Shown piece after piece: positions 1 to 64,000 of a DNA stretch of 64,000 nucleotides (its first letter is position 1; each line of letters starts with the position of its first letter). The DNA comes from Flavobacterium sp. GT3R68 (GTDB taxonomy: Bacteria; Bacteroidota; Bacteroidia; Flavobacteriales; Flavobacteriaceae): contig NZ_VJZK01000002.1 in assembly GCF_007109225.1 (NCBI RefSeq), positions 248,001 to 312,000 on the forward strand. The letters are read 5' to 3'. The position numbers and the translations under genes were made by a program. The notes below the pieces were generated by a model, which saw only the letters and a list, made by a program, of their open reading frames with translations, was not told where the DNA came from and did no database searches.

Positions 1-2
1 CA

Positions 3-626
3 GGTGTATTCTACAGACAAATCAACGACGAAATATCCAGAGTTATCTTTAATGACCCTAACGATCCGAACAGAAGAATTCTTTCTTATGATAATTTCGA
101 TGACAACAATGCTTTTGGGGTTGAAACCTCAGCAAACTTAAAATTCACCAAATGGTGGTCGGCAAACACCAGTGTCGATGCTTATTTTAAAACAGTGAAG
201 GGAACCGTTCAAAATGCTACAACTGATGAATTTGAAACAGGTGAAATAGATGTCACGTCTTTCAATGCCAGGATCAACAATACTTTCACAGCAACAAAAA
301 ATCTTCGTTTTCAATTATTTGGAATGTACAGAGGTCGTGATTTGAGTTTGCAATTCGAAAGAAAAGCGATGTACAAAGCAGATTTTGGAGCTACCTATAA
401 CGTTCTAAAAGGAAAGGGAACCATTACAGCCCGTATGAACGACGTATTCGACACGATGAATTTCTCTTTCGACGGAAGCAATCCATACAGACAACATGGT
501 GCCTTCTATTGGGAAAGCCAGTCCGTATATGTTGGGTTCAACCTGATGTTTGGTGGTGGAAAAAACAAAGCCATGCAAAGAAAAGATCGTGATGCCAATG
601 AAACCCAAGGGGGCGGAATGTTCTAA
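3..626 (+). CDS. TonB-dependent receptor / outer-membrane beta-barrel protein, C-terminal part (truncated by window start)
   Basis: The reading frame is open from the first bases, so the gene begins upstream of the window. The visible 207 residues alternate polar and hydrophobic residues as in transmembrane beta-strands, contain the phrases GVFYRQINDEIS and VETSANLKFTKWW typical of the last strands of large Bacteroidetes TonB-dependent barrels, and end in a strand (YVGFNLMFGGGKN) followed by a short polar, glycine-rich tail. This matches the C-terminal barrel of the 'outer membrane beta-barrel family' that usually carries an N-terminal carboxypeptidase-regulatory-like domain and a plug. The substrate cannot be told from this part. 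A strong hairpin terminator follows within 30 bases. The family call is fairly secure; the function is inferred. Confidence 0.8.
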   Translation, partial: GVFYRQINDEISRVIFNDPNDPNRRILSYDNFDDNNAFGVETSANLKFTKWWSANTSVDAYFKTVKGTVQNATTDEFETGEIDVTSFNARINNTFTATKNLRFQLFGMYRGRDLSLQFERKAMYKADFGATYNVLKGKGTITARMNDVFDTMNFSFDGSNPYRQHGAFYWESQSVYVGFNLMFGGGKNKAMQRKDRDANETQGGGMF

Positions 627-652
627 AAATAAGAGTAGTTAGTTATTAATAA

Positions 653-684
653 AAAACTCGAAGTGTCATGCTTCGAGTTTTTTT
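653..684. terminator. Bidirectional intrinsic terminator between barrel gene and fabH
   Basis: The 10-bp perfect stem AAACTCGAAG (654-663) / CTTCGAGTTT (671-680) has a 7-nt loop. A T-run follows on the plus strand and an A-run precedes it, so it can end both the plus-strand barrel gene and the convergent fabH transcript. Confidence 0.85.
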
Positions 685-709
685 ATACTTAATATTTTAT
701 CTCTTTAAA

Positions 710-1720
710 TTACCATTTGATAATGGCACTTCCCCACGTAAATCCGCTTCCGAAAGCAGCCAAAACTACCGTATCTCCTGATTTGATTTTCCCTTGTTCC
801 CACGCTTCTGTCAACGCAATCGGAATCGAAGCTGCAGTTGTATTTCCGTATTTCTGGATATTATTAAAAACCTGGTCATCCGTCAATTCGAATTTCTTTT
901 GTATGAATTGTGAAATCCTTAAATTCGCCTGATGCGGAATCAGCATGTCAATATCGGAAGTCTTCAGATTATTGGCTTCTAAACCTTCGTTTATCACTTC
1001 GCTAAAACGAACCACCGCATTCTTGAATACAAACTGACCGTTCATATACGGAAAATAACTGTCGTCTTCCGGGCTTTGGTCCTTCAGGATATCGGTTACC
1101 CAGCGTCCGCCCATTCCCGGTGCTTTCACAATCAGTTCCGCGGCATGTTCCCCTTCCGAATGCAGATGTGTGGAAAGGATTCCTTTGGTCAGATCTTCTT
1201 CCCGGCTTAAAACCGCTGCTCCTGCCCCATCGCCAAAAATCACCGAAACACTACGGCCTCGGTCTGTCATATCCAATCCTGTCGATTGTACTTCCGATCC
1301 AATAATCAGAATGTTTTTATACATTCCCGTTTTGATATACTGGTCGGCCACTGACAAGGCATAGATAAATCCGGAACATTGGTTTCTGACATCCAACGCG
1401 CCCACTGTTCTCAACCCTAAATCACGTTGCACCAAAACTCCCGGTCCCGGAAAATAGTAATCCGGACTCAGGGTTGCAAAAACCACAAAATCTATATCTT
1501 CTTTGGCAACACCGGAACGCTCAATAGCAATCTCGGCGGCCTTAACTCCCATCGAAGTGGTCGTGTCTTCTCCCTGAATTATATGTCTTCTTTCCTTAAT
1601 TCCCGTCCGCTCCTGAATCCACTCATCATTGGTGTCCATCAATTTCGACAAATCGTCGTTGGTCACTATATTATCGGGAACATAATAACCCAGTCCCGTA
1701 ATTTTGGAATGATACATCAT
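710..1720 (-). CDS. fabH: 3-oxoacyl-ACP synthase III (beta-ketoacyl-ACP synthase III)
   Basis: It condenses an acyl-CoA primer with malonyl-ACP to start type II fatty-acid synthesis in the cytoplasm. The 336-residue length is normal for FabH. The catalytic triad is complete: Cys115 in NQCSGF, His263 in IPHQAN and Asn293 in YGNTTAAS. The GDGAGAAV glycine motif is also present. The start is ATG at 1720; a second ATG follows directly (1717) and is equally possible. A good Bacteroidetes-type promoter lies about 25 bases upstream. The gene stands alone, not in a fab cluster. Flavobacteria often carry more than one FabH-like paralogue, so branched-chain or secondary-metabolite priming is an alternative to the housekeeping role. 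Confidence 0.93.
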   Translation of the reverse strand: MMYHSKITGLGYYVPDNIVTNDDLSKLMDTNDEWIQERTGIKERRHIIQGEDTTTSMGVKAAEIAIERSGVAKEDIDFVVFATLSPDYYFPGPGVLVQRDLGLRTVGALDVRNQCSGFIYALSVADQYIKTGMYKNILIIGSEVQSTGLDMTDRGRSVSVIFGDGAGAAVLSREEDLTKGILSTHLHSEGEHAAELIVKAPGMGGRWVTDILKDQSPEDDSYFPYMNGQFVFKNAVVRFSEVINEGLEANNLKTSDIDMLIPHQANLRISQFIQKKFELTDDQVFNNIQKYGNTTAASIPIALTEAWEQGKIKSGDTVVLAAFGSGFTWGSAIIKW

Positions 1721-1744
1721 TTTATTTTAGATTAAATACAACTA

Positions 1745-1777
1745 CAAATTTAAGCTATTAAACCAATACACTCACAA
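1745..1777 (-). promoter_or_regulatory. Promoter of fabH
   Basis: On the minus strand, TTG (1777-1775) is followed after 22 bases by TAAATTTG (1752-1745), an exact match to the Bacteroidetes -33/-7 consensus TTG-N17-23-TANNTTTG. The predicted transcript start is about 18 bases before the fabH start codon. Confidence 0.6.
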
Positions 1778-1800
1778 ATTACCACTATTTTAGCAATTGC

Positions 1801-1876
1801 TTTTTAGGAGCTGTTTCCTGCTGTCCGTTATATCCACACAGAAAAAGTGTGGGATGCCGCTTCCATCAGGGCTAGG
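1801..1876 (-). ncRNA. Candidate structured RNA or conserved intergenic element (Flavobacteriaceae-type)
   Basis: This GC-richer block sits inside an AT-rich 260-bp intergenic region and matches no gene. Read on the minus strand it can form a nested fold: AGC (1873-1871) with GCT (1811-1809), CCTG (1870-1867) with CAGG (1820-1817), and an inner hairpin pairing 1832-1839 with 1847-1855 with one bulged base. Loop phrases such as GGAAGCGGC and GGACAGCAGG look constrained. From memory, very similar sequences recur between genes in many Flavobacteriaceae genomes, and the Rfam Flavo-1 RNA is a possible identity; this is unverified. The strand is not certain. It lies between the divergent fabH and S9 peptidase genes. 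Confidence 0.45.
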
Positions 1877-1899
1877 CAATTATGATGAAAAACAAAATA

Positions 1900-1934
1900 T
1901 TGTTTCCGGATGTAACAAGATTGAAGTACTTTAG
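1900..1934 (+). promoter_or_regulatory. Possible promoter of the S9 peptidase
   Basis: TTG (1900-1902) and TACTTTAG (1927-1934) resemble the Bacteroidetes -33/-7 boxes, with one mismatch in the -7 box and a spacing of 24, slightly long. The position suits a start codon at 1981. Confidence 0.25.
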
Positions 1935-1980
1935 ACCAATTAATTCTATCAACCATTCATTAATACAAATAGTTCCGCAC

Positions 1981-4389
1981 ATGAAATTAAAAGTCATTTT
2001 ATTACTATTGTTATGTCTTGGGTATTCCGGTTTCTCGCAGGAAAACCTGACCTACCAAAAACCATCCAAATCGATCCTGGACCTGGCCGATTACGAAAGA
2101 GCTCCGTCGGTATCGATGGATACCAAAAAAGAATACATGCTCCTCACCTACCGAAACACCTATAAATCATTGGACGATTTAAATCAGGAGGAGTTGCGTC
2201 TGGGTGGATTGCGGATCAATCCGATCACCAATATTTCGAGCACGGTGACCTATATCAACAACATCAAATTACGGAAAATTAAGGACAAGAACGAAGTACA
2301 GGTTTCTGGCCTGCCGATTAATCCGAGAATCAGTAATTTACTTTGGTCACCAAACGACAAAAAGATTTTATTCTCCCACACAACTAATACCGGAGTTGAA
2401 CTTTGGGTTTTGGATGTCGCTTCTGCAAAAGCAGTAAAATTAACCGAGGCGAATGTGAATGCCAATATGGGTAATCCATTCAGCTGGTACAACGACAATG
2501 AAAATATTTTGGTGAAAATGCTGCCAAAAAACAGAGCCGCTCTTCTGGATGCCAAAAAAGATTTGCCAACCGGCCCGATTATCTCCAATACCGATGGCGC
2601 CAAATCACAAAACAGGACCTATCCGGATATGTTGAAAAACAAAAATGACGAGGTGAATTTCGAAAACATCAGCACTTCTGAACTGTATAAAGTGAACATT
2701 AACGGAACAGCGGCCTTATATAAAAGCGCCGATATGTATGCCGGCGAAAGTTTCTCTCCCGACGGAAATTATTTGATGCTGAACACGATTCAAAAACCAT
2801 TTTCGTATATCGTTCCCTTGAGTCGTTTTCCATCTAAAACGGTGATTTACGATAAAAACGGAACTGCAGTTAAAACCGTAAACGAAGTGCCGCTAAACGA
2901 AATCATGCCTAAAGGTTTCTCTTCGGTAAGAAAAGGAAAAAGAAGCATGGGTTGGAGAGCCGATAAACCGGCAACATTAAGTTATGTGGTGGCTCTTGAC
3001 GGTGGTGACCAGGCGACGAAAGCGGCATTGCGGGACGAAGTTTTCCTTTGGAACGCTCCTTTTACGACTGAACCGCTTTCAATATTGAAAACCCAACAAC
3101 GTTATGGAGGCATTATCTGGGGTAATGACAATATTGCCATTGCTTCCGATGACTGGTACGACACCCGTAATACCAAAACCTATCTGATAAATCCATCAAA
3201 TCCAAATGAAGCACCAAAAGTGATATCCGACAGGAACTCACAGGATATTTATTCTGATCCGGGGAATTTTGAAACCATCGAAAACCAATACGGAAAACGT
3301 GTTCTGGCTTTGGAAAAAGACAATGCTTATTTGGTTGGGGACGGATATACAAAAAACGGACAATTTCCTTTCATTGATGAATTCAACCTGAAAACTTTAA
3401 AAACAAAACGTCTTTACACGTCTACATACAAGGATAAGAAAGAAGATTTGTTATCGATTGAGGATTTCAAAAAAGGAGAAGTCCTGGTACAGATCCAATC
3501 TAAAAACGATTACCCGAATTATTATTTCAGAAACATCAAAAGCAATAAACTCACACCAATTACCGCTTTCCAAAATCCATTTGTAAGCATCAAAAATGTC
3601 AGCAAAGAAGTAATCAAATACAAACGAAAAGACGGAGTGGAATTGTCCGGAACCTTATATTTGCCAGCTGGTTATGATAAAGTAAAGAAAGAAAAGCTGC
3701 CATTGTTGATTTGGGCATACCCGGCAGAATACAAAGACAAAAACTCTGCCGGACAAAGCAGTCAAAATCCAAATGAATTCACTTTCCCAAATTATGGTTC
3801 GTTCGTGTATTGGGTAACCAAAGGATATGTAGTTTTAGACGATGCGGCTTTTCCAATTATTGGAGAAGGCACAACAGAGCCAAATGATAATTTCATGTCG
3901 CAATTGGTGGATAATGCGGAAGCAGCAATCAATGCGGTAGACGCTTTGGGTTACATCAACAGAAAAAAAGTGGCTGTGGGCGGACATTCGTATGGGGCCT
4001 TCATGACCGCCAATTTATTGACGCATTCGAATCTATTTGCCTGCGGAATTGCACGAAGCGGAGCGTACAACAGAACACTGACACCTTTTGGTTTCCAAAG
4101 CGAGCAACGTAACTACTGGGAAACACCAGAAGTGTACAACACAATGTCACCTTTCATGAATGCGGACAAAATGAAAACCCCTTTATTGTTGGTTCACGGG
4201 GAAGCCGATAATAATCCGGGTACTTTTACACTACAGACCGAACGCTATTTCCAGGCTTTAAAAGGATTGGGTGCTCCGGCCAGAATGGTGATTTTACCAA
4301 AGGAATCACATGGTTATGCCGCGAAAGAAAACATTCTGCACCTGCTTTGGGAACAAGACCAGTTTTTGGAAAAATACCTGAAAAACTAA
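1981..4389 (+). CDS. S9 family serine peptidase, prolyl oligopeptidase fold, glutamyl endopeptidase-like; secreted
   Basis: This is an 802-residue secreted serine peptidase. ATG 1981 is preferred because it opens a clean Sec signal peptide (MKLKVILLLLLCLGYSGFSQ); the upstream in-frame ATG at 1882 would bury the signal behind 33 polar residues. Residues from about 60 to 550 look like a beta-propeller lid. The alpha/beta-hydrolase domain carries the triad Ser670 (GGHSYG), Asp743 (HGEADNN) and His777 (ESHGYA). The phrases around it (RSGAYNRTLTPFGFQ, KGLGAPARMV) are those I know from the S9D glutamyl endopeptidase branch that includes the plant plastid enzyme, rather than from DPP IV. A substrate preference for Glu is inferred. 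It is probably periplasmic. Confidence 0.88.
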   Translation: MKLKVILLLLLCLGYSGFSQENLTYQKPSKSILDLADYERAPSVSMDTKKEYMLLTYRNTYKSLDDLNQEELRLGGLRINPITNISSTVTYINNIKLRKIKDKNEVQVSGLPINPRISNLLWSPNDKKILFSHTTNTGVELWVLDVASAKAVKLTEANVNANMGNPFSWYNDNENILVKMLPKNRAALLDAKKDLPTGPIISNTDGAKSQNRTYPDMLKNKNDEVNFENISTSELYKVNINGTAALYKSADMYAGESFSPDGNYLMLNTIQKPFSYIVPLSRFPSKTVIYDKNGTAVKTVNEVPLNEIMPKGFSSVRKGKRSMGWRADKPATLSYVVALDGGDQATKAALRDEVFLWNAPFTTEPLSILKTQQRYGGIIWGNDNIAIASDDWYDTRNTKTYLINPSNPNEAPKVISDRNSQDIYSDPGNFETIENQYGKRVLALEKDNAYLVGDGYTKNGQFPFIDEFNLKTLKTKRLYTSTYKDKKEDLLSIEDFKKGEVLVQIQSKNDYPNYYFRNIKSNKLTPITAFQNPFVSIKNVSKEVIKYKRKDGVELSGTLYLPAGYDKVKKEKLPLLIWAYPAEYKDKNSAGQSSQNPNEFTFPNYGSFVYWVTKGYVVLDDAAFPIIGEGTTEPNDNFMSQLVDNAEAAINAVDALGYINRKKVAVGGHSYGAFMTANLLTHSNLFACGIARSGAYNRTLTPFGFQSEQRNYWETPEVYNTMSPFMNADKMKTPLLLVHGEADNNPGTFTLQTERYFQALKGLGAPARMVILPKESHGYAAKENILHLLWEQDQFLEKYLKN

Positions 4390-4410
4390 CAGAAAATTAA
4401 ATAGAATAAA

Positions 4411-4442
4411 AAAACCCCGAAAGTAACATTTCGGGGTTTTTG
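4411..4442. terminator. Bidirectional intrinsic terminator
   Basis: The 12-bp stem AAAACCCCGAAA (4411-4422) / TTTCGGGGTTTT (4429-4440) has a 6-nt loop, with A-rich and T-rich flanks. It serves the plus-strand S9 peptidase and the convergent ABC ATPase gene. Confidence 0.9.
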
Positions 4443-4446
4443 TTTT

Positions 4447-5391
4447 TTATGCAATCATGAGGGTCACTTCCTGATTGTTATCTAATGCAGTGTCATGCTC
4501 AAAGAAAATCACTTTCCGGTCAAAAACGGCCTTAATCAAATAATGGCTTCCCTTAAAATAGGATTGTTTGACGACAACTTTCAAAAGGCCGTTGTCGACT
4601 ACTTTCAATTGGTGTGGATACAGTAAAATGGTTTCATCTTCTGCTTCGACAAAAGTCAGTTGTGACAATAATAATTCGTTTACTTCTCCAAAAAGCGATG
4701 CTACATATTTATTTAACGGCGCATCATATATTTCATCGGACTTCGATTTCTGCATCATCTTACCTTGATAAAGTACTATTGTTTCATCGGCAAACGAAAG
4801 GGCATCCGTGCTGTCATGAGTCGCAATCAGAACGGTAATATCTTTAGACTTCAAATAAGCGAATAAATTTCGGCGCAGCGCATTCTTCCTGAAATTATCA
4901 ATATGGCTGAAGGGCTCGTCGAGCAATAAAACTTCCGGTTCCAGAGCCAATACCCTCGCAAGGGCCACACGCTGCTGCTGCCCTCCGCTTAAATATTGGG
5001 CCTTAACATTTGAATACCCGGTCATTTCAACAATTTCAAGCAATTCCTGAATACGTTGTTTTTTCTGTTCCGGATTGGTATTGGAAAGAAATTTGCCGAC
5101 ATTTTCCCCCACAGTGATGTAAGGCATCAGATCGAAATCCTGTGACAGGTATTTCATGAAAGGCATTCCGGGAACCAAATGAAACTTCGGTCCTAAAACT
5201 TCGGTTTCATTCCAAAAAACCTGGCCTCCGCTTAAATCATACAAACCATAAATCAGTTTCAATAATGTGCTTTTACCGCATCCGCTTTCCCCAATTATCG
5301 CAATATTCTGTCCTTTACTGACAGAAAAATCAATATGGTGTATGACGTTTTTATCGGTATAACCGAAAGAGATGTTCTGGACCTGAAGCAT
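4447..5391 (-). CDS. ABC transporter ATP-binding protein (PotA/FbpC-like)
   Basis: This is a 314-residue cytoplasmic ATPase subunit. Visible motifs are Walker A GESGCGKST, signature LSGGQQQR, Walker B VLLLDEPF and the switch histidine in ATHDST. About 80 residues after the ATPase core look like a TOBE-type regulatory domain, as in PotA, FbpC and MalK-like importers. The start is ATG 5391 (MLQVQNISFGY). A longer reading frame up to 5517 exists, but it would run through the terminator of the upstream gene and adds a non-conserved, Phe-rich leader. No permease or binding protein is adjacent, so the transported substrate is unknown. Confidence 0.85.
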   Translation of the reverse strand: MLQVQNISFGYTDKNVIHHIDFSVSKGQNIAIIGESGCGKSTLLKLIYGLYDLSGGQVFWNETEVLGPKFHLVPGMPFMKYLSQDFDLMPYITVGENVGKFLSNTNPEQKKQRIQELLEIVEMTGYSNVKAQYLSGGQQQRVALARVLALEPEVLLLDEPFSHIDNFRKNALRRNLFAYLKSKDITVLIATHDSTDALSFADETIVLYQGKMMQKSKSDEIYDAPLNKYVASLFGEVNELLLSQLTFVEAEDETILLYPHQLKVVDNGLLKVVVKQSYFKGSHYLIKAVFDRKVIFFEHDTALDNNQEVTLMIA

Positions 5392-5470
5392 GTGGTGGAA
5401 ATAAAGATATGAGTGTGCAAAGATAGTCGCTTTATTAAAAATATGGAACCGAAAAACATTATACCGCATA

Positions 5471-5499
5471 AAAAAACCGTTCACAGAAGCGAACGGTTT
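5471..5499 (-). terminator. Terminator of the OmpA-family gene
   Basis: The 9-bp perfect stem AAACCGTTC (5474-5482) / GAACGGTTT (5491-5499) has an 8-nt loop and, read on the minus strand, ends in a T-run. It follows the OmpA-family stop codon by 24 bases and argues against the longer start for the downstream ABC ATPase. Confidence 0.85.
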
Positions 5500-5523
5500 C
5501 AATAGATTCAGTATCAATATATT

Positions 5524-6219
5524 TTAGTTTCCAGCCTCTTTTTTCGCATCCTGGATCATCTTCTCATTAGCGGTAATTGCAAATTCCACACGACGGTTTT
5601 GACTTCTTCCGTCAACCGTTTCGTTAGATGCAATTGGATCAGCAACTCCTAAACCGGTAACGCTGAATCGGCCTGAAGCCACTCCTTTATTAATCAGATA
5701 ACTTCTTACTGAAGCCGCTCTTTCACCGGAAAGTTTTAAGTTATGCTCCACAGATCCTGTGCTGTCGGTATATCCATAAATTGTAATGTTCGTATCTCCG
5801 TATTCTTTAAATACAGGAACCAATTTGTCAAGATTCGCTTTTGCGGTAGCAGTCAATGTCGATTTATCTGTATCAAAACGCACCGCATTTTCATTCAGCA
5901 CCAACTTAATCCCTTCACCCACACGAACCACATCTGCACCCGGAAGCGCCGCGTCTATTTCTCTGGCTTGTTTATCCATTTTGTTCCCGATAACTCCACC
6001 GGCAACTCCACCAATCACACCTCCTAAAACAGCTCCAAGAGCTCCTTTTCCACCTTTTCCAAGGTTGTTTCCTAACACCCCGCCGATTACTGCACCACCT
6101 ACGGCTCCGATTGCAGCACCACGTTGTGTTTTATTCGTATTTTTTACCGATTCGCAACCTGTGAAAACGGAACTTACCGTCATAACTACTGCCAGTATTG
6201 CTATTGAAATCTTTTTCAT
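5524..6219 (-). CDS. OmpA-family lipoprotein with glycine-zipper domain
   Basis: This 231-residue outer-membrane lipoprotein links to peptidoglycan. It has a lipoprotein signal with lipobox FTGC (Cys22). Residues 34-80 are a glycine-zipper segment of repeated GG and GxxxG units. Residues 110-225 form an OmpA C-terminal peptidoglycan-binding domain (YGYTDSTGS, LSGERAASVRSYL, DGRSQNRRVEF). The gene follows a small lipoprotein gene by 17 bases and probably shares its transcript, which ends at the hairpin at 5471-5499. Similar proteins (YiaD type) are common in Bacteroidetes. A role in envelope stability is inferred from the family. Confidence 0.9.
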   Translation of the reverse strand: MKKISIAILAVVMTVSSVFTGCESVKNTNKTQRGAAIGAVGGAVIGGVLGNNLGKGGKGALGAVLGGVIGGVAGGVIGNKMDKQAREIDAALPGADVVRVGEGIKLVLNENAVRFDTDKSTLTATAKANLDKLVPVFKEYGDTNITIYGYTDSTGSVEHNLKLSGERAASVRSYLINKGVASGRFSVTGLGVADPIASNETVDGRSQNRRVEFAITANEKMIQDAKKEAGN

Positions 6220-6236
6220 ATTCTGTATTTTTTTAA

Positions 6237-6713
6237 TTAATTAACTTTTTGAAATTGGTAAACCACGTCTGTCATTTTTCCACCGACGTCAATCTTATCA
6301 ATCAGCTGAAATGAATTTTCATTTTGATTGGCTATTTTCAGGATGTAACCATCCCTAACTTTTCTTGCTTTTTCCCCGGCATTTAATACCTTTAATACAA
6401 ATTGGCTGTCTCTGTTGACAAACCAGGTGATTGGAGATGCGAAAGATGTACAGCCCGCTTTATTCAAAGCCATATCCCCTTTATTATTATTGGAAATAAA
6501 TTTCCATGTGCTTCCTTCAAAACATTTTGAATCTGCCAATTGGAAAGAATTCACCTTGATATATTCGGAACCCGGATAAGTCACGGAACTGATTACCCAG
6601 TTTCCTTTCATGGCCACTTGAGCGTTTCTATCCAGTTTTGTTTCCGTTGCGGACTTTGATTTACAGGCAAAAAATAAAATTGCCATCATGCTTAAAAAAA
6701 TTACTTTTTTCAT
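6237..6713 (-). CDS. Lipocalin-like lipoprotein
   Basis: This 158-residue protein has a lipoprotein signal (MKKVIFLSMMAILFFAC, lipobox FFAC) followed by a single compact domain with the phrases GNWVISSVTYPGS and GSTWKFISNNNKG. Proteins of this type in flavobacteria are usually annotated as lipocalin family. It is the first gene of a two-gene unit with the OmpA-like lipoprotein 17 bases downstream. The ligand and role are unknown. Confidence 0.75.
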   Translation of the reverse strand: MKKVIFLSMMAILFFACKSKSATETKLDRNAQVAMKGNWVISSVTYPGSEYIKVNSFQLADSKCFEGSTWKFISNNNKGDMALNKAGCTSFASPITWFVNRDSQFVLKVLNAGEKARKVRDGYILKIANQNENSFQLIDKIDVGGKMTDVVYQFQKVN

Positions 6714-6741
6714 TCTATTACGTTTTAGGTTAGTAATATTA

Positions 6742-6749
6742 CAAATATA
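6742..6749 (-). promoter_or_regulatory. Probable -7 box of the lipocalin/OmpA unit
   Basis: TATATTTG on the minus strand is an exact TANNTTTG match 29 bases before the start codon. No TTG lies at the expected -33 distance, so the call rests on one box. Confidence 0.4.
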
Positions 6750-6810
6750 CGGAGCTATGCAATTTAAATTGTTGTAAAATTACTTTTTTTACTTACAAAA
6801 TTTATGCCGC

Positions 6811-6850
6811 GACAATTTGTCACTTCAACCTTAATTGGTATCTTATTTGA
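6811..6850 (+). promoter_or_regulatory. Heat-shock-type regulatory region of htpG
   Basis: A palindrome GACAA-T-TTGTC (6811-6821) is followed by TTGG (6835-6838) and TTTGA (6846-6850). The GG and the later G are 10 bases apart, the spacing of sigma-54 -24/-12 elements, although the -12 dinucleotide is GA instead of GC. The htpG start codon is 35 bases downstream. The palindrome could bind a heat-shock regulator; this is inference. Confidence 0.4.
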
Positions 6851-6885
6851 CCGAACTATAAAAATTTAACCTTAAAAATCAAAAT

Positions 6886-8787
6886 ATGACAACTGGAAAA
6901 ATTAATGTTTCGGTAGAAAACATCTTTCCCCTTATCAAGAAATTCTTATACAGTGATCATGAAATCTTTTTAAGAGAATTGATTTCAAACGGTACAGACG
7001 CGACACTGAAATTAAAGCATTTAACAAGTATCGGTGAAGCCAAAGTAGAATATGGCAACCCAATTATTGAAGTAAAAATCGACAAGGAAGGAAAGAAACT
7101 TCACATCATCGATCAGGGTATTGGTATGACTGCCGATGAAGTGGAAAAATATATCAACCAATTGGCATTTTCAGGGGCGGAAGAATTTTTGGAGAAATAC
7201 AAAGACTCCGCTAAAGATTCGGGAATCATTGGTCATTTCGGACTCGGTTTTTATTCGGCATTCATGGTGGCTTCCCAAGTGGAAATCATCACCAAATCAT
7301 ACAAAGACGAACCGGCAGCGCATTGGACCTGTGACGGTAGCCCTGAATTCACTTTGGAACCAAGTGACAAAACCACTCGTGGAACGGAGATTATACTGCA
7401 CATTGCTGAGGATTCATTAGAATTTTTGGAAGAATATAAGATTAAGGAATTGCTGAACAAGTATAACAAGTTTATGCCTATTCCAATTAAATTCGGGACC
7501 AGAACCGAAAACATTGAACAAAAGAAAGGCGAATTTGTAGAATCAGAAGACAAGGACGAACCCTTCAAAACCGTTGAAGTAGATAACATCATCAACAACC
7601 CGAATCCGGCGTGGACGAAACAGCCAACGGAATTGACGGATGAAGATTATAAAAGTTTCTACCACGAGGTTTATCCTTTGCAATTTGAGGAGCCACTTTT
7701 CCATATCCACTTAAATGTTGACTATCCGTTTAATTTAACTGGGATTTTATACTTCCCGAAATTAGGTGCCGATTTACAAATCCAAAAGGACAAAATCCAA
7801 TTGTACCAAAATCAGGTCTATGTAACGGATAATGTGGAAGGAATCGTTCCTGAATTTTTAACGATGCTGAAAGGGGTGATCGATTCACCGGATATTCCTT
7901 TGAATGTTTCCCGTTCCAGCTTACAATCGGATGGCGCCGTAAAGAAGATTTCAAATTATATCACTCGTAAAGTAGCCGATAAATTGAAAGCATTGTTTAC
8001 CGAAAACCGTGCGGATTTTGAAGAAAAATGGAATGACATTAAAATTGTTTTGGAATACGGAATGCTGTCAGAAGATAAATTCTATGAAAAAGCCGGAACG
8101 TTTATGCTGTATCCTACCGTGGACGACAAGTATCTCACTTTAGATGAAATCAAGGAAAACCTCACTGCCACGCAAACCGATAAAAACGGAAAATTAGTGG
8201 TGCTTTATGCTTCCAATAAAGATGCGCAACACAGTTACATTGAAATCGCAAAAGAGAAAGGCTACGAAGTTTTATTATTGGATTCCCCAATTATCTCGCA
8301 TCTGATTCAGAAATTGGAATCGGATAACAATCAGTTGACGTTCGTCAGAGTGGATTCGGATCATATTGATAATTTAATCAAGAAAGAAGAAGAAACGATT
8401 TCGAAATTATCGGAAGAAGAAAAAAACAACCTGAAATCTGTTCTTGAAACCTTAGTTCCAAAAACAAAATATTCAGTACAGTTGGAAGCTATGGACAGCC
8501 AGGCGGCACCGTTTATCATCACGCAGCCAGAATTTTTGCGAAGAATGAAAGAAATGAGCCAGTCCGGTGGCGGTGGTATGTTCGGAATGGGCAATATGCC
8601 AGAAATGTACAATCTGGTGGTGAATACTAACTCTGATTTGGCTTCCAATATCTTGAACACAAGTGATAAAGAAACTCAGGAAAGTTTGGTGAAACAAGCG
8701 CTTGATTTAGCCAAATTATCGCAAAACCTTTTGAAAGGCGAAGAGTTAACTGCTTTTGTAAAAAGAAGTTTTGATATGATTAAATAA
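6886..8787 (+). CDS. htpG: Molecular chaperone HtpG (Hsp90 family)
   Basis: This is a 633-residue cytoplasmic ATP-dependent chaperone dimer. The N-terminal GHKL ATPase shows the ATP-binding helix LRELISNGTDA, the DQGIGM loop and the lid GHFGLGFYSAFMV. The middle domain includes NVSRSSLQSD with the conserved catalytic-loop arginine. The C-terminal domain has a flexible glycine and methionine-rich stretch (SGGGGMFGMGNMPEMY) before the dimerisation helices. The NGTDA variant replaces the usual NASDA. The gene is monocistronic: it has its own regulatory region upstream and an 11-bp hairpin terminator downstream. Confidence 0.97.
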   Translation: MTTGKINVSVENIFPLIKKFLYSDHEIFLRELISNGTDATLKLKHLTSIGEAKVEYGNPIIEVKIDKEGKKLHIIDQGIGMTADEVEKYINQLAFSGAEEFLEKYKDSAKDSGIIGHFGLGFYSAFMVASQVEIITKSYKDEPAAHWTCDGSPEFTLEPSDKTTRGTEIILHIAEDSLEFLEEYKIKELLNKYNKFMPIPIKFGTRTENIEQKKGEFVESEDKDEPFKTVEVDNIINNPNPAWTKQPTELTDEDYKSFYHEVYPLQFEEPLFHIHLNVDYPFNLTGILYFPKLGADLQIQKDKIQLYQNQVYVTDNVEGIVPEFLTMLKGVIDSPDIPLNVSRSSLQSDGAVKKISNYITRKVADKLKALFTENRADFEEKWNDIKIVLEYGMLSEDKFYEKAGTFMLYPTVDDKYLTLDEIKENLTATQTDKNGKLVVLYASNKDAQHSYIEIAKEKGYEVLLLDSPIISHLIQKLESDNNQLTFVRVDSDHIDNLIKKEEETISKLSEEEKNNLKSVLETLVPKTKYSVQLEAMDSQAAPFIITQPEFLRRMKEMSQSGGGGMFGMGNMPEMYNLVVNTNSDLASNILNTSDKETQESLVKQALDLAKLSQNLLKGEELTAFVKRSFDMIK

Positions 8788-8807
8788 GAAAAGTAATTCT
8801 ATCCGAG

Positions 8808-8851
8808 AACCTGTAAGTAATCCTGATATATAGGCACTTACAGGTTTTTTT
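8808..8851 (+). terminator. Intrinsic terminator of htpG
   Basis: The 11-bp perfect stem AACCTGTAAGT (8808-8818) / ACTTACAGGTT (8836-8846) has a 17-nt loop and is followed by seven T. Its outer 8 bp are identical to the terminator at 9528-9553. Confidence 0.9.
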
Positions 8852-8997
8852 GTATTTCATACCTACTACAGTTTCATGATTTTGTAATAAATTTATTTTA
8901 ATAGTTAGTGAATTATTTATCATTAAAAACGTTAATATAATTAATACCTTTATAGTGATTTAACAAAATCTATTTTAATTCTTAAAAATTCAAAATC

Positions 8998-9507
8998 ATG
9001 AAAAAAAGTTTAAATTTTATGAGATGCATTTTTACGTCTGTCATGGTGATGACACTAGCATTTGCAATTATTAGCTGCACTTCATCCCAAAAAGACAAGA
9101 AAATCACCTTTGACAAGGTCGCTGTAACCCAAGCGATAGAAAAAGAACGTCAAGTTTTTATGGATGCCTTTAATAAGGGCGACTCTCTGGGTGTTGCCAA
9201 TTGCTACACATCCGACGCCAAGTTCATGCCTCCCAACCAAAACACGGCGTCAGGAAGAGACCCTATTCAAGCTACAATATCAGGATTTATGAAAGCCGGG
9301 GCGAGTAATTTAACGCTAAAAGCTGTGGATGTGTGGGGCGACGAAACAATGGCATTCACAGAAGACACATGGGTTCTAAAAGACAAAGAGGGAAAAGAAA
9401 TCGATCATGGGAAAGCATTGGTTCTATGGAAAATGGAAGACGGAAAATGGAAACTTTTCCGAGACATGTTTAATTCGGATTTGCCTTGCTCGCCTCCACC
9501 CAAATAA
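8998..9507 (+). CDS. NTF2-like / DUF4440 lipoprotein
   Basis: This 169-residue protein has a signal peptide with lipobox AIISC (Cys27). The mature part is one domain of the NTF2/SnoaL fold: the helix VTQAIEKERQVFMDAFNKGD, then YTSDAKFMPPN, then strands ending in WKMEDGKWKLFRDMFNSD, the pattern of DUF4440. Such domains bind small ligands or act as isomerases or hydrolases, and nothing here fixes a reaction. It is single-gene, with 210 AT-rich bases before it and a hairpin terminator after it. Confidence 0.8.
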   Translation: MKKSLNFMRCIFTSVMVMTLAFAIISCTSSQKDKKITFDKVAVTQAIEKERQVFMDAFNKGDSLGVANCYTSDAKFMPPNQNTASGRDPIQATISGFMKAGASNLTLKAVDVWGDETMAFTEDTWVLKDKEGKEIDHGKALVLWKMEDGKWKLFRDMFNSDLPCSPPPK

Positions 9508-9527
9508 ATTATTTATTTTTCAGATAT

Positions 9528-9558
9528 AACCTGTATGTGAAAGCTTACAGGTTTTTTT
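9528..9558 (+). terminator. Intrinsic terminator of the DUF4440-like gene
   Basis: The 8-bp stem AACCTGTA (9528-9535) / TACAGGTT (9546-9553) is followed by a T-run. Confidence 0.85.
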
Positions 9559-9604
9559 TATGCAAAAACATTCCGTACAAACGTCTTAATTCACAACTAT
9601 AGTC

Positions 9605-9612
9605 TATCTTTG
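9605..9612 (+). promoter_or_regulatory. Probable -7 box of the EamA transporter gene
   Basis: TATCTTTG is an exact TANNTTTG match 22 bases before the start codon, placing transcription start about 16 bases before ATG. No -33 TTG is seen at the right distance. Confidence 0.4.
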
Positions 9613-9634
9613 CCCGCTTTTTAATTTTGAAAAA

Positions 9635-10576
9635 ATGTTTGGAAATAGAGTCTTAAAGGGAGTTTTTTTAGTAGGATTGGGTGCCACGAGTTACGGAATG
9701 CTGGCCACGTTTGTAAAGTTGGCATATTCGGCTAATGGAGTTTCAGGATACCCCTTCACACCTGCTGAAGTAACTACTTCCCAGTTTATTTTGGGAATCA
9801 TTGCCATACTAATCATTAATGGATTTCAGAAAGTAAAAAAAGGCGATACCGTTTTGAACGCATCCCGCAAAGACATCAGACAATTGATGATTGCAGGGAC
9901 TTCCACTGGATTGACAAGTATCTTTTATTATATGGCTGTCAAATACATTGATGTTTCGATCGGAATAGTGTTGCTCATGCAGACCGTTTGGATGGGCGTT
10001 TTGTTGGAGTATGTATTAGATAAGAAATCTCCCTCATTACAAAAAATATTTTCAGTCGTAATAGTATTAGGAGGAACCATTTTGGCAATAAACATCTTAG
10101 ACATCAATTTTAATGACCCAAAAACAAATTGGCCATATGGCATAATTCTAGGACTTCTTGCCGCCGCTTCTTTTACCACAACTATGTTTACGGCAAATAG
10201 AGTGGCTGTAGTAATTTCCTCAGCACAGCGCAGTTTGTATATGCTTTTAGGCGGTGCCGTAATCGTTTTTATTTTTGCGGTGGTTACCCAAAATACGCCC
10301 ATTAATTACGATATTTTTTACAAATGGGGAATTCTGCTGGCTCTTTTTGGGACCGTAATTCCGCCTATGTTAATGAACGCCGGGTTTCCGTTGACCGGAA
10401 TTGGTTTAGGAAGCATCGTTTCGGCATTGGAACTTCCTGTTTCTGTTTTGATGGCATTTTTTATTTTAAATGAAACTGTAATTCTGTCACAATGGATTGG
10501 TATCGTTTTGATTATTGTCGCTATCGTGATTATGAATATCAATTTCAATAAGAAGGTAATTTCATCAGATACTTAA
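9635..10576 (+). CDS. DMT-superfamily (EamA) inner-membrane transporter
   Basis: This 313-residue, very hydrophobic protein has about ten predicted transmembrane helices in two repeats, the layout of EamA drug/metabolite transporters. The second half carries the typical end of this family (LGSIVSALELPVSVLMAFFILNE, then a last helix and a short basic tail). The first repeat has the matching VSIGIVLLMQTVWMGVLLEYVLDKK. Substrates in this family range from amino acids and nucleotides to drugs, and none can be assigned here. A conserved-looking direct repeat separates it from the next gene. Confidence 0.9.
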   Translation: MFGNRVLKGVFLVGLGATSYGMLATFVKLAYSANGVSGYPFTPAEVTTSQFILGIIAILIINGFQKVKKGDTVLNASRKDIRQLMIAGTSTGLTSIFYYMAVKYIDVSIGIVLLMQTVWMGVLLEYVLDKKSPSLQKIFSVVIVLGGTILAINILDINFNDPKTNWPYGIILGLLAAASFTTTMFTANRVAVVISSAQRSLYMLLGGAVIVFIFAVVTQNTPINYDIFYKWGILLALFGTVIPPMLMNAGFPLTGIGLGSIVSALELPVSVLMAFFILNETVILSQWIGIVLIIVAIVIMNINFNKKVISSDT

Positions 10577-10582
10577 AAATAC

Positions 10583-10612
10583 TTTAGCATAAATCCATAA
10601 TTTAGCATAAAT
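10583..10612 (+). repeat. Tandem direct repeat upstream of the DoxX-alkB unit
   Basis: Two exact copies of TTTAGCATAAAT lie at 10583-10594 and 10601-10612, an 18-bp period, 26 bases before the next start codon. Same-face spacing of under two helical turns would suit a dimeric or tandem regulator site. Function is unknown. Confidence 0.5.
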
Positions 10613-10637
10613 TAGTACTATCTAATTGACATTACTT

Positions 10638-11003
10638 ATGGACTCACCCTGGCATATATATTTGATGGCCGTATTGTATATTCTTGCTGGAATAAATCAC
10701 TTCAGGAAACCACACATTTACATCAAGATCATTCCGAACTACTTTCCAAATCCGGCATTATTAAATGCAATCAGTGGTGGGACAGAAATTTTATTGGGGG
10801 TTTTATTGTGCATTCCAGTAGTAAGTCAGTACGCCGCATTGGGAATTATTGCCTTACTTATTGCCATTTTTCCGGCTAATTTATTTATGTATTCAAATAT
10901 GGAAGCAAGTCTCGGCATCCCAAAATGGGTTTTATTGCTTCGCTTACCATTGCAGATTGTACTGATTATTTGGGCATACCAGTATACTTTCTTCATTCAC
11001 TAA
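10638..11003 (+). CDS. DoxX-like small integral membrane protein
   Basis: This 121-residue protein has four predicted membrane helices. It shows the pattern of small DoxX-like proteins: LAGINHFRKPHIYIKIIPNYFPNP near the start, SGGTEILLGVLLC in the middle and PKWVLLLRLPLQ before the last helix. ATG 10638 is chosen over an in-frame TTG at 10626. The stop codon overlaps the next start by one base (TAATG), so translation of the alkB-like gene is coupled to it. The biochemical role of this family is not settled. Confidence 0.8.
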   Translation: MDSPWHIYLMAVLYILAGINHFRKPHIYIKIIPNYFPNPALLNAISGGTEILLGVLLCIPVVSQYAALGIIALLIAIFPANLFMYSNMEASLGIPKWVLLLRLPLQIVLIIWAYQYTFFIH

Positions 11004-11605
11004 TGAATTCTCTTTTTCCATCTAAAAAAATAGTCTTTGATTTACCTGATGCCATCATCGGTTATTATCCTAATTTATTTGACAAAACGGAGGCCGATAC
11101 GATTTTTAATGAATTGCTTCAAACAACGCTCTGGCAACAGGATGAAATAACACTATTTGGGAAAACCCATCCCCAACCGAGACTGACCGCTTTATACGGA
11201 AATGATGGCAAACCCTACTCCTATTCTCATATAACCATGCAGCCTCATCCGTGGTCATTGTTATTACATAAGATTAAACACAAAATTAAAACCGTTGTGG
11301 ACACGAATTTCACGAGTGTATTACTTAATTTATACCGCGACGGGAAAGACAGTAATGGCTGGCATGCCGATAATGAAAAGGAATTAGGGGAAAATCCAGT
11401 GATTGCTTCAGTTAGTTTTGGCGCAGAACGAAGTTTCCATCTGCAACATAATCTGGACAAAAATTGCAAACAAAAAATAATCCTCGAACACGGCAGTTTA
11501 CTAATTATGGAAGGAACCACCCAGCACTTTTGGAAGCATCAAATCGCAAAAACAGCCAAACCAATCGGGCCGCGAATCAATCTGACGTTCCGGCTTATTA
11601 AATAA
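11003..11605 (+). CDS. alkB: AlkB-like Fe(II)/2-oxoglutarate-dependent dioxygenase
   Basis: This 200-residue enzyme is predicted to remove methyl or other alkyl lesions from DNA or RNA by oxidative demethylation. Fe ligands are visible as His121 and Asp123 (WHADNE) and His179 (WKHQI). The 2-oxoglutarate site is the RxNLTFR motif with Arg191, Asn193 and Arg197. The layout resembles the ALKBH2/3-type bacterial branch. The start ATG at 11003 overlaps the DoxX stop by one base; a longer frame from 10925 would overlap that gene by 79 bases and is not needed. A sterol-desaturase-like gene follows 28 bases later. Confidence 0.92.
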   Translation: MNSLFPSKKIVFDLPDAIIGYYPNLFDKTEADTIFNELLQTTLWQQDEITLFGKTHPQPRLTALYGNDGKPYSYSHITMQPHPWSLLLHKIKHKIKTVVDTNFTSVLLNLYRDGKDSNGWHADNEKELGENPVIASVSFGAERSFHLQHNLDKNCKQKIILEHGSLLIMEGTTQHFWKHQIAKTAKPIGPRINLTFRLIK

Positions 11606-11633
11606 TTTAGTGTTTTTAACCAAATTAGCTGTT

Positions 11634-12470
11634 ATGACCGAGATAATCAATTACTTTACTACCATTCCCTCCTCACACCGAAGCCTGATATTGGTTTCTG
11701 GGATTGCTTTATTTGGGCTGATTGAGAATGCTTTCCCGTTATTTCGCTTCACTTATAATAAATGGCAACATGCGGGTCTCAATATATTTTTTACCCTTAC
11801 CACCATTATCGTGAATTTTTGCCTGGCCTTTATTTTATTGAAAACAGCAGATTGGACGATTCACAACAATTTCGGCCTGTTACAATGGCTTCCAGAACTT
11901 CCATTGATTTTACACTTATTAATTGGATTGCTGTTATTGGATCTCATTGGGGCGTATGCGGTACATTGGGTCCAGCACAAAATCAAATGGATGTGGAATT
12001 TTCATCTGATTCATCACACCGATACCTGGATTGACACTACTTCGGCCAACCGTCATCATCCAGGCGAAAGCGTCATTCGGTTTGTTTTCACAACAGTTGC
12101 CGTTTTGCTTATCGGCACGCCAATGTGGATGGTTTTTCTATATCAGACTTTGTCGGTAGTTGCCACCCAATTTAACCATGCCAATATTTCACTACCCAAA
12201 ACACTGGATAAATGGCTAAGCTACTTCCTGGTTTCTCCGGACATGCACAAAGTACATCATCATTATGTCCTGCCTTATACTGATAGTAATTACGGAAATA
12301 TATTTTCGGTATGGGACCGCCTGTTTGGAACTTTTATGATTCTGCCGCCTAATGAAATTATTTACGGAGTGGATACTCATATGGACCCTCAGGAAAACAA
12401 CAAATTGGCGCATTTAATGAAAATTCCGTTTCAAAAACTGAAATCTTCTGAGAAAAATGAAATTGGATAA
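11634..12470 (+). CDS. Sterol desaturase / fatty-acid hydroxylase family membrane di-iron protein
   Basis: This is a 278-residue membrane protein with hydrophobic helices in the first 130 residues. All histidine clusters of the family are visible: HWVQH, HLIHH, NRHHPGES and HKVHHH, which bind a di-iron centre. Members hydroxylate or desaturate lipids in the inner membrane; the substrate here is unknown. ATG 11634 is preferred; a GTG 24 bases upstream is the alternative. It is the last gene of a close string DoxX-alkB-desaturase. No terminator is obvious after it. Confidence 0.88.
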   Translation: MTEIINYFTTIPSSHRSLILVSGIALFGLIENAFPLFRFTYNKWQHAGLNIFFTLTTIIVNFCLAFILLKTADWTIHNNFGLLQWLPELPLILHLLIGLLLLDLIGAYAVHWVQHKIKWMWNFHLIHHTDTWIDTTSANRHHPGESVIRFVFTTVAVLLIGTPMWMVFLYQTLSVVATQFNHANISLPKTLDKWLSYFLVSPDMHKVHHHYVLPYTDSNYGNIFSVWDRLFGTFMILPPNEIIYGVDTHMDPQENNKLAHLMKIPFQKLKSSEKNEIG

Positions 12471-12569
12471 AAAAATAATATTACTCGTGAAGAAGTGATT
12501 GTTTTTTTTATTAATATTGATATAGAAATTATAAACTTTAAAAACTTATCCGGAATTTATTTTCAAGTA

Positions 12570-12848
12570 ATGAAAAAGAATAAACACATAGACTTAAACT
12601 GGGAACAAACCGAAAGACTAATCACAATGGCTTTGGAAGAGAGAAATCCGTTTGAAATCATCAAGAAAGATTTTGGACTGGGCGAAAAAGAAGTTCTCGA
12701 AATAATGAAAAAGAAGTTGACGGCCGATAAGTTTGAATTATGGAAAAAAAAGGCCAACGCGGGAAAGCCAAAACCGAAACCCCTGAAAATTGACGATTTC
12801 GATGAAGATTTGGATGGAAAATATTACATCAAAAATAAGCTCGACTAA
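12570..12848 (+). CDS. DUF2805 / TIGR03643 family protein
   Basis: This 92-residue soluble protein has a helical N-terminal half (LNWEQTERLITMALEERNPF, then FGLGEKEVLEIMKKKL) and a basic, proline-rich tail (KANAGKPKPKP) with an acidic end. This is the signature of the DUF2805/TIGR03643 family, whose helix-turn-helix-like core suggests nucleic-acid binding; the function is not known. ATG 12570 is chosen because the 25 upstream in-frame residues are AT-rich leader sequence. A hairpin terminator follows 10 bases after the stop. Confidence 0.8.
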   Translation: MKKNKHIDLNWEQTERLITMALEERNPFEIIKKDFGLGEKEVLEIMKKKLTADKFELWKKKANAGKPKPKPLKIDDFDEDLDGKYYIKNKLD

Positions 12849-12857
12849 ATATACAGA

Positions 12858-12884
12858 CTCCTGAAAAATCAGGAGTTTTTTTAT
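12858..12884 (+). terminator. Intrinsic terminator of the DUF2805 gene
   Basis: The 8-bp stem ACTCCTGA (12858-12865) / TCAGGAGT (12870-12877) has a 4-nt loop and is followed by T7. Confidence 0.85.
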
Positions 12885-12937
12885 ATCACTCTTCGAATTA
12901 TTAATACTAAAATTACTGTTAAAGAGTAACATTTTTA

Positions 12938-12945
12938 TACTTTTG
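12938..12945 (+). promoter_or_regulatory. Probable -7 box of the M61 peptidase gene
   Basis: TACTTTTG matches TANNTTTG exactly, 31 bases before the start codon. No clear TTG lies 17-23 bases upstream. Confidence 0.4.
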
Positions 12946-12976
12946 GCTACTTATAGCAAACCAATCAATTAAGATT

Positions 12977-14824
12977 ATGAAGAAAATAATTTTTGCTTTT
13001 GCATTTACTGCCATCCTTTGGAGTTGCAAAACCGCTAGTTCAGCAACGTCTGCTTCTACACCAGAAGAAATGAAAGTGGCTATTGACCTGAATGTAGTAA
13101 AAGACGACAAAGTAATGGTGACTCTCGCTACACCCAAATTCGCAACGGACCAGGTAACATATCACATCCCTAAAATGGTTCCCGGAACGTATTCAGTAGA
13201 TGATTACGGAAAATTTATTGAAGGTTTCACTGCTTGGGATGCTAATGGAAAAGCATTAACATTCAATAAATCAGATGATAATTCATGGGTAATCAATAAT
13301 GCAAAAACACTGGCAAAGATTACATATTGGGTAAATGATACTTATGATACAGAATCCACCCATGATATTTTCTCTCCGGCGGGTACCAATATTGAGGAAG
13401 GAAAAAACTTTATGTTGAATACACATGGCTTTATAGGATATTTTTCAGAAAAAAACACTATACCGTATGTACTGACAATTTCTCATCCGGCAAGCCTTTC
13501 TGGTGCGACATCGATGGTAGATACTGATGCTACAGATTCAAAAGATGTATTTACAACAAGCCGTTATGCTGAATTAGTAGAAAATCCAATTATGTATTCC
13601 AAACCGGATTTCACCTCTTTCACTATCGACGGTATGGATATCCTAATTAGTGTTTATTCACCAAATGGTTCTATCACCGCACAAAGCATTACTCCTGAAA
13701 TGAAAACGATGATGGCTGCCCAAAAACGTTTTCTGGGTAAATTCAATGCTACAAAAAAATATACCGTTTTATTATATTTATCGGATATGAAAAAGAGTGA
13801 TGCCCATGGTTTTGGAGCATTGGAGCACCCGACAGCAACCACTGTGGTAATGCCGGAAATGATGCCTGCGGAGCAATTAGCAGAGCAATTGAAAGATGTG
13901 GTTTCCCATGAGTTTTTCCATATCGTGACGCCATTGTCGATCCATTCAAAAGAGATACAGTATTTTGATTACAACGCTCCAAAAATGTCAGAACATTTAT
14001 GGATGTACGAAGGAGTAACTGAGTACTTTGCAAATTTATTTCAGGTAAACCAGGGATTGATTTCAGAAGATGAGTTTTATATGCGTATGGCGGGAAAAAT
14101 TAACAGTGCCGATCGTATGAATGACACGATGCCATTCACCAAAATGAGCGCAAATGTATTGACAAAACCATACAAAGACGAGTATCTGAATGTTTATGAA
14201 AAAGGAGCTCTTATCGCTATGTGTCTTGATATCCAAATTAGAGAAAGCAGCAATGGAGAGAGAGGAATTTTGGATTTAATGCAGAAACTTGCTGTTGTTT
14301 ACGGTCCGAACAGACCTTTCGATGACAACGAACTTTTCGCTAAAATCACGGAATTAACATATCCTGAAGTTGGCCAGTTTTTAACGACTTATGTTTCCGG
14401 TCCGACACCAATTCCGTACGATAAATATTTCGCAAAGGTTGGAGTTATGAAAACTACCAAAAAAGTACCTGGAAGTGTGTTTTTAAATGGGCAGACCCCA
14501 TATGTTACGATAAAACCGGACACTAAGGAAATTGTAATTCTGAAAGAAATAGAATTAAGCGCATTTATGACAACCTTAGGATTGAAAGGTGACGATATTA
14601 TCACAGCTATAAATGGCAAAAACTACAATCTGGATAACGTTTATGAAATGATTATGGAAAGCCAGAAGTGGAAAGAAAACGACGATGTAACGGTAAAAAT
14701 CAAACGTGGAGGAAAAGAGCAAACCATCAAAGGAAAGGTAAAACTTTCATATGTTGAGACAGCGGGATATGAAGCAAATGATAGCTCTAAAGCGAAAGTT
14801 AAACAAGCTTGGTTAAAAGGGTAA
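12977..14824 (+). CDS. M61 family metallopeptidase (glycyl-aminopeptidase-like) lipoprotein with PDZ domain
   Basis: This is a 615-residue zinc peptidase. It has a lipoprotein signal with lipobox LWSC (Cys17), so it is anchored to a membrane facing the periplasm or the surface. After an N-terminal beta-sandwich comes the catalytic domain with HEFFH (His311, Glu312, His315) and the downstream zinc-ligand Glu345 in MYEGVTEYF. The C-terminus from about residue 510 is a PDZ-like domain (GLKGDDIITAINGK). This order matches the M61 family, whose characterised members cleave N-terminal Gly or Ala. Single gene with its own promoter box and terminator. Confidence 0.92.
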   Translation: MKKIIFAFAFTAILWSCKTASSATSASTPEEMKVAIDLNVVKDDKVMVTLATPKFATDQVTYHIPKMVPGTYSVDDYGKFIEGFTAWDANGKALTFNKSDDNSWVINNAKTLAKITYWVNDTYDTESTHDIFSPAGTNIEEGKNFMLNTHGFIGYFSEKNTIPYVLTISHPASLSGATSMVDTDATDSKDVFTTSRYAELVENPIMYSKPDFTSFTIDGMDILISVYSPNGSITAQSITPEMKTMMAAQKRFLGKFNATKKYTVLLYLSDMKKSDAHGFGALEHPTATTVVMPEMMPAEQLAEQLKDVVSHEFFHIVTPLSIHSKEIQYFDYNAPKMSEHLWMYEGVTEYFANLFQVNQGLISEDEFYMRMAGKINSADRMNDTMPFTKMSANVLTKPYKDEYLNVYEKGALIAMCLDIQIRESSNGERGILDLMQKLAVVYGPNRPFDDNELFAKITELTYPEVGQFLTTYVSGPTPIPYDKYFAKVGVMKTTKKVPGSVFLNGQTPYVTIKPDTKEIVILKEIELSAFMTTLGLKGDDIITAINGKNYNLDNVYEMIMESQKWKENDDVTVKIKRGGKEQTIKGKVKLSYVETAGYEANDSSKAKVKQAWLKG

Positions 14825-14848
14825 ATCTGTTAAAACAAAACATTTAAA

Positions 14849-14885
14849 AATCCTCAATTTGCATGTCAGATTGGGGATTTTTTCA
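14849..14885 (+). terminator. Intrinsic terminator of the M61 peptidase gene
   Basis: The stem AATCCTCAAT (14849-14858) / ATTGGGGATT (14870-14879) has one G-U pair and is followed by a T-run. Confidence 0.85.
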
Positions 14886-14921
14886 TTATTTTGCCGAAAA
14901 TAAAAATTCCAAAATTCAAAT

Positions 14922-15632
14922 ATGAAAAATTCAATAATTACTTTATTTTCTTTAATACTATTGGTTTCCTGTAAAGAGAAAGAAACTGAAAAAGGCCTGA
15001 ACATCACCGGGAACATCAAAGGACTTAATAAAGGGACATTATATATCAAAAAATTAGAAGATACGACGATGGTTCTTTTGGACAGTATCAAGATTGACGG
15101 TAATTCTGCTTTTGAAAGCAATATCGATTTGAGATCACCGGAAATGCTATATCTGTTTGTTGACAGAGGAGCAACCAATACCATTGACAACACACTAATG
15201 TTTTTTGCCGAACCCGGCAAAATGACCATAAACACCGAATTGGAATATTTTTACGCCAAAGCTGTCATTACCGGTTCTAAAAATCAGGAGCTGTACGAAA
15301 CGTTTAAGAAAGTTAATTCGAGGTTCAGCGACCAGCAATTGGCATTGACCGCACAAAGACTGAAAGCGATCAGGAACAATCAGACTGCGAATCTGTCCGG
15401 TAATGAAACATTATCAGAGTCGAATATTAAAAGAAAGTATTTGTATGCGATTAATTTTGCGGTAACCAACAAAGACTATGAAGTCGCACCGTATATTGCT
15501 TTATCCGAAATCAATGATGCTACCCTTAAATATTTAGATACGATTGAAAAATCAATGTCGCCTAAGGTGGCAAAGTCCAAATATGGCGTGATGCTGACCA
15601 AATACATTGCCGAAAGAAAAAAGACGGAGTAA
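14922..15632 (+). CDS. DUF4369-like lipoprotein
   Basis: This 236-residue protein has a lipoprotein signal (MKNSIITLFSLILLVSC, lipobox LVSC). The N-terminal part of the mature protein (NITGNIKGLNKGTLYIKKL, then DSIKIDGNSAFESNIDL) has the beta-strand pattern of DUF4369, which in Bacteroidetes often precedes a thioredoxin-like domain. Here no CxxC or thioredoxin core follows; the rest is a helical region ending in charged residues. It is therefore the short form of the family without a redox domain. The role is unknown. Confidence 0.8.
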   Translation: MKNSIITLFSLILLVSCKEKETEKGLNITGNIKGLNKGTLYIKKLEDTTMVLLDSIKIDGNSAFESNIDLRSPEMLYLFVDRGATNTIDNTLMFFAEPGKMTINTELEYFYAKAVITGSKNQELYETFKKVNSRFSDQQLALTAQRLKAIRNNQTANLSGNETLSESNIKRKYLYAINFAVTNKDYEVAPYIALSEINDATLKYLDTIEKSMSPKVAKSKYGVMLTKYIAERKKTE

Positions 15633-15650
15633 AACCAGTATCAAAAATCA

Positions 15651-15680
15651 AAAAGCCCTGAAAATTTCAGGGCTTTTTTT
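15651..15680 (+). terminator. Intrinsic terminator of the DUF4369 gene
   Basis: The core stem GCCCTGA (15655-15661) / TCAGGGC (15667-15673), with flanking A and T tracts, extends the helix to 13 bp and ends in T7. Confidence 0.9.
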
Positions 15681-15726
15681 GTGCAATAAACTCTTGTATG
15701 ATAAAAACTGAAATTAGGATATACAA

Positions 15727-15755
15727 AAAAACCACCCTTGAAAAAGGATGGTTTT
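15727..15755 (-). terminator. Terminator of tRNA-Thr
   Basis: On the minus strand, AAACCATCCTT (15754-15744) pairs with AAGGGTGGTTT (15739-15729) with one G-U pair and runs into a T-tract, 7 bases after the tRNA 3' end. Confidence 0.8.
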
Positions 15756-15761
15756 ACGATG

Positions 15762-15835
15762 AGCCGGCGGAGGGACTCGAACCCACGACCTGCTGATTAC
15801 AAATCAGCTGCTCTAGCCAACTGAGCTACGCTGGC
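15762..15835 (-). tRNA. tRNA-Thr (anticodon TGT)
   Basis: The 74-nt cloverleaf on the minus strand has acceptor GCCAGCG (15835-15829) with CGCCGGC, D-arm AGCTCAGTTGGCTAGAGC, anticodon stem-loop CTGAT-TTGTAAA-type with anticodon TGT, and T-loop TTCGAGT. The discriminator is T15762, and no CCA is encoded. Two unpaired positions are visible: A4 opposite C69 in the acceptor stem and a T-T opposition in the T-stem. Otherwise it is a standard elongator tRNA, followed by its own terminator. Confidence 0.95.
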
Positions 15836-15909
15836 GTCTCATTGTGGGTGCAAATATAATCCTGAATTTTAATTTTCCAAAATTAATTCGCACTTTTTTT
15901 ATGATTTTT

Positions 15910-16179
15910 TTACTGTAATTCGTTGATTTTAGCAATCAATTGATTAGCAGTTTGTTCCAATTCAACATTAATTTGTTTGAAGTGCGCTTTTTTGTTTTCA
16001 ACATTCTTAGCGTTCACTTTTGTAATCAAAGTATCAAAACTTCCGATAGCTTCATCAATCAAAGCGTTAGTTGCATCAGTTGGTTTTCCTGTAGTTGACA
16101 TTTCAAATAAGTAAACTGCTTCAATAATATCTCCTAAAACGTAGTTGATGTCTTTCTTTAAATTCTTAACGTTTGCCAT
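15910..16179 (-). CDS. Conserved small helical protein of Bacteroidetes, function unknown
   Basis: This 89-residue protein is acidic to neutral, without signal or membrane segments, and is predicted to be all helical: KNLKKDINYVLGDIIEAVYLFE, then two longer amphipathic helices ending in LEQTANQLIAKINELQ. I recall close homologues as hypothetical proteins across Flavobacteriaceae but no function. ATG 16179 (MANVKNLKK) is preferred to a start at 16209 because a promoter -7 box overlaps the longer version. It lies between tRNA-Thr and the manA operon. Confidence 0.7.
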   Translation of the reverse strand: MANVKNLKKDINYVLGDIIEAVYLFEMSTTGKPTDATNALIDEAIGSFDTLITKVNAKNVENKKAHFKQINVELEQTANQLIAKINELQ

Positions 16180-16206
16180 TTTATTTTTTATTTTAATTTG
16201 CGTTTG

Positions 16207-16214
16207 CAAAAATA
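16207..16214 (-). promoter_or_regulatory. Probable -7 box of the small conserved protein
   Basis: TATTTTTG on the minus strand matches TANNTTTG, 28 bases before ATG 16179. No -33 TTG is seen. Confidence 0.4.
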
Positions 16215-16236
16215 CATATAATCTTTCTATTACCGA

Positions 16237-17205
16237 CTATGAAATATAAATTTCTAAAAGCGAAGCATTTCCATTCAGCACAAATTTTTTCATGGCTGCG
16301 GGAATTAAAACGGTATCGCCTTTTTTGTACGGATAATTAACATTCTCAAAATCCAATCCAAAACTGCCTTCTACACACATGTATACCGTAAAACTGTTTC
16401 CGGTTTTATCAACTGCAATCTTTCCATCCAAAGGAACATAATTGGTCGTAAAATAGGGACACACCACCATTGGATTGGATTCATTGTTTTCCTTGTCATA
16501 TTCCTTTTGAGTGTCAACTACATCATAATTTATCGCGTCCAGCGCCAAATCCAGATGCAGTTCGCGAGGGTTTCCGTTCTGATCTACCCGGTCCCAATCG
16601 TATACGCGATACGTGACATCTGAAGTCTGTTGGATTTCTGCCAAAACAATTCCGGCACCAATAGCATGTATGGTTCCTGTTTGTATAAAAAACACATCTC
16701 CTCTTGTCACCACTTTTATATCAAGAATGGAGGGAAGGGTTTTATCTTTTAAATTTTGAAGGAATTCAGAAGTATCGGAGTTTTTTTTGAAACCGGTAAT
16801 TAATTTCGCATTTTCGTCAGCCTGCATAATATACCACATTTCGGTTTTCCCATAACTATTGTGGCGTTTTTTGGCCAATTCGTCATTAGGATGTACCTGA
16901 ATTGATAAATCATCCTTGGCATCAATGTATTTGCACAGTAAAGGAAATTGTTTTCCAAATTTGGAAAATACCCCTGCACCTAAAATTTCTTCAGGATAAG
17001 TCTCGATAATATCCAAAAGCGACTGCCCGGTAAAAGCACCATTGGCAATTACACTCACATCTCCCTCAACAGTCGAGACTTCCCAGCTCTCCCCAATAGT
17101 ATCTGAAGCGATTGGTTTGTCTAAAAGTGCCTTTAATTTGGAACCGCCCCAAATCCGTTCTTTGAAAATGGGATTGAATTGTAGTGGATATATCTTAAAA
17201 TTCAT
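16237..17205 (-). CDS. manA: Mannose-6-phosphate isomerase, class I (short bacterial form)
   Basis: This 322-residue zinc enzyme interconverts fructose 6-phosphate and mannose 6-phosphate in the cytoplasm. The zinc-site motifs are visible: QVHPNDE, the glutamate in KTEMWYIM, and TIHAIGAG. The length fits the Bacillus-type short class rather than the 390-residue enterobacterial form. It is the last gene of the minus-strand run idi-queD-bcp-manA, two bases after bcp. Its product is the precursor of GDP-mannose and thus of the GDP-fucose made by gmd and fcl at the right end of the window; the mutase and guanylyltransferase steps are not in the window. Confidence 0.93.
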   Translation of the reverse strand: MNFKIYPLQFNPIFKERIWGGSKLKALLDKPIASDTIGESWEVSTVEGDVSVIANGAFTGQSLLDIIETYPEEILGAGVFSKFGKQFPLLCKYIDAKDDLSIQVHPNDELAKKRHNSYGKTEMWYIMQADENAKLITGFKKNSDTSEFLQNLKDKTLPSILDIKVVTRGDVFFIQTGTIHAIGAGIVLAEIQQTSDVTYRVYDWDRVDQNGNPRELHLDLALDAINYDVVDTQKEYDKENNESNPMVVCPYFTTNYVPLDGKIAVDKTGNSFTVYMCVEGSFGLDFENVNYPYKKGDTVLIPAAMKKFVLNGNASLLEIYIS

Positions 17206-17207
17206 AC

Positions 17208-17663
17208 TTAAACTAATTTTTTAATCGCTTCAAGTGATTTCGGAATATGTTGGGTAGCAATCATGTTATCTAAAATCGAAACAACTACTCCATTTTTATC
17301 CGCGACGTAGGTTACCCTTCCTGGAAGTAGTCCAAAGAGACCGGATTTGACCCCAAAAAGATTCCGGATACTTTTATCTGAATCTGACAAAAGTTTAAAT
17401 GGCAGTTTATATTGTTTGGCAAATTTCTGGTGAGAAGCTATACTATCACTGCTGACTCCTAGGATTTCTACGCCTAAATCCTTAAAATCTTGATACTGAT
17501 CCCTGAAGCTGCAGGCTTGGGCAGTACATCCGGGCGTGTGGTCTTTTGGATAAAAATAAATGACGACAGGCATCTTGCCTATTACATCAATACTCTTAAA
17601 ATCATTCCCGTCAGTATCTTTTGCTGTGAAATGGGGAATGGTATCTCCTATTTTTATAGCCAT
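17208..17663 (-). CDS. bcp: Thioredoxin-dependent thiol peroxidase (peroxiredoxin Q/BCP)
   Basis: This 151-residue cytoplasmic peroxiredoxin reduces hydrogen peroxide and organic peroxides with thioredoxin as donor. The peroxidatic Cys46 and resolving Cys51 sit in TPGCTAQACSFRD, the CxxxxC spacing of the alpha-helical BCP class. The phrase YFYPKDHTPGC is canonical. The start overlaps the queD stop by one base (TAATG), so translation is coupled. Confidence 0.95.
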   Translation of the reverse strand: MAIKIGDTIPHFTAKDTDGNDFKSIDVIGKMPVVIYFYPKDHTPGCTAQACSFRDQYQDFKDLGVEILGVSSDSIASHQKFAKQYKLPFKLLSDSDKSIRNLFGVKSGLFGLLPGRVTYVADKNGVVVSILDNMIATQHIPKSLEAIKKLV

Positions 17664-18073
17664 TATTCCCCTTTATAAGTTACGAAGTTTCTTGGAGTTT
17701 CATAAAGAACCACTTCTAAATCAAACTCCGGCTTTATTCTGGTGCGGATTTTATTCCAAATCACCACCACTATGTTTTCAGCAGTCGGATTCAAATCATG
17801 GAATTCCTGAACATCCAGATTTAGGTTTTTATGATCAAATTTCTGCTCTACTTCTTCCAGAATAATATCGCTTAATTCCTTGATATCCATAACATAGCCG
17901 GTATCGGGATTGATTGCACCGGTTACACTCACGGTCAATTCATAATTGTGCCCATGAAAATTGAGATTATTACATTTCCCAAAAATGGACTCGTTTTTCT
18001 CGAATGACCAGTCTTTTCGATACAATCGATGGGCGGCGTTAAAATGGGCTTTTCTGCTTATGGTTACTCTCAT
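17663..18073 (-). CDS. queD: 6-carboxy-5,6,7,8-tetrahydropterin synthase (QueD family)
   Basis: This 136-residue enzyme makes 6-carboxytetrahydropterin from dihydroneopterin triphosphate, an early step to 7-deazaguanine and queuosine. The zinc histidines are His15 (FNAAH), His40 and His42 (HGHNYEL), and the catalytic cysteine is Cys34 (GKCNNLNFHGH). The closing motif AENIVVVIW is typical. Other que genes are not nearby. A sepiapterin-type 6-pyruvoyl-tetrahydropterin synthase is the alternative, but the Cys34 context favours QueD. It sits 32 bases after idi and is translationally coupled to bcp. Confidence 0.9.
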   Translation of the reverse strand: MRVTISRKAHFNAAHRLYRKDWSFEKNESIFGKCNNLNFHGHNYELTVSVTGAINPDTGYVMDIKELSDIILEEVEQKFDHKNLNLDVQEFHDLNPTAENIVVVIWNKIRTRIKPEFDLEVVLYETPRNFVTYKGE

Positions 18074-18105
18074 GCTATTCGTGTAATGATTACAATGATG
18101 GACAT

Positions 18106-18633
18106 TTATATTTGATGCGCTTCTAAAAAATAATAAAATTTATCGAAAATTATTTTAAACCAAATGGTGTAAATTTCCGGATGGACAGTCATGTCTTCCT
18201 TTACATCTTCGATTTTCATCCATTTCCAATCTTCCACTTCGTCTTTATTGATTGAGGGATTTTCGTTGAAACGGCCAATCATTACATGATCCAGTTCATG
18301 TTCAGTCAATCCATTATCGAAAGGCGCCTTGTAGATGAAATGAAACAATTCTTTCAATTCGGTTCTAAATCCCATTTCTTCAAATAATCTGCGGCTTCCG
18401 GCCTCAATATTGGTTTCGCCCTCACGCTGGTGACTGCAACAGGTATTGGTCCATAATAATGGGGAATGGTATTTTTGACGTGCCCTTTGCTGCAGCATAA
18501 TTTCATTTTTATCATTCATAACAAAAACGGAAAATGCGCGATGTAAAATTGCTTTTTCGTGGGCTTCCAATTTGGGCATTAAACCTATTGGCTCGTCATT
18601 TTCGTTCACCAATATTACTTTTTCTTCTGTCAT
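18106..18633 (-). CDS. idi: Isopentenyl-diphosphate delta-isomerase, type I
   Basis: This 175-residue Nudix-fold enzyme interconverts IPP and DMAPP for isoprenoid synthesis. The catalytic cysteine lies in TNTCCSHQR (Cys65/66), the Nudix-like helix is EAGSRRLFEEMGF, and the second catalytic region is EHELDHV. ATG 18633 (MTEEKVILVN) is chosen; the 16 upstream in-frame residues would overlap a promoter box at 18652-18659. It is the first gene of the idi-queD-bcp-manA run. Confidence 0.93.
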   Translation of the reverse strand: MTEEKVILVNENDEPIGLMPKLEAHEKAILHRAFSVFVMNDKNEIMLQQRARQKYHSPLLWTNTCCSHQREGETNIEAGSRRLFEEMGFRTELKELFHFIYKAPFDNGLTEHELDHVMIGRFNENPSINKDEVEDWKWMKIEDVKEDMTVHPEIYTIWFKIIFDKFYYFLEAHQI

Positions 18634-18651
18634 AACAATTATATCGCTTGT

Positions 18652-18659
18652 CAAAAATA
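18652..18659 (-). promoter_or_regulatory. Probable -7 box of the idi operon
   Basis: TATTTTTG on the minus strand matches TANNTTTG, 18 bases before ATG 18633. The -33 element is not clear. Confidence 0.4.
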
Positions 18660-18708
18660 CGAAAAAAGAAATGGTCTCCATAATGATTTCGAATTTGTAA
18701 AAAGTTTA

Positions 18709-18738
18709 ACGATTGTAACAATTTTATTACACAATCGT
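18709..18738. repeat. Inverted repeat between divergent idi and serine-hydrolase genes
   Basis: ACGATTGT (18709-18716) and ACAATCGT (18731-18738) form perfect 8-bp arms with a 14-bp spacer, centre-to-centre two helical turns apart. There is no T-run, so a regulator site is more likely than a terminator. Confidence 0.35.
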
Positions 18739-18786
18739 CAGTAGGGAACAAAGAGCTAACTTCAGTATAAACCAAATGCCTTCAAA

Positions 18787-20226
18787 ATGAAATTATTCAA
18801 AAAATTACTATTGCTCGTTACCGGAATTATGTATAGCTATTCCATTCATGCACAAATAGATAACGTTGATGCTTTTCTGAAAAATGAAATGCAAAAACGA
18901 AATATTCCCGGCTTGCAATTGGCTGTTGTTAAAAATGGCAAAATTGTAAAAATCGGAAACTACGGATTGGCAGATCTTCAAAACTCAATTCCAGTATCGG
19001 AAAATACCGTTTTTATAATTAACTCTATTACTAAAGCTTTCACCGGTGTCGCCACGATGCAATTAGTAGAAGCAGGTAAATTAAATTTATCGTTACCCAT
19101 TTCCACTTACCTGAATGATGTGCCGGATGCCTGGAAAAATGTAACTACACAACAATTGTTATCGCATACTTCCGGGATTCCGGATATCGTTGATGAAGAA
19201 ACGAATATATTAGTCCCGGAAAGCGAAGAAGCTTCTTGGGCAAAGGTGCAAACCCTTCCGATGGATTTCAAGCCAGGAGAAAAATTCAGATACAATCAAA
19301 CCAATTATTTATTATTAGGACTTATTATTGACAAACTAAGCAATATGCCCTTTACCGAATTCATAGTAAAAGAGCAGTTGCAAAAAGTAGGAATGCCCCA
19401 TACGATCCGGGCTGGATTTGGAGGTTCGAGAGATGTTGTATTAAATTCTGCCGGTGAATATCGATTTACAAGAGGAAAATATACGAATATGTATTTCTCA
19501 TTGCCACCCACTTTGCAAGCGGCAGGCGGCATGGGTGCCACAGCCAAAGAAATTGCAAGCTGGATCATCGCATTACAAAACAAGCAATTGCTTAAAGAAA
19601 ATAAAAACCTTGCTGCGCTTTGGACTCCGGCGATACTCAACAATGGCAAAACAGGTGGTTTTGATAATTTATTAAACGGATATGCTGCTGGTTGGCCTAC
19701 GGTGGAAAGACCCTTACATCCTGCCGTGGCTCCGGTTGGCGGAGGTCGTTCTGCTGTGATGGTTTACCCAAAAGATAATCTTTCGATTGTTGTGCTTACC
19801 AATTTAAATGGTGCATCTCCAGAGCGATTTATAGATGAGCTTGCTGCATTTTATATTCCGGATATGAAAAAATTAAAGGAAAATGGTTTTTCACCGGCTG
19901 TTACCGTTTTAAGAAATACATTGGAGAAATCAGGATATAGAAATGCTATTGAAGAGGCAAAAAGAGCAAACACATCATTTGATGAGAGTGAATTGAACAA
20001 TTGGGGTTATGCACTTTTAAAAGAAAAAAGAATTAAGGATGCCATTGAAATATTCAAGTTGAACGTATTTCTTTTTCCAAAGAGTGCCAATACCTATGAC
20101 AGTCTGGGAGAAATGTATGCGTTTATGGAAGAAAAAGATTTGGCCATCACAAATTACGAATATAGTCTTAAGTTAGATCCAAAGAATAAGAATGCTGAAG
20201 AACAATTGAAAAAATTAAAAAAATAA
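18787..20226 (+). CDS. Serine beta-lactamase-like hydrolase with C-terminal TPRs, exported
   Basis: This is a 479-residue protein. A Sec signal (cleavage near HAQ23) is followed by a beta-lactamase/class C-like domain with the nucleophile motif S80-I-T-K83. The usual YSN motif is replaced by Y169-N-Q, and the third motif is the region VGGGRSAVMV instead of HTG/KTG. Residues from about 395 onward form tetratricopeptide repeats (NWGYALLKEKRIKDAIEIF, SANTYDSLGEMYAFMEEKD). Homologues of this layout are common in Bacteroidetes and are usually esterases or D-aminopeptidase-like proteins rather than true beta-lactamases. The substrate is unknown. Confidence 0.85.
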   Translation: MKLFKKLLLLVTGIMYSYSIHAQIDNVDAFLKNEMQKRNIPGLQLAVVKNGKIVKIGNYGLADLQNSIPVSENTVFIINSITKAFTGVATMQLVEAGKLNLSLPISTYLNDVPDAWKNVTTQQLLSHTSGIPDIVDEETNILVPESEEASWAKVQTLPMDFKPGEKFRYNQTNYLLLGLIIDKLSNMPFTEFIVKEQLQKVGMPHTIRAGFGGSRDVVLNSAGEYRFTRGKYTNMYFSLPPTLQAAGGMGATAKEIASWIIALQNKQLLKENKNLAALWTPAILNNGKTGGFDNLLNGYAAGWPTVERPLHPAVAPVGGGRSAVMVYPKDNLSIVVLTNLNGASPERFIDELAAFYIPDMKKLKENGFSPAVTVLRNTLEKSGYRNAIEEAKRANTSFDESELNNWGYALLKEKRIKDAIEIFKLNVFLFPKSANTYDSLGEMYAFMEEKDLAITNYEYSLKLDPKNKNAEEQLKKLKK

Positions 20227-20420
20227 CAATCTTTTAGCTAATCAAGCGAAGGTGATACATTTATAATATGCACACTAATATTAATAAAATATTAATCTAA
20301 AATCCATTAAATATTAACTAAAATATCCGTCTAAAACCTATATTTTTCTGTAGTAAAGTATACTTGTATTTCTAACATAATTATTTTAAGTTCGTAAACT
20401 TATCAAATACTAAATTTAGG

Positions 20421-21527
20421 ATGGGAATAATTAGATTTTTGTTAGCATTATCAGTAGTAATTACACACTGCGGCCCTATTTTTGGTATTAGACTAACCAG
20501 CGGTGAAGTAGCCGTTCAATCTTTCTATATTATTTCAGGATTTTATATGTCAATGATTTTAAATGAAAAATATATTGGTATTAACAACTCCTATAAACTG
20601 TTCATCACCAACCGATTCATAAGACTTTATCCAATATACTGGGCAGTAGTGCTTTTAACATTGATGATTTGTGTGACTGCACTCTTTACAAATAAGGATA
20701 TAATTACTCCTTTTAGCAGCTATGCTTCAGTACATCAAAACGTATTTTCATTTAGTTATCTGATATTGACAAATATTTTATTAATTGGACAGGATATTGT
20801 AATGTTTCTTGGAATAGACCCTAGCAATGGGATTTTATTTTTGACCAGTGATTTCAGGAACACTTATCCTCCTCTCTACTCTTTTTTATTTATCCCTCAG
20901 GCCTGGACGCTTGGTTTAGAAATCACCTTTTATTTAATAGCCCCGTTTATTTTAAGAAAAAAAACGACAATCATCATTTGGCTGATTTTACTTTCATTTT
21001 TGCTAAGGCTTTATATTTTTAACTATTTAGGTTTCAAAAACGACCCTTGGTCTTATAGGTTTTTTCCAACCGAAATAATGTTTTTTCTACTGGGATTTCT
21101 ATCTTATAAAATGGGTTTAAAATATAAACTAAAATCGAAACGTCACAATTACGTGATACTGGGTTACATGTTGTTTTTAATTTTTATCTATTCATATCTT
21201 CCGTCGACAAGGTTAGCTTATATTCCGTTCAAATTAAAAGATGTAATTTACTTTACTTCAATTATTTTTTCAATCCCGTTCCTTTTCAATTTTTTTAAAA
21301 CCAACAAAAGAGATGCCAAAATAGGAGAATTATCATACCCAATTTATATTTCGCATATGCTTGTTTCATTAGTCTGTTTAATGTTACCTTTTACTTTTTT
21401 AAAAAATGGCAGTTCAATAGCTTTCATTACAATAGTATTATCCCTTGCATTAAATTATTTTATTGCAGCACCAATTGAAAAAATACGACAGTCCCGATTA
21501 AAAAAAACACAAGCCGTTTCTATTTAA
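20421..21527 (+). CDS. Acyltransferase 3 family membrane protein (OafA/YrhL-like)
   Basis: This 368-residue integral membrane protein has about ten helices. The family start RFLLALSVVITHCG carries the catalytic histidine of membrane O-acyltransferases, followed by FYIISGFYMSMIL and the RFIRLYPIYWAV motif. Members O-acetylate surface glycans or peptidoglycan from cytoplasmic acetyl-CoA. It lies 13 kb from the polysaccharide locus. The gene and its 194-bp upstream region are visibly more AT-rich than their neighbours, which suggests transfer or weak selection. The target is unknown. Confidence 0.85.
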   Translation: MGIIRFLLALSVVITHCGPIFGIRLTSGEVAVQSFYIISGFYMSMILNEKYIGINNSYKLFITNRFIRLYPIYWAVVLLTLMICVTALFTNKDIITPFSSYASVHQNVFSFSYLILTNILLIGQDIVMFLGIDPSNGILFLTSDFRNTYPPLYSFLFIPQAWTLGLEITFYLIAPFILRKKTTIIIWLILLSFLLRLYIFNYLGFKNDPWSYRFFPTEIMFFLLGFLSYKMGLKYKLKSKRHNYVILGYMLFLIFIYSYLPSTRLAYIPFKLKDVIYFTSIIFSIPFLFNFFKTNKRDAKIGELSYPIYISHMLVSLVCLMLPFTFLKNGSSIAFITIVLSLALNYFIAAPIEKIRQSRLKKTQAVSI

Positions 21528-21540
21528 TACAGATGAAATA

Positions 21541-23100
21541 TTAAACAATACGTTCCGCAATCTTAAGTGCACATTTCTCCCCATCAATTGCCGCTGAAAT
21601 AATTCCGCCTGCATACCCTGCCCCTTCGCCGCATGGATATAATCCTTTGATCTGCAAGTGCTCCAAAGTGTCATCATGACGGGGAATACGAACCGGCGAG
21701 GAAGTTCTCGATTCGGGTGCATGAAGAATCGCTTCATTTGTCAGGTATCCTTTCATAGATTTCCCAAATTCTGTAAAACCATCGCGCAAAATCTGGGTCA
21801 AAAAACCGGGGAATACCTGTCCCATTTCTACCGACGTCGTGCCGGGAACATAAGACGTTTTCGGGATTTCGGAAGAGACTTTGTTTTGGGTAAAATCAAT
21901 CATGCGCTGTGCAGGAACTTTTTGGGTTTGTCCTGCCAAATGCCATGCTTTTTGTTCGATTGCCTTTTGAAATTCCATTCCGGCTAAGGCTCCAAATTTA
22001 GCATACGGCTTAAAATCTTCCAGTTTTAATTCAATCACAATCCCTGAATTGGCAGTAGCCTGATCTCTTTTGGAAGGTGACCAGCCATTGGTAACCACTT
22101 CGCCCGGACTTGTCGCACAAGGCGCAATTACACCACCGGGGCACATGCAAAAAGAATACATTCCGCGTCCGCCCACCTGTTTCACAATAGAATAAGGAGC
22201 TGGCGGAAGCAGCGCTCCGCGATAATCACAACTGTATTGAATGCTGTCAATTAACGATTGCGGATGTTCGGCCCTTACACCCAGGGCAAAAGGTTTTGCT
22301 TCTATAAATATTTTTTTTCTGTCCAATAATTCAAAGATATCCCGGGCAGAATGCCCTGTAGCAAGGATAATATTATTAGCATTAATCGTATCACCATTCT
22401 GGGTAACGATACCCTGAACTTCATTATTTTTTATAAGAATATCAGTCAGTCGGGTTTCAAAAAGGACTTTACCGCCCATTTCAATAATTTTCTCCCGTAT
22501 ATCCTGAATAATCTGAGGCAGTTTATTGGTTCCGATATGGGGATGGGCTTCGACAAGTATGTCTTCAGTAGCACCAAAGGCCACCAACAGTTCCAGAATT
22601 CGGGTTACATCACCCCTCTTTTTCGAACGCGTATATAATTTCCCGTCTGAATAAGTTCCTGCACCACCTTCACCAAAACAATAATTACTGTCTATATTGA
22701 CAATATGATCCACATTTATCGCCTTTAAATCCCTTCTTCTGCCACGGACGTCTTTTCCCCGCTCAATCACAATTGGTTTTAATCCCAATTCAATTAATTG
22801 CAAGGCGGCAAACAATCCAGCGGGACCGGCTCCAACAACAATTACTTCTTGGGCAGTAATTACATTTTTATACTCTGGCAATTGAATTTTTTCTTCAAAA
22901 AAGGGCTCATCCTGAAAAAAAACTAACGCTTTCAGGTTGATTTTTATCGCTTTCTGCCGAGCATCAATGGACCGTTTCAGGATGGTTAAATGCTGTATTT
23001 CTTTCGGGGAAACGCGTAATAATTTTCCAATATGTTCTTTGAGCAGCTGTTCATTGGCAGCGACTTCAGGAGATACTTGAGTAAGAAGTTCTTTGGGCAT
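21541..23100 (-). CDS. FAD-dependent dehydrogenase, COG2509 type
   Basis: This 519-residue cytoplasmic flavoprotein has an N-terminal region of about 85 residues rich in basic helices that precedes the dinucleotide motif VGAGPAGLFAAL. Characteristic later phrases are ERGKDVRGRRRD, FGEGGAGTYSDGKLYTRSK and the C-terminal PCGEGAGYAGGIISAAIDGEKC. This combination marks the COG2509 family of uncharacterised FAD-dependent dehydrogenases. No substrate can be named. It is convergent with the acyltransferase gene, only 13 bases apart and without a hairpin between them. Confidence 0.9.
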   Translation of the reverse strand: MPKELLTQVSPEVAANEQLLKEHIGKLLRVSPKEIQHLTILKRSIDARQKAIKINLKALVFFQDEPFFEEKIQLPEYKNVITAQEVIVVGAGPAGLFAALQLIELGLKPIVIERGKDVRGRRRDLKAINVDHIVNIDSNYCFGEGGAGTYSDGKLYTRSKKRGDVTRILELLVAFGATEDILVEAHPHIGTNKLPQIIQDIREKIIEMGGKVLFETRLTDILIKNNEVQGIVTQNGDTINANNIILATGHSARDIFELLDRKKIFIEAKPFALGVRAEHPQSLIDSIQYSCDYRGALLPPAPYSIVKQVGGRGMYSFCMCPGGVIAPCATSPGEVVTNGWSPSKRDQATANSGIVIELKLEDFKPYAKFGALAGMEFQKAIEQKAWHLAGQTQKVPAQRMIDFTQNKVSSEIPKTSYVPGTTSVEMGQVFPGFLTQILRDGFTEFGKSMKGYLTNEAILHAPESRTSSPVRIPRHDDTLEHLQIKGLYPCGEGAGYAGGIISAAIDGEKCALKIAERIV

Positions 23101-23154
23101 TGATGTAATTTTAATAGTGCAAACTTATAACAATATTTATGCAGATAAGACAGA

Positions 23155-23182
23155 AAAGGCCTAATACAATGTTTAGGCCTTT
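23155..23182 (-). terminator. Terminator of the T9SS cargo gene
   Basis: The 10-bp stem AAAGGCCTAA (23155-23164) / TTAGGCCTTT (23173-23182) has an 8-nt loop and a T-rich run on the minus strand. It begins about 20 bases after the stop codon. Confidence 0.75.
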
Positions 23183-23203
23183 CGTTGATCATTTAATTTT
23201 AAT

Positions 23204-24763
23204 TTATTTCTTGATCAATTTTGTATTAATGATTTTATCTTCTAATTGAATTTTTACAAAATAAATTCCGCTTTGCAAATCAGAAATTGAATAATTTTGA
23301 ACTTCCTTATCTGAACTTAGAGTTTTTACCAACTGTCCGTTTACATTGTAAAAGGAAACTTTTTTAATCGCTTTTGCAGTATGATTTTCGATAAAAATAA
23401 GGTCTGATGCAGGATTTGGGTAAATGGAAACACCAGGTTCTGACTCCCAATTATCTGTTCCTAAAGCCACATTGGCATCTAAATAATCTTTTATTCCATT
23501 AGAATTTGTATCGTCATCGATTGGATTATTATTCCCATTGTAATCCTCGTTAATGGTAAGAACACCATCTCCGTCATCATCTTTATCAAGATAATTTAAG
23601 ATTGTATCTCCATCAGTATCTAAATAAGCACTGGTGTTTTTACTATTTTTTCCTGAAGAAAACACATATTCAACTTCCGTTAAAACCATATCGCCGTCAT
23701 CATCATTATCGGCAAAATTTGGAATACCGTCATTGTCCGTATCATCATTAGCGAAATTACCATCTCCATTTAAATCTTCCGCGTTTGTCGCAACAGAATC
23801 TAGATCAAAATCATTATTACAATTTAAGACCCTTAGCACCACTTCTTTAATTTGCCCGCTATTGTTGGCATAAATCGTTTGTAATGAAGTTACAGAATTG
23901 GTATAATTAATAGCCGAAATTGCATTTGTCTGTGATTGAGCATCACTTAGCGTTGCGTAAAATGATACTGCAGCAGGATTTCCAACTGATAAATCATTTT
24001 GGGCTATTTGAAGATTAAAACTTTCAAAACCGTCCGAATTCGAATCACACTTTGTATAAAAATATTTATTTGCATCGACAGGTCTTTTGTATCTCCAGCC
24101 TTCCTGTAAAGCGGTCCATGCACCTGTATTGCGATTTGGAGGCGTAAATGCAATGGAACCTGTACTATTAATAATTCCCGACACCGCTTTTCCTGCATTC
24201 CAGGTAGGACACAACTCCTTTTTAATAATCTGAATATCAATTAGATTAAACGTTTCATACAATACCATTTGAAAAGAACTTTTTGGTGTAGTACAACTAT
24301 AATGAGAATGATTATTAAAAATTACTACAAACTTTCTGTAAGGAGCGCTGCCTACCACTCCATAAGTTAATGTTCCCTGCGCGTTACTATTATCCAAATC
24401 ATGAAAACTACCTAAAATAGAATTTTTCACTGGGAAAGTTGTGCTAGGAATTGACCCATTAAATGACCATGGTGAATTTGCTGCCGCAAGATTAGTTCTG
24501 AAATCTATAAATCCATTGGTACTGACAACTGCCTGATTGTATAGATTTCCGAAAAAATCAAAATCAAATGGTAATTGAATGACTGCAGAATATTTATCAT
24601 CAGCTGTTCCCTGAATCGGAACGGAGGCGGAATATATCTGGTGCGGAATTGGCACTACTGAATAATCATTTTGTGCGTTAGATTTTATAAAGATGAAAAG
24701 CAACAGGAGCGTTAAGATGTTCCCTTTTAGAACCAAGTGCTTAATTATGTAATTATATTTCAT
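23204..24763 (-). CDS. Secreted protein with calcium-binding (thrombospondin-3-like) repeats and T9SS type A sorting domain
   Basis: This is a 519-residue exported protein. A long N-terminal signal ends near SNAQ. The first 250 residues are beta-rich (DFDFFGNLYNQAVVSTNGFIDF resembles nidogen-like beta-sandwiches). Residues about 335-430 hold Asp-rich repeats (DTDNDGIPNFADNDDDGD, then DTDGDTILNYLDKDDDGDG) of thrombospondin type 3 character that bind calcium. The last 75 residues are a type IX secretion sorting domain: YPNPASD, then YNVNGQLVKTL, ending GIYFVKIQ and LIKK. The protein is therefore released from or anchored to the cell surface through the T9SS. An adhesin or structural role is inferred. 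Confidence 0.9.
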   Translation of the reverse strand: MKYNYIIKHLVLKGNILTLLLLFIFIKSNAQNDYSVVPIPHQIYSASVPIQGTADDKYSAVIQLPFDFDFFGNLYNQAVVSTNGFIDFRTNLAAANSPWSFNGSIPSTTFPVKNSILGSFHDLDNSNAQGTLTYGVVGSAPYRKFVVIFNNHSHYSCTTPKSSFQMVLYETFNLIDIQIIKKELCPTWNAGKAVSGIINSTGSIAFTPPNRNTGAWTALQEGWRYKRPVDANKYFYTKCDSNSDGFESFNLQIAQNDLSVGNPAAVSFYATLSDAQSQTNAISAINYTNSVTSLQTIYANNSGQIKEVVLRVLNCNNDFDLDSVATNAEDLNGDGNFANDDTDNDGIPNFADNDDDGDMVLTEVEYVFSSGKNSKNTSAYLDTDGDTILNYLDKDDDGDGVLTINEDYNGNNNPIDDDTNSNGIKDYLDANVALGTDNWESEPGVSIYPNPASDLIFIENHTAKAIKKVSFYNVNGQLVKTLSSDKEVQNYSISDLQSGIYFVKIQLEDKIINTKLIKK

Positions 24764-24816
24764 TTAATTTTTTTTCAAATATACTATAATATCACATCAG
24801 GATTAGCGTTCTTAAT

Positions 24817-24824
24817 TATCTTTG
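24817..24824 (+). promoter_or_regulatory. Probable -7 box of the 80-residue protein gene
   Basis: TATCTTTG matches TANNTTTG exactly, 10 bases before the start codon, implying a very short leader. Confidence 0.35.
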
Positions 24825-24834
24825 AAAAAAAAAT

Positions 24835-25077
24835 ATGTCTCGACAAATCAAACTCATTTGGGATTTCCGAGGTCCTGCCTCCACCAAAACCGCGGAACAT
24901 CATGAAATCCATCTGAAAGAATATATCGCAGCAGAAAAACTGCCTGTGGACATTACCGGAGTTAAAATCATAGATGACCTGTATGCAATTGCCTTTATGG
25001 TAGTAACTGATGAAAACATGCTTCAGGTGCGGGATGCATTAAGGCCACATCGGGGTGAGGTTTATAATCCTCAATAA
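24835..25077 (+). CDS. Conserved 80-residue protein, function unknown
   Basis: This short soluble protein has two conserved-looking parts: IKLIWDFRGPASTKTAEHHEIHL at the start, with paired histidines, and QVRDALRPHRGEVYN at the end. The middle (VKIIDDLYAIAFMVVTDENM) looks like a strand-helix unit of a small alpha/beta fold. It has a promoter-like box and a strong terminator of its own, so it is a real single-gene unit. I recall homologues only as hypothetical proteins in Bacteroidetes and assign no function. Confidence 0.7.
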   Translation: MSRQIKLIWDFRGPASTKTAEHHEIHLKEYIAAEKLPVDITGVKIIDDLYAIAFMVVTDENMLQVRDALRPHRGEVYNPQ

Positions 25078-25115
25078 AAAAAGGATATTTTGTAAATCAA
25101 AATATCCCTTTTTTT
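25078..25115. terminator. Bidirectional intrinsic terminator
   Basis: The 10-bp perfect stem GGATATTTTG (25083-25092) / CAAAATATCC (25098-25107) has a 5-nt loop between A6 and T7 tracts. It ends both the 80-residue gene (plus) and recQ (minus). Confidence 0.9.
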
Positions 25116-27309
25116 AGTTTGCCACTTCGCTGATAAACTTAATCCGCATCAGGCGCAGTTCGTCGATGTCATATTCGCCATCAAATTCCTTTAAGGCATC
25201 TTCAATTTTATCAGTATCGGATTCCATGAAATAGTCGTGGATTTCTTCCTGCTGGTCGTCATCCAGCATTTCGTCCACCCAATATTTAATATTCAGTTTG
25301 GTTCCGGCATAAACAATCTGTTCCATTTCCTTAATCAGGGTATCCATCGTAAGCCCTTTCGCCTTGGCAATATCATCCAAAGATAATTTTCGGTCTATAT
25401 TCTGAATGATGTACAATTTGTTAACTGAATTTGCTCCTGTGGATTTCACAACCAAATCATCCGGACGGACAATATCATTCTCGTCCACATAGCGATTGAT
25501 CAGATCAACAAAATCCTTACCGTATTTTTTTGCTTTCCCTTCACCTACTCCATGTATATTACCCATTTCATCCAGGGAAACCGGATATTTCAGCGCCATA
25601 TCTTCCAAAGAAGGATCCTGGAAAACCACGAATGGCGGAACTCCAAGCTTTTTCGCCACTTTTTTACGCAGATCACGCAGCATATTCATCAATGCTTCAT
25701 CCGCTGTTCCTGAGGATTTGGAGGCTGTCACAATAGCTTCGTCTTCGGTTTCGTTATATTCATGATCTTCAGACATCATGAAGGAAGCCGGTTTATCTAT
25801 AAAATCCAGTCCTTTTTCGGTTATTTTAAGGATTCCGTACGTTTCGATATCTTTCGACAATAGTCCTTCCACCAATACCTGGCGTATCAGTGCCATCCAA
25901 TGGCGTTCTTCCAGATGTTCCCCACTTCCAAAGAAACTTTGAGCATCTGTTTTATGAGCTTTTATTACGGCATTGACTTTACCAATCAGCGTGTAAACAA
26001 CTTCTTTTGATTTGTATAAATGTTTGGTATCCCGGACAACCTTAAGTAATTTAAGCACTTCATCCTTCGCCTCCTTTTTGGTTTTCGGATTGCGTACATT
26101 ATCATCCATGTCGGCACCTTCCCCGTTTTCACCGTCAAATTCCTCTCCGAAATAATGCAGAAGGAATTTTCGACGCGACATCGAGGTTTCCGCATAAGCG
26201 ACTACTTCCTGCAACAGGGCAAAACCAATTTCCTGTTCGGCCACCGGTTTCCCGGACATGAATTTTTCTAATTTTTCAACATCTTTATAAGAATAATAAG
26301 CCAGACAATGACCTTCGCCGCCGTCTCGCCCTCCACGACCCGTTTCCTGATAATAGCTTTCCAGAGATTTTGGAATATCATGATGAATCACGAAACGAAC
26401 GTCCGGTTTATCGATTCCCATTCCGAAAGCGATAGTTGCCACTACCACATCAACATCTTCCATAAGAAACATATCCTGATGTTTGGCTCTGGTTTTCGCA
26501 TCAAGTCCCGCATGATACGGAACAGCGCTGATGCCATTAACTTGTAAAACCTGTGCAATAGCTTCCACTTTTTTACGGCTCAGACAATATATAATCCCTG
26601 ATTTTCCTTTATGTTGTTTGATGAAACGGATAATATCCGATTCTATGTTTTTTGTTTTGGTGCGTACTTCATAAAATAAATTAGGCCTGTTGAAAGAGGC
26701 CTTGAACGTATTGGCATTGGACATATCCAGATTTTTAAGGATATCTTCCTGTACTTTTGGAGTAGCGGTTGCCGTCAGGCCGATAATAGGCACATCTCCC
26801 AATTGCTTGATGATGTGTCGCAGATTTCTATATTCCGGTCTGAAATCATGCCCCCATTCGGAAATACAATGCGCTTCGTCAATGGCAACAAAAGAAATAG
26901 GCACCGATTTCAGGAAGGTAACATATTCTTCCTTGGTTAAGGATTCCGGAGCAACGTAAAGCAATTTGGTCAAGCCGGACAAAATATCTTTTTTTACCTG
27001 TGTAATCTCAGTTTTAGTAAGGGAGGAGTTCAATACGTGAGCGATACCGTTTTCTGAAGATAAACTTCGGATGGCATCGACTTGATTTTTCATTAAAGCA
27101 ATAAGAGGAGAAACAACAATAGCGGTTCCTTGATGAATCAGGGCTGGCAGTTGGTAACATAGTGATTTACCTCCGCCTGTAGGCATAATAACGAAAGTAT
27201 TGTTCCCTGTGATGATACTTTTGATAACTTGTTCCTGCAATCCTTTGAATTGGTTGAAACCAAAATACTTTTTTAATTCTTTATGGATATCAATTTCGTT
27301 TGAATTCAT
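25114..27309 (-). CDS. recQ: ATP-dependent DNA helicase RecQ
   Basis: This 731-residue 3'-5' helicase acts in recombination repair and fork maintenance. Helicase motifs are visible in order: MPTGGGKSLCYQLPA (Walker A), IDEAHCISEWGHDFRPEY (motif II and the aromatic-rich loop) and QETGRGGRDG (motif VI). A RecQ-C zinc/winged-helix region follows, then an HRDC-like domain around residues 530-600 (PPFVVFQDPSLEDMA). The last 100 residues form an acidic tail. The length fits RecQ of Bacteroidetes. A promoter matching the Bacteroidetes consensus lies just upstream and overlaps the leader of the divergent kdsD gene. Confidence 0.95.
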   Translation of the reverse strand: MNSNEIDIHKELKKYFGFNQFKGLQEQVIKSIITGNNTFVIMPTGGGKSLCYQLPALIHQGTAIVVSPLIALMKNQVDAIRSLSSENGIAHVLNSSLTKTEITQVKKDILSGLTKLLYVAPESLTKEEYVTFLKSVPISFVAIDEAHCISEWGHDFRPEYRNLRHIIKQLGDVPIIGLTATATPKVQEDILKNLDMSNANTFKASFNRPNLFYEVRTKTKNIESDIIRFIKQHKGKSGIIYCLSRKKVEAIAQVLQVNGISAVPYHAGLDAKTRAKHQDMFLMEDVDVVVATIAFGMGIDKPDVRFVIHHDIPKSLESYYQETGRGGRDGGEGHCLAYYSYKDVEKLEKFMSGKPVAEQEIGFALLQEVVAYAETSMSRRKFLLHYFGEEFDGENGEGADMDDNVRNPKTKKEAKDEVLKLLKVVRDTKHLYKSKEVVYTLIGKVNAVIKAHKTDAQSFFGSGEHLEERHWMALIRQVLVEGLLSKDIETYGILKITEKGLDFIDKPASFMMSEDHEYNETEDEAIVTASKSSGTADEALMNMLRDLRKKVAKKLGVPPFVVFQDPSLEDMALKYPVSLDEMGNIHGVGEGKAKKYGKDFVDLINRYVDENDIVRPDDLVVKSTGANSVNKLYIIQNIDRKLSLDDIAKAKGLTMDTLIKEMEQIVYAGTKLNIKYWVDEMLDDDQQEEIHDYFMESDTDKIEDALKEFDGEYDIDELRLMRIKFISEVAN

Positions 27310-27312
27310 TCG

Positions 27313-27339
27313 TTGTTAAGGGTATTTTATATAAATTTG
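27313..27339 (+). promoter_or_regulatory. Promoter of the kdsD-tatC-lptB run
   Basis: TTG (27313-27315) and TAAATTTG (27332-27339) are separated by 16 bases; the -7 box is an exact consensus match. The predicted start near 27346 gives a 50-base leader to the TTG start codon of kdsD. Confidence 0.5.
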
Positions 27340-27346
27340 TGGCATA

Positions 27347-27376
27347 TAAAGATACAACTTTCTTTAATAAATACAA
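27347..27376 (-). promoter_or_regulatory. Promoter of recQ
   Basis: On the minus strand, TTG (27376-27374) and TATCTTTA (27354-27347) are separated by 19 bases and match the Bacteroidetes consensus in all but the last base. The predicted start is about 30 bases before the recQ ATG. Confidence 0.6.
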
Positions 27377-27395
27377 ACTTTATACCCTTTCTGTT

Positions 27396-28361
27396 TTGAC
27401 AACAAGAGAAAACATATTGGCTACAGCCAAAAAAACTATTTTATCTGAAAGTAAGTCAATTAAAAAACTTGCTGAGTTTCTTACCGAAGATTTTGCAAAA
27501 ACTATCGAAATTATTTTCAATTCCAAAGGACGTGTCGTGGTTACCGGAATCGGGAAAAGTGCCATCATCGCACAAAAAATTGTTGCCTCCTTAAATTCGA
27601 CCGGGACGCCATCAATGTTTCTCCATGCCTCGGAAGCCATTCACGGTGATTTGGGAATGGTTCAACCCGATGATGTGGTTATCTGTATTTCAAAAAGCGG
27701 AAACAGTCCCGAAATTAAAGTTTTGGTGCCGTTATTACAACGCTTCGGAAATACGCTGATTGCCATTACCGGAAATACAACTTCATTTCTGGCAAAAGGT
27801 GCCGACTTTGTTCTCGATACCACTATTGATTCGGAATCCTGCCCTAATAACCTAGCGCCCACCAACAGCACTACGGCTCAATTGGTCATGGGAGATGCTT
27901 TGGCAGTTTGTTTGATGGAAATGAGGGATTTCAAAAGCGAGGATTTTGCCAAATACCATCCGGGAGGCGCATTGGGTAAGAAACTATTGCTGCGGGTGGG
28001 CGATATGCTGGACCAGACGCACAAACCAACAGTTGCACCAGATTCAAATATCAAAAAAGTGATTTTTGAAATTTCGGAAAAAAGACTCGGCGTAACGGCT
28101 GTAGTCGAAAACAATCGTGTCATCGGAATCATTACCGACGGAGATATCCGTAGAATGTTGACGGATCGTGATACCTTTGCGGATTTAACAGCTAAAGACA
28201 TTATGACCAAAAACCCAAAAATGATCCAGCTCAGCGATATGGTCGTTCATGCCTTGAATATCCTGGAAGATTTCTCCATTACGCAATTAGTTGTTGTGGA
28301 TAATGATGAATACAAAGGCGTACTGCATTTACATGACATTTTAAAAGAAGGAATCGTATAA
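27396..28361 (+). CDS. kdsD: Arabinose-5-phosphate isomerase (KdsD/KpsF family)
   Basis: This 321-residue enzyme converts ribulose 5-phosphate to arabinose 5-phosphate, the first step to Kdo for LPS. The N-terminal SIS domain shows VVTGIGKSAIIAQK, HASEAIHGDLGMV, SKSGNSPE and NLAPTNSTTAQL. Two CBS domains follow (TAVVENNRVIGIITDGDIRRML and the last 60 residues). The frame is open to 27300, but the usual family N-terminus (TRENILATAKKTILSES) begins right after TTG 27396, and the predicted promoter lies upstream of that codon, so a TTG start is inferred. The stop overlaps tatC by one base. Confidence 0.92.
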   Translation: MTTRENILATAKKTILSESKSIKKLAEFLTEDFAKTIEIIFNSKGRVVVTGIGKSAIIAQKIVASLNSTGTPSMFLHASEAIHGDLGMVQPDDVVICISKSGNSPEIKVLVPLLQRFGNTLIAITGNTTSFLAKGADFVLDTTIDSESCPNNLAPTNSTTAQLVMGDALAVCLMEMRDFKSEDFAKYHPGGALGKKLLLRVGDMLDQTHKPTVAPDSNIKKVIFEISEKRLGVTAVVENNRVIGIITDGDIRRMLTDRDTFADLTAKDIMTKNPKMIQLSDMVVHALNILEDFSITQLVVVDNDEYKGVLHLHDILKEGIV

Positions 28362-29176
28362 TGAAAAAGAAAAACCTTAACGAAATGTCATTCCTGGATC
28401 ATCTTGAAGAATTAAGATGGTTATTGGTAAGAAGTACCCTTGCCATTGTCATCATGGCGGTTGCGACCTATTTTATCAGTGATTATCTATTTGAAACGAT
28501 CATTTTCGGCCCTACCAGACCGTCTTTTTTCACCTATACTTATTTTTGCGAATTATCGCATCAAATAGGTTTTGCTGACAGTATCTGTATCACCGAGATG
28601 CCATTTATCATTCAGAATACCGAAATGGAGGGACAGGTAAATGTATTTTTATGGATTTGTATCCTCGCCGGATTCATCCTCAGTTTCCCTTACATTTTAT
28701 GGGAAATCTGGAAATTCATCAGTCCGGCTTTATACCCGAAAGAAAGAAAAAATGCTAAAGTATTTATCTTTTTTTCGTCGTTATTATTCTTTTTTGGAGT
28801 GCTTTTCGGTTACTTTGTTGTGATACCGATGTCAATCAATTTCGTTGCCACTTTTAAAGTCAGCGAAGTGGTGCAGAATCAATTTACCCTCGACTCCTAT
28901 ATTGGCATGGTAAAAACATCGGTGCTTGCCGGCGGACTGTTTTTCGAATTACCAATCATCATCTTTTTCCTGACCAAATTAGGATTAGTAACCCCTAAAT
29001 TCTTGAGGAAATACTGGAAATATGCTGTGGTGATCATTCTGATCGTTGCCGCCATCGTTACGCCGCCGGATGTCGTAAGCCAAACAATTGTCGCTATTCC
29101 TATGCTAATAATCTATGAAGTGAGTATCTTTATTTCGGTACTTGTTTATAAAAATAAAATTAAAGAAAATGTCTGA
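28361..29176 (+). CDS. tatC: Sec-independent protein translocase TatC
   Basis: This 271-residue inner-membrane protein has six predicted helices. The family N-terminus MSFLDHLEELRWLLVRS, the loop FLWICILAGFILSFPYILWEIWKFISPALYPKER and VVIPMSINFVATFK are all canonical. It recognises twin-arginine signal peptides with TatA/B, which are not in this window. The first periplasmic loop is extended by about 40 residues with two cysteines (FCELSHQIGFADSICITE), as is usual in Bacteroidetes. It starts on the last base of kdsD and overlaps the next gene by 8 bases. Confidence 0.95.
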   Translation: MKKKNLNEMSFLDHLEELRWLLVRSTLAIVIMAVATYFISDYLFETIIFGPTRPSFFTYTYFCELSHQIGFADSICITEMPFIIQNTEMEGQVNVFLWICILAGFILSFPYILWEIWKFISPALYPKERKNAKVFIFFSSLLFFFGVLFGYFVVIPMSINFVATFKVSEVVQNQFTLDSYIGMVKTSVLAGGLFFELPIIIFFLTKLGLVTPKFLRKYWKYAVVIILIVAAIVTPPDVVSQTIVAIPMLIIYEVSIFISVLVYKNKIKENV

Positions 29177-29516
29177 TATTGTAAAAGAATTCAACGACTA
29201 TCGCGCTAAAATGAATGAAAAATTATTAGCGGATAACAACAAAATCGTGAAACGGATCTTCAATCTGGACACCAATGCGTACGCGGCTGGTGCTCTTGAT
29301 GTAAAAACCAAAGAACTGCTAGGTTTGGTGGCTTCTGCTGTTTTACGGTGTGATGATTGTATCAAATATCATTTGGAAACCAGCCACAAAGAGGGCGTGA
29401 CCAAAGAAGAAATGATGGAAGCAATGGGAATTGCAACCCTCGTGGGCGGGACTATTGTGGTTCCCCACTTACGCAGGGCTTACGAGTTCTGGGAAGCTTT
29501 GGAAGACAACGCATAA
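29169..29516 (+). CDS. Carboxymuconolactone decarboxylase / AhpD-like protein
   Basis: This 115-residue all-helical protein carries the AhpD-type redox motif RCDDCIKYHLETSHKEG (CxxC with a downstream histidine), followed by MMEAMGIATLVGGTIVVPHLRRAYEF. Family members are trimers or hexamers that act as alkylhydroperoxidase partners or decarboxylases. ATG 29169 overlaps the tatC stop by 8 bases; a start at 29142 would extend the overlap without gaining conserved sequence. Its place between tatC and lptB is recurrent in Flavobacteriaceae as far as I recall, but the reason is unknown. Confidence 0.88.
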   Translation: MSDIVKEFNDYRAKMNEKLLADNNKIVKRIFNLDTNAYAAGALDVKTKELLGLVASAVLRCDDCIKYHLETSHKEGVTKEEMMEAMGIATLVGGTIVVPHLRRAYEFWEALEDNA

Positions 29517-29604
29517 TAATCTATTGTTAATTTGTTGATGCATTCATTCCTTTATTTGTTAATTTGCCGAATAATCGAATCAACCTTCATCTAATAATCG
29601 GAAC

Positions 29605-30345
29605 ATGATTTTAAGAGCAGAACATTTAGTCAAAACATACAAGGGAAGAAGCGTCGTAAAAGGGATCTCCGTAGAGGTAAACCAAGGCGAGATTGTTGGA
29701 CTTTTGGGGCCTAACGGTGCCGGAAAGACCACGTCGTTCTATATGATTGTAGGATTGGTAAAGCCGAATGCCGGAAATATTTTTCTGGATGACATGGATA
29801 TCACTGACTATCCGATGTATAAGAGAGCCCAGCAGGGCATTGGCTATTTGGCACAGGAAGCTTCCGTTTTCCGAAAATTAAGCATTGAGGATAATATTCT
29901 CAGCGTTTTACAACTGACGAAGTTGTCTAAAGCAGAGCAGGAAGCAAAGATGGAATCCTTGATTGATGAATTCGGCTTACAGCACATTCGTACCAACAGG
30001 GGCGATTTGCTTTCCGGAGGAGAAAGGCGCCGTACCGAAATTGCACGCTGTCTGGCTACGGATCCAAAATTCATATTATTGGATGAGCCTTTTGCTGGAG
30101 TTGACCCGGTGGCGGTTGAAGATATCCAGAGAATTGTAGCCCAATTGAAAAATAAAAACATCGGAATTCTAATCACTGACCACAACGTTCAGGAAACACT
30201 GGCCATTACTGATAAAACGTATCTAATGTTTGAAGGCGGAATTCTTAAAGCCGGAATCCCGGAAGAGCTGGTGGAAGATGAAATGGTACGACGTGTTTAT
30301 TTAGGTCAGAATTTCGAATTAAGAAAGAAGAAAATAGAATTTTAA
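29605..30345 (+). CDS. lptB: LPS export ABC transporter ATP-binding protein LptB
   Basis: This 246-residue cytoplasmic ATPase powers LptFG in moving LPS from the inner membrane to the outer membrane. Walker [10 protein letters not shown], signature [16 protein letters not shown], Walker [14 protein letters not shown] and the switch region [10 protein letters not shown] are those of LptB. The close match [37 protein letters not shown] distinguishes it from amino-acid transporter LivF. It follows the AhpD-like gene by 88 bases. With kdsD it forms an LPS-related neighbourhood. Confidence 0.95.
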
Positions 30346-30362
30346 TCAATTATATTTCTAAG

Positions 30363-30400
30363 TACGGAGAACAAGATGAATATTCTTAGTTCTTCGTATT
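30363..30400. terminator. Possible bidirectional terminator between lptB and the lysozyme gene
   Basis: TACGGAGAAC (30363-30372) pairs with GTTCTTCGTA (30389-30398) over 10 bp with one G-U pair and a 16-nt loop. The downstream tract is T-rich but interrupted. Confidence 0.45.
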
Positions 30401-30407
30401 ATTTTAA

Positions 30408-31277
30408 TTAGTTCCTGGTGTTGTATCCCAGCTGTTTTGGAGTTCCGTTATAGATATTTACATCTACATTTCCTTTAATTCCCGGAACTGATGCTTTTTC
30501 TGTAAACTGCCAAAACAACCACTTTTTATCAATCTCCTCAACAAAAAAATTATAATTGGCAATCCAGAACGGGTATTCACTAAATTCGTCTTTGAGGAAA
30601 TCATTATAATAACTTTCGCCGGTATAAATAATCGGTTTCATGTTGTAATGTTTGTCGACGGCCTTCAGCCAACGTCTTAATCCCACTTTCAGACTGTCAA
30701 CGGATTGGTCTTTGGGTAATTTCTCGATATCTAAAACCGGAGGCAGATCGCCTTTTTGAAGTTCTACAGTTTTTATAAAAAGCTCGGCTTGTTCCAAAGA
30801 ATTTTCGTTCGGACGGTAGTAATGATAAGCGCCACGGATAATTTTCCTTCTTTTGGCACCGCGCCAATTCCGGCTAAACTGACTGTCAACTTTATCCTTC
30901 CCAGCTGTAGCCCTAATGAATACAAAGCCAAGAGGATAATCTTCTTCAATTTTTCCTACTAAAGTCCAATTGATTTTTCCTTGAAATTCGGATACATCAA
31001 AACCGATGACTTTGTCTTCATGTTTGTGAAGCACCTGAAAATTACGAACATCTGACATCTTTTTTTCTTCGGCGCGTTCCCTTAAAAATTTATCGGATTT
31101 GAAACTGAAATAATACGCCAATCCGTCTCTGTAATGATAAATCGTTCCGAATAAAAATAGGATAAAAAAAACGATCGACCCATAACGCAAACGCTTTCCC
31201 GAGAAAGAAGAAGTTTTTTTCTTTGCTCTGGATTTACGTCTTACAGGTGTTTTTTTTCTTGCAACCGGCTTTTTCAT
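30408..31277 (-). CDS. Glycoside hydrolase family 25 lysozyme-like protein, membrane anchored
   Basis: This is a 289-residue protein. The first 30 residues are strikingly basic (KKPVARKKTPVRRKSRAKKK), then a single transmembrane helix (residues about 32-50) places the catalytic domain in the periplasm. The GH25 core begins at GFDVSEFQG, with VFIRATAGK, GAYHYYRPN and the catalytic pair in PVLDIEKLP. It ends WLFWQFTEKASVPGIKGNVDVNIYNG. It should cleave the MurNAc-GlcNAc bond of peptidoglycan. The start overlaps the pssA stop by 4 bases (ATGA), so the two genes are co-translated. Confidence 0.92.
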   Translation of the reverse strand: MKKPVARKKTPVRRKSRAKKKTSSFSGKRLRYGSIVFFILFLFGTIYHYRDGLAYYFSFKSDKFLRERAEEKKMSDVRNFQVLHKHEDKVIGFDVSEFQGKINWTLVGKIEEDYPLGFVFIRATAGKDKVDSQFSRNWRGAKRRKIIRGAYHYYRPNENSLEQAELFIKTVELQKGDLPPVLDIEKLPKDQSVDSLKVGLRRWLKAVDKHYNMKPIIYTGESYYNDFLKDEFSEYPFWIANYNFFVEEIDKKWLFWQFTEKASVPGIKGNVDVNIYNGTPKQLGYNTRN

Positions 31278-31996
31278 GCAACAGTATTACTTTTTTTGAA
31301 AGCATTCATTACCACAGATAACAAAACATAAAATACAATTACCAAAGCAATTCCTAAATACTCAAAGAAAAACAACAGCAAAAGAGAAATCAACAGAAAA
31401 AACATCTGCAGGGCATTATCCTTAATGTTGAATTTTTTAATTTTTAAAGAAAATAATGGTATCTCTGCATTCAGAATAATAGCACTTAGGACCGCAATCC
31501 CCAATAAAACCCATTGATTAGTTAGCGTTCGGTATACAATATCCGATTCTGTATAGTGAAGAATCAAGGGTAAACTCAGGATGAAAAGAGCGTTTGCAGG
31601 TGTTGGCAAACCAATAAAGGAATCCGTCTGACGGGTATCAATATTAAAATTGGCCAAACGATAGCACGAACCTAAAGTTACGATAAATCCTAAATAAGGA
31701 ATAAGGTTATAGGGAGATGTATCAAATTGTGTGTTGGACAGTAAATAATACATCGCAAAACCGGGGACAACACCACTGGTAACCATATCGGCCAAGGAAT
31801 CCAATTGCAAACCCAGCGGACTGGAAACCTTAAATAACCGGGCAAAAAAACCATCAAAGAAATCAAAGAAGATTCCCAGGCAAACAAAGTAAAAAGCCAT
31901 TTCAAAATTTACCGCAGTAATAAAAACCAACGCTATACAGCCGCAAAAAAGATTTAAAAGCGTAATTAAATTCGGAATATGTTTCTTAATGTTCAT
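31274..31996 (-). CDS. pssA: CDP-diacylglycerol-serine O-phosphatidyltransferase
   Basis: This 240-residue membrane enzyme makes phosphatidylserine from CDP-diacylglycerol and serine, the route to phosphatidylethanolamine. The CDP-alcohol phosphotransferase motif DGxxARxxxxxxxxGxxxDxxxD is complete in the stretch that starts FFDGFFARLF and ends LDSLADM. About eight hydrophobic segments follow the type II (PssA of Bacillus) layout. The decarboxylase gene psd is not adjacent here; a GH25 gene follows instead. Confidence 0.93.
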   Translation of the reverse strand: MNIKKHIPNLITLLNLFCGCIALVFITAVNFEMAFYFVCLGIFFDFFDGFFARLFKVSSPLGLQLDSLADMVTSGVVPGFAMYYLLSNTQFDTSPYNLIPYLGFIVTLGSCYRLANFNIDTRQTDSFIGLPTPANALFILSLPLILHYTESDIVYRTLTNQWVLLGIAVLSAIILNAEIPLFSLKIKKFNIKDNALQMFFLLISLLLLFFFEYLGIALVIVFYVLLSVVMNAFKKSNTVA

Positions 31997-32023
31997 TTGA
32001 TATCAAATATTTTGAAAGTTGAA

Positions 32024-32031
32024 CAAATTTA
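32024..32031 (-). promoter_or_regulatory. Probable -7 box of pssA
   Basis: TAAATTTG on the minus strand is an exact TANNTTTG match 28 bases before the pssA start. A TTG at the right distance is not evident. Confidence 0.35.
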
Positions 32032-32154
32032 GTACAATAAGTTAAAGAGAAGAGCGTTTTTTAATTGATATTTTAACGGACTTAAACTTCTTTAGTATTT
32101 ATTTAGTTAAAGGAAGAATACACCTCATTAAAAATCCATATTTTTGATAAAAAA

Positions 32155-32172
32155 TACAAACCGTGGTTTGTA
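32155..32172. repeat. Palindrome immediately upstream of the PorV/PorQ-like gene
   Basis: TACAAACC (32155-32162) and GGTTTGTA (32165-32172) are perfect 8-bp arms with a 2-bp centre. The TTG start codon is 13 bases downstream. It could be an operator or a leader hairpin hiding the ribosome entry region. There is no T-run, so it is not a terminator. Confidence 0.4.
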
Positions 32173-32185
32173 AAAATAATTTGCT

Positions 32186-33268
32186 TTGAAAAAAAATTTA
32201 TTCTTTCTCTTCCTTCTCACATCAACTTTAGGCTTTAGCCAAGCGGTCAGGAAGTACTCGAACGAATTCATGAATATTGGGGTCGACGCCGCAGCCTTAG
32301 GAATGTCTAATGCAGTGACATCCAGTACAAATGATGTGAATTCAGGGTATTGGAATCCTGCGGGTTTGATTGCTTTGGAAGACAAACAGGTTTCCTTGAT
32401 GCATGCCAGTTATTTTGCCAACATTGCCCAATATGATTATGCGGCATTTGCAATGCCGATAGATGAACGAAGTGCCTGGGGCGTTTCCATGATTCGTTTC
32501 GGGGTCGATGATATCTTAAACACTACCCAATTAATTGATGACCAAGGCAATATCGATTACAATCGTATCAGTTTATTTTCCACTGCGGATTATGGAGTGA
32601 CTTTTTCCTATGCTCGAAAACTACCTGTTCCAGGTTTCCAATATGGTGTCAATGCTAAAGTTATCCGACGTATAATCGGAAAATTTGCCAATTCCTGGGG
32701 TTTTGGTTTTGATGTGGGGTTACAATTTGAACGAAATAACTGGAAATTCGGCTTAATGGTGCGTGATATCACAACCACTTATAATGTTTGGACCATCGAT
32801 GAAGAGGAATACAATAAAATCAAGGATGCAGTAGAAGGGCAAAATCAGGAGCTTCCTGAGAGTACCGAAATCACGCTTCCGAAAGCGCAATTAGGAATGT
32901 CCAAAAAATTTGATTTTCATAATGATACCAGTCTTTTGGCCGCATTCAATTTAAATATGCGGTTTGCTAAGACCAATGACTTAATTTCAACGGACGGTTT
33001 AAGTATCGATCCTGCTTTGGGGCTAGAATTTGGGTATACCGATTTGGTGTTCCTACGTGCAGGCGTGGGTAATTTTCAACTTATTGAGCAAATTGATAAT
33101 ACCGTTTATAACCCGTCCTATAGAGTAGGTTTTCAACCCAATGTCGGATTGGGATTCAAGTACAAAGGCATTGAAATTGATTATGCCCTGACAGATTTAG
33201 GAAACCAAAGTGCCGCACTTTATTCGAATATTTTTTCTGTAAAAGTGGATCTTAGTATTTTCCGATAA
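32186..33268 (+). CDS. PorV/PorQ family outer-membrane beta-barrel protein
   Basis: This is a 360-residue protein. A signal peptide (MKKNLFFLFLLTSTLGFSQ) is followed by the family opening VGxDAAALGMSNAVTSSTNDVNSGYWNPAGL, which is that of the FadL-fold PorV/PorQ group associated with the type IX secretion system. Strands alternate regularly to the C-terminal VKVDLSIFR. It differs from canonical PorV and is best called a paralogue. The only start before the signal peptide is TTG 32186, because an in-frame stop lies nine bases upstream. It precedes an Lnb-like gene by 40 bases on the same strand. Confidence 0.8.
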   Translation: MKKNLFFLFLLTSTLGFSQAVRKYSNEFMNIGVDAAALGMSNAVTSSTNDVNSGYWNPAGLIALEDKQVSLMHASYFANIAQYDYAAFAMPIDERSAWGVSMIRFGVDDILNTTQLIDDQGNIDYNRISLFSTADYGVTFSYARKLPVPGFQYGVNAKVIRRIIGKFANSWGFGFDVGLQFERNNWKFGLMVRDITTTYNVWTIDEEEYNKIKDAVEGQNQELPESTEITLPKAQLGMSKKFDFHNDTSLLAAFNLNMRFAKTNDLISTDGLSIDPALGLEFGYTDLVFLRAGVGNFQLIEQIDNTVYNPSYRVGFQPNVGLGFKYKGIEIDYALTDLGNQSAALYSNIFSVKVDLSIFR

Positions 33269-33308
33269 ACACAGCCGTTTAATTGTATTGTTTCATATAT
33301 CCATTTCA

Positions 33309-34442
33309 ATGTATCGCTTAAAAATTATTTTTTTATCTTTCCTTTTTCTTTTTACTGCTGTAATTACTAAAACCCAAAGCCAGGTTTTGCTTTCGGAAGG
33401 TAGCAAAGTCAGTGTCCTCACCTGTGGTACCGGGAACGAAATGTATTCGTTGTTTGGCCATACCGCCATCCGGATTATGGATGACGAAAACCACATTGAC
33501 CAAGTGTATAATTATGGTACATTTGATTTCAATACGTCCAACTTTGTGCTTAAATTCACAAAAGGCGATTTGCAGTACATGGCAAGCAGCAACACATATA
33601 ATGATTTCTTCAATGAATACCTATATGAAAAAAGAGCCGTTTATGAACAGATATTAAACTTATCATCACCCCAAAAACAAGACTTATTTGATCGATTAGA
33701 CAGGGCGCTCCTTTCTGATGAACGTTATTATACCTACAAATTTATTGACAAGAACTGCACCACAATGGTAGTGGATATACTGAATGAAACTTTAGGAAAG
33801 AAGGTAATTGTAAAAACAGCCGATACCGAAAAAACATACCGTGAAATATTGTATCCTTATTTTGCAGATCACTTTTTCGAAAAATTAGGTACGAGTATCA
33901 TCTTCGGCAAAAAAGTAGATCAAAAAGGCACCTTACTTTTCCTGCCTTTGGAATTAAAACAGAGCCTCAACACGATAAAGTATAATAATCAGCCTATCAG
34001 TTCACCAGAAAAAACTATACTGGAATTCCAAAAAGAAGAAGCACCGTATTCTTGGTGGAATAACATGTATACATACTTGTTAATTCTTTCAGCTATCGTT
34101 ATCGTCAACAATAAAAAAGTATACATAAGTTACTTTTTCCTGTTGGGATTATTAGGATTGTTCTTGTTTATTGTTGGATTTTATTCGTTTCATAAGGAAT
34201 TGGAATACAATTACAACATCTTGTTGTTCAATCCGGCCTTCATGCTTTTGACTTATTTTTATCTGAAAAACAGAAGAACAGGCATGTATTACACTGCATT
34301 GTTCAGCATTATTTCATTAGCAGTTTATTTCCTACTGCTAATGAATAAAGTACACTTATTGATAGCGCTACCGATAATAGTTGTGAATAGTATTGGTTTA
34401 ATCAGGCTGATTATTCAAAATCGGAATCAGGCGGCAGCTTAA
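33309..34442 (+). CDS. DUF4105 / Lnb-like membrane protein (putative lipoprotein N-acyltransferase)
   Basis: This is a 377-residue protein. An N-terminal hydrophobic segment is followed by a periplasmic DUF4105 domain (residues 30-240) with the candidate catalytic His51 in SLFGHTAIRI and Cys150 in DKNCTTMV. Five membrane helices form the C-terminal third. This matches the family of Lnb, the enzyme reported to add the third acyl chain to lipoproteins in Bacteroides, which lack Lnt. Many lipoproteins in this window (OmpA-like, lipocalin-like, M61, DUF4369) would be clients. ATG 33309 is used; a TTG at 33288 is the alternative. Function is inferred from the family. Confidence 0.8.
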   Translation: MYRLKIIFLSFLFLFTAVITKTQSQVLLSEGSKVSVLTCGTGNEMYSLFGHTAIRIMDDENHIDQVYNYGTFDFNTSNFVLKFTKGDLQYMASSNTYNDFFNEYLYEKRAVYEQILNLSSPQKQDLFDRLDRALLSDERYYTYKFIDKNCTTMVVDILNETLGKKVIVKTADTEKTYREILYPYFADHFFEKLGTSIIFGKKVDQKGTLLFLPLELKQSLNTIKYNNQPISSPEKTILEFQKEEAPYSWWNNMYTYLLILSAIVIVNNKKVYISYFFLLGLLGLFLFIVGFYSFHKELEYNYNILLFNPAFMLLTYFYLKNRRTGMYYTALFSIISLAVYFLLLMNKVHLLIALPIIVVNSIGLIRLIIQNRNQAAA

Positions 34443-34450
34443 AGTGTGAC

Positions 34451-35866
34451 TTATTGGCCTCTGTAGAATAAAATAGTGCTTACGGTTTTAATTGCAATAT
34501 TGACATCCAAGAAAATACTTCTGTGCTTAATGTAATAAAGGTCATATTGCAGTTTAATCAAACTTTCCTCAATAGTTTCCCCATAAGAGTAATTTACTTG
34601 CGCCCAACCTGTCAAACCAGGTTTTATCACATGGCGGGTTTCGTAAAAAGGCATTACCTCAGCAATAGCACTAACAAAAAAAGGTCTTTCCGGTCGTGGT
34701 CCGATTACAGCCATATCTCCTTTTAGAATATTGATAAATTGAGGAAATTCATCGATTCTGGATTTACGTAGAAATTTTCCAAATGGTGTAATGCGCATAT
34801 CGTTTTGGACAGCAAAAATTGCCTCCCCTGTTTCGGCATTCTGAACCATGGTTCTGAATTTTAATATTTCAAAAACAACTCCATTCTTTCCTACCCTTTG
34901 CTGGGTATAAAATAAAGGTCCACGGCTTCCTAAAAAATTTCCGATTAAAATAAAAGGCACCAAAGCCAATCCAAGGGTAAGTCCTACTACGGAAATCAGG
35001 AATTCTAAGATGCGTACACCTACGAGGTATAATTTGTTTTGATTACTCCTGCTAAAAGGGAAATATCTATAGAAATCCCGAGCTACGTATTGAACGGGGA
35101 TTCGGTGCGTGCTGCTTTCATAGACTTGGGTATACTCCCGAATGACAAAGCCATTTTCAAGTAAATGCAGAAGCTTATTGTAAAGCTGTACCGTAATTCC
35201 TTCGGTATGTTGGGAAGCAATAACAATATCGCAAATGGAATGTTTTTTAACAAATTCCTCTATAGTGTCAATGGTAATGTTCTGGATATTATTATAATGG
35301 CATATATTTCCATTTTCTTTATCAGAATCAATGTATCCCAATACCCTGTAATGAGGGTCGGCACTTTCCAAAGCGGTTATCAATTCTTCCGCCTGATTAC
35401 AATCGCATACTAAAACTACATTTTTCACAAAACGATGGGAAGCAAAAAACTTCAGGTACAACATGCGCCATACAAACAATGCCGAAGAAATAGCGATAAA
35501 AAAATAAATGATCTGCAAACGATTGCTAGGTAGTTCCGGGGTATAAAATGGGGTCAATAAATAGAATAGTACCGTCGTGGAAGCAGTAAGGATAATACTT
35601 TTAATAATTTGGTACTGATTGGCAGCTGTTTGCAGGTTGTACATTTCGAATACTGCACCAAAAAAAGTAATATAAAAGCCCAAAACAATTACCCAATAGT
35701 AATTATCTCTTGTCATTTTAAAATATCCGAAATCAAAAATAGAACCGACAAGGTAGAGTGACAGAAAAACAGACAGTACATCAAAAACCCTTAAAAGAAT
35801 TTTGCGTTCCGATATTTCAAAATGAATTTTTTTCTGCGATAACATAGTGTGGTAGCCTATTTGCAT
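34451..35866 (-). CDS. Polyprenyl glycosylphosphotransferase (WcaJ/WbaP-type initiating sugar-phosphate transferase)
   Basis: This 471-residue inner-membrane enzyme transfers a sugar 1-phosphate from a nucleotide sugar to undecaprenyl phosphate, the first committed step of repeat-unit synthesis. Four or five N-terminal helices (to residue 140) precede a Rossmann-like cytosolic region. The C-terminal sugar-transferase domain (from 275) has KFRTM, SRIDEFPQ, GPRPE and KPGLTGWAQVNY. A second ATG at 35845 (MLSQKKIHFEIS) is an equally good start. It is the last gene of the polysaccharide operon in transcription order, convergent with the Lnb-like gene 8 bases away. Confidence 0.93.
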   Translation of the reverse strand: MQIGYHTMLSQKKIHFEISERKILLRVFDVLSVFLSLYLVGSIFDFGYFKMTRDNYYWVIVLGFYITFFGAVFEMYNLQTAANQYQIIKSIILTASTTVLFYLLTPFYTPELPSNRLQIIYFFIAISSALFVWRMLYLKFFASHRFVKNVVLVCDCNQAEELITALESADPHYRVLGYIDSDKENGNICHYNNIQNITIDTIEEFVKKHSICDIVIASQHTEGITVQLYNKLLHLLENGFVIREYTQVYESSTHRIPVQYVARDFYRYFPFSRSNQNKLYLVGVRILEFLISVVGLTLGLALVPFILIGNFLGSRGPLFYTQQRVGKNGVVFEILKFRTMVQNAETGEAIFAVQNDMRITPFGKFLRKSRIDEFPQFINILKGDMAVIGPRPERPFFVSAIAEVMPFYETRHVIKPGLTGWAQVNYSYGETIEESLIKLQYDLYYIKHRSIFLDVNIAIKTVSTILFYRGQ

Positions 35867-35899
35867 CGCAAGATAACCAAATAACTTAAAAAAGAAAGA

Positions 35900-36904
35900 C
35901 TATTGTAAAATTTTAAGCCAATTTTCTTTTACCATTTTCCAGTCAAAAGACTCTGCTTTCGTTCGTGCTCCAGACGTCAATTTCTTATACAACTCGGGCT
36001 TTTCCAAAAGTTTTTGAATTCCTGAGACCATACCATGCGTGTCTTTATCTGCTACTAAAATTGCGTTGCCCTCATGCTCTAAAAGAAAGGGGATTCCGCC
36101 AACATTTGTAGAGACTATAGCCATTCCTAAAGCCATTGCTTCGATTACGCTGACAGGCATATTGTCAAAATGAGTGGTATTGATGAAAATGTCGTATTCC
36201 TGAGCCAACTTTGTCCAAGCCTTTTTACTCAATTTTCCGGTAAAGACAATATCTAATTTCTTATCATGGGCCATCTTTTGCGTAAGAAACAAACTGCCGT
36301 CCTTATCCGGTCCTACCATACACAAGACCGCTAACGGGTAAGTTTTTTTTATGGCGTCGAGAACTTCAACCGCCATTGCAGGGTTGTAGATTTTGGCGAA
36401 AGACCGTACCCACAATATCTTCGGCTGTGGGTTGTTCCTCTCTTTATATGGATACTGCCTGATTTCAATTACATTAGGGATGTATAGGACATTTGTATAA
36501 TGCTTTCTGAAGGCTTCCAATAAATAGTGTGAGGGCGCAACATTATAATAGGAATGCTGAAAAATCATTTTACAGATTTCAGGGTTTTTCGTAAGTCTTC
36601 GCGGTAAATTTCCACCATGTAAAAAAGGAATGTATTTTTTTCCCAATAAGCGACAAAGCTGGCTCGTTGCAAAAGCATACCAAAAGCTAGATGTACTGTA
36701 GGTATCAATTATTACATAATCACTTTTGCGATTTTGAAGCACAGACAAAAGCATATGCAGCATTCTTACGTACTCATTTTTTTTTGTTGAAGCATAAATT
36801 ACTTTATATCCTTCGTTCTCCAAAAGTGGTCCCAGCGTTTCTATAGTAGTTTCGGTGATACCGTGCTGGGCCAATTTATTCCCTATGTACAGTAGGTGTT
36901 TCAA
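35900..36904 (-). CDS. Glycosyltransferase family 4
   Basis: This 334-residue cytoplasmic GT-B enzyme belongs to repeat-unit assembly. The C-terminal nucleotide-sugar site shows MPVSVIEAMALGMAIVSTNVGG followed by GNAILV, the GT4 EX7E-like pattern. The N-terminal domain begins LLYIGNKLAQHG and has IIDTYSTSSFWYAF in the middle. Translation appears to start at TTG 36904: no ATG is available near the natural N-terminus, and the start lies 29 bases inside the preceding gene. Donor and acceptor are unknown. Confidence 0.88.
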   Translation of the reverse strand: MKHLLYIGNKLAQHGITETTIETLGPLLENEGYKVIYASTKKNEYVRMLHMLLSVLQNRKSDYVIIDTYSTSSFWYAFATSQLCRLLGKKYIPFLHGGNLPRRLTKNPEICKMIFQHSYYNVAPSHYLLEAFRKHYTNVLYIPNVIEIRQYPYKERNNPQPKILWVRSFAKIYNPAMAVEVLDAIKKTYPLAVLCMVGPDKDGSLFLTQKMAHDKKLDIVFTGKLSKKAWTKLAQEYDIFINTTHFDNMPVSVIEAMALGMAIVSTNVGGIPFLLEHEGNAILVADKDTHGMVSGIQKLLEKPELYKKLTSGARTKAESFDWKMVKENWLKILQ

Positions 36905-38222
36905 AGTTAATCACTTTTATTAAAGAAAGTCCATAAACAAAGGCGGGTGCGGCGAGACGCATAGCCGCATGATTGATTGTCAGTATCCAGAACACCAAAA
37001 AGGGGAGTATAAAAATATTTTGCTTATTGTCTAAATATTGGGTTAATGGTGTGAAGAATAAGATAAGCAAACCTAGAATCCCTAAAGATCCATGCTCAGC
37101 CAGCATTCTTGTTAATTCGTTATGGGAAGCCGCATCAATACCCGTGAGCTGTTCTCGATATTCCCTGTTTTTACCAACCCCAATTCCTAAGATAGGGTTA
37201 TCCAAAAACATTTGGAGTTCTGTTTCAATTAACTCTTCCCTGCCTGAAAGACGACTGGCTTTCTTTCTTCCCGCAGCATCCTCATTCGCATAACGCTTAT
37301 TGATAAAGCCACTGGTTTGCACGGAACTGTATGTCCAAACCGCTACCGAACCTATAAAAGAAAAAAGAACAATAACTCCGATTTTAAATTTTCCAAAAGG
37401 ACTTGTATAGACATATACCGCCCCTAAAAGCAAAATAATCATAAGTATACCTGTGATTATACCACCTCGTGAAAATGTCACGACACCCCGAAAAGCGAAG
37501 AATAAAACCAGACCGGCATTTACCAGTTGCAACTTTTTTGTTGGAGAATTGAGCAACATTTGTACAAAGAAAAGAAAAATACCAAATCCCAATATTGTTG
37601 CCATTTGATTTGGACCATATCCTCCTGAAGTTTCAAAATTGGAATATGTTCCTGTTACCACCTCTTTAACACTGGGGGCAAACAGATAAATAACGACTAC
37701 AATTGCTATCAATGGCATACAGAATGCAGTAATTACATCTTTTACCCGTTCAAATGTGATTTGGCGTTGATAACAATAGATTGCCGAAATACCTAAACAG
37801 ACTGGCCCCGTTATATTGAACGCTATTGCTTTTCGGATATTAGTTTCAAAATTAAGTGTGACTGTAGACACCACAATGCCGGGAACCAGCAAAACGAGAA
37901 ACAACCAATACATATATGAATTCTTTGACAGGCCTGTAAAAATCATTCCCGTAAATAAAAAAATCATGATGGTATACTTGGCGAAATCATTAAAAAACAT
38001 TCCGTCAGTCATTCGGAGAAGTACCTCTGCCCCTACCACGTAGGCAGATAAGACAAGCGCTTCATTATTTTTATTGCGGGTCTTAACCAAATGGTACATT
38101 CCAAAACCAAATATGAAAATGGTGTAGATTTTTGATAATGCAGGTATCAGAAAGATCGCAAATCCGATAGCAGCATGTATCAAAAGTAATACAATATAAT
38201 TGTTGGGATTTCTAGCTTTCAT
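36876..38222 (-). CDS. O-antigen ligase / Wzy polymerase-like membrane protein
   Basis: This 448-residue protein has about 12 membrane helices. A large periplasmic loop before the last helices contains DNPILGIGVGKNREYREQLTG and the motif SHNELTRMLAEHG, the conserved histidine motif of O-antigen ligases and polymerases. It should either ligate glycan to lipid A-core or polymerise repeat units in the periplasm; the sequence does not decide which. The gene overlaps the upstream GT4 by 11 bases and the downstream GT4 by 29 bases. Confidence 0.88.
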   Translation of the reverse strand: MKARNPNNYIVLLLIHAAIGFAIFLIPALSKIYTIFIFGFGMYHLVKTRNKNNEALVLSAYVVGAEVLLRMTDGMFFNDFAKYTIMIFLFTGMIFTGLSKNSYMYWLFLVLLVPGIVVSTVTLNFETNIRKAIAFNITGPVCLGISAIYCYQRQITFERVKDVITAFCMPLIAIVVVIYLFAPSVKEVVTGTYSNFETSGGYGPNQMATILGFGIFLFFVQMLLNSPTKKLQLVNAGLVLFFAFRGVVTFSRGGIITGILMIILLLGAVYVYTSPFGKFKIGVIVLFSFIGSVAVWTYSSVQTSGFINKRYANEDAAGRKKASRLSGREELIETELQMFLDNPILGIGVGKNREYREQLTGIDAASHNELTRMLAEHGSLGILGLLILFFTPLTQYLDNKQNIFILPFLVFWILTINHAAMRLAAPAFVYGLSLIKVINFETPTVHRE

Positions 38223-39282
38223 TATTTAAAACTGCGAAAAAATTTTTAAAAACGGTCTCTTTGGTATAGTTCAAATGTATGTCTTTTTTTAATTGTTCAC
38301 CAAGCGAATTTCTCAAATCAACATTTTCAATTAAATCTTCTAAGGCTTGTTGAAATCTGACTTTGTCTTTAGGCGGCACTAATAATCCATTCTTCTGGTT
38401 GATTACTTTTGGGATTTCCCCCACCGCTGTGATTATAACAGGCAACCCGAAATACCCATATTCTAATAGTGAGACCGGAAGACCTTCTGAAATAGAGGTC
38501 AAAACTCCTATAGTTGATTGTTGTATAGCCGTAGCTACTGCATTAGAAGACCCATAAATAAAAACATTGTTTTCGAGTCCATTACTGACAATTTGGTTAT
38601 GAATATCCGCAGAATACTGATCTCTAAAATCTTTTCCAATCAAATGAAAAGTCCACTCGGGATGAGAAAATTTTATGTTTTTAGCTATTTCCAGCAACAT
38701 GCTGTGGTTTTTTTGCGGACGCAAATTAGCGAGACAAAGTATTCGTTTACCTATTTGCCCCTGTAGCACAATACTTTCTTTATTTGCATCCATGAGGACA
38801 AAATTAGGCTGGTAAAATACCTGCTTGCAAAAAAGATTTTTAATAGCCCATTTTTTCAGAAGTTCATTTACGACAATAATTCTGTAAAAAAATAATGAGC
38901 CAAATTGAAGTAGTACTTTTTTTCTTTTTTCTAAAAATTCACTATTCCCGTAATGATCATGCCATACAATTTTAATTTTTGGATAAACCAGTTTTAAGAA
39001 TATGGCTAATAAAAATGAACTGCTGTGTGCCTGAATAATACTTATCTGATTTTTTTTTACAAAATCGCGTAAAAGCAAAAGGGCCTTAATATCAAATGTT
39101 GATTTTCTATCCAAGAAAAGATAATGAACACTATTATGCAATTGGGTTTTCAAGGGACCTTCCTTACGGGTAGCAACTAATCCTGAGAAAGGTACGTGAT
39201 CTACCAGACCATTAGCATAATTAACCGCCATCCGTTCCGCGCCGCCCGCCTCTAAACTATCTATTAATTGAAGAATGCGCAT
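38212..39282 (-). CDS. Glycosyltransferase family 4
   Basis: This 356-residue GT-B enzyme opens with the family hallmark LQLIDSLEAGGAERMAVNYANGL. The donor-binding half contains CLANLRPQKNH, SEGLPVSLLEYGYFGLPVIITAVGEIP and GLLVPPKD. The start codon overlaps the stop of the upstream GT4 by one base (TAATG), and its own stop lies 11 bases inside the ligase-like gene, so the group is translationally coupled. Specificity is not predictable. Confidence 0.92.
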   Translation of the reverse strand: MRILQLIDSLEAGGAERMAVNYANGLVDHVPFSGLVATRKEGPLKTQLHNSVHYLFLDRKSTFDIKALLLLRDFVKKNQISIIQAHSSSFLLAIFLKLVYPKIKIVWHDHYGNSEFLEKRKKVLLQFGSLFFYRIIVVNELLKKWAIKNLFCKQVFYQPNFVLMDANKESIVLQGQIGKRILCLANLRPQKNHSMLLEIAKNIKFSHPEWTFHLIGKDFRDQYSADIHNQIVSNGLENNVFIYGSSNAVATAIQQSTIGVLTSISEGLPVSLLEYGYFGLPVIITAVGEIPKVINQKNGLLVPPKDKVRFQQALEDLIENVDLRNSLGEQLKKDIHLNYTKETVFKNFFAVLNNES

Positions 39283-40415
39283 TATTTTTTTAATGATTTA
39301 AGATGGACCAATTTTTCAATTTCTTCTTCAAAATAATCTAACGTATATTTTCTGGACCATTCTTCTGCCTTTAAAACCTGCGATTGATAGATATCTTCAT
39401 TGTCCAACAGGTTTTTAATCTGCTGCACATCTTTTCCATTTTCCATCGTCAATACAATTCCTCTTTCTCCTTTATCTAACATATTTGGAACACAGGATAC
39501 CGGACTTACAATTGGCAAACATCCCCAGAACATAGCCTCAGCAACCACTTTAGGCCAGCCTTCACTTTGCGAGGGTAAGATTAAAAAATGGCTGTGCTGA
39601 TAAGCGTTTCGAATAGTCTCCGAAGGCATATTGCCATGCAAAGTCACCTGAGTTTGCAACTGTTTTTCCGCAATGATTTTTTCAAGTACGGTTCTTTCAT
39701 TGCCCTCCCCATAATAATCGAGTTTTACATTATAACCCATCTGTTGTAACTGTTCCACCAGCGCAATTGCATATTGTGGTCGCTTCCCATGTGATAGTGT
39801 ACCGATAAATAAAAACCGTATTGTTCCTAGAAAGTCTTTTGCTATTATTGGTATTTTGTCGCTTTCGTTATAAGTAGCGGTAAAAAAAGGTTTAATGTTT
39901 TCGGTACTTCCATCCCATTCACCATAAACTAAAACCTGCATGTTTTTCGTAAGGAAAGTATTACTCAGAATCCATTTTTGTAAGCGGTAACTCCAGGGCT
40001 GTGCACTGTTCGGATCCCAATTTCCCGCGTATTTAGCCGTTTTTGGTGTATTTGGAAAAGCGATTTGAACAATAGCCCCCAATAAACCGATATTTCCCGG
40101 GCATCGCAAATGAATATGATTGGCTTGACGCATGGCCTTGAAAATCTTAACACTGTTCTGCACTGCGGCATTCATGGCATTAAAAAGTTGGCCGAAGGAT
40201 TTTATATCAAAATCTTTTAAGATAATATTATTTGGGGTCGAAAACGGAATGGTTTTTACCAATAACCCTCTGTTGGTTTCCCACGTCGGAGAACAGAATT
40301 GCAATTCGCCCGCGTGCTTATTCCATATTTCCATTTCTTTGACATAGGGGCTGTATGCTTTCCATCGGTTGCCCGAGGGAATTAAAGGCGCTGATGAGAC
40401 TACAAGTACTTTCAT
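39282..40415 (-). CDS. Glycosyltransferase family 4
   Basis: This 377-residue GT-B enzyme shows donor-site motifs FIGTLSHGKRPQYAI, LILPSQSEGWPKVVAEAMFWGCLPIVSPVSCVP and RGIVLTMENG. The N-terminal half (SSAPLIPSGNRWKAYSPYVKEME) lacks the usual GGAE motif. It is coupled by one-base TAATG overlaps both to the hexapeptide acetyltransferase upstream and to the next GT4 downstream. Donor unknown. Confidence 0.9.
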   Translation of the reverse strand: MKVLVVSSAPLIPSGNRWKAYSPYVKEMEIWNKHAGELQFCSPTWETNRGLLVKTIPFSTPNNIILKDFDIKSFGQLFNAMNAAVQNSVKIFKAMRQANHIHLRCPGNIGLLGAIVQIAFPNTPKTAKYAGNWDPNSAQPWSYRLQKWILSNTFLTKNMQVLVYGEWDGSTENIKPFFTATYNESDKIPIIAKDFLGTIRFLFIGTLSHGKRPQYAIALVEQLQQMGYNVKLDYYGEGNERTVLEKIIAEKQLQTQVTLHGNMPSETIRNAYQHSHFLILPSQSEGWPKVVAEAMFWGCLPIVSPVSCVPNMLDKGERGIVLTMENGKDVQQIKNLLDNEDIYQSQVLKAEEWSRKYTLDYFEEEIEKLVHLKSLKK

Positions 40416-40969
40416 TAGATATATCCCTCGCTTCCTTTATCTGAAATTATTTTGGCTGGAACGCCCAACATCACACTATTGGATTCCACATTTGTTGTAA
40501 CCAAGGAACAGGCGCCTATGAGCACATTATTACCGATTGTAATTCTACCTGCAACAATGGAATTGGCTCCAATATAGACCTTATCCCCAATCACCGGAAC
40601 ACCTCTATTATTTTCTACACCTGAGACACCGATTGTAACTCCGTGCGATATATTGCAATTACTTCCAATAGTACTGCTTCCATTGAGTATGATTCCGCCA
40701 AAATGCCCTATATAAAAAGAACTACCAATTTTAGCCGAAGCCGGTATGGAAATCCCTGTAATCATTTCAATGAATTTTTGCCAGAACAGGCACGATAAAA
40801 GCAAAAGCTGCCTCAAAACCGGAATACGGATTCCTACATAAATCGCATGCGCAATACGGTATTGGAAAATAGCCCAAAATCCCTGCGTAAAAAAAAGAAT
40901 GGAGAAGAAATGCCCTCCATATTTTTTATATTTTTTATAATCGGATTGTATCAGTTGGAAAACGGTCAT
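40415..40969 (-). CDS. Hexapeptide-repeat acetyltransferase (serine O-acetyltransferase-like)
   Basis: This 184-residue protein has an N-terminal helical part with a hydrophobic patch (ILFFTQGFWAIFQYRIAHAIY). It then forms a left-handed beta-helix with hexapeptide repeats (IGSSFYIGHFGGIILNGSSTIGSNCNIS, GDKVYIGANSIVAGRITIGNNVLIGA). The catalytic histidine is probably in NCNISHGVTIG. CysE-like members in glycan loci O-acetylate a sugar from acetyl-CoA, so a role in decorating this polysaccharide is more likely than cysteine synthesis. The last base of its stop is the first of the next gene. Confidence 0.88.
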   Translation of the reverse strand: MTVFQLIQSDYKKYKKYGGHFFSILFFTQGFWAIFQYRIAHAIYVGIRIPVLRQLLLLSCLFWQKFIEMITGISIPASAKIGSSFYIGHFGGIILNGSSTIGSNCNISHGVTIGVSGVENNRGVPVIGDKVYIGANSIVAGRITIGNNVLIGACSLVTTNVESNSVMLGVPAKIISDKGSEGYI

Positions 40970-41078
40970 GTTTAAGCTGCATTTCTGTGCGGTAAATATA
41001 GTATTTCTTCTTCTAACAGAATGTCTCTTATCCGATTAAAGAAACATCAATTTGCAAAAGTCAATGGATTTAATTTCT

Positions 41079-42080
41079 TTACAAATCGACTTTCGGTTTA
41101 TTAGTAATAAGGCTCCACCAACCCGCTGACCTACCCAACGCCTCCGTTAAAGCTGTCTTTCTGTTTTTTGTCGTCAGGCTGTTGCCAAAACGGATACCCA
41201 TAAGTAATAATGTGATGGCATGCCATTTCACTTGAGCTAACAATGATGGATTTGGATTTTTTACGCGCCAGACATACCAGCCGTTGCGCACCACCATCTT
41301 TCCGTATGAGTATTGGTTGGGTCTTCCGGAAGGATGATGATAATGACCTAAACGTGCGGCTGTATTGACGTAGAGTTTACCTAATTTCGCAAGTCGTAAG
41401 GTAAAATCCGCATCTTCGTAAAGTCCGTACCCTTCGAAATAAGTCGAAAACTGCAGTGTCTCAAAAATGGTTTTACGGAATGAAGACACGCCTCCCATCA
41501 ATTGTTCCACTTCATATGTTTTTCCGGATGGGGGAAGAAACCCCACACTTCTGCCATGGGAAAACTCGGGCGAAAACCCAGGTGGCCGATCACTGTCCAA
41601 TCCTACTCTTTTTCGTAAAACAAAACGGCTCCCATCCGTTCTTTTCCAGCCGTCGAAATAAAATTCATTGGGAAGCGGACTGTAATTCTTACCAATATGA
41701 TCCCATTTTGTCTCATTAAATATATATCCGCCAACACCCAAAGCTTCGGGATGAAGCTGATAAGTTTTTAATAATTGTTCAAAATAATCCGGCTCCAAAA
41801 TGGTATCATCATCGAGAAAACAAACAATGTCCATCCCATCTCCCACTCGGGCGATTCCATAATTCCTTTGTTTAGTTAAACCGCGATGAACGGGGTCTAC
41901 TACAAAATAATGAAGATTTTCAAATAGGTTCTCATTTAATGCCAATGCAGTTTTCGCATCATCTGACCCATCGATAATCAGAATCTCATCCGGATACAGA
42001 CTTTGCTGCTGGACGGAATTTAACAATTGCAGTAGTGGTTTCGGACGTTTATACGTACATATGATTAAAGAAAATTTCAT
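41079..42080 (-). CDS. Glycosyltransferase family 2
   Basis: This 333-residue GT-A enzyme has an N-terminal fold opening SLIICTYKRPKPLLQLLNSV, metal-binding FLDDDTIL (DxD-like) and the acceptor-side EDADFTLRLAKLG with the catalytic base. The C-terminal region contains HYHHPSGRPNQYSYGKMVVRN and a hydrophobic segment. The start overlaps the stop of the upstream GT2 by 4 bases (ATGA). 109 bases without a gene separate it from the acetyltransferase downstream, where only a weak -7-like TATATTTA (41000-40993, minus) is seen. Confidence 0.92.
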   Translation of the reverse strand: MKFSLIICTYKRPKPLLQLLNSVQQQSLYPDEILIIDGSDDAKTALALNENLFENLHYFVVDPVHRGLTKQRNYGIARVGDGMDIVCFLDDDTILEPDYFEQLLKTYQLHPEALGVGGYIFNETKWDHIGKNYSPLPNEFYFDGWKRTDGSRFVLRKRVGLDSDRPPGFSPEFSHGRSVGFLPPSGKTYEVEQLMGGVSSFRKTIFETLQFSTYFEGYGLYEDADFTLRLAKLGKLYVNTAARLGHYHHPSGRPNQYSYGKMVVRNGWYVWRVKNPNPSLLAQVKWHAITLLLMGIRFGNSLTTKNRKTALTEALGRSAGWWSLITNKPKVDL

Positions 42081-43612
42081 AATGAAGGTTCATTTTTCAA
42101 CACGTTGGCCCAATGCAAGCTCTGCATCCATTGGTCTTGAAAAGTATTGTAATATTGAATTGGGTTTTTAGTTTTTTGGCGCTTGTAATACTTAAAAAAC
42201 AACGTGGTTTTATACCCAAAGAGTTGTTGCTTTGTACGATGCTCCAGCAGAAAAAGCATTACAGTTGGTGATGGTTTTGGTTGAATCACATCCGTTTGCC
42301 ATCTCAATACCGGCTTGGTCCTGAAACCACCGATTGGCGCTTTCAAATGCGTTATGAATGGCTGCGGTAAGTACAAAACATCACACCCCTGATTGCGCAG
42401 CTGCATTCCGAAATCGCCATCTTCTCCGAAACCAAATTCGTATCCAGTTGAAAACCTACAGTCTTTTAAACTTTCGGCGAGGACAAAACTACAACCGGAA
42501 CCAAAACCGACCCATTGAAAAATAGTATTACACAAAGGTTTTTCACCCTTTTGAAAACAAGCAATAGAAACCGCCTTTGCACTTATATGATGGATGTTCA
42601 AAATTGTTTTTTGGATAAAGTCAGGCTCAATCCGGATATCGTCATCAGCAAAGAAAACCCATTCCCCGGTTATTTGGTCCAACGCAAGATTACGGGCATT
42701 GCAAACTCCGGCTTGTTGCGTAAAAGTATGCTTTATAGTAAATGGCCAGCTTTCCTCTGTAAGATATTCCAATTCAGAAACACTTCCTGGCATCGGATTT
42801 TGCTCTACTATTATTACGTTTGAAGGTAAAAACGTCTGTTGTTTTAAATCGGACAAAAAATCATATAAATATTTTTTTCGTCCTATCGTGGGAATAATAA
42901 CATCAATGACAGACGGAGCAATTGAATCCTTGAAACTCATTTCGATTCCTTCCAAATGTAAAGGTATTTTGGTTCGGCTCTTGTAAAAAAGAGCTGAAAT
43001 CATCGCAATCATCGGGAATCGCTTTTGATACATCATGAAATTCAGCAGCAATAAAAATATCCATTGTACTTTGTAATGCTGCTTTACAAAACGAAAAAGC
43101 GTTAAATTATCCGCTTTAGGCGAAAAATGACTTTCTTGATTTTTTAATAATCGCGGTTCGGAATAACATAACAATCCCAAGGGCATCGCGATTTTTGCAA
43201 CGGAATTTAAATAATAGTCAAAATCCTTCCCAGGTTTAATTTTCTTGGCCGCTAAAAGTACTGAAGTATGAATAACCCCAACTATACTGCTCATTTGCCA
43301 GGTCGCATACCTAACATCCTTTTTCACATTGACAAACAAGGAATCTTCAACATACCCTAAAGCATCATTCAAAAAATTACCATTCGGATTATATGATAGC
43401 AGCATTTTATTATGATGAAAAAGACTGCTGATGGCCTCTATATTCAAATTTGGTTTATATTCAATATGGCACCAAGCTATAATCTCTTCCGGAAATTGAA
43501 CAGCGAGTCGCTGTAAAACGACGGCAATGGATTGATTTGCATCAAAATCAATGTTTTGAGCACTCGATTGTACTTCAATAATTTTATTATCCGAATGATA
43601 TGCTACAATCAA
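42077..43612 (-). CDS. Two-domain protein with C-terminal family 2 glycosyltransferase
   Basis: This is a 511-residue protein. The GT-A domain starts near residue 233 (VIDVIIPTIGRKKYLYDFLSDL) and has the metal site FFADDDIRIEPDF and the motif GEDGDFGMQLRNQG. The first 230 residues (LQRLAVQFPEEIIAWCHIEY, GYVEDSLFVNVKKDVRYATWQMSSIVGVIHTS) look like a degenerate GT-A fold of their own without DxD; a hydrophobic segment lies at about 180-200. The start codon appears to be TTG 43612, overlapping the upstream TGA stop. It may be an active-plus-inactive tandem transferase. Donor unknown. Confidence 0.85.
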   Translation of the reverse strand: MIVAYHSDNKIIEVQSSAQNIDFDANQSIAVVLQRLAVQFPEEIIAWCHIEYKPNLNIEAISSLFHHNKMLLSYNPNGNFLNDALGYVEDSLFVNVKKDVRYATWQMSSIVGVIHTSVLLAAKKIKPGKDFDYYLNSVAKIAMPLGLLCYSEPRLLKNQESHFSPKADNLTLFRFVKQHYKVQWIFLLLLNFMMYQKRFPMIAMISALFYKSRTKIPLHLEGIEMSFKDSIAPSVIDVIIPTIGRKKYLYDFLSDLKQQTFLPSNVIIVEQNPMPGSVSELEYLTEESWPFTIKHTFTQQAGVCNARNLALDQITGEWVFFADDDIRIEPDFIQKTILNIHHISAKAVSIACFQKGEKPLCNTIFQWVGFGSGCSFVLAESLKDCRFSTGYEFGFGEDGDFGMQLRNQGCDVLYLPQPFITHLKAPIGGFRTKPVLRWQTDVIQPKPSPTVMLFLLEHRTKQQLFGYKTTLFFKYYKRQKTKNPIQYYNTFQDQWMQSLHWANVLKNEPSL

Positions 43613-44757
43613 TGCTTTTCAATTAATGATTTATAAAATGTCATATTCTTTTCGGCGACTTTTTTCACATCAAATATAGCTGTAACCCTTTTGTGAGCAT
43701 CCAATTCCATTTGTTTTCTTAAAGCCAAGTTTTGCAAAAGTGAGATGATTCTATCGGCAAATAAATCATGTTCTTTCGGATGAACCAAAAAACCAGAATT
43801 TCCGTCTGTTATGATTTCTGTCGCCCAACCAATATTGGAAGCCACTACCGCTTTTTCCATAGCCATGGCTTCTAACCAGGAAAGTGGTAATGCTTCTGCA
43901 AAAGTAGGGAAAACACAGACTGTCGCTTTTTGTATGTGAGCTTTTATTTCGGCAAAGGGAACCCCACCAAAATAGGTTACATTTTGAAGTGCGCCTTTTG
44001 AAAATAAGGGTTGCATCATTTCCCAAGTAGAGGAAGATCCTGAAATAATATCTGCAGAATCCCGTCCTACCAAATACAATTGGGCGTTGGGTTGCTGCTC
44101 GATCACTTTGTTAAAAATCAGAGGGAGTTCAAATAATCCTTTTTTACGAATCAGGGTCCCAAAATAAAGAATAATAGGCAAATCCGAAATAATATTTGAA
44201 ACATTTTTAAAATCGGCAATATTTATACCATTGGGAATAATGGTAAAATTTTTATTTAGCCCAAAAAGACGGTTGGTCATTGCGGCGGTATAGGCACTTA
44301 CAGATACGTGCTTATCAGCTTTTTGAAGAGCTCTTTTTTCGTGAAAACGATTCAGCCATTTAACCGGACGATTGTCCAAATGGCAAAAATAGGTGTCGCT
44401 GCCGTGCAAACGGATAACTACTGGGCAGTTGGGCTGGATAAAGGACGTGATTCCGGTCCAGTCTGGTGCTTCCAGGATATCTAATTCGTTATTGGCATGC
44501 AGCGAATTGATCGTTTTTTGGAGTTTTTTTCTGGTCAGATACCATGAAAGTCCTTTCAGTTTTATGTTTTTTATTTGATGAATAGTGATTCCTTCGTCAT
44601 CAAATATAGTATCTGCCTTTTGACCATACACCAAAACATGGACTGAACAGCCTTGTGCTTTAAGTCCTAATGCAAGGGTTTTGATGCTCGATCCAATACC
44701 TCCGGAAGCGCCTGTTTTAGCGTGTGGGTATTCGGGGGTCAGGAAAGCTATTTTCAT
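43609..44757 (-). CDS. Glycosyltransferase family 4
   Basis: This 382-residue GT-B enzyme opens with FLTPEYPHAKTGASGGIGSSIKTLALGLKAQG, the typical glycine-rich GT4 loop. The donor site is VCVFPTFAEALPLSWLEAMAMEKAVVASNIGWATEII with GFLVHPKEHD. It is followed with a 4-base overlap by the two-domain GT2. The 67 bases before its start hold no recognisable promoter. Confidence 0.93.
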   Translation of the reverse strand: MKIAFLTPEYPHAKTGASGGIGSSIKTLALGLKAQGCSVHVLVYGQKADTIFDDEGITIHQIKNIKLKGLSWYLTRKKLQKTINSLHANNELDILEAPDWTGITSFIQPNCPVVIRLHGSDTYFCHLDNRPVKWLNRFHEKRALQKADKHVSVSAYTAAMTNRLFGLNKNFTIIPNGINIADFKNVSNIISDLPIILYFGTLIRKKGLFELPLIFNKVIEQQPNAQLYLVGRDSADIISGSSSTWEMMQPLFSKGALQNVTYFGGVPFAEIKAHIQKATVCVFPTFAEALPLSWLEAMAMEKAVVASNIGWATEIITDGNSGFLVHPKEHDLFADRIISLLQNLALRKQMELDAHKRVTAIFDVKKVAEKNMTFYKSLIEKH

Positions 44758-44824
44758 ATAGTTATCATTATTGGAAATTAAATGCAGAACATCTACTTCC
44801 TGAAGGCGAAAGGTCTATTTGATC

Positions 44825-45928
44825 TTATTTTTTAATATCTCCTTGTTCGAGTAACAGATTAAAATGATTCTCAACCATTTTTTCCAAAGAAAAACTATTT
44901 TCTATTAATTCGTTAGTGTTGACCTCAATTTTTTCATGTCCTAAGTATAATTTTTCCAAAATATCCCTTAGGCTTTTTACGTCTTTCGCTTTATAAATGG
45001 AACCGTTTTCTCCATCCACTATAACTTCTTCATTCCCTCCAACATTTGTGGTTATTACAGGAACATTGGCCGCCAGACTTTCTAATATCGACAAACTGAA
45101 ACATTCCATATGTGTGGGTTGTAACATATAATCATATTGACAAAACAATTCACTCAGATTGGGCCGGCTTCCCATAAATTGAAAGACATTTGACAATTGG
45201 TTTTCCTGTACTTTTTGAACTAAGACGTCTCTATAAGGTCCGTCTCCATAAATATCAATTTTAATTTCATTTTTAATAGATTCGGGTAGTAGGGACACTG
45301 CTTCAATTAAATCCTGAATCCCTTTGGATTCACGCAAATGAGACGCCACCAAAAAAGTAGGCTTAAGTACATTTCTATTTGTCCTGACCTTAATACCTTC
45401 GATAAGTACACCATTATAGATAGTTTTTGTCTTGGGGTTGAGATGATTCCCAAAATCCTTTAAAATTTCGTTTACCGTATAATCTGACACCCCAACAAAT
45501 AAATCGATATATCTTGAAAACAAGATGCCTTTAACTTTTTTCTCTACTATTTTCCGAATTGGATATCCTTTGATAGGCCGCGGATTATGATCGATTGCGA
45601 TAATTTTGGCCTTCGAAACCTGTTTCAATTTATAATAAAACGGAGTACACAGTTCAGCAAAATGGGTAATCACATGAGAATATTCATGCTCATTGTCGCT
45701 GCAGGTCTTTAGAAGGAAAGCTTCTACACTTTGCTGGTTCCCTTCTTTAATTGTTAACTTGGAATAAGCGCCATGATTCGAAACATTTGGAAAAAACCAA
45801 TCTATATGGATATCATGGTCTTTGCATTTCTGGTCAAAAAGCCAGAAAAAATGATCCATTCCACCAACCCTGTCCGGAAGGAGTTGGTAATTACATAATA
45901 AAGCTATCTTTTTTGGGGATGTATTCAT
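44825..45928 (-). CDS. Glycosyltransferase family 4
   Basis: This is a 367-residue GT-B enzyme. The N-terminus ALLCNYQLLPDRVGGMDHFFW replaces the usual GGxE loop with GGMDHF. The C-terminal donor site is MECFSLSILESLAANVPVITTNVGGNEEVI with GENGSIYKAKD. It follows the deacetylase gene by 11 bases. From here to about 53.4 kb the DNA is noticeably more AT-rich than on either side. Confidence 0.9.
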   Translation of the reverse strand: MNTSPKKIALLCNYQLLPDRVGGMDHFFWLFDQKCKDHDIHIDWFFPNVSNHGAYSKLTIKEGNQQSVEAFLLKTCSDNEHEYSHVITHFAELCTPFYYKLKQVSKAKIIAIDHNPRPIKGYPIRKIVEKKVKGILFSRYIDLFVGVSDYTVNEILKDFGNHLNPKTKTIYNGVLIEGIKVRTNRNVLKPTFLVASHLRESKGIQDLIEAVSLLPESIKNEIKIDIYGDGPYRDVLVQKVQENQLSNVFQFMGSRPNLSELFCQYDYMLQPTHMECFSLSILESLAANVPVITTNVGGNEEVIVDGENGSIYKAKDVKSLRDILEKLYLGHEKIEVNTNELIENSFSLEKMVENHFNLLLEQGDIKK

Positions 45929-45939
45929 AATTATTTTAT

Positions 45940-46869
45940 TTACCTACATTTTCCGTGAAGAAAAACATTGCAGTCATACCTTGGTAGTGCTTGTGGGCGA
46001 TTAATAATATCATCAATACTTATATCTCTATGCTCGACATTAAAGGAAAAAAGACAATTGGCCTGATCAAGTAATTTTTCCGATTCGGTTGTAAAAGTAT
46101 GAAATCCTCCATAAGGATAACAAAATGTTTTTATTTCTAAATTATTTGTAACGGAGTTCAAAAAATCAAATGAACGGTTAATTTCGTCATGCTGTTCATC
46201 TAAATTTAATTTAGACATTACCGGATGTGTAACCGTATGACTTCCAATAATCATATTATTGTTACTCATTTCATTTATTTCTTCTACAGTTAAGTAAAAA
46301 TTCTCAATTGAATATAATTCTTCCGGAATTAAGTTTCTCATTAATTGATCAATTACCTTTTCTCTAAATTGATAATCAATGTAATAATTCAGAATCCTTT
46401 TTACCCATTGTGTGCTGTCATCATTTTCCTGCAGATGATATGTTAATTCCTGAAATTCAGCCACAAGATCATGGTTAAGCATCTCATTTGTAACCAATTC
46501 CATTAGCTCAACGTATACTTCATTCCCGGAATACATTCCTAAAAGTAAATGGATTCTGTGAACATCTAATAACTTATTTGTTTGGTAAGGAGCAGTCGGG
46601 ATATAAAAGATGCCCCAGAGATTTCTTTTTTTAAGTTCCTTGAAAGCATACTCATAATGGCACTTTAAACCGTCATCAAACGTTAAAAGCACCCCTTTCG
46701 GGACAACGCCTGTTTCAAAAGAATCTAAAAAATCCTCTTTGGAAACGAAGCCATATTCTCTTTCAAAAAAGTCTAATTGTTTTGCAAAATCATCCGCATG
46801 CAGATTCTTGAAGAATGGTAATTCTTCATTAAACGGACGAATATAGTGATACATTATTGCTTGAAACAT
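45940..46869 (-). CDS. Polysaccharide deacetylase (NodB) family protein
   Basis: This is a 309-residue carbohydrate esterase family 4-like protein. Motif 1 is LLTFDDGLKCHYEYA with the catalytic Asp-Asp pair, and motif 2 is the metal-binding SHTVTHPVMSKL. Motif 3 contains FCYPYGGFH. An insertion of about 90 residues lies between motifs 1 and 2. It has no signal peptide, so it acts in the cytoplasm, on a precursor rather than the finished polymer. It is separated from the formyltransferase-like gene by a single base. Removal of N-acetyl, or of N-formyl as in the related ArnD, is possible. Confidence 0.88.
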   Translation of the reverse strand: MFQAIMYHYIRPFNEELPFFKNLHADDFAKQLDFFEREYGFVSKEDFLDSFETGVVPKGVLLTFDDGLKCHYEYAFKELKKRNLWGIFYIPTAPYQTNKLLDVHRIHLLLGMYSGNEVYVELMELVTNEMLNHDLVAEFQELTYHLQENDDSTQWVKRILNYYIDYQFREKVIDQLMRNLIPEELYSIENFYLTVEEINEMSNNNMIIGSHTVTHPVMSKLNLDEQHDEINRSFDFLNSVTNNLEIKTFCYPYGGFHTFTTESEKLLDQANCLFSFNVEHRDISIDDIINRPQALPRYDCNVFLHGKCR

Positions 46870-46870
46870 T

Positions 46871-47689
46871 TTACTTTAGACTTGGGTTGCGCAAGATAGG
46901 AAATTGTAAATCAAGATTTACTTTATTATTGAGATATTTAGCAATGATTCCTGACTCAAACCTCTCATACATAGCACGTACCATCTCTTCCGTGAAGTCT
47001 TTTTTACGATAAATCTTACCAATGCTTTCTATAAAAATAATAGGATTCATATTTGCCAATTCATCAAAATGAATGATTATTTTTTCACAGACCGCTGCCA
47101 TTTCCGCTATTAATCGGTTTCCAATCTGGTGAATGGTATCACCCGGGGAAATCGTTGGGCGCATCTGATGAATAATAGTTCCGGTGTCAATTCCTGAATC
47201 GATATGCATAAATGTAGCCCCTACGCATGATAGTTCCTCATTGATAAAAGGAAAAAAATTAGTGGCAGTACCCCGATAATATGGAGATAATCCTAAATGG
47301 ATATTTACAAACTTGCCTTTAAAATCGTTTAATAAAGATGATTTTATTATGGAACAGCCAAAAGAAATAATAATATCCGGGTTTAATTCCGTGACTTCAT
47401 TTACAATTTCAGTCGAATTGATTGCACCTTTTGAAATATATTTCGGATTAGAATTATCTATTATTTTGGTACAAAACGCACCGAAAAAATCTTTTTCTGT
47501 TTGGGCCCTCATTAGCAGATGCTGAATTCTTGAATCATGGATGTCTTCGGCCATAATTGTTTGTGAAAGATTTTGTTCGGGGACTTCACAATAGCTTCTT
47601 ATAACACTGAATTCAAGCGAAGAAGCCAAAAAAGTCCTCAAAAAATCATGCCTTAGCTCATTAGCTGTAAGTATTACAATTCTTTTCAA
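46871..47689 (-). CDS. Formyltransferase-domain protein (sugar N-formyltransferase-like)
   Basis: This 272-residue protein has the catalytic core of 10-formyltetrahydrofolate-dependent transferases: NIHLGLSPYYRGTATNFFPF, with Asn and His of the active triad, and the aspartate in HIDSGIDTGTII. Relatives act on methionyl-tRNA, glycinamide ribotide or 4-amino-4,6-dideoxy sugars. In a glycan locus the sugar role is most likely. No aminotransferase making such an amino sugar is present in the window. It forms a pair with the NodB-family gene one base downstream. Confidence 0.85.
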   Translation of the reverse strand: MKRIVILTANELRHDFLRTFLASSLEFSVIRSYCEVPEQNLSQTIMAEDIHDSRIQHLLMRAQTEKDFFGAFCTKIIDNSNPKYISKGAINSTEIVNEVTELNPDIIISFGCSIIKSSLLNDFKGKFVNIHLGLSPYYRGTATNFFPFINEELSCVGATFMHIDSGIDTGTIIHQMRPTISPGDTIHQIGNRLIAEMAAVCEKIIIHFDELANMNPIIFIESIGKIYRKKDFTEEMVRAMYERFESGIIAKYLNNKVNLDLQFPILRNPSLK

Positions 47690-47695
47690 ATCTCA

Positions 47696-49093
47696 TTAAT
47701 TAGGACACCATTCGGATAGTGAATTAGCAATTCTTTTGCTTGTGTTTTTCAAGGGCTTTCCAATTTCCAGAGACAATAATTCCTTTTGAAATTTTAACCT
47801 TTCGGCAGGAAAGGAAATTGTTGCATTGATAGCATGCAATAAATCGGTTTCTGTATAGGCAATCGTAACTGCATTACTGTTTTTTACATATTCCAAATGC
47901 TTGAAACTTAAAAAACGTCTGTCATTATATAGTCCATTCTCTCCTGTTCCAAAAACAGGAAAAATTACAGGTTTATCAAAAATCATAAAATCCAGTGTCA
48001 TGGTTGAAACTACATTGATATTGATATCACTAAATTCTAAGATCGACCTTAAATCTTTTAAATCTTCAGAAAGTGGGACGCGCTGTGACCATGCTTCCTG
48101 ATGGCCTTCTCGTGACAAACTCCACTTGGGATAATTCCAATTTATAAAAGGAAATTTTTCTGCCATTTTTGCAAACCGAATAGGGTCTTCCGCTGGCGAC
48201 GTTCTAATTAAGAGATTTACATCCGGAATTTTATTATTTAACATCGCAGAAGCAATAATATCAATATATAACTCATCATTTTTGCTGGTAGAGATATCAC
48301 CGCAGCTGAAACAAATTGTTTTTTTAGAAGGATCTAAATGAAATTTCTCATGGAATGTTTTTTTATCCGATTCGTATCTTTGTAAAACATACGGTTCAAA
48401 TTGAGGGGTGCCGACAATAGCAATCTGATTTTCATCAATGGCTTTGTAAAAATGCATCAATTCCTGTTTCATTAAATCGCTCCACACTAAATAATAATCA
48501 AAATCTCCTGCCATCCTGCCTTTGGAGGCCAAATTATCCCAACTGAAAATAAAAGCTGTCGTTTTAATTTTCAATTGCTGGGCAGCATATATCAGCGGTG
48601 CAATATAGGAGGGACGCTGATGTGTAAAAAACAACATCGAAATTTTATGTTCCTGAAGCAACTCTTTGTATTTGTGTGTAATTGAATGAGAATGAAAAGT
48701 CTTTTGCTGGATTCGGTTATAACGTTGCACCCATTTTTCTGAATGGCTTTTTTTTACCCATGTGTAAATAATGCGGGTTGCAATACCACGCGGGTTAATG
48801 GATGCCGAATAATTGGCGCGGAGGTTGTCCTGAATACCGTAGTTATCATTCGCATGCATTTTCAGATGCGTCACTTCCTTCGCTTTTCTAAAAAACCAGG
48901 TTACAAAAGATTCTTTGAAAACTTCGAGCTCCACAACAGTGCAGTTTAAGTTTAAATTTTCATAAACGTGTTTTGACAAACAGGAAAAAATGATGACCTC
49001 ATCAAATGTCCGGCATGCCTCTGTAATAAAATCACTTAAAATAAAATTACGATACCCTACACCATCCGTTATTACAACTCCTAAAATTCTCAT
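47696..49093 (-). CDS. Putative GT-B-type surface carbohydrate biosynthesis protein
   Basis: This is a 465-residue soluble protein without signal peptide. The C-terminal half has features of GT-B or CDP-glycerol-phosphotransferase-like proteins: AIVGTPQFEPY between the two lobes, ICFSCGD opening the second lobe, and STMTLDFMIFDKPVIFPVFG as donor-side motif. The N-terminal lobe begins LGVVITDGVGYRNFILSDF. I do not recognise a characterised relative, so glycosyl- or glycerophosphotransfer is inferred from fold-like patterns and context only. It follows a 158-bp gap with a -7-like box and is six bases before the formyltransferase gene. Confidence 0.65.
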   Translation of the reverse strand: MRILGVVITDGVGYRNFILSDFITEACRTFDEVIIFSCLSKHVYENLNLNCTVVELEVFKESFVTWFFRKAKEVTHLKMHANDNYGIQDNLRANYSASINPRGIATRIIYTWVKKSHSEKWVQRYNRIQQKTFHSHSITHKYKELLQEHKISMLFFTHQRPSYIAPLIYAAQQLKIKTTAFIFSWDNLASKGRMAGDFDYYLVWSDLMKQELMHFYKAIDENQIAIVGTPQFEPYVLQRYESDKKTFHEKFHLDPSKKTICFSCGDISTSKNDELYIDIIASAMLNNKIPDVNLLIRTSPAEDPIRFAKMAEKFPFINWNYPKWSLSREGHQEAWSQRVPLSEDLKDLRSILEFSDININVVSTMTLDFMIFDKPVIFPVFGTGENGLYNDRRFLSFKHLEYVKNSNAVTIAYTETDLLHAINATISFPAERLKFQKELLSLEIGKPLKNTSKRIANSLSEWCPN

Positions 49094-49113
49094 GCAAATT
49101 TTCTTTTCGTTAG

Positions 49114-49121
49114 CAAATATA
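49114..49121 (-). promoter_or_regulatory. Possible internal promoter of the polysaccharide locus
   Basis: TATATTTG on the minus strand is an exact TANNTTTG match 20 bases before the start of the 465-residue gene, within the largest gene-free stretch of the locus (158 bp, otherwise AT-rich and featureless). Confidence 0.35.
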
Positions 49122-49251
49122 TTACTATTTAAATGGCCTAATGCTTAATTTGATGAAGTTTTATCATTAGATAGCTGTATTTTAAGCATTTACACAATTT
49201 CATTGAATTAAAGCAAATAAAAATACTTAAATTATAAGTTAATTTGTTTTT

Positions 49252-51219
49252 TTAAAACCTTTTACTTAAATCAACATTTTTAAAATTATTTTTCTCTCGT
49301 TTTAATCTGTAGAAGAAAATTTTTGATTTTTCATCTTTAAGAATACTTATAACATCTGATTTAATATATTCTGGCAAACTATCCCTGCTTACCCTAGAAA
49401 TACAAAAACCAAATGGGTATGCGTTATAAAAATCTTCTCTGCCCAATTTTTTGACTGTATTTGACGTGATTCTAGTATTATGAAGCCAAATATTGAGTGC
49501 ATTCTTTTTTATATAGGAATTTCTTTTTTGATTTAATTCGTTACTGTAATCCATTTCCAATGAGTCTGCTTCTATATTAAACACATCATAATTCCTCCCA
49601 TACAATTTAAGAAAAGTAGAGTCATATTGGGGAAAGTCTTCAATCGGATATTTTTGCAAATCCTTCCCATAATAGACAACTCCGAATACATAGTCTAACT
49701 CTGAAAGTTCATTTTTAACATCTCTAATGAATTTTGGGCTGTAAAATTGAATTCTTGATGTCGAATGAAATACATTATTACCTCCAATTATCTGCTTCAT
49801 TCCAATAAATGAGACAATTATCAACATCGTTAATTTAATTTTGCCAAAAAGCGAATTGTATGGCGCTTCTATTAACAGGTAAATAATTAAAGCCAGGACG
49901 AATGGGCCGCAAACATTAGTTGAGAATTGATAGGCATTCCCCATTTTGTTAAACTTAGCATAGACAATAGTACTGCAGAAAAAACAGATTATTAGTATTA
50001 CAAACAACTCCCAGCGAATGACTTTAGCCAATGATTGTGCACTGATTAATAAAACAGTTGCCAGGAAAAAACTAAGCCAATAGTATGAAATAAGCAATAA
50101 GACTGATTTTTTTACAAATTGAATTATAAAACCAATAACACCATCGTTATTCACAATGCCCATATCTGTATTGCCCAAATGCAAAAATTCTTTTTGTTGG
50201 TTGAGCAGATAAAAACCCAAAAAACAAAAAAGCAAAAAGGCAAAAGCACCAATGATCGGTATATAGTTCCTAAAACTTTTTTTGGACACTTGCACGTCTT
50301 TATAAATACACAGTAAAAAAATGGCCACAATTAACAAAAAGACCGCAATTGCTGACTGTACTAAAAATGGGATTAGAATTAAAAAATAAATTGCTTCCAA
50401 TTTCTTTTCTTTTCCATATAGATAAAAAAAATGGAACATAATTGAAAAAACGGCAGCCAACTTGGTATAGGCAACTATTCCTATCGGATCATATGATCCG
50501 GCATTAGGTGCATAAAATAAATTTATAATATCCCTATACCAAGTTCCGGAAAAAGCAAATAAAACTAAAACTGATAAAATCAAAGACCAAATTAGGCTAT
50601 ACTTTTTTATAATGAAAGCAAACAGACTCAAGGAACAAATAAAAATCAGAATCGTACTGTAAAATAATTCCCATATGTATATCGTATCAATATTTGTCAG
50701 GTCTAAACCTAATGAAACTAGCCAAATATCATTACTCCTATAAGGTTGCGCGAAATCTAAAAATTGAAGTAGGCCATTTTTTAATCCCAATGCATTTTCA
50801 TGACCACTTATATTATAACCTTCGGCTATTTTCATGTAAAACTCATAATCAATAAACAGTAAATTAGGACAATTATAATCCGAATTCCAAAAAAAACTTA
50901 CTTTAAGTGCGAATATTAAAGTCCACAGCGTACTTATTATAAGTAATCTTTGAAGATATTCTTGCTTATTTATTGTGGGTGCTTCGTTGTTTTTCTTTAT
51001 TATAAAAATATACCCTAAAATCCATATTATGACAAATATTCCGATACTGTCCAAGGAAGACTTTACAATTGCATATGTACTTATTATCATTAAATACCCA
51101 ATTAAAACTCCTGCGAACATATTAATTTTACGAAAACGCAAAAGACAAAGTCCTAAAAAATCTGATAAGAATAACAGTGAAAGACCTAAAATGTAAAGAA
51201 TTAAAATATTTAAAAACAT
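49252..51219 (-). CDS. Large multi-spanning membrane protein, GT-C-like
   Basis: This 655-residue protein has about 12 membrane helices to residue 480, then a soluble domain of about 170 residues. The first long external loop contains NLLFIDYEFYMKIAEGYN; an acidic pair at this place is typical of GT-C glycosyltransferases, which use polyprenyl-phosphate sugars on the periplasmic side. No ligase-type histidine motif is seen. A Wzy-like polymerase is the alternative. The gene is among the most AT-rich in the window, about 27-30% GC by eye, and has 99- and 158-bp gaps on its sides. I do not recognise a close family. Confidence 0.65.
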   Translation of the reverse strand: MFLNILILYILGLSLLFLSDFLGLCLLRFRKINMFAGVLIGYLMIISTYAIVKSSLDSIGIFVIIWILGYIFIIKKNNEAPTINKQEYLQRLLIISTLWTLIFALKVSFFWNSDYNCPNLLFIDYEFYMKIAEGYNISGHENALGLKNGLLQFLDFAQPYRSNDIWLVSLGLDLTNIDTIYIWELFYSTILIFICSLSLFAFIIKKYSLIWSLILSVLVLFAFSGTWYRDIINLFYAPNAGSYDPIGIVAYTKLAAVFSIMFHFFYLYGKEKKLEAIYFLILIPFLVQSAIAVFLLIVAIFLLCIYKDVQVSKKSFRNYIPIIGAFAFLLFCFLGFYLLNQQKEFLHLGNTDMGIVNNDGVIGFIIQFVKKSVLLLISYYWLSFFLATVLLISAQSLAKVIRWELFVILIICFFCSTIVYAKFNKMGNAYQFSTNVCGPFVLALIIYLLIEAPYNSLFGKIKLTMLIIVSFIGMKQIIGGNNVFHSTSRIQFYSPKFIRDVKNELSELDYVFGVVYYGKDLQKYPIEDFPQYDSTFLKLYGRNYDVFNIEADSLEMDYSNELNQKRNSYIKKNALNIWLHNTRITSNTVKKLGREDFYNAYPFGFCISRVSRDSLPEYIKSDVISILKDEKSKIFFYRLKREKNNFKNVDLSKRF

Positions 51220-51318
51220 GGATGGGTTGAAATTTAATTGTAAAACATTTAATAACTTTTATTTTTCAGTCAACTTACTTACTATATTAGTTGTTTTTTG
51301 ATTGCCGGTGTCAAATGA

Positions 51319-52293
51319 TTAAATTAATTTATTGAACTTATTTTTTATTTTAAATATATTCTTTTCGAGTATGACATTCAACGGATAATTATCGAAATAG
51401 GCGTTTCCACCCATGAAATCCATTTTCTCTTTATTGCGGGAGGCATGAACGCCTTTTACAGCTTCCATTGCCTTTATTTGCGAGAATAAAAACGGAAATA
51501 GTTGATATTCATTAAGGACCAATTCCCTAGCCTTTGTGATAGCATCCAAATTTTCTTCCCATTTATTAGAGGCAATTATTTCTTTTAAAAACAAATCTGC
51601 ATGTTTGTCTTTGGGGTCGATTTGAATATAAGAATCTTTTGGAAAGAAATTATCAATCGAATTGCATCCAAAATACAAAGGCATAGTATAGCTCAGGTAA
51701 CAATCCATAATTTTTTCTGTCCAATAATAATCACTTTGAAAATTTTCGTAAGCAATGGCATATTTAGCCTGGTACAACACGTCCCATTTGCTGTCCACGG
51801 GATTAATCCCCCTACCATAAACATCAACAAAGGGCAACTCCTTAATACTGTCTAAAAAATCCATCCGAACATTATGACCTTTGGATGTCCTTTGATTGCT
51901 GGTGACCCAAACTATTTTATTTTCTTTCTGTATATCATCCCGTTTCAGATTCGTCAAAAAATCAAAATCTTTGTCAATATGCCATGGTAGCGCACCATGA
52001 GACAATACGTTGTTTTTCTTTATGTCTAACTGATTGAAAATTAATTTGACATTCTTATTGCCGTATTGTCTGTATTTGGATATTTCATTTGGCGGTTCCA
52101 TGCACAAATGGATAATATTATTTTTATTTACATTAATAGAAAAATCATCTTTGGGATAGTCCAGAATAATTAAATAATCGCATTCAGCAACATCATCTTC
52201 GGTAAAGGTAAATTCTTTCCACTTAAAGGAATTGTTAGGAGTTTGTCTTTTTAAATCAGGATATTTAAAATACCTTTCTATTTTTATTATCAT
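51319..52293 (-). CDS. Glycosyltransferase family 10 (alpha-1,3/4-fucosyltransferase-like)
   Basis: This is a 324-residue enzyme. The alpha-1,3-fucosyltransferase donor motif is clear: YAIAYENFQSDYYWTEKIMD followed by YTMPLYFGC. The upstream VWVTSNQRTSKGHNVRMDFLD belongs to the GDP-binding lobe. It should move L-fucose from GDP-fucose to a GlcNAc- or Glc-containing acceptor. GDP-fucose is supplied by gmd and fcl 10 kb upstream in the same locus. Members in Helicobacter and Bacteroides make Lewis-type structures; whether this one does depends on an acceptor that is not known. Confidence 0.9.
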   Translation of the reverse strand: MIIKIERYFKYPDLKRQTPNNSFKWKEFTFTEDDVAECDYLIILDYPKDDFSINVNKNNIIHLCMEPPNEISKYRQYGNKNVKLIFNQLDIKKNNVLSHGALPWHIDKDFDFLTNLKRDDIQKENKIVWVTSNQRTSKGHNVRMDFLDSIKELPFVDVYGRGINPVDSKWDVLYQAKYAIAYENFQSDYYWTEKIMDCYLSYTMPLYFGCNSIDNFFPKDSYIQIDPKDKHADLFLKEIIASNKWEENLDAITKARELVLNEYQLFPFLFSQIKAMEAVKGVHASRNKEKMDFMGGNAYFDNYPLNVILEKNIFKIKNKFNKLI

Positions 52294-52406
52294 TTATTTT
52301 TTACATTTTAAATAGGTTTCAGGCGTTCAATAAATAATTCCTACAGATTATCCGACCACCACGCTTTAAATAAGTTTTTGCCCAATTTTTCGCTAAAATA
52401 AATATT

Positions 52407-53339
52407 TTAAAAATCAAAATACCTCAAATAATCAATCATTTTTGTTCCTTCAATATTGGGCATTAATATCCGGTTGATTTTTCCAGTCGCCTTATTAGTT
52501 CCGTTCGAATAATAATTATTAGCCAGAAAGACTCCTTTTAAACCGAAACCCTTTATCACTTGAAAAGTAAATTCATTATAGGAACCATGTGGTAATGCCA
52601 GATATGGTAATGACGAATCTGCAAATTTTTTCAATTCCCCGATAGAGGTACTCATTTCCTGAATTTGCTCCTGCTCTGTCAAATAACCCAAAGGATAATG
52701 ATTATGGGTATGCAAACCGATATCAATCAAAGGATTGTTTTCTAATTTTTTTAGTTCTTCGATTGTTAAAGAACGATAGTCTTCTCTGCCTCTAAATTCG
52801 ATATGATTTATTTTTTCCCACTCTAAAAACCACTCTTCCTTTTGACTATTATCCAATTCGGCCAGCATGTTTTCAAAATACGAGTAGCTGTATTGTTCTT
52901 TTGAAACTTTCTCAGCTATTTTTGGAAAAAAGAATAAAACATCCATTTTTTCATAATCGAACACCAGTCGGTCCCACCAAAATTCGTTTTGTGTATTTAT
53001 ATTTATAGTTGTGACAAAAACAGTTGCGGGAATTTGGTGTTTTTCTAATAATGGTAATGCGTTTATAAAGTTATCCGCGTATCCATCGTCAAAAGTAATC
53101 ACCAACCCACTTTTTTTCAAAGAGGACCAGTTGTCTGTTAATCTAAGGATTTGATATTTTTCTTTAAAATATACTAACTGCTTCTCGAAAGTAGCAGGAG
53201 TAACTGTCAGACGAGCCGTTTTCTTATCAGAAACATCACTAACTCTGTGGTACATCAAAACCAAGACAGGGCGACCGTGAAAAATCCTGTTTTTTAATTT
53301 TAAAAATCGATAATATGGTTTCTTAAGTGCTTTTTTCAC
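52407..53339 (-). CDS. Polysaccharide deacetylase (NodB) family protein
   Basis: This 310-residue protein has motif 1 LVITFDDGYADNFINA (catalytic Asp and metal Asp), motif 2 GLHTHNHYPLGYL (metal histidines) and motif 3 PYLALPHGSYNEF. The N-terminus is basic (KKALKKPYYRFLKLKNRIFHGRP) without a secretion signal, followed by VLMYHRVSD, so it is probably cytoplasmic or membrane-associated. The start codon is GTG 53339 or TTG 53342. It is a second, distinct NodB protein in the locus, preceding the GT10 gene. It removes an N- or O-acyl group from a glycan or a precursor. Confidence 0.9.
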   Translation of the reverse strand: MKKALKKPYYRFLKLKNRIFHGRPVLVLMYHRVSDVSDKKTARLTVTPATFEKQLVYFKEKYQILRLTDNWSSLKKSGLVITFDDGYADNFINALPLLEKHQIPATVFVTTININTQNEFWWDRLVFDYEKMDVLFFFPKIAEKVSKEQYSYSYFENMLAELDNSQKEEWFLEWEKINHIEFRGREDYRSLTIEELKKLENNPLIDIGLHTHNHYPLGYLTEQEQIQEMSTSIGELKKFADSSLPYLALPHGSYNEFTFQVIKGFGLKGVFLANNYYSNGTNKATGKINRILMPNIEGTKMIDYLRYFDF

Positions 53340-53436
53340 CAATATTGATATTTTGATATTATAAAATATTTATCCTGTTACTAGATGAATGTAAAAAAAA
53401 TAAAGCATAGCGTACGCTAATTGATAAGTTTTTCAA

Positions 53437-55146
53437 TTATTTATCCAAAACTACGCTATTTACCCATTGCCAGATAAAAAAACTGTTGTCCTGATTTCCT
53501 TTACAATAGTTTTGCCATATCACAGTGGTTTGTGTTGCGTTGACAAAGGTAAATTGGGAAAATTGTTCTATTTTTTCTGAAACATACCCGTTTAATTCCT
53601 TGGCAATCCATTCTCTTTGAGGAGTTTGAAGTGCCCTTTTGGGGGCCAGCGAAATTGCATCACCGAGTTTTTCCCGTACCAAGTCGCGTAACAACCATTT
53701 GGTTTGTCCATTATGCAATTTGGTCGAGGCCTTTTGGGCAAAAGCCAGTTCGACTAATCGATAATCCAAAAAAGGTTCCCGAAGTTCCGTACTGTGCATC
53801 ATGCTGATCCTGTCATTAAAACGAAGTGCCCGCGGTATTTTTGTATAAAATAAATCCCGGTACTGAAGATTCTGCAAGGCATTATCAAACGGGCTATCGT
53901 ATATTTCTTTTTGGGCCGAATGTTTAAAACCATCTGTTAAAGCTTCCGGTCGAACCGGGCTCGTAGTAAGTCCTTGTATGATATTATTGCTGTTATTGTG
54001 ATAATAATCGTAACCAGCCCATGCCTCATCCATACCCTGCCCATCAAGTATAACCTTGATACCATTTGCTCTGGCTTCTCTAAACAACAGACTGTATGCC
54101 AAGGTTGGAAACCCTCCAAAAGGTTCGTCCTGATAATAGCTTACTTCTTCAATTAATTTAGGTATTGCTTCCTGCGTCAATAGAACTTTATGAAGTGGAT
54201 ATTGCGTCTTTTCCATTAATTCATGAACCCAGGGTAATTCATCATAATTTTCATTACCGGTATAAAATGTAAAGGCTTCAATAGATTGTTCGGAAGGCAG
54301 GTTCTCGTGTACTAAACTGATCAAAGTCGAAGAATCTAAACCACCGCTTACATTCATCCCTAAAGGAACATCCGCCCGGAAACGCAATTGGATAGCGTCC
54401 TTCAATAAGGATTCATATTGTATTTTCAATTCGGCTTCAGGCAATTGATCGATCATCGCAATTCTTTTAGGAAAGTCGTACCATTTTTGGATGTGGAGCG
54501 TCTGCTTTGTTATTTTCTCGGCAAAAGAAACTTCCATAAAATGTCCTCCAGGCAATTGATGAATGGATTCCCAAAATGTTTCGTAAGGCATTCCATAGGT
54601 CCCGTAAACAAAATAATTAGCCCAGACTTTCTGATTTTTAATTTTAGGGATTCCGGCTGCAAAAAGGGTTTTGATTTCACTTGCAAAATACAATTGATTT
54701 TCCCAAACCGTATAATAGAAAGGCTTTACGCCAAAACGGTCGCGGGCCGCAAATAATTTTTCTTTTTCAGCATCCCAGATTACAAAACTGAACATGCCGT
54801 TGAGCTTTTCTAATGCCTCATTACCCCAGTAAAGATAAGCTGCCAGAAGTACTTCGGTATCAGAATGGGTTTTGAACTGATAAAAGTCCTTCAGCTGTTC
54901 TTTCAATTCCAGATAATTATAAATCTCGCCATTAAAAATAATACGATAGTCACCACAATTACTGATCATGGGCTGATTCGCCTCATCAGACAGATCGATA
55001 ATACTCAATCGGTTATGGCCTAAAACAATTTTATCGTCGTTCCAAACATTAGTGGCATCAGGTCCCCGGTGCTTTTGCGCCTCGAGCATCGCCAAAATAG
55101 TGTCGCTATTACTCTGTTTTCCTAATATGCCAGCAATACCACACAT
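53437..55146 (-). CDS. asnB: Glutamine-dependent asparagine synthase-type amidotransferase
   Basis: This is a 569-residue protein. The glutaminase domain begins with the nucleophile Cys2 (MCGIAGILG) and has LGHNRLSIIDLS and IIFNGEIYNY. The synthetase domain has the ATP pyrophosphatase loop VSGGLDSSTL and DEAWAGYDYY. The family makes asparagine, but copies inside glycan loci (WbpS type) are thought to amidate sugar carboxyl groups. Here the start overlaps the NeuA stop by one base, tying it to the nonulosonic-acid genes, so amidation of an acidic sugar is a reasonable inference. A free-standing housekeeping role cannot be excluded. Confidence 0.92.
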   Translation of the reverse strand: MCGIAGILGKQSNSDTILAMLEAQKHRGPDATNVWNDDKIVLGHNRLSIIDLSDEANQPMISNCGDYRIIFNGEIYNYLELKEQLKDFYQFKTHSDTEVLLAAYLYWGNEALEKLNGMFSFVIWDAEKEKLFAARDRFGVKPFYYTVWENQLYFASEIKTLFAAGIPKIKNQKVWANYFVYGTYGMPYETFWESIHQLPGGHFMEVSFAEKITKQTLHIQKWYDFPKRIAMIDQLPEAELKIQYESLLKDAIQLRFRADVPLGMNVSGGLDSSTLISLVHENLPSEQSIEAFTFYTGNENYDELPWVHELMEKTQYPLHKVLLTQEAIPKLIEEVSYYQDEPFGGFPTLAYSLLFREARANGIKVILDGQGMDEAWAGYDYYHNNSNNIIQGLTTSPVRPEALTDGFKHSAQKEIYDSPFDNALQNLQYRDLFYTKIPRALRFNDRISMMHSTELREPFLDYRLVELAFAQKASTKLHNGQTKWLLRDLVREKLGDAISLAPKRALQTPQREWIAKELNGYVSEKIEQFSQFTFVNATQTTVIWQNYCKGNQDNSFFIWQWVNSVVLDK

Positions 55147-55847
55147 TAAATTTGAGATAAAATATTAGGTAATTTTTGTTCGGCCAAAAACCAGTCTCCC
55201 ATCGTATCTATATTAATGTATAAATCTGGGTTGCTTTCGATATAACTTAAAGAATCCCCATAAAAAGACTCCTTTTTGATAGTTTCCATATTGGTAATAT
55301 AGATGGATCCGTCTCTAAAAAAAGCTGGAGGAAGTTCCTGTCTGCGTTTGATAATTTCTTTTTCACCTGTGGAAATTCCTAAAAATCCGGACTCATTCAG
55401 TTCAAAAACCCAATGGGGATTCAATTCATGCGGAACGGTGAGTACACTAATCAGGGCGTCTGCTTTTTTTTCGGTAAAAGCAGCAATGGCCTTGTCAATA
55501 AAGCCCTTTTCTCTAAAGGGAGAGGTAGGCTGTAGAAGGCAAATGGCATCAAAAAACTCGCCTTGTTCTTCTAAAAAAGCCACAGTATGTTGCACCACCG
55601 CAATACTCGACGCGGCATCTGTTGCCAAGTGTTCCGGCCGAACAAATGGAACTTCCGCGCCAAAATTTTTGGCCATTTCAATAATGGCATCACTATCACT
55701 GGAAACAATTATTTTGGATAATAATTTACTTTCCAAGGCCTGCTGGATCGTATAGGCAATCAAAGGTTTATCTCCGAGAATTTTAATATTCTTATCCGGA
55801 ACTCCTTTAGACCCTCCTCGCGCAGGTATTATGCCCAATATACGCAT
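55146..55847 (-). CDS. neuA: CMP-nonulosonic acid cytidylyltransferase (NeuA family)
   Basis: This 233-residue enzyme activates a sialic-acid-like sugar with CTP. The nucleotide-binding start is IIPARGGSKGVPDKNIK, followed by QPTSPFR and the metal-site NIDTMGD near the end. The length equals the short cytidylyltransferase-only NeuA, PseF and LegF enzymes. It is coupled to neuC (TGATG) and to asnB (TAATG) by one-base overlaps. Whether the sugar is Neu5Ac, legionaminic or pseudaminic acid is not fixed by this gene alone. Confidence 0.92.
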   Translation of the reverse strand: MRILGIIPARGGSKGVPDKNIKILGDKPLIAYTIQQALESKLLSKIIVSSDSDAIIEMAKNFGAEVPFVRPEHLATDAASSIAVVQHTVAFLEEQGEFFDAICLLQPTSPFREKGFIDKAIAAFTEKKADALISVLTVPHELNPHWVFELNESGFLGISTGEKEIIKRRQELPPAFFRDGSIYITNMETIKKESFYGDSLSYIESNPDLYINIDTMGDWFLAEQKLPNILSQI

Positions 55848-57007
55848 CAGTATGTTATTGTTTTATGGAATTGTAAAGGTAATGTATTCAATATCTCTGC
55901 AATTTTAACTCCCGCATCTCCTCCTCCATATACATCTGAAGTTTTGGATTTTCCGTTCTGCAGAATAGCATTTACTGCAGTAATAATTTCATCTTTATCG
56001 TAGGTAACATCAACTACATTCTCTCCTCGGTCACGTCTGTTCTGTCTGGAACCGATATTAATTACCGGGACACCTAAAAAAGCACATTCCCGGATACCGA
56101 CACTGGAATTACCCAATAAACCGACTGCGCTATTTAATAAAACCAGAAAATCATCGCCCTCCATATTCTTGAAGAAATGGACATTCTCTAATTTATTTTT
56201 TTCCCTGAAACTTCTGATACCGGTTGAAGTCCCGTCGGCACCAGCATCAACGTTTGGCCAAAACCACAACGTCGGGATATTCAGTTCGTTAATTGCCAAA
56301 AGCGTTTCTTCGATATGTTTTCTGGAATTTTGATATTCTGTGGTTACAGGATGCTGCATTACGACCAAATACCCTTTCGAAAGATCGGGTTGTGAGCCCA
56401 CACCACCATATTTTTGATAAGGATTGAAATTAAGTGTTTTTATAGTGGAAACTTCTAAAGCAATATCAATGGAAGGACAGCCTGTATTGAAAACAAAATC
56501 AGGGTCCTCTCCTAATTTCAACACTCTCTCCTTGGCATTTTCTGACGCTACAAAATGATAATCCGATAATTTGGTTATTGCATGGCGCACTTTCTCGTCA
56601 ATGTTTCCAGTTACTTCTCCTCCCTGGATATGAGCCAGCGGGATATTCATGTAAGCAGCGGAAATAGCCGTTGCCATGGTTTCAAAACGGTCGGCTACGG
56701 TTACGACAATATCCGGTTTGAGATTATCAAAGACTGTAGAAAGTTCCAAGATGCCAATTCCGGTTGTTTTAGCAGAAGCCGTAAGGTTCTCTCCTTCCAA
56801 AACATTAAAAACTTTGGCAGCAATGCTGAACCCGTCCTTTTCAATATAATTTACCGCCGATCCATACCGCTCCAGTAATGCCGATGCGGCAATGATGAGT
56901 TGTAACTCTAAATCGGGATGATTTTTTATGGCCTGCAATACCGTTTTTACGCGGCTATAGGATGGTCTGGCAGTGATGACCACCGCTATCTTACGTTGTA
57001 TTTTCAT
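55847..57007 (-). CDS. neuC: UDP-GlcNAc 2-epimerase, hydrolysing (NeuC family)
   Basis: This 386-residue GT-B-fold enzyme hydrolyses UDP-GlcNAc, or a 2,4-diacetamido analogue, with inversion at C2 to give the free mannosamine sugar. Motifs are VVITARPSYSRVKTVLQAI, HIQGGEVTGNIDEKVRHAITKLSDYHF and LGNSSVGIRECAFLGVPVINIG. It differs from the non-hydrolysing WecB encoded 3 kb upstream. The start overlaps the neuB stop by 4 bases and its stop overlaps neuA by one. Because no LegB/LegC-type dehydratase or aminotransferase is present here, Neu5Ac synthesis is the simplest reading. Confidence 0.93.
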   Translation of the reverse strand: MKIQRKIAVVITARPSYSRVKTVLQAIKNHPDLELQLIIAASALLERYGSAVNYIEKDGFSIAAKVFNVLEGENLTASAKTTGIGILELSTVFDNLKPDIVVTVADRFETMATAISAAYMNIPLAHIQGGEVTGNIDEKVRHAITKLSDYHFVASENAKERVLKLGEDPDFVFNTGCPSIDIALEVSTIKTLNFNPYQKYGGVGSQPDLSKGYLVVMQHPVTTEYQNSRKHIEETLLAINELNIPTLWFWPNVDAGADGTSTGIRSFREKNKLENVHFFKNMEGDDFLVLLNSAVGLLGNSSVGIRECAFLGVPVINIGSRQNRRDRGENVVDVTYDKDEIITAVNAILQNGKSKTSDVYGGGDAGVKIAEILNTLPLQFHKTITY

Positions 57008-58020
57008 TCTAAATCTTCTTCATTTAAAAAATCCCACTGAATTTTGTCAAATTTAAGTTTTTTACCAATTACTTCATGGTATTTACTTGCCAAAATGCCA
57101 TAGCCTTTTGGTTTTTTGGCTTCCAAATCTTCAAAAGTTATGGAATGTCCCTTGGGCAAATTTTTGTTTATTGCTAATGATTTTTCAAATATCTGTTTCA
57201 ATGTTTGAAAGTCTGAGTTGTTATTCTTATCGATGGGTTGGGTCATAGCCAATGTAATATTCTGAACTGCAAAAACCAAATCTTTGGTTTCCTGAATCGT
57301 CAGTGATGCTTTACTGTCAGGTCCAAAAAGCTGTCGGTCAAAAACCACATGAAATTCTAAAATAGAAGCTCCCAGTGCGGTGGCAGCGATGCAGGTCTCC
57401 ATTTTTGCGGAATGATCCGAAAAACCTACAGGCACCTGATATCTTTTTTGCAATTCGGCAATAACATTTAAACCATATTGTTCCGGTTTTGTGGGATAGG
57501 CTGTAGTGCATTGCAATATAGAAAAATCAACATTTCTGGATTTCAGAAAATTTACAGTCTCATCCATTTCAATATATGAACTCATTCCAGAGGATAAAAT
57601 TACTGGTTTCCCGGTCTGCGCGATTTTCTCTAAAATTAAAAAATTATTCACCTCCCCTGATCCGACTTTATAACATTTCACCCCAATTTCTTCTAGCCAT
57701 TCTACTGCCAGATTACTGAACGGAGAACAGATAAAATCGAGTCCAACTTCATCACAACGTTGTTTGATACCTTTCCATTGTTCCAAAGAAAATCCCATGC
57801 GCTTCCAATAATCGAATCGTGTTTCGTCCTCTACAGAGAACTTCACGCGAAAGGGTTCAAATTCGCTGCTCTCCGCTTCGGCGATGTGCATTTGGAATTT
57901 AACAGCATGGACGCCTGTTTTCACTATCGCATCAATATAAGAATATAAAATCCCCAGACTGCCTTCGTGTGCTTGCCCAATCTCAGCTATAATATATGGA
58001 AATGGTTTTTTTAGTGACAT
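57004..58020 (-). CDS. neuB: N-acetylneuraminate synthase family protein (NeuB)
   Basis: This 338-residue enzyme condenses a mannosamine-type sugar with phosphoenolpyruvate. The TIM-barrel part opens IIAEIGQAHEGSLG and has AVKFQMHIAEAESS, CSPFSN, VGSGEVNN, LSSGMSS, GFSDHS and LEFHVVFDR. The C-terminal SAF (antifreeze-like) domain is YGILASKYHEVIGKKL. The second motif residue after AEIG is Ala where many NeuB have Asn. ATG 58020 is used; a TTG at 58041 would add seven residues and a 4-base overlap with the upstream GT2. The product may be Neu5Ac or an analogue. Confidence 0.92.
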   Translation of the reverse strand: MSLKKPFPYIIAEIGQAHEGSLGILYSYIDAIVKTGVHAVKFQMHIAEAESSEFEPFRVKFSVEDETRFDYWKRMGFSLEQWKGIKQRCDEVGLDFICSPFSNLAVEWLEEIGVKCYKVGSGEVNNFLILEKIAQTGKPVILSSGMSSYIEMDETVNFLKSRNVDFSILQCTTAYPTKPEQYGLNVIAELQKRYQVPVGFSDHSAKMETCIAATALGASILEFHVVFDRQLFGPDSKASLTIQETKDLVFAVQNITLAMTQPIDKNNNSDFQTLKQIFEKSLAINKNLPKGHSITFEDLEAKKPKGYGILASKYHEVIGKKLKFDKIQWDFLNEEDLE

Positions 58021-58037
58021 TTTATGTTTCGGGTTAA

Positions 58038-58979
58038 TCAAACTGGTTTTGATGAATCGGCAGAAGAAGTTTCATCTTCCGGAGACCAATATAATTTTGT
58101 AGTAGGCAATTTACTAAATTCTTCGAACTCTTTTACCGATAATCGGTTACGATTCCCAATTATCCTGGGTATATTAATTAATAAATCTCCGATTGCCTGT
58201 AAAATTGCAATTGCTACCTGAAAATCCCCTTTAAATACTTTTATTTTTATCTGCACCCATAAGGTATAGACTAATTTTTTCGGAATCACTTTCCATGGAA
58301 AAAACATAAAATACAAATACCATCCTGAACGAATGGCCCTTCGCACTCGCTGTCTATAATCCGTGTCCTTTTTCCGACCTTTGATATCGACGCGATGGTT
58401 GGCCAAAACTTCTGGTAAATAAATAATATCCCAGCCTTTTTTAAACAAGTGAAAAGACGCAAAATCTTCTTCCCCATAAAATATGAACCAGGCCGGGTAA
58501 TCGGGTATATCTTTCCATGCTTTCATATTCCATGCATGACCACCTCCCACAAATCCTCTTACTTTTTCGGATTGGTCTGAAGTATACACCGTTTCGGGTT
58601 CTTTCCTACCCCAAAACATTCGAAAGGCAACGATACCACAACGTTCATTTTTATCAAAACACTCTTCTATTTTTTCCAGAGGATGCTCCGATAAAAAATG
58701 GGCGTCATCATCTAAAGAAATAGCGTACAGTCCTTTTGTTAACTCTAAAAGGACATTCCTGCTGTAAATTAGACCGCGGCTTTTAGCATTTCGGAGCAAT
58801 TGTATTTTTGGGAAATTTTCAGCAACCATTGCATAGGTTCCATCAGTGGAACCATCATCGCAAATAATACATTCAACATCCGGCCTGTCCAGCAGATTCT
58901 GGATTTTATCCAATGTGAACTTCAAATCAGGCTTCCGATTTTTGGTAGTAATCAATATAGAAAATTTAATCTGGGACAT
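58038..58979 (-). CDS. Glycosyltransferase family 2
   Basis: This 313-residue GT-A enzyme has the opening FSILITTKNRKPDLKFTLDKIQ, metal site AISLDDDAHFL and the acceptor-side FFYGEEDFASFHLFKKGW in the form GEEDFA. The C-terminus carries a basic, hydrophobic patch (GWYLYFMFFPWKVIPKKLVYTLW) that may touch the membrane. It is placed directly before neuB, so a role in placing or preceding the nonulosonic acid is possible, although transferases for CMP sugars are usually not GT2. Confidence 0.9.
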   Translation of the reverse strand: MSQIKFSILITTKNRKPDLKFTLDKIQNLLDRPDVECIICDDGSTDGTYAMVAENFPKIQLLRNAKSRGLIYSRNVLLELTKGLYAISLDDDAHFLSEHPLEKIEECFDKNERCGIVAFRMFWGRKEPETVYTSDQSEKVRGFVGGGHAWNMKAWKDIPDYPAWFIFYGEEDFASFHLFKKGWDIIYLPEVLANHRVDIKGRKKDTDYRQRVRRAIRSGWYLYFMFFPWKVIPKKLVYTLWVQIKIKVFKGDFQVAIAILQAIGDLLINIPRIIGNRNRLSVKEFEEFSKLPTTKLYWSPEDETSSADSSKPV

Positions 58980-58981
58980 AT

Positions 58982-60229
58982 CTAATTGGGATTTTTTCTG
59001 TAAACTGTCATTACTTTTTTCAAATACGCACCTGAAACATATTCCTCTAAATCATTCCTGTTTAAAAGTAAATTTTCAGGATTTTGTTTCCACATCAGAT
59101 ATAATTTCTCTATTAATTCTGCTATTTTTTCAACTGCGTCTGCTTCAGCCCAAAAAGAATAATCGTTTCCAAGTAACCTTCGCGTTTCGCTGTAATAAGG
59201 CGCCAGGGATAGTATAGCCTTATTAGCCTCTATACAGTTGGGAAACTTAGCAGGAAGAAAAGGGCTTATTTCTGATTTTGCCTCCAGAATTATATTAACT
59301 GAGGCGTTTTTCTGAAGATTATATACTTCATCAAATGGGACATTACCATTGTAAATATATATTTCCGGACTGTTTTTTTGATACATCTCGAGCATTTGAG
59401 TATGATACGAAGCTGGTCCCAGCAACAACAGTCGCGCATCCTTAACTGCATCAGGGTTAAGGCGTAAAAACAATTTAAATCCCTCAATTAACCCTTCAGG
59501 AGAGCGTTGTTTCATCAAATTACCCGCATGCAGCAGGTTAAATTTTTTACCGTCAAAATAGGATGGAAAAACAGAATTTTGAACAGCATAACTCATATTC
59601 TGATGAGGAATAATTACCCCTGTATTCAAAAAATCAGGAAAATAACTGCCCATCCACTCTTTCAGCAACTGACTCGGAAAACCACTGTATTTGGCTTTTT
59701 CGGATACCTGACGAAAGAAATTTTCTTTCTTGTCGTAACCTGGTTCCACCCAGTTGTAGGGTCTCGGATAATAATGAAAAGGGTATGGGTCATGGACATA
59801 CGCCATCCATTTATCATGGAGTTCGGGCATTTTCAATACGGCATAATGTGGTCTGAAACTAGCTCCTTTACTAAGAGTAATTATAAGATCAGGTTGAAAA
59901 GTCATTTTTCTTAATGCCTTTATGATACTTCGGGTATCATTGAAAAAAGTGAAGGAAAAACCAAATTTTTTTTCTAGAAATGGCATTAGGTTCCACTTCA
60001 GATTTCTGGTTATAACGCGTTGAGCCCGGCTTAAAAAATACGTAGGACTATTTTTGATTTCACGAATAGCATGACAGCTCACATCCGGTAAATTTATCTT
60101 TTTTAAAGTGTAGTGATATACTGTTACTTCGAAACCAGATGTCTGCAGATTATGAATAAGGGCAACATTGGCCTTGGAGCCACTGCTGTCTTCAATATTA
60201 ATGGAATCTACTACTACGAGTATTTTCAT
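58982..60229 (-). CDS. Glycosyltransferase, GT4-like
   Basis: This 415-residue GT-B protein begins ILVVVDSINIEDSSGSKANVALIHNLQ. The second lobe starts KKFNLLHAGNLMKQRSPEGLIEGFKLF and the donor site includes EAKSEISPFLPAKFPNCIEANKAILSLAPY, a weaker version of the GT4 motif. It is flanked by gaps of 1-2 bases on both sides, so it is firmly in the operon. Donor and linkage are unknown. Confidence 0.8.
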   Translation of the reverse strand: MKILVVVDSINIEDSSGSKANVALIHNLQTSGFEVTVYHYTLKKINLPDVSCHAIREIKNSPTYFLSRAQRVITRNLKWNLMPFLEKKFGFSFTFFNDTRSIIKALRKMTFQPDLIITLSKGASFRPHYAVLKMPELHDKWMAYVHDPYPFHYYPRPYNWVEPGYDKKENFFRQVSEKAKYSGFPSQLLKEWMGSYFPDFLNTGVIIPHQNMSYAVQNSVFPSYFDGKKFNLLHAGNLMKQRSPEGLIEGFKLFLRLNPDAVKDARLLLLGPASYHTQMLEMYQKNSPEIYIYNGNVPFDEVYNLQKNASVNIILEAKSEISPFLPAKFPNCIEANKAILSLAPYYSETRRLLGNDYSFWAEADAVEKIAELIEKLYLMWKQNPENLLLNRNDLEEYVSGAYLKKVMTVYRKNPN

Positions 60230-60230
60230 C

Positions 60231-61367
60231 TTAGTTTTGATTTATTAAATAGGCTGTAATTATCTTAGAAGCATCTCCCTTTCCATATGGATTCACTGGA
60301 TTTTCGAACCCGGTAAAATGATCTAAAAGCATTTGGATATTGTCTATGATTTTCTCGGTAGAGGTTCCTACCAAAGTTGAAAAACCACTATTGACTCCCT
60401 CAGGCCTTTCTGAAACATTTCGGGTTACCAATACTGGTTTGCCCAATGTAGGTGCTTCTTCCTGAATGCCGCCAGAATCCGTTACAATCAAAAAGGATTG
60501 CTTCATTAACCAGACAAATGCAGGATAAGAAACCGGAGGTATCAGATATATGTTTTTTTTATTGGCTAATTTATCATGAACCACGTCTCTCACATTGGGA
60601 TTCAGATGTACCGGGTAAATAATGGCAACATCGTTTCTTTCTGATACTGACAACAATGCCTGGCAAAGATTTTTAAATCCTTCCCCAAAATTTTCCCGCC
60701 GGTGTCCCGTGACCAGGATCAGTTTTTTACTAGCAGGAATATTTTTTTTCAATTCCTCAATTTCCGGGTGTGAATAGGAATGGGATTCTATTTTTTCCAC
60801 TGTCCATAAAAGCGCATCAATAACAGTATTGCCTGTTGCAATTATATCCTTCTGTAAAATGCCTTCTTTCAGTAAATTTTGAGTTGCTGCTGTTGTTGGC
60901 GTAAAATGAATATCCGCAATCCTGCTGGTCAGCTGTCTGTTGATTTCCTCGGGAAAAGGAGCCCATTTATTGTAAGTCCTCAGTCCGGCTTCTACATGTC
61001 CTACTTTGATCCCTAAATGGAAGGCGGCCAAAGCAACCATGGAAGATGTCGTCGTATCACCATGTACCAAAACCAAATCTGGCTTTGCATGGGTCAGGAC
61101 TTTGTCAATTTTGGATAAGATATTCGCCCCAAGTTCATTTAATGACTGGTTGGGCTGCATCAGATCCAGGTCGTAATCCGGATCAATCTCAAAGAAATCC
61201 AATACCTGATCCAACATTTCACGGTGCTGTGCGGTGACACATACCTCTATATCAAAAGGACTCTTTTTCAGTTCATGAAAAAGTGGCGCCATTTTAATGG
61301 CTTCCGGGCGTGTCCCAAAACAAAGTAAGATTTTCTTAGGATGTCCCATTTCCATTTTTATAAGCAT
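60231..61367 (-). CDS. wecB: UDP-GlcNAc 2-epimerase, non-hydrolysing
   Basis: This 378-residue enzyme interconverts UDP-GlcNAc and UDP-ManNAc. Signature phrases are CFGTRPEAIKMAPLFHEL, VHGDTTTSSMVALAAF, KVGHVEAGLRT, GHRRENFGEGF and TDSGGIQEEAPTLGKPVLV. ATG 61367 is chosen because a GGAGGG ribosome-binding sequence lies 7 bases before it, which is rare in Bacteroidetes; ATGs at 61352 and 61346 are alternatives. UDP-ManNAc can enter the repeat unit directly. A dehydrogenase (WecC) to make ManNAcA is not seen in the window. Confidence 0.94.
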   Translation of the reverse strand: MLIKMEMGHPKKILLCFGTRPEAIKMAPLFHELKKSPFDIEVCVTAQHREMLDQVLDFFEIDPDYDLDLMQPNQSLNELGANILSKIDKVLTHAKPDLVLVHGDTTTSSMVALAAFHLGIKVGHVEAGLRTYNKWAPFPEEINRQLTSRIADIHFTPTTAATQNLLKEGILQKDIIATGNTVIDALLWTVEKIESHSYSHPEIEELKKNIPASKKLILVTGHRRENFGEGFKNLCQALLSVSERNDVAIIYPVHLNPNVRDVVHDKLANKKNIYLIPPVSYPAFVWLMKQSFLIVTDSGGIQEEAPTLGKPVLVTRNVSERPEGVNSGFSTLVGTSTEKIIDNIQMLLDHFTGFENPVNPYGKGDASKIITAYLINQN

Positions 61368-61374
61368 TGTAATT

Positions 61375-61380
61375 CCCTCC
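61375..61380 (-). promoter_or_regulatory. Shine-Dalgarno sequence of wecB
   Basis: GGAGGG on the minus strand is 7 bases upstream of ATG 61367. Bacteroidetes genes rarely carry such a strong SD; it decides the start codon here. Confidence 0.55.
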
Positions 61381-61465
61381 AATAACTATGAATGCTATGC
61401 CCTGACAGGTTTGGCTGAAAACAGTCGTTGCTGTATCATAAAAAGTGATTGCAATTATTGAAATT

Positions 61466-62392
61466 TTAGTCATTAAGAAATTTTTCTGTATACACCTGCT
61501 GAATTCCCTGTTTCAAAGAAATGGTATACTTCCAGCCCAGAGCATTTAGTTTTGTGGTATCGGTTAATTTCCTTGGGGTTCCATCGGGTTTAGAGGTATC
61601 AAAACTGACTTTACCCTGATAACCCACAATCTCTTTAATTATGTATGCTAACTCATGAATACTGATTTCTTCTCCGGAGCCAATATTTACAAAACCTTCC
61701 CCATTATATTTTTGCATCAGATAAACGCAGGCATCCGCCATATCCGAAGCATGCAGAAATTCCCGCAAAGGATTCCCGGATCCCCATACGATAACTTCCG
61801 CTGTATTATTTTGTTTCGCTTCATGAAATTTCCGCAACAAGGCAGGTAAAACGTGCGAATTCTGCAGGTCATAATTATCATTGAAGCCATATAAATTGGT
61901 TGGCATCACTGAAATAAACGAACAGCCATATTGCGCCCGGTAGGCATCGCACATTTTGATCCCCGCAATTTTTGCAATCGCGTAAGGTTCATTGGTTTCC
62001 TCTAACAATCCGGTCAGAAGATAGTCTTCTTTCAGGGGCTGAGGCGCTAGTTTTGGATAAATGCACGAAGAGCCCAGGAAAAGCAATTTTTTGACATTAT
62101 TTTTATAACTCTCATGAATCACATTACTTTGTATCAGTATGTTTTGATAAATAAAATCCGCCCGAAACGTATTATTGGCAACAATCCCTCCTACTTTGGC
62201 CGCAGCCAAAAAAACATACTCCGGTTTTTCGGTTTCAAAAAAAACAGCAACATCATGTTGATTAATCAGATTCAATTCTGTTGACGTCCGGGTAATAATA
62301 TTCCGGAAGCCTTTGGAGTTAAGGTTTTGAATTATTGCGCTTCCCACCATCCCCAGATGACCCGCTACATAAATCTTTGAATCGAATTGCAT
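61466..62392 (-). CDS. fcl: GDP-L-fucose synthase
   Basis: This 308-residue SDR enzyme epimerises and reduces GDP-4-keto-6-deoxymannose to GDP-L-fucose with NADPH. The Rossmann motif is [12 protein letters not shown], the catalytic tyrosine and lysine are in [10 protein letters not shown], and the conserved [16 protein letters not shown] and [23 protein letters not shown] are diagnostic. It follows gmd by three bases. 98 bases without a gene lie between it and wecB. Confidence 0.96.
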
Positions 62393-62395
62393 TTC

Positions 62396-63496
62396 CTATT
62401 GTTGTTTATTTGTGTATTCCTTAAGATATTTTTCTTTTCTGAAGAGTTCCACATCAGCCTCCATCATCTCTTTGACCAACATTGGCAGACTGTATTTCGG
62501 TTTCCATCCCAGTTTGTTTTTTGCTTTGGTATTATCACCAATTAACAAGTCCACTTCGGTAGGGCGGAAATACGCAGGGTCGATTTGTATGGCTTTTTGG
62601 CCAATCTTGAATGCGTAAGCAGGATTTGATGAAGCTATAATAGCTCCGATCTCATCAACACCTGTACCTTTAAATTCGAGCTCTACGCCTACTTCGGCGA
62701 AAGCCATACGGATAAAATCACGCACTCTGGTAGTAGTTCCGGTTGAAATAACGAAATCTTCGGGCTGATCCTGTTGCAGCATCAGCCACATCGCTTCAAC
62801 ATAATCCTTTGCGTGACCCCAATCTCTTTGAGAATCAATATTTCCCATATAAAGCGTGTCCTGCATCCCTAAAGCCATTTGTGCAATTCCTCTTGTAATC
62901 TTTCTGGTAACGAAAGTTTCCCCACGCAATGGACTTTCATGGTTGAACAGAATTCCGTTGCAGGCAAACATGCCATAGGCTTCGCGATAATTTACGGTAA
63001 TCCAGTATGCATACATTTTAGCCACCGCATACGGAGACCTTGGATAGAAAGGAGTGGTTTCTTTTTGAGGCACTTCCTGAACCAAGCCATACAACTCAGA
63101 AGTTGAAGCCTGGTAAATTTTGGTTTTCTTTACCAATCCCAGTAACCTCACGGCATCCAAAATTCGCAGGGTCCCGATACCGTCAGTATTTGCGGTATAT
63201 TCCGGAATGTCGAAACTCACTTTCACGTGGCTCATGGCTCCTAGATTGTAGATTTCATCCGGCTGTGTTTCCTGGATAATCCTGATCAGGTTCGTAGAAT
63301 CACTCAAATCGCCATAATGCAAAATAAAGTGTTGGTTATCAATATGCGGATCTTCATATATATGGTCAATTCTCTGCGTATTAAACAAAGAACTTCGTCT
63401 TTTCACACCGTGGACCTTATATCCTTTAGAGAGCAGAAGTTCGGCCAAATAGGCTCCGTCCTGTCCCGTTACTCCTGTTATTAAAGCTACTTTCAT
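62396..63496 (-). CDS. gmd: GDP-mannose 4,6-dehydratase
   Basis: This 366-residue SDR enzyme converts GDP-mannose to GDP-4-keto-6-deoxymannose, the first step to GDP-L-fucose. Motifs are [42 protein letters not shown], the catalytic pair in [15 protein letters not shown], and [16 protein letters not shown]. Length and order match the GMD family. With fcl it gives the donor for the GT10 fucosyltransferase. GDP-mannose would come from ManA (16.2 kb) and enzymes outside the window. Confidence 0.97.
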
Positions 63497-63540
63497 TTTT
63501 ATTACTGCATTATTTTATAATTCTGTTCTGAATTGTATGA

Positions 63541-64000
63541 TTATGTATTTTTAATTTTCTTCCATTTTCTGAAAGCGGATAAACGCAAAGGCAAAGTAAC
63601 AAAGAAAATTTGCCATTTTAACTTTTCGAAAACCGGTAATTGCAATTGATTTAAAATTTGTTCAAACAAATTGTATTCTTTAAAGGCTAATGATTGTTGG
63701 ATAAAATAACGCATTAGAGATGGGGAAAGCAATTGTTTTTTATTCAGATTTTGAAATACGAACAGAATCGCATCTTTTTTTGAGGCTTTTCTTACCGGAT
63801 TGTTCCGAAAGAACTCTCCAGTATTCGAGTTTGCGTGTTTTCTGTTGTAATATAAAACGGTATCGATAATTACTCCCCTCAGATTGTCCGAAATTAATCG
63901 GATATAACATTCCCATTCTTCTGCATAAAACAAATTTTCATTAAACCGGTGCTGTTCAAAACAATGTTTTTTCCACATTACGGTACAGGAAGCCAAACCA
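63541..64000 (-). CDS. Glycosyltransferase family 2, C-terminal part (truncated by window end)
   Basis: The reading frame runs off the right edge, so the N-terminal catalytic half lies outside. The visible 153 residues begin GLASCTVMWKKH and contain FYAEEWECYIRLISDN, the ED-like acceptor motif of GT2 with EEW, then a helical and basic tail (KLKWQIFFVTLPLRLSAFRKW). It is 44 bases upstream of gmd on the same strand, so it belongs to the same locus and shows that the locus continues beyond the window. Confidence 0.8.
   Translation of the reverse strand, partial: GLASCTVMWKKHCFEQHRFNENLFYAEEWECYIRLISDNLRGVIIDTVLYYNRKHANSNTGEFFRNNPVRKASKKDAILFVFQNLNKKQLLSPSLMRYFIQQSLAFKEYNLFEQILNQLQLPVFEKLKWQIFFVTLPLRLSAFRKWKKIKNT

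Follow-up and report, generated by a model that had tools for sequence, protein, structure and literature searches.

A co-inherited formyltransferase and NodB2-type deacylase gene pair in Flavobacterium sp. GT3R68, a candidate N-acyl exchange cassette for nonulosonic acids

In the case of ArnA/ArnD, the Ara4N-pathway pair of E. coli K-12 (locus L106 in our set), a formyltransferase and a NodB-fold hydrolase are encoded together. PseJ, a formyltransferase of a nonulosonic pathway, uses an amine made by an aminotransferase and needs no deacetylase, and the NodB-fold enzymes PplD, IcaB, and PgaB act on polymers outside the membrane. In the NeuC/NeuB and LegG/LegI pathways, GlcNAc supplies the C5 nitrogen of nonulosonic acids with its acetyl group already in place; therefore, a formyl group at C5 implies the prior removal of the acetyl group. 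N-formyl is among the known C5/C7 substituents of nonulosonic acids according to the available portion of PMC6388019, and 5-N-formyl-legionaminic acid is found in the haloarchaeon Halorubrum sp. PV6 according to that of PMC6137143. As described there, the Halorubrum locus includes LegB and LegC, and HrrPV6_1050, numbered between LegG and NeuD, is a possible formyltransferase; the main text of PMC6137143 names no deacetylase (no word starting with 'deacet') and hence no enzyme for the acetyl removal that its C5-formylated product implies. A term search of three further nonulosonic papers (PMC7371886, PMC3438082, and PMC13317340) returned neither 'deacetyl' nor 'formyl', and our search of the open-licence literature returned no relevant paper on a formyltransferase with a polysaccharide deacetylase and no report of N-formylneuraminic acid, which is weak evidence of absence. 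A further paper, PMC12239567, deals with a secreted deacetylase, and PMC9966250 proved unrelated.

The window, that is, the whole 64,000-nucleotide stretch of Flavobacterium sp. GT3R68 DNA that was analysed, carries a formyltransferase gene (FT) and a NodB-like gene (NodB) together with the following features:

46871-47689, minus strand: sugar N-formyltransferase (FT), 272 aa, TTG start, Formyl_trans_N domain
45940-46869, minus strand: predicted cytoplasmic NodB2-type de-N-acylase (NodB), 309 aa, ATG start, Polysacc_deac_1 domain and fold
46300-46578, minus strand: NodB segment for the helical insertion (residues ~98-190) with the VHxIH motif, from the secondary structure of the model
47696-49093, minus strand: PF04464-like protein directly upstream of FT, PF04464 26.6 bits (cut-off 22.1)
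53437-55146, minus strand: AsnB-type glutamine-dependent amidotransferase, TIGR01536 402.5 bits (cut-off 267.1)
55146-55847, minus strand: NeuA/PseF-type CMP-nonulosonate cytidylyltransferase, PF02348 95.4 bits; TIGR03584 170.1 bits, under its 205.7 cut-off
55847-57007, minus strand: NeuC-type hydrolysing UDP-sugar 2-epimerase, TIGR03568 386.5 bits (cut-off 235.9)
57004-58041, minus strand: NeuB-type nonulosonic acid synthase, PF03102 233 bits; TIGR03569 289.4 bits, under its 399.65 cut-off

At the junction of the pair, the FT stop codon TAA is followed by a single A and then by the NodB ATG. The preliminary description had placed the two genes one base apart, which is borne out by the ORF coordinates, the stop and start letters, and the Pfam matches (FT to Formyl_trans_N, 57.3 bits with a cut-off of 26.1; NodB to Polysacc_deac_1, 65.7 bits with a cut-off of 23.1). 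It had also called them fused in an operon; the one-base adjacency stands, but the fusion does not, since they are two separate reading frames. The glycan setting that it assumed agrees with the domain searches of the neighbouring genes. Glycosyltransferases surround the pair, and the NeuA-, NeuC-, and NeuB-type genes (55146-58041), with the AsnB-type gene adjoining, lie ~7.5 kb from FT on the same strand. The three Neu-type genes together mark a nonulosonic acid biosynthesis locus within the window. The NeuB gene is the single one at E ≤ 1e-25 in the 3.06 Mb genome (G000). Its product stays below the N-acetylneuraminate cut-off of TIGR03569 (289.4 vs 399.65 bits); that of locus L026 passes it with 402.6 bits. 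A profile search found no aminotransferase in the window. Approximately 25-29 kb beyond it, the same genome has a cluster of a dehydratase, a LegC-like aminotransferase, and a NeuD-like acetyltransferase, so a 4-amino sugar could be the substrate of FT, and the genes suggest that the sugar of the window may be legionaminic-type, with FT acting on its other nitrogen.

The ten best structural neighbours of the NodB AF2 model (mean pLDDT 93.7), with Z-scores of 21.1-25.7, are entries of PplD, IcaB, PgaB, and BpsB and three Bacillus proteins, after which the Z-score drops to 13.1. PplD, IcaB, and PgaB reach 25.7, 23.2, and 23.2, respectively, and 209 of the 309 residues align with the PplD structure. 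ArnD (8t0j) has a Z-score of 10.7, with an rmsd of 3.7 over 160 aligned residues. The preliminary description had set a kinship of NodB with chitin or peptidoglycan deacetylases against its own reading. In part this is what we found, since the protein has de-N-acetylase kin (PplD, IcaB, and PgaB; Z 21-26) and not ArnD, but the chitin deacetylases and most peptidoglycan deacetylases (Z ~9-11) are as distant from it as ArnD is. Eight of the ten nearest structures belong to the permuted NodB2 class as set out in the available portion of PMC10967932, and the remaining two are further PgaB entries. In the same portion of PMC10967932, the NodB2 motifs are given as the catalytic-His MT5 (VLMYH) at the N-terminal, MT1, MT2 (HTX2H), and MT3 (AYPYG), and ArnD is NodB1-like, a separate family. 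The window NodB shows the series IMYH, TFDDG, HTVTH, and CYPYG in the NodB2 order, and the motif set MT5, MT1, MT2, and MT3 assigns it to the NodB2 class of CE4.

We found that H8, D65, D66, H211, and H215 are present in 54/54 rows of the NodB alignment (53 of 63 listed NodBs plus the window); the rows were chosen by the YHY motif, so the invariance of Y7-H8-Y9 comes partly from the selection, which left out L036, L093, L095, and L096, the last three of which read FHY. The insertion of ~90 residues noted earlier is indeed present; it falls in the stretch from TFDDG (residue 63) to SHTVTH (residue 210). It is helical, spans approximately residues 98-190, and carries the VHxIH motif, with H104 in 54/54 and H107 in 53/54 rows; it may form a lid that shuts a small substrate into the pocket. 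The protein is also signal-less, as had been stated: its N terminus, MFQAIMYHYIR, is without a hydrophobic stretch, and no N-terminal hydrophobic segment was found over 70 NodB proteins (highest 17-residue mean, 1.45). Compared with PplD, IcaB, and PgaB, the window NodB thus has the same fold and the motifs MT5, MT1, MT2, and MT3, but it lacks a signal peptide and has a helical insertion in which one His (H104) is invariant. By sequence, the curated ArnD model NF011923, which gives E. coli ArnD 523 bits, is absent among the window NodB matches at E ≤ 0.001; the profile comparison with E. coli ArnD (hhalign) gives a probability of 0.1; and ArnD is absent from the 40 PDB sequences matched by the NodB profile (E ≤ 0.01), among which PplD, IcaB, and PgaB are present. 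The match to the PgaB model TIGR03938 is 34.4 bits, below the cut-off of 321.9. NodB is, by fold and motifs, NodB2-type, and its de-N-acetylase activity is predicted. To place both NodB and FT, we used scores against profiles, the comparison of folds, and the correlation of protein distances.

The AF2 model of FT has a pLDDT of 94.4. The residues N129, H131, and D168, which we take to be the Asn-His-Asp catalytic triad of formyltransferases, occur in 47/47 rows of the FT alignment (46 of 53 listed FTs plus the window), and together with the score over the Pfam cut-off they make FT a member of the Formyl_trans_N superfamily. By sequence, the closest relative with a solved structure is PseJ (6ci2 and 6ci4, 75 bits), followed by ArnA and WbkC, although the PseJ match is limited to the catalytic core (positions 101-209 of the FT profile). 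We counted this relationship for the nonulosonic reading. The Foldseek order is different, with WbkC and ArnA at the top, PseJ at rank 18, and Fmt and PurN entries between them, and hence the fold alone leaves the class of FT undecided. The formyltransferase domain of ArnA is homologous and matches FT by profile with a 97.9% probability. Among the curated models, FT scores 43.7 bits against that of ArnA (NF005998, cut-off 777) and 49.1 bits against that of the dTDP-4-amino-4,6-dideoxyglucose formyltransferase (PRK07579, cut-off 238), presumably the counterpart of VioF/QdtF, and it passes no curated cut-off of the PurN or Fmt models either.

The single window FT protein retrieved no relative among the genome contigs, and a four-row FT alignment retrieved 132. 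The 80 best of the 132 and the window form a set of 81 loci, chosen by FT alone. The preliminary reading hinged on the pair recurring in other genomes, and it does so: a same-subfamily NodB lies ≤150 nt from FT in 69/81 loci, a figure that applies to this FT subfamily and not to sugar formyltransferases generally, because all four seed FTs had an adjoining NodB. Three loci (L039, L060, and L072) stop inside or right at FT; of the other 78, 69 have NodB within this distance. In the 71 loci with a NodB match, the order is FT>NodB in 59, NodB>FT in 10 (one of them, L092, with NodB 3.7 kb from FT), and tail-to-tail on opposite strands in two. At L034, the NodB start is visible before a masked stretch, and L036 has a broken NodB with its match 248 nt from FT. 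No adjoining NodB was found at L020, L049, L059, L064, L066, and L071; at L049, the contig ends 268 nt on, and NodB is absent from the three forward frames there. A genome-wide check of eight exception loci found NodB elsewhere for L020, L059 (broken), and L064, that is, for three of the six loci without an adjoining copy, and beside FT for L036. For the other four of the eight (L066, L071, L039, and L072; genomes G601, G603, G589, and G604), NodB was found nowhere in the genome; FT is cut by the contig end in G589 and G604.

The best 80 FT loci come from Bacteroidota, Planctomycetota, Nitrospirota, several Proteobacteria groups, Helicobacter, Prochlorococcus, candidate phyla, and haloarchaea. 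Cultured carriers include Algoriphagus, Gillisia, and Nonlabens. Within lineages, the pair is sporadic, with FT in 4/199 genomes of the window's family and 4/395 of its phylum, the window genome being in each count. Three haloarchaeal genomes (L042, L062, and G750) have the FT/NodB pair. In two overlapping genome samples (293 and 392) of the order of L042, close FTs occur only in G591 and G750, and G966 and G934 of this order have more distant FTs without NodB. As a control, we took 18 lower-scoring haloarchaeal FT places (L115-L132), where NodB was found in 0/18 and NeuB in 4/18 of the short flanks. A search for carriage on phages gave no phage match and three weak IMG/VR loci; the plasmid search gave none for the FT of L042, and for the FT of the window a single match that is partial and distant.

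The reverse search, in which 296 genomes of the phylum were scanned with NodB, returned six matches. Three of them (G000, G304, and G392) have FT alongside by coordinates, and G400 and G431 have weak matches in other loci. In the case of G372, genes for NeuA, an N-acetyl sugar amidotransferase, HisH, HisF, and LegC-like proteins are found near NodB; an SDR and an AMP-ligase are also close by, and NeuB genes lie ~30-40 kb away on the same contig. No FT was found in G372, which we take to have been among the 395 genomes of the FT search, and a NodB without FT fits a deacetylase rather than a deformylase. In Algoriphagus oliviformis (G582), FT stands alone, and NodB is ~36 kb off on the same contig, within a NeuB-NeuC-NodB-NeuA-AsnB operon; this position inside a Neu operon was counted for the nonulosonic reading. 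The FT/NodB pair of G215 (L153) is divergent, and its two genes overlap; this genome has no NeuB.

We compared protein distances over the 41 loci with all four genes. The correlation is 0.89 for FT-NodB, 0.75 for NeuB-NeuC, 0.27 for FT-NeuB, and 0.24 for FT-NeuC; kinship inflates all such correlations, and it is the contrast between pairs that counts, not the level. From the contrast of 0.89 with 0.27, FT and NodB travel as one cassette. The pair is, by these distances, a unit that moves largely independently of the neighbouring core pathway, like an add-on modification cassette.

The genes nearby point to the kind of sugar. NeuA, NeuB, or NeuC lies ≤10 kb from FT in 54/80 loci (33/46 of those with full flanks), and all three are near FT in 40/80. 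In L026 and L035 (Nonlabens xylanidelens), the operons hold the pair between NeuA and NeuB-NeuC. No NeuA/B/C was found in the flanks covered at 26/80 FT loci, 13 of them with full flanks. For the 36 loci without a nearby NeuB, 34 genomes were searched (L038 and L049 were left out), and a strong NeuB is present elsewhere in 32; G585 has weak NeuB matches only, and G587 none. The background for NeuB is 131/198 genomes of the window's phylum. An aminotransferase is near FT in 10/80 loci. Some kind of LegC-model match occurs in 26/29 carrier genomes searched, only one of them over the cut-off. This gene context makes a nonulosonic acid, or a precursor of one, the most likely sugar.

We propose, with a probability of about 0.55, that FT and NodB are a co-inherited two-enzyme N-acyl exchange cassette, acting in the cytoplasm either on a nonulosonic acid or on the precursor of one, nucleotide-linked or free. 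Because an aminotransferase is near only 10/80 FTs and none is in the window, the amine probably comes from the action of NodB. The fold and residues of NodB are those of a de-N-acetylase, and FT adjoins it; on these grounds, with aminotransferases so few, we read the pair as one that deacetylates and then formylates. In this scheme, NodB, as a metal-dependent NodB2-type de-N-acylase, would strip the acetyl from the C5 nitrogen of the nonulosonic acid, where it is a carry-over from GlcNAc. FT would then move a formyl group from N10-formyl-tetrahydrofolate onto the freed amine, and the product would be an N-formyl nonulosonic acid of a sialic-, legionaminic-, or pseudaminic-type substrate. That acetyl is the group removed, that removal precedes formylation, and that C5 is the position are predictions from sequence and models, and the stage may be that of the precursor, the free acid, or the CMP-sugar. 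A broader version, for which we would give slightly less than even odds, is that of a mobile cytoplasmic cassette in many bacterial phyla and some haloarchaea that turns N-acetyl into N-formyl nonulosonic acids. NodB would then be a NodB2 de-N-acetylase whose substrate is a nucleotide sugar or monosaccharide and not a polymer, and it would be a candidate deacetylase for 5-N-formyl-legionaminic acid.

The preliminary description had likened the pair to ArnA/ArnD, as a formyl protect/deprotect pair. Spelled out, an aminotransferase would supply an amino sugar with a free amine, FT would formylate it, and NodB would take the formyl off again at a later stage, so that the finished glycan has the amine unblocked. 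Such protection and deprotection needs an aminotransferase to make the free amine; one is seen near only 10/80 FTs and was not found near the other 70, and the analogy is weakened accordingly. NodB is moreover not ArnD-like by sequence, NCBIfam model, or fold class, and G372 has it next to genes for NeuA and an amidotransferase, with no FT found. The profile match of FT to the ArnA domain, the pairing itself, the LegC-like aminotransferases elsewhere in the window genome, and the LegC-model matches in 26/29 carriers speak for the ArnA/ArnD mechanism, but we consider it the less likely one, with quite poor odds. What stands of the earlier view is that FT and NodB work together, probably in the N-formylation of an amino sugar; the protect/deprotect mechanism is not supported. 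Also unlikely, in our estimate, is a reading in which FT and NodB modify the same diamino sugar independently of each other: FT would formylate a C4/C7 amine made by LegC/PseC, as PseJ does, and NodB would deacetylate the second nitrogen, which could then take another acyl or an amidino group. The FT-NodB correlation of 0.89 suits coupled steps better, and aminotransferases are absent near most FT loci, against which can be set the sequence relationship of FT with PseJ, the 10/80 loci that do have an aminotransferase, and the N-acetyl sugar amidotransferase in 7/80 and HisH and HisF in 7/80 FT loci each.

The pair may also serve another sugar, e.g., a GlcNAc- or FucNAc-type nucleotide sugar, the nonulosonic genes being mere neighbours in surface-glycan loci. 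This would account for the G215 pair without NeuB and for the 26/80 loci without NeuA/B/C in the flanks covered, and FT and NodB distances follow those of NeuB weakly (0.27), which is itself common in the phylum. It is nevertheless rather improbable given the nonulosonic genes ≤10 kb away in 54/80 loci, the strong NeuB in 32/34 further genomes, and the L026 and L035 operons. Counted against the exchange reading were the G215 pair, these 26 loci, G585 and G587, and the commonness of NeuB, as well as the four genomes without NodB, the LegC-model matches, the LegC-like cluster beyond the window, LegB and LegC in the Halorubrum locus, and the NeuB near 4/18 distant haloarchaeal FTs without NodB.

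Set against the described systems, the exchange reading would combine features of several. ArnA/ArnD has a formyltransferase and a NodB-fold hydrolase encoded together, as here, but ArnD is NodB1-like (PMC10967932, available portion), the window NodB is NodB2-type without an ArnD profile match, and no aminotransferase was found in the window. PseJ acts in a nonulosonic pathway and is the best sequence relative of FT, but through its core only and at rank 18 by fold. The Halorubrum sp. PV6 locus is alike, on the published description, in its nonulosonic genes, its possible formyltransferase gene, and its 5-N-formylated product, but different in having LegB and LegC in the region and no deacetylase named (PMC6137143, main text). 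The conserved two-gene cassette is a direct, testable candidate for the removal of the C5 acetyl group and the formylation that follows, and it would probably explain formylated sialic-acid-like surface sugars in some microbes. If the exchange reading is true, N-formyl sialic-acid-like sugars become predictable from genomes, and the NodB2 fold is extended to cytoplasmic small-molecule work. N-acyl modification of nonulosonic acids is already known; what would be new here is the predicted role of a NodB2 protein in the cytoplasm, which is unusual for this class.

A 385-aa protein at L150 had been taken by eye for an acyltransferase, and it was set aside, as Pfam and NCBIfam give it no family. 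The AsnB-type amidotransferase and the PF04464-like protein of the window are frequent companions of FT in the wider set, occurring in 20/80 and 23/80 loci, respectively.

Relatives of two proteins encoded in the window recur among the formyltransferase loci (the best 80 of 132 formyltransferase relatives in genome contigs), those of the PF04464-like protein in 23 of the 80 and those of the AsnB-type amidotransferase in 20.

47696-49093, PF04464-like protein, immediately upstream of the formyltransferase gene
53437-55146, AsnB-type amidotransferase, adjoining NeuA

The PF04464-like protein may be the enzyme that transfers the modified sugar. In loci L058, L070, L073, L075, L077, L079, and L082, the formyltransferase and NodB are accompanied by a WbuX-type N-acetyl sugar amidotransferase, in several cases together with HisH and HisF, which could convert N-formyl to N-formimidoyl groups.

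The two-gene design may have another sugar as its target, given that NeuB was not found in genome G215, which carries such a pair.

L153:8279-10098 (genome G215), divergent, overlapping formyltransferase/NodB pair

Directly past the formyltransferase of locus L049, a reading frame (L049:10835-11102) looks transposase-like by eye; hence, an insertion may have replaced NodB or cut it off there.

Approximately 25-29 kb outside the window, the window's genome contains a gene set that is likely of the diacetylbacillosamine type.

L111:15494-19854, dehydratase, LegC-like aminotransferase, NeuD-like acetyltransferase, and sugar-phosphate transferase genes

The window also holds a second NodB-type gene, which stands apart from the formyltransferase-linked NodB and adjoins a GT10 gene.

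51319-52293, GT10 (fucosyltransferase-like) gene
52407-53342, second NodB-type deacetylase gene
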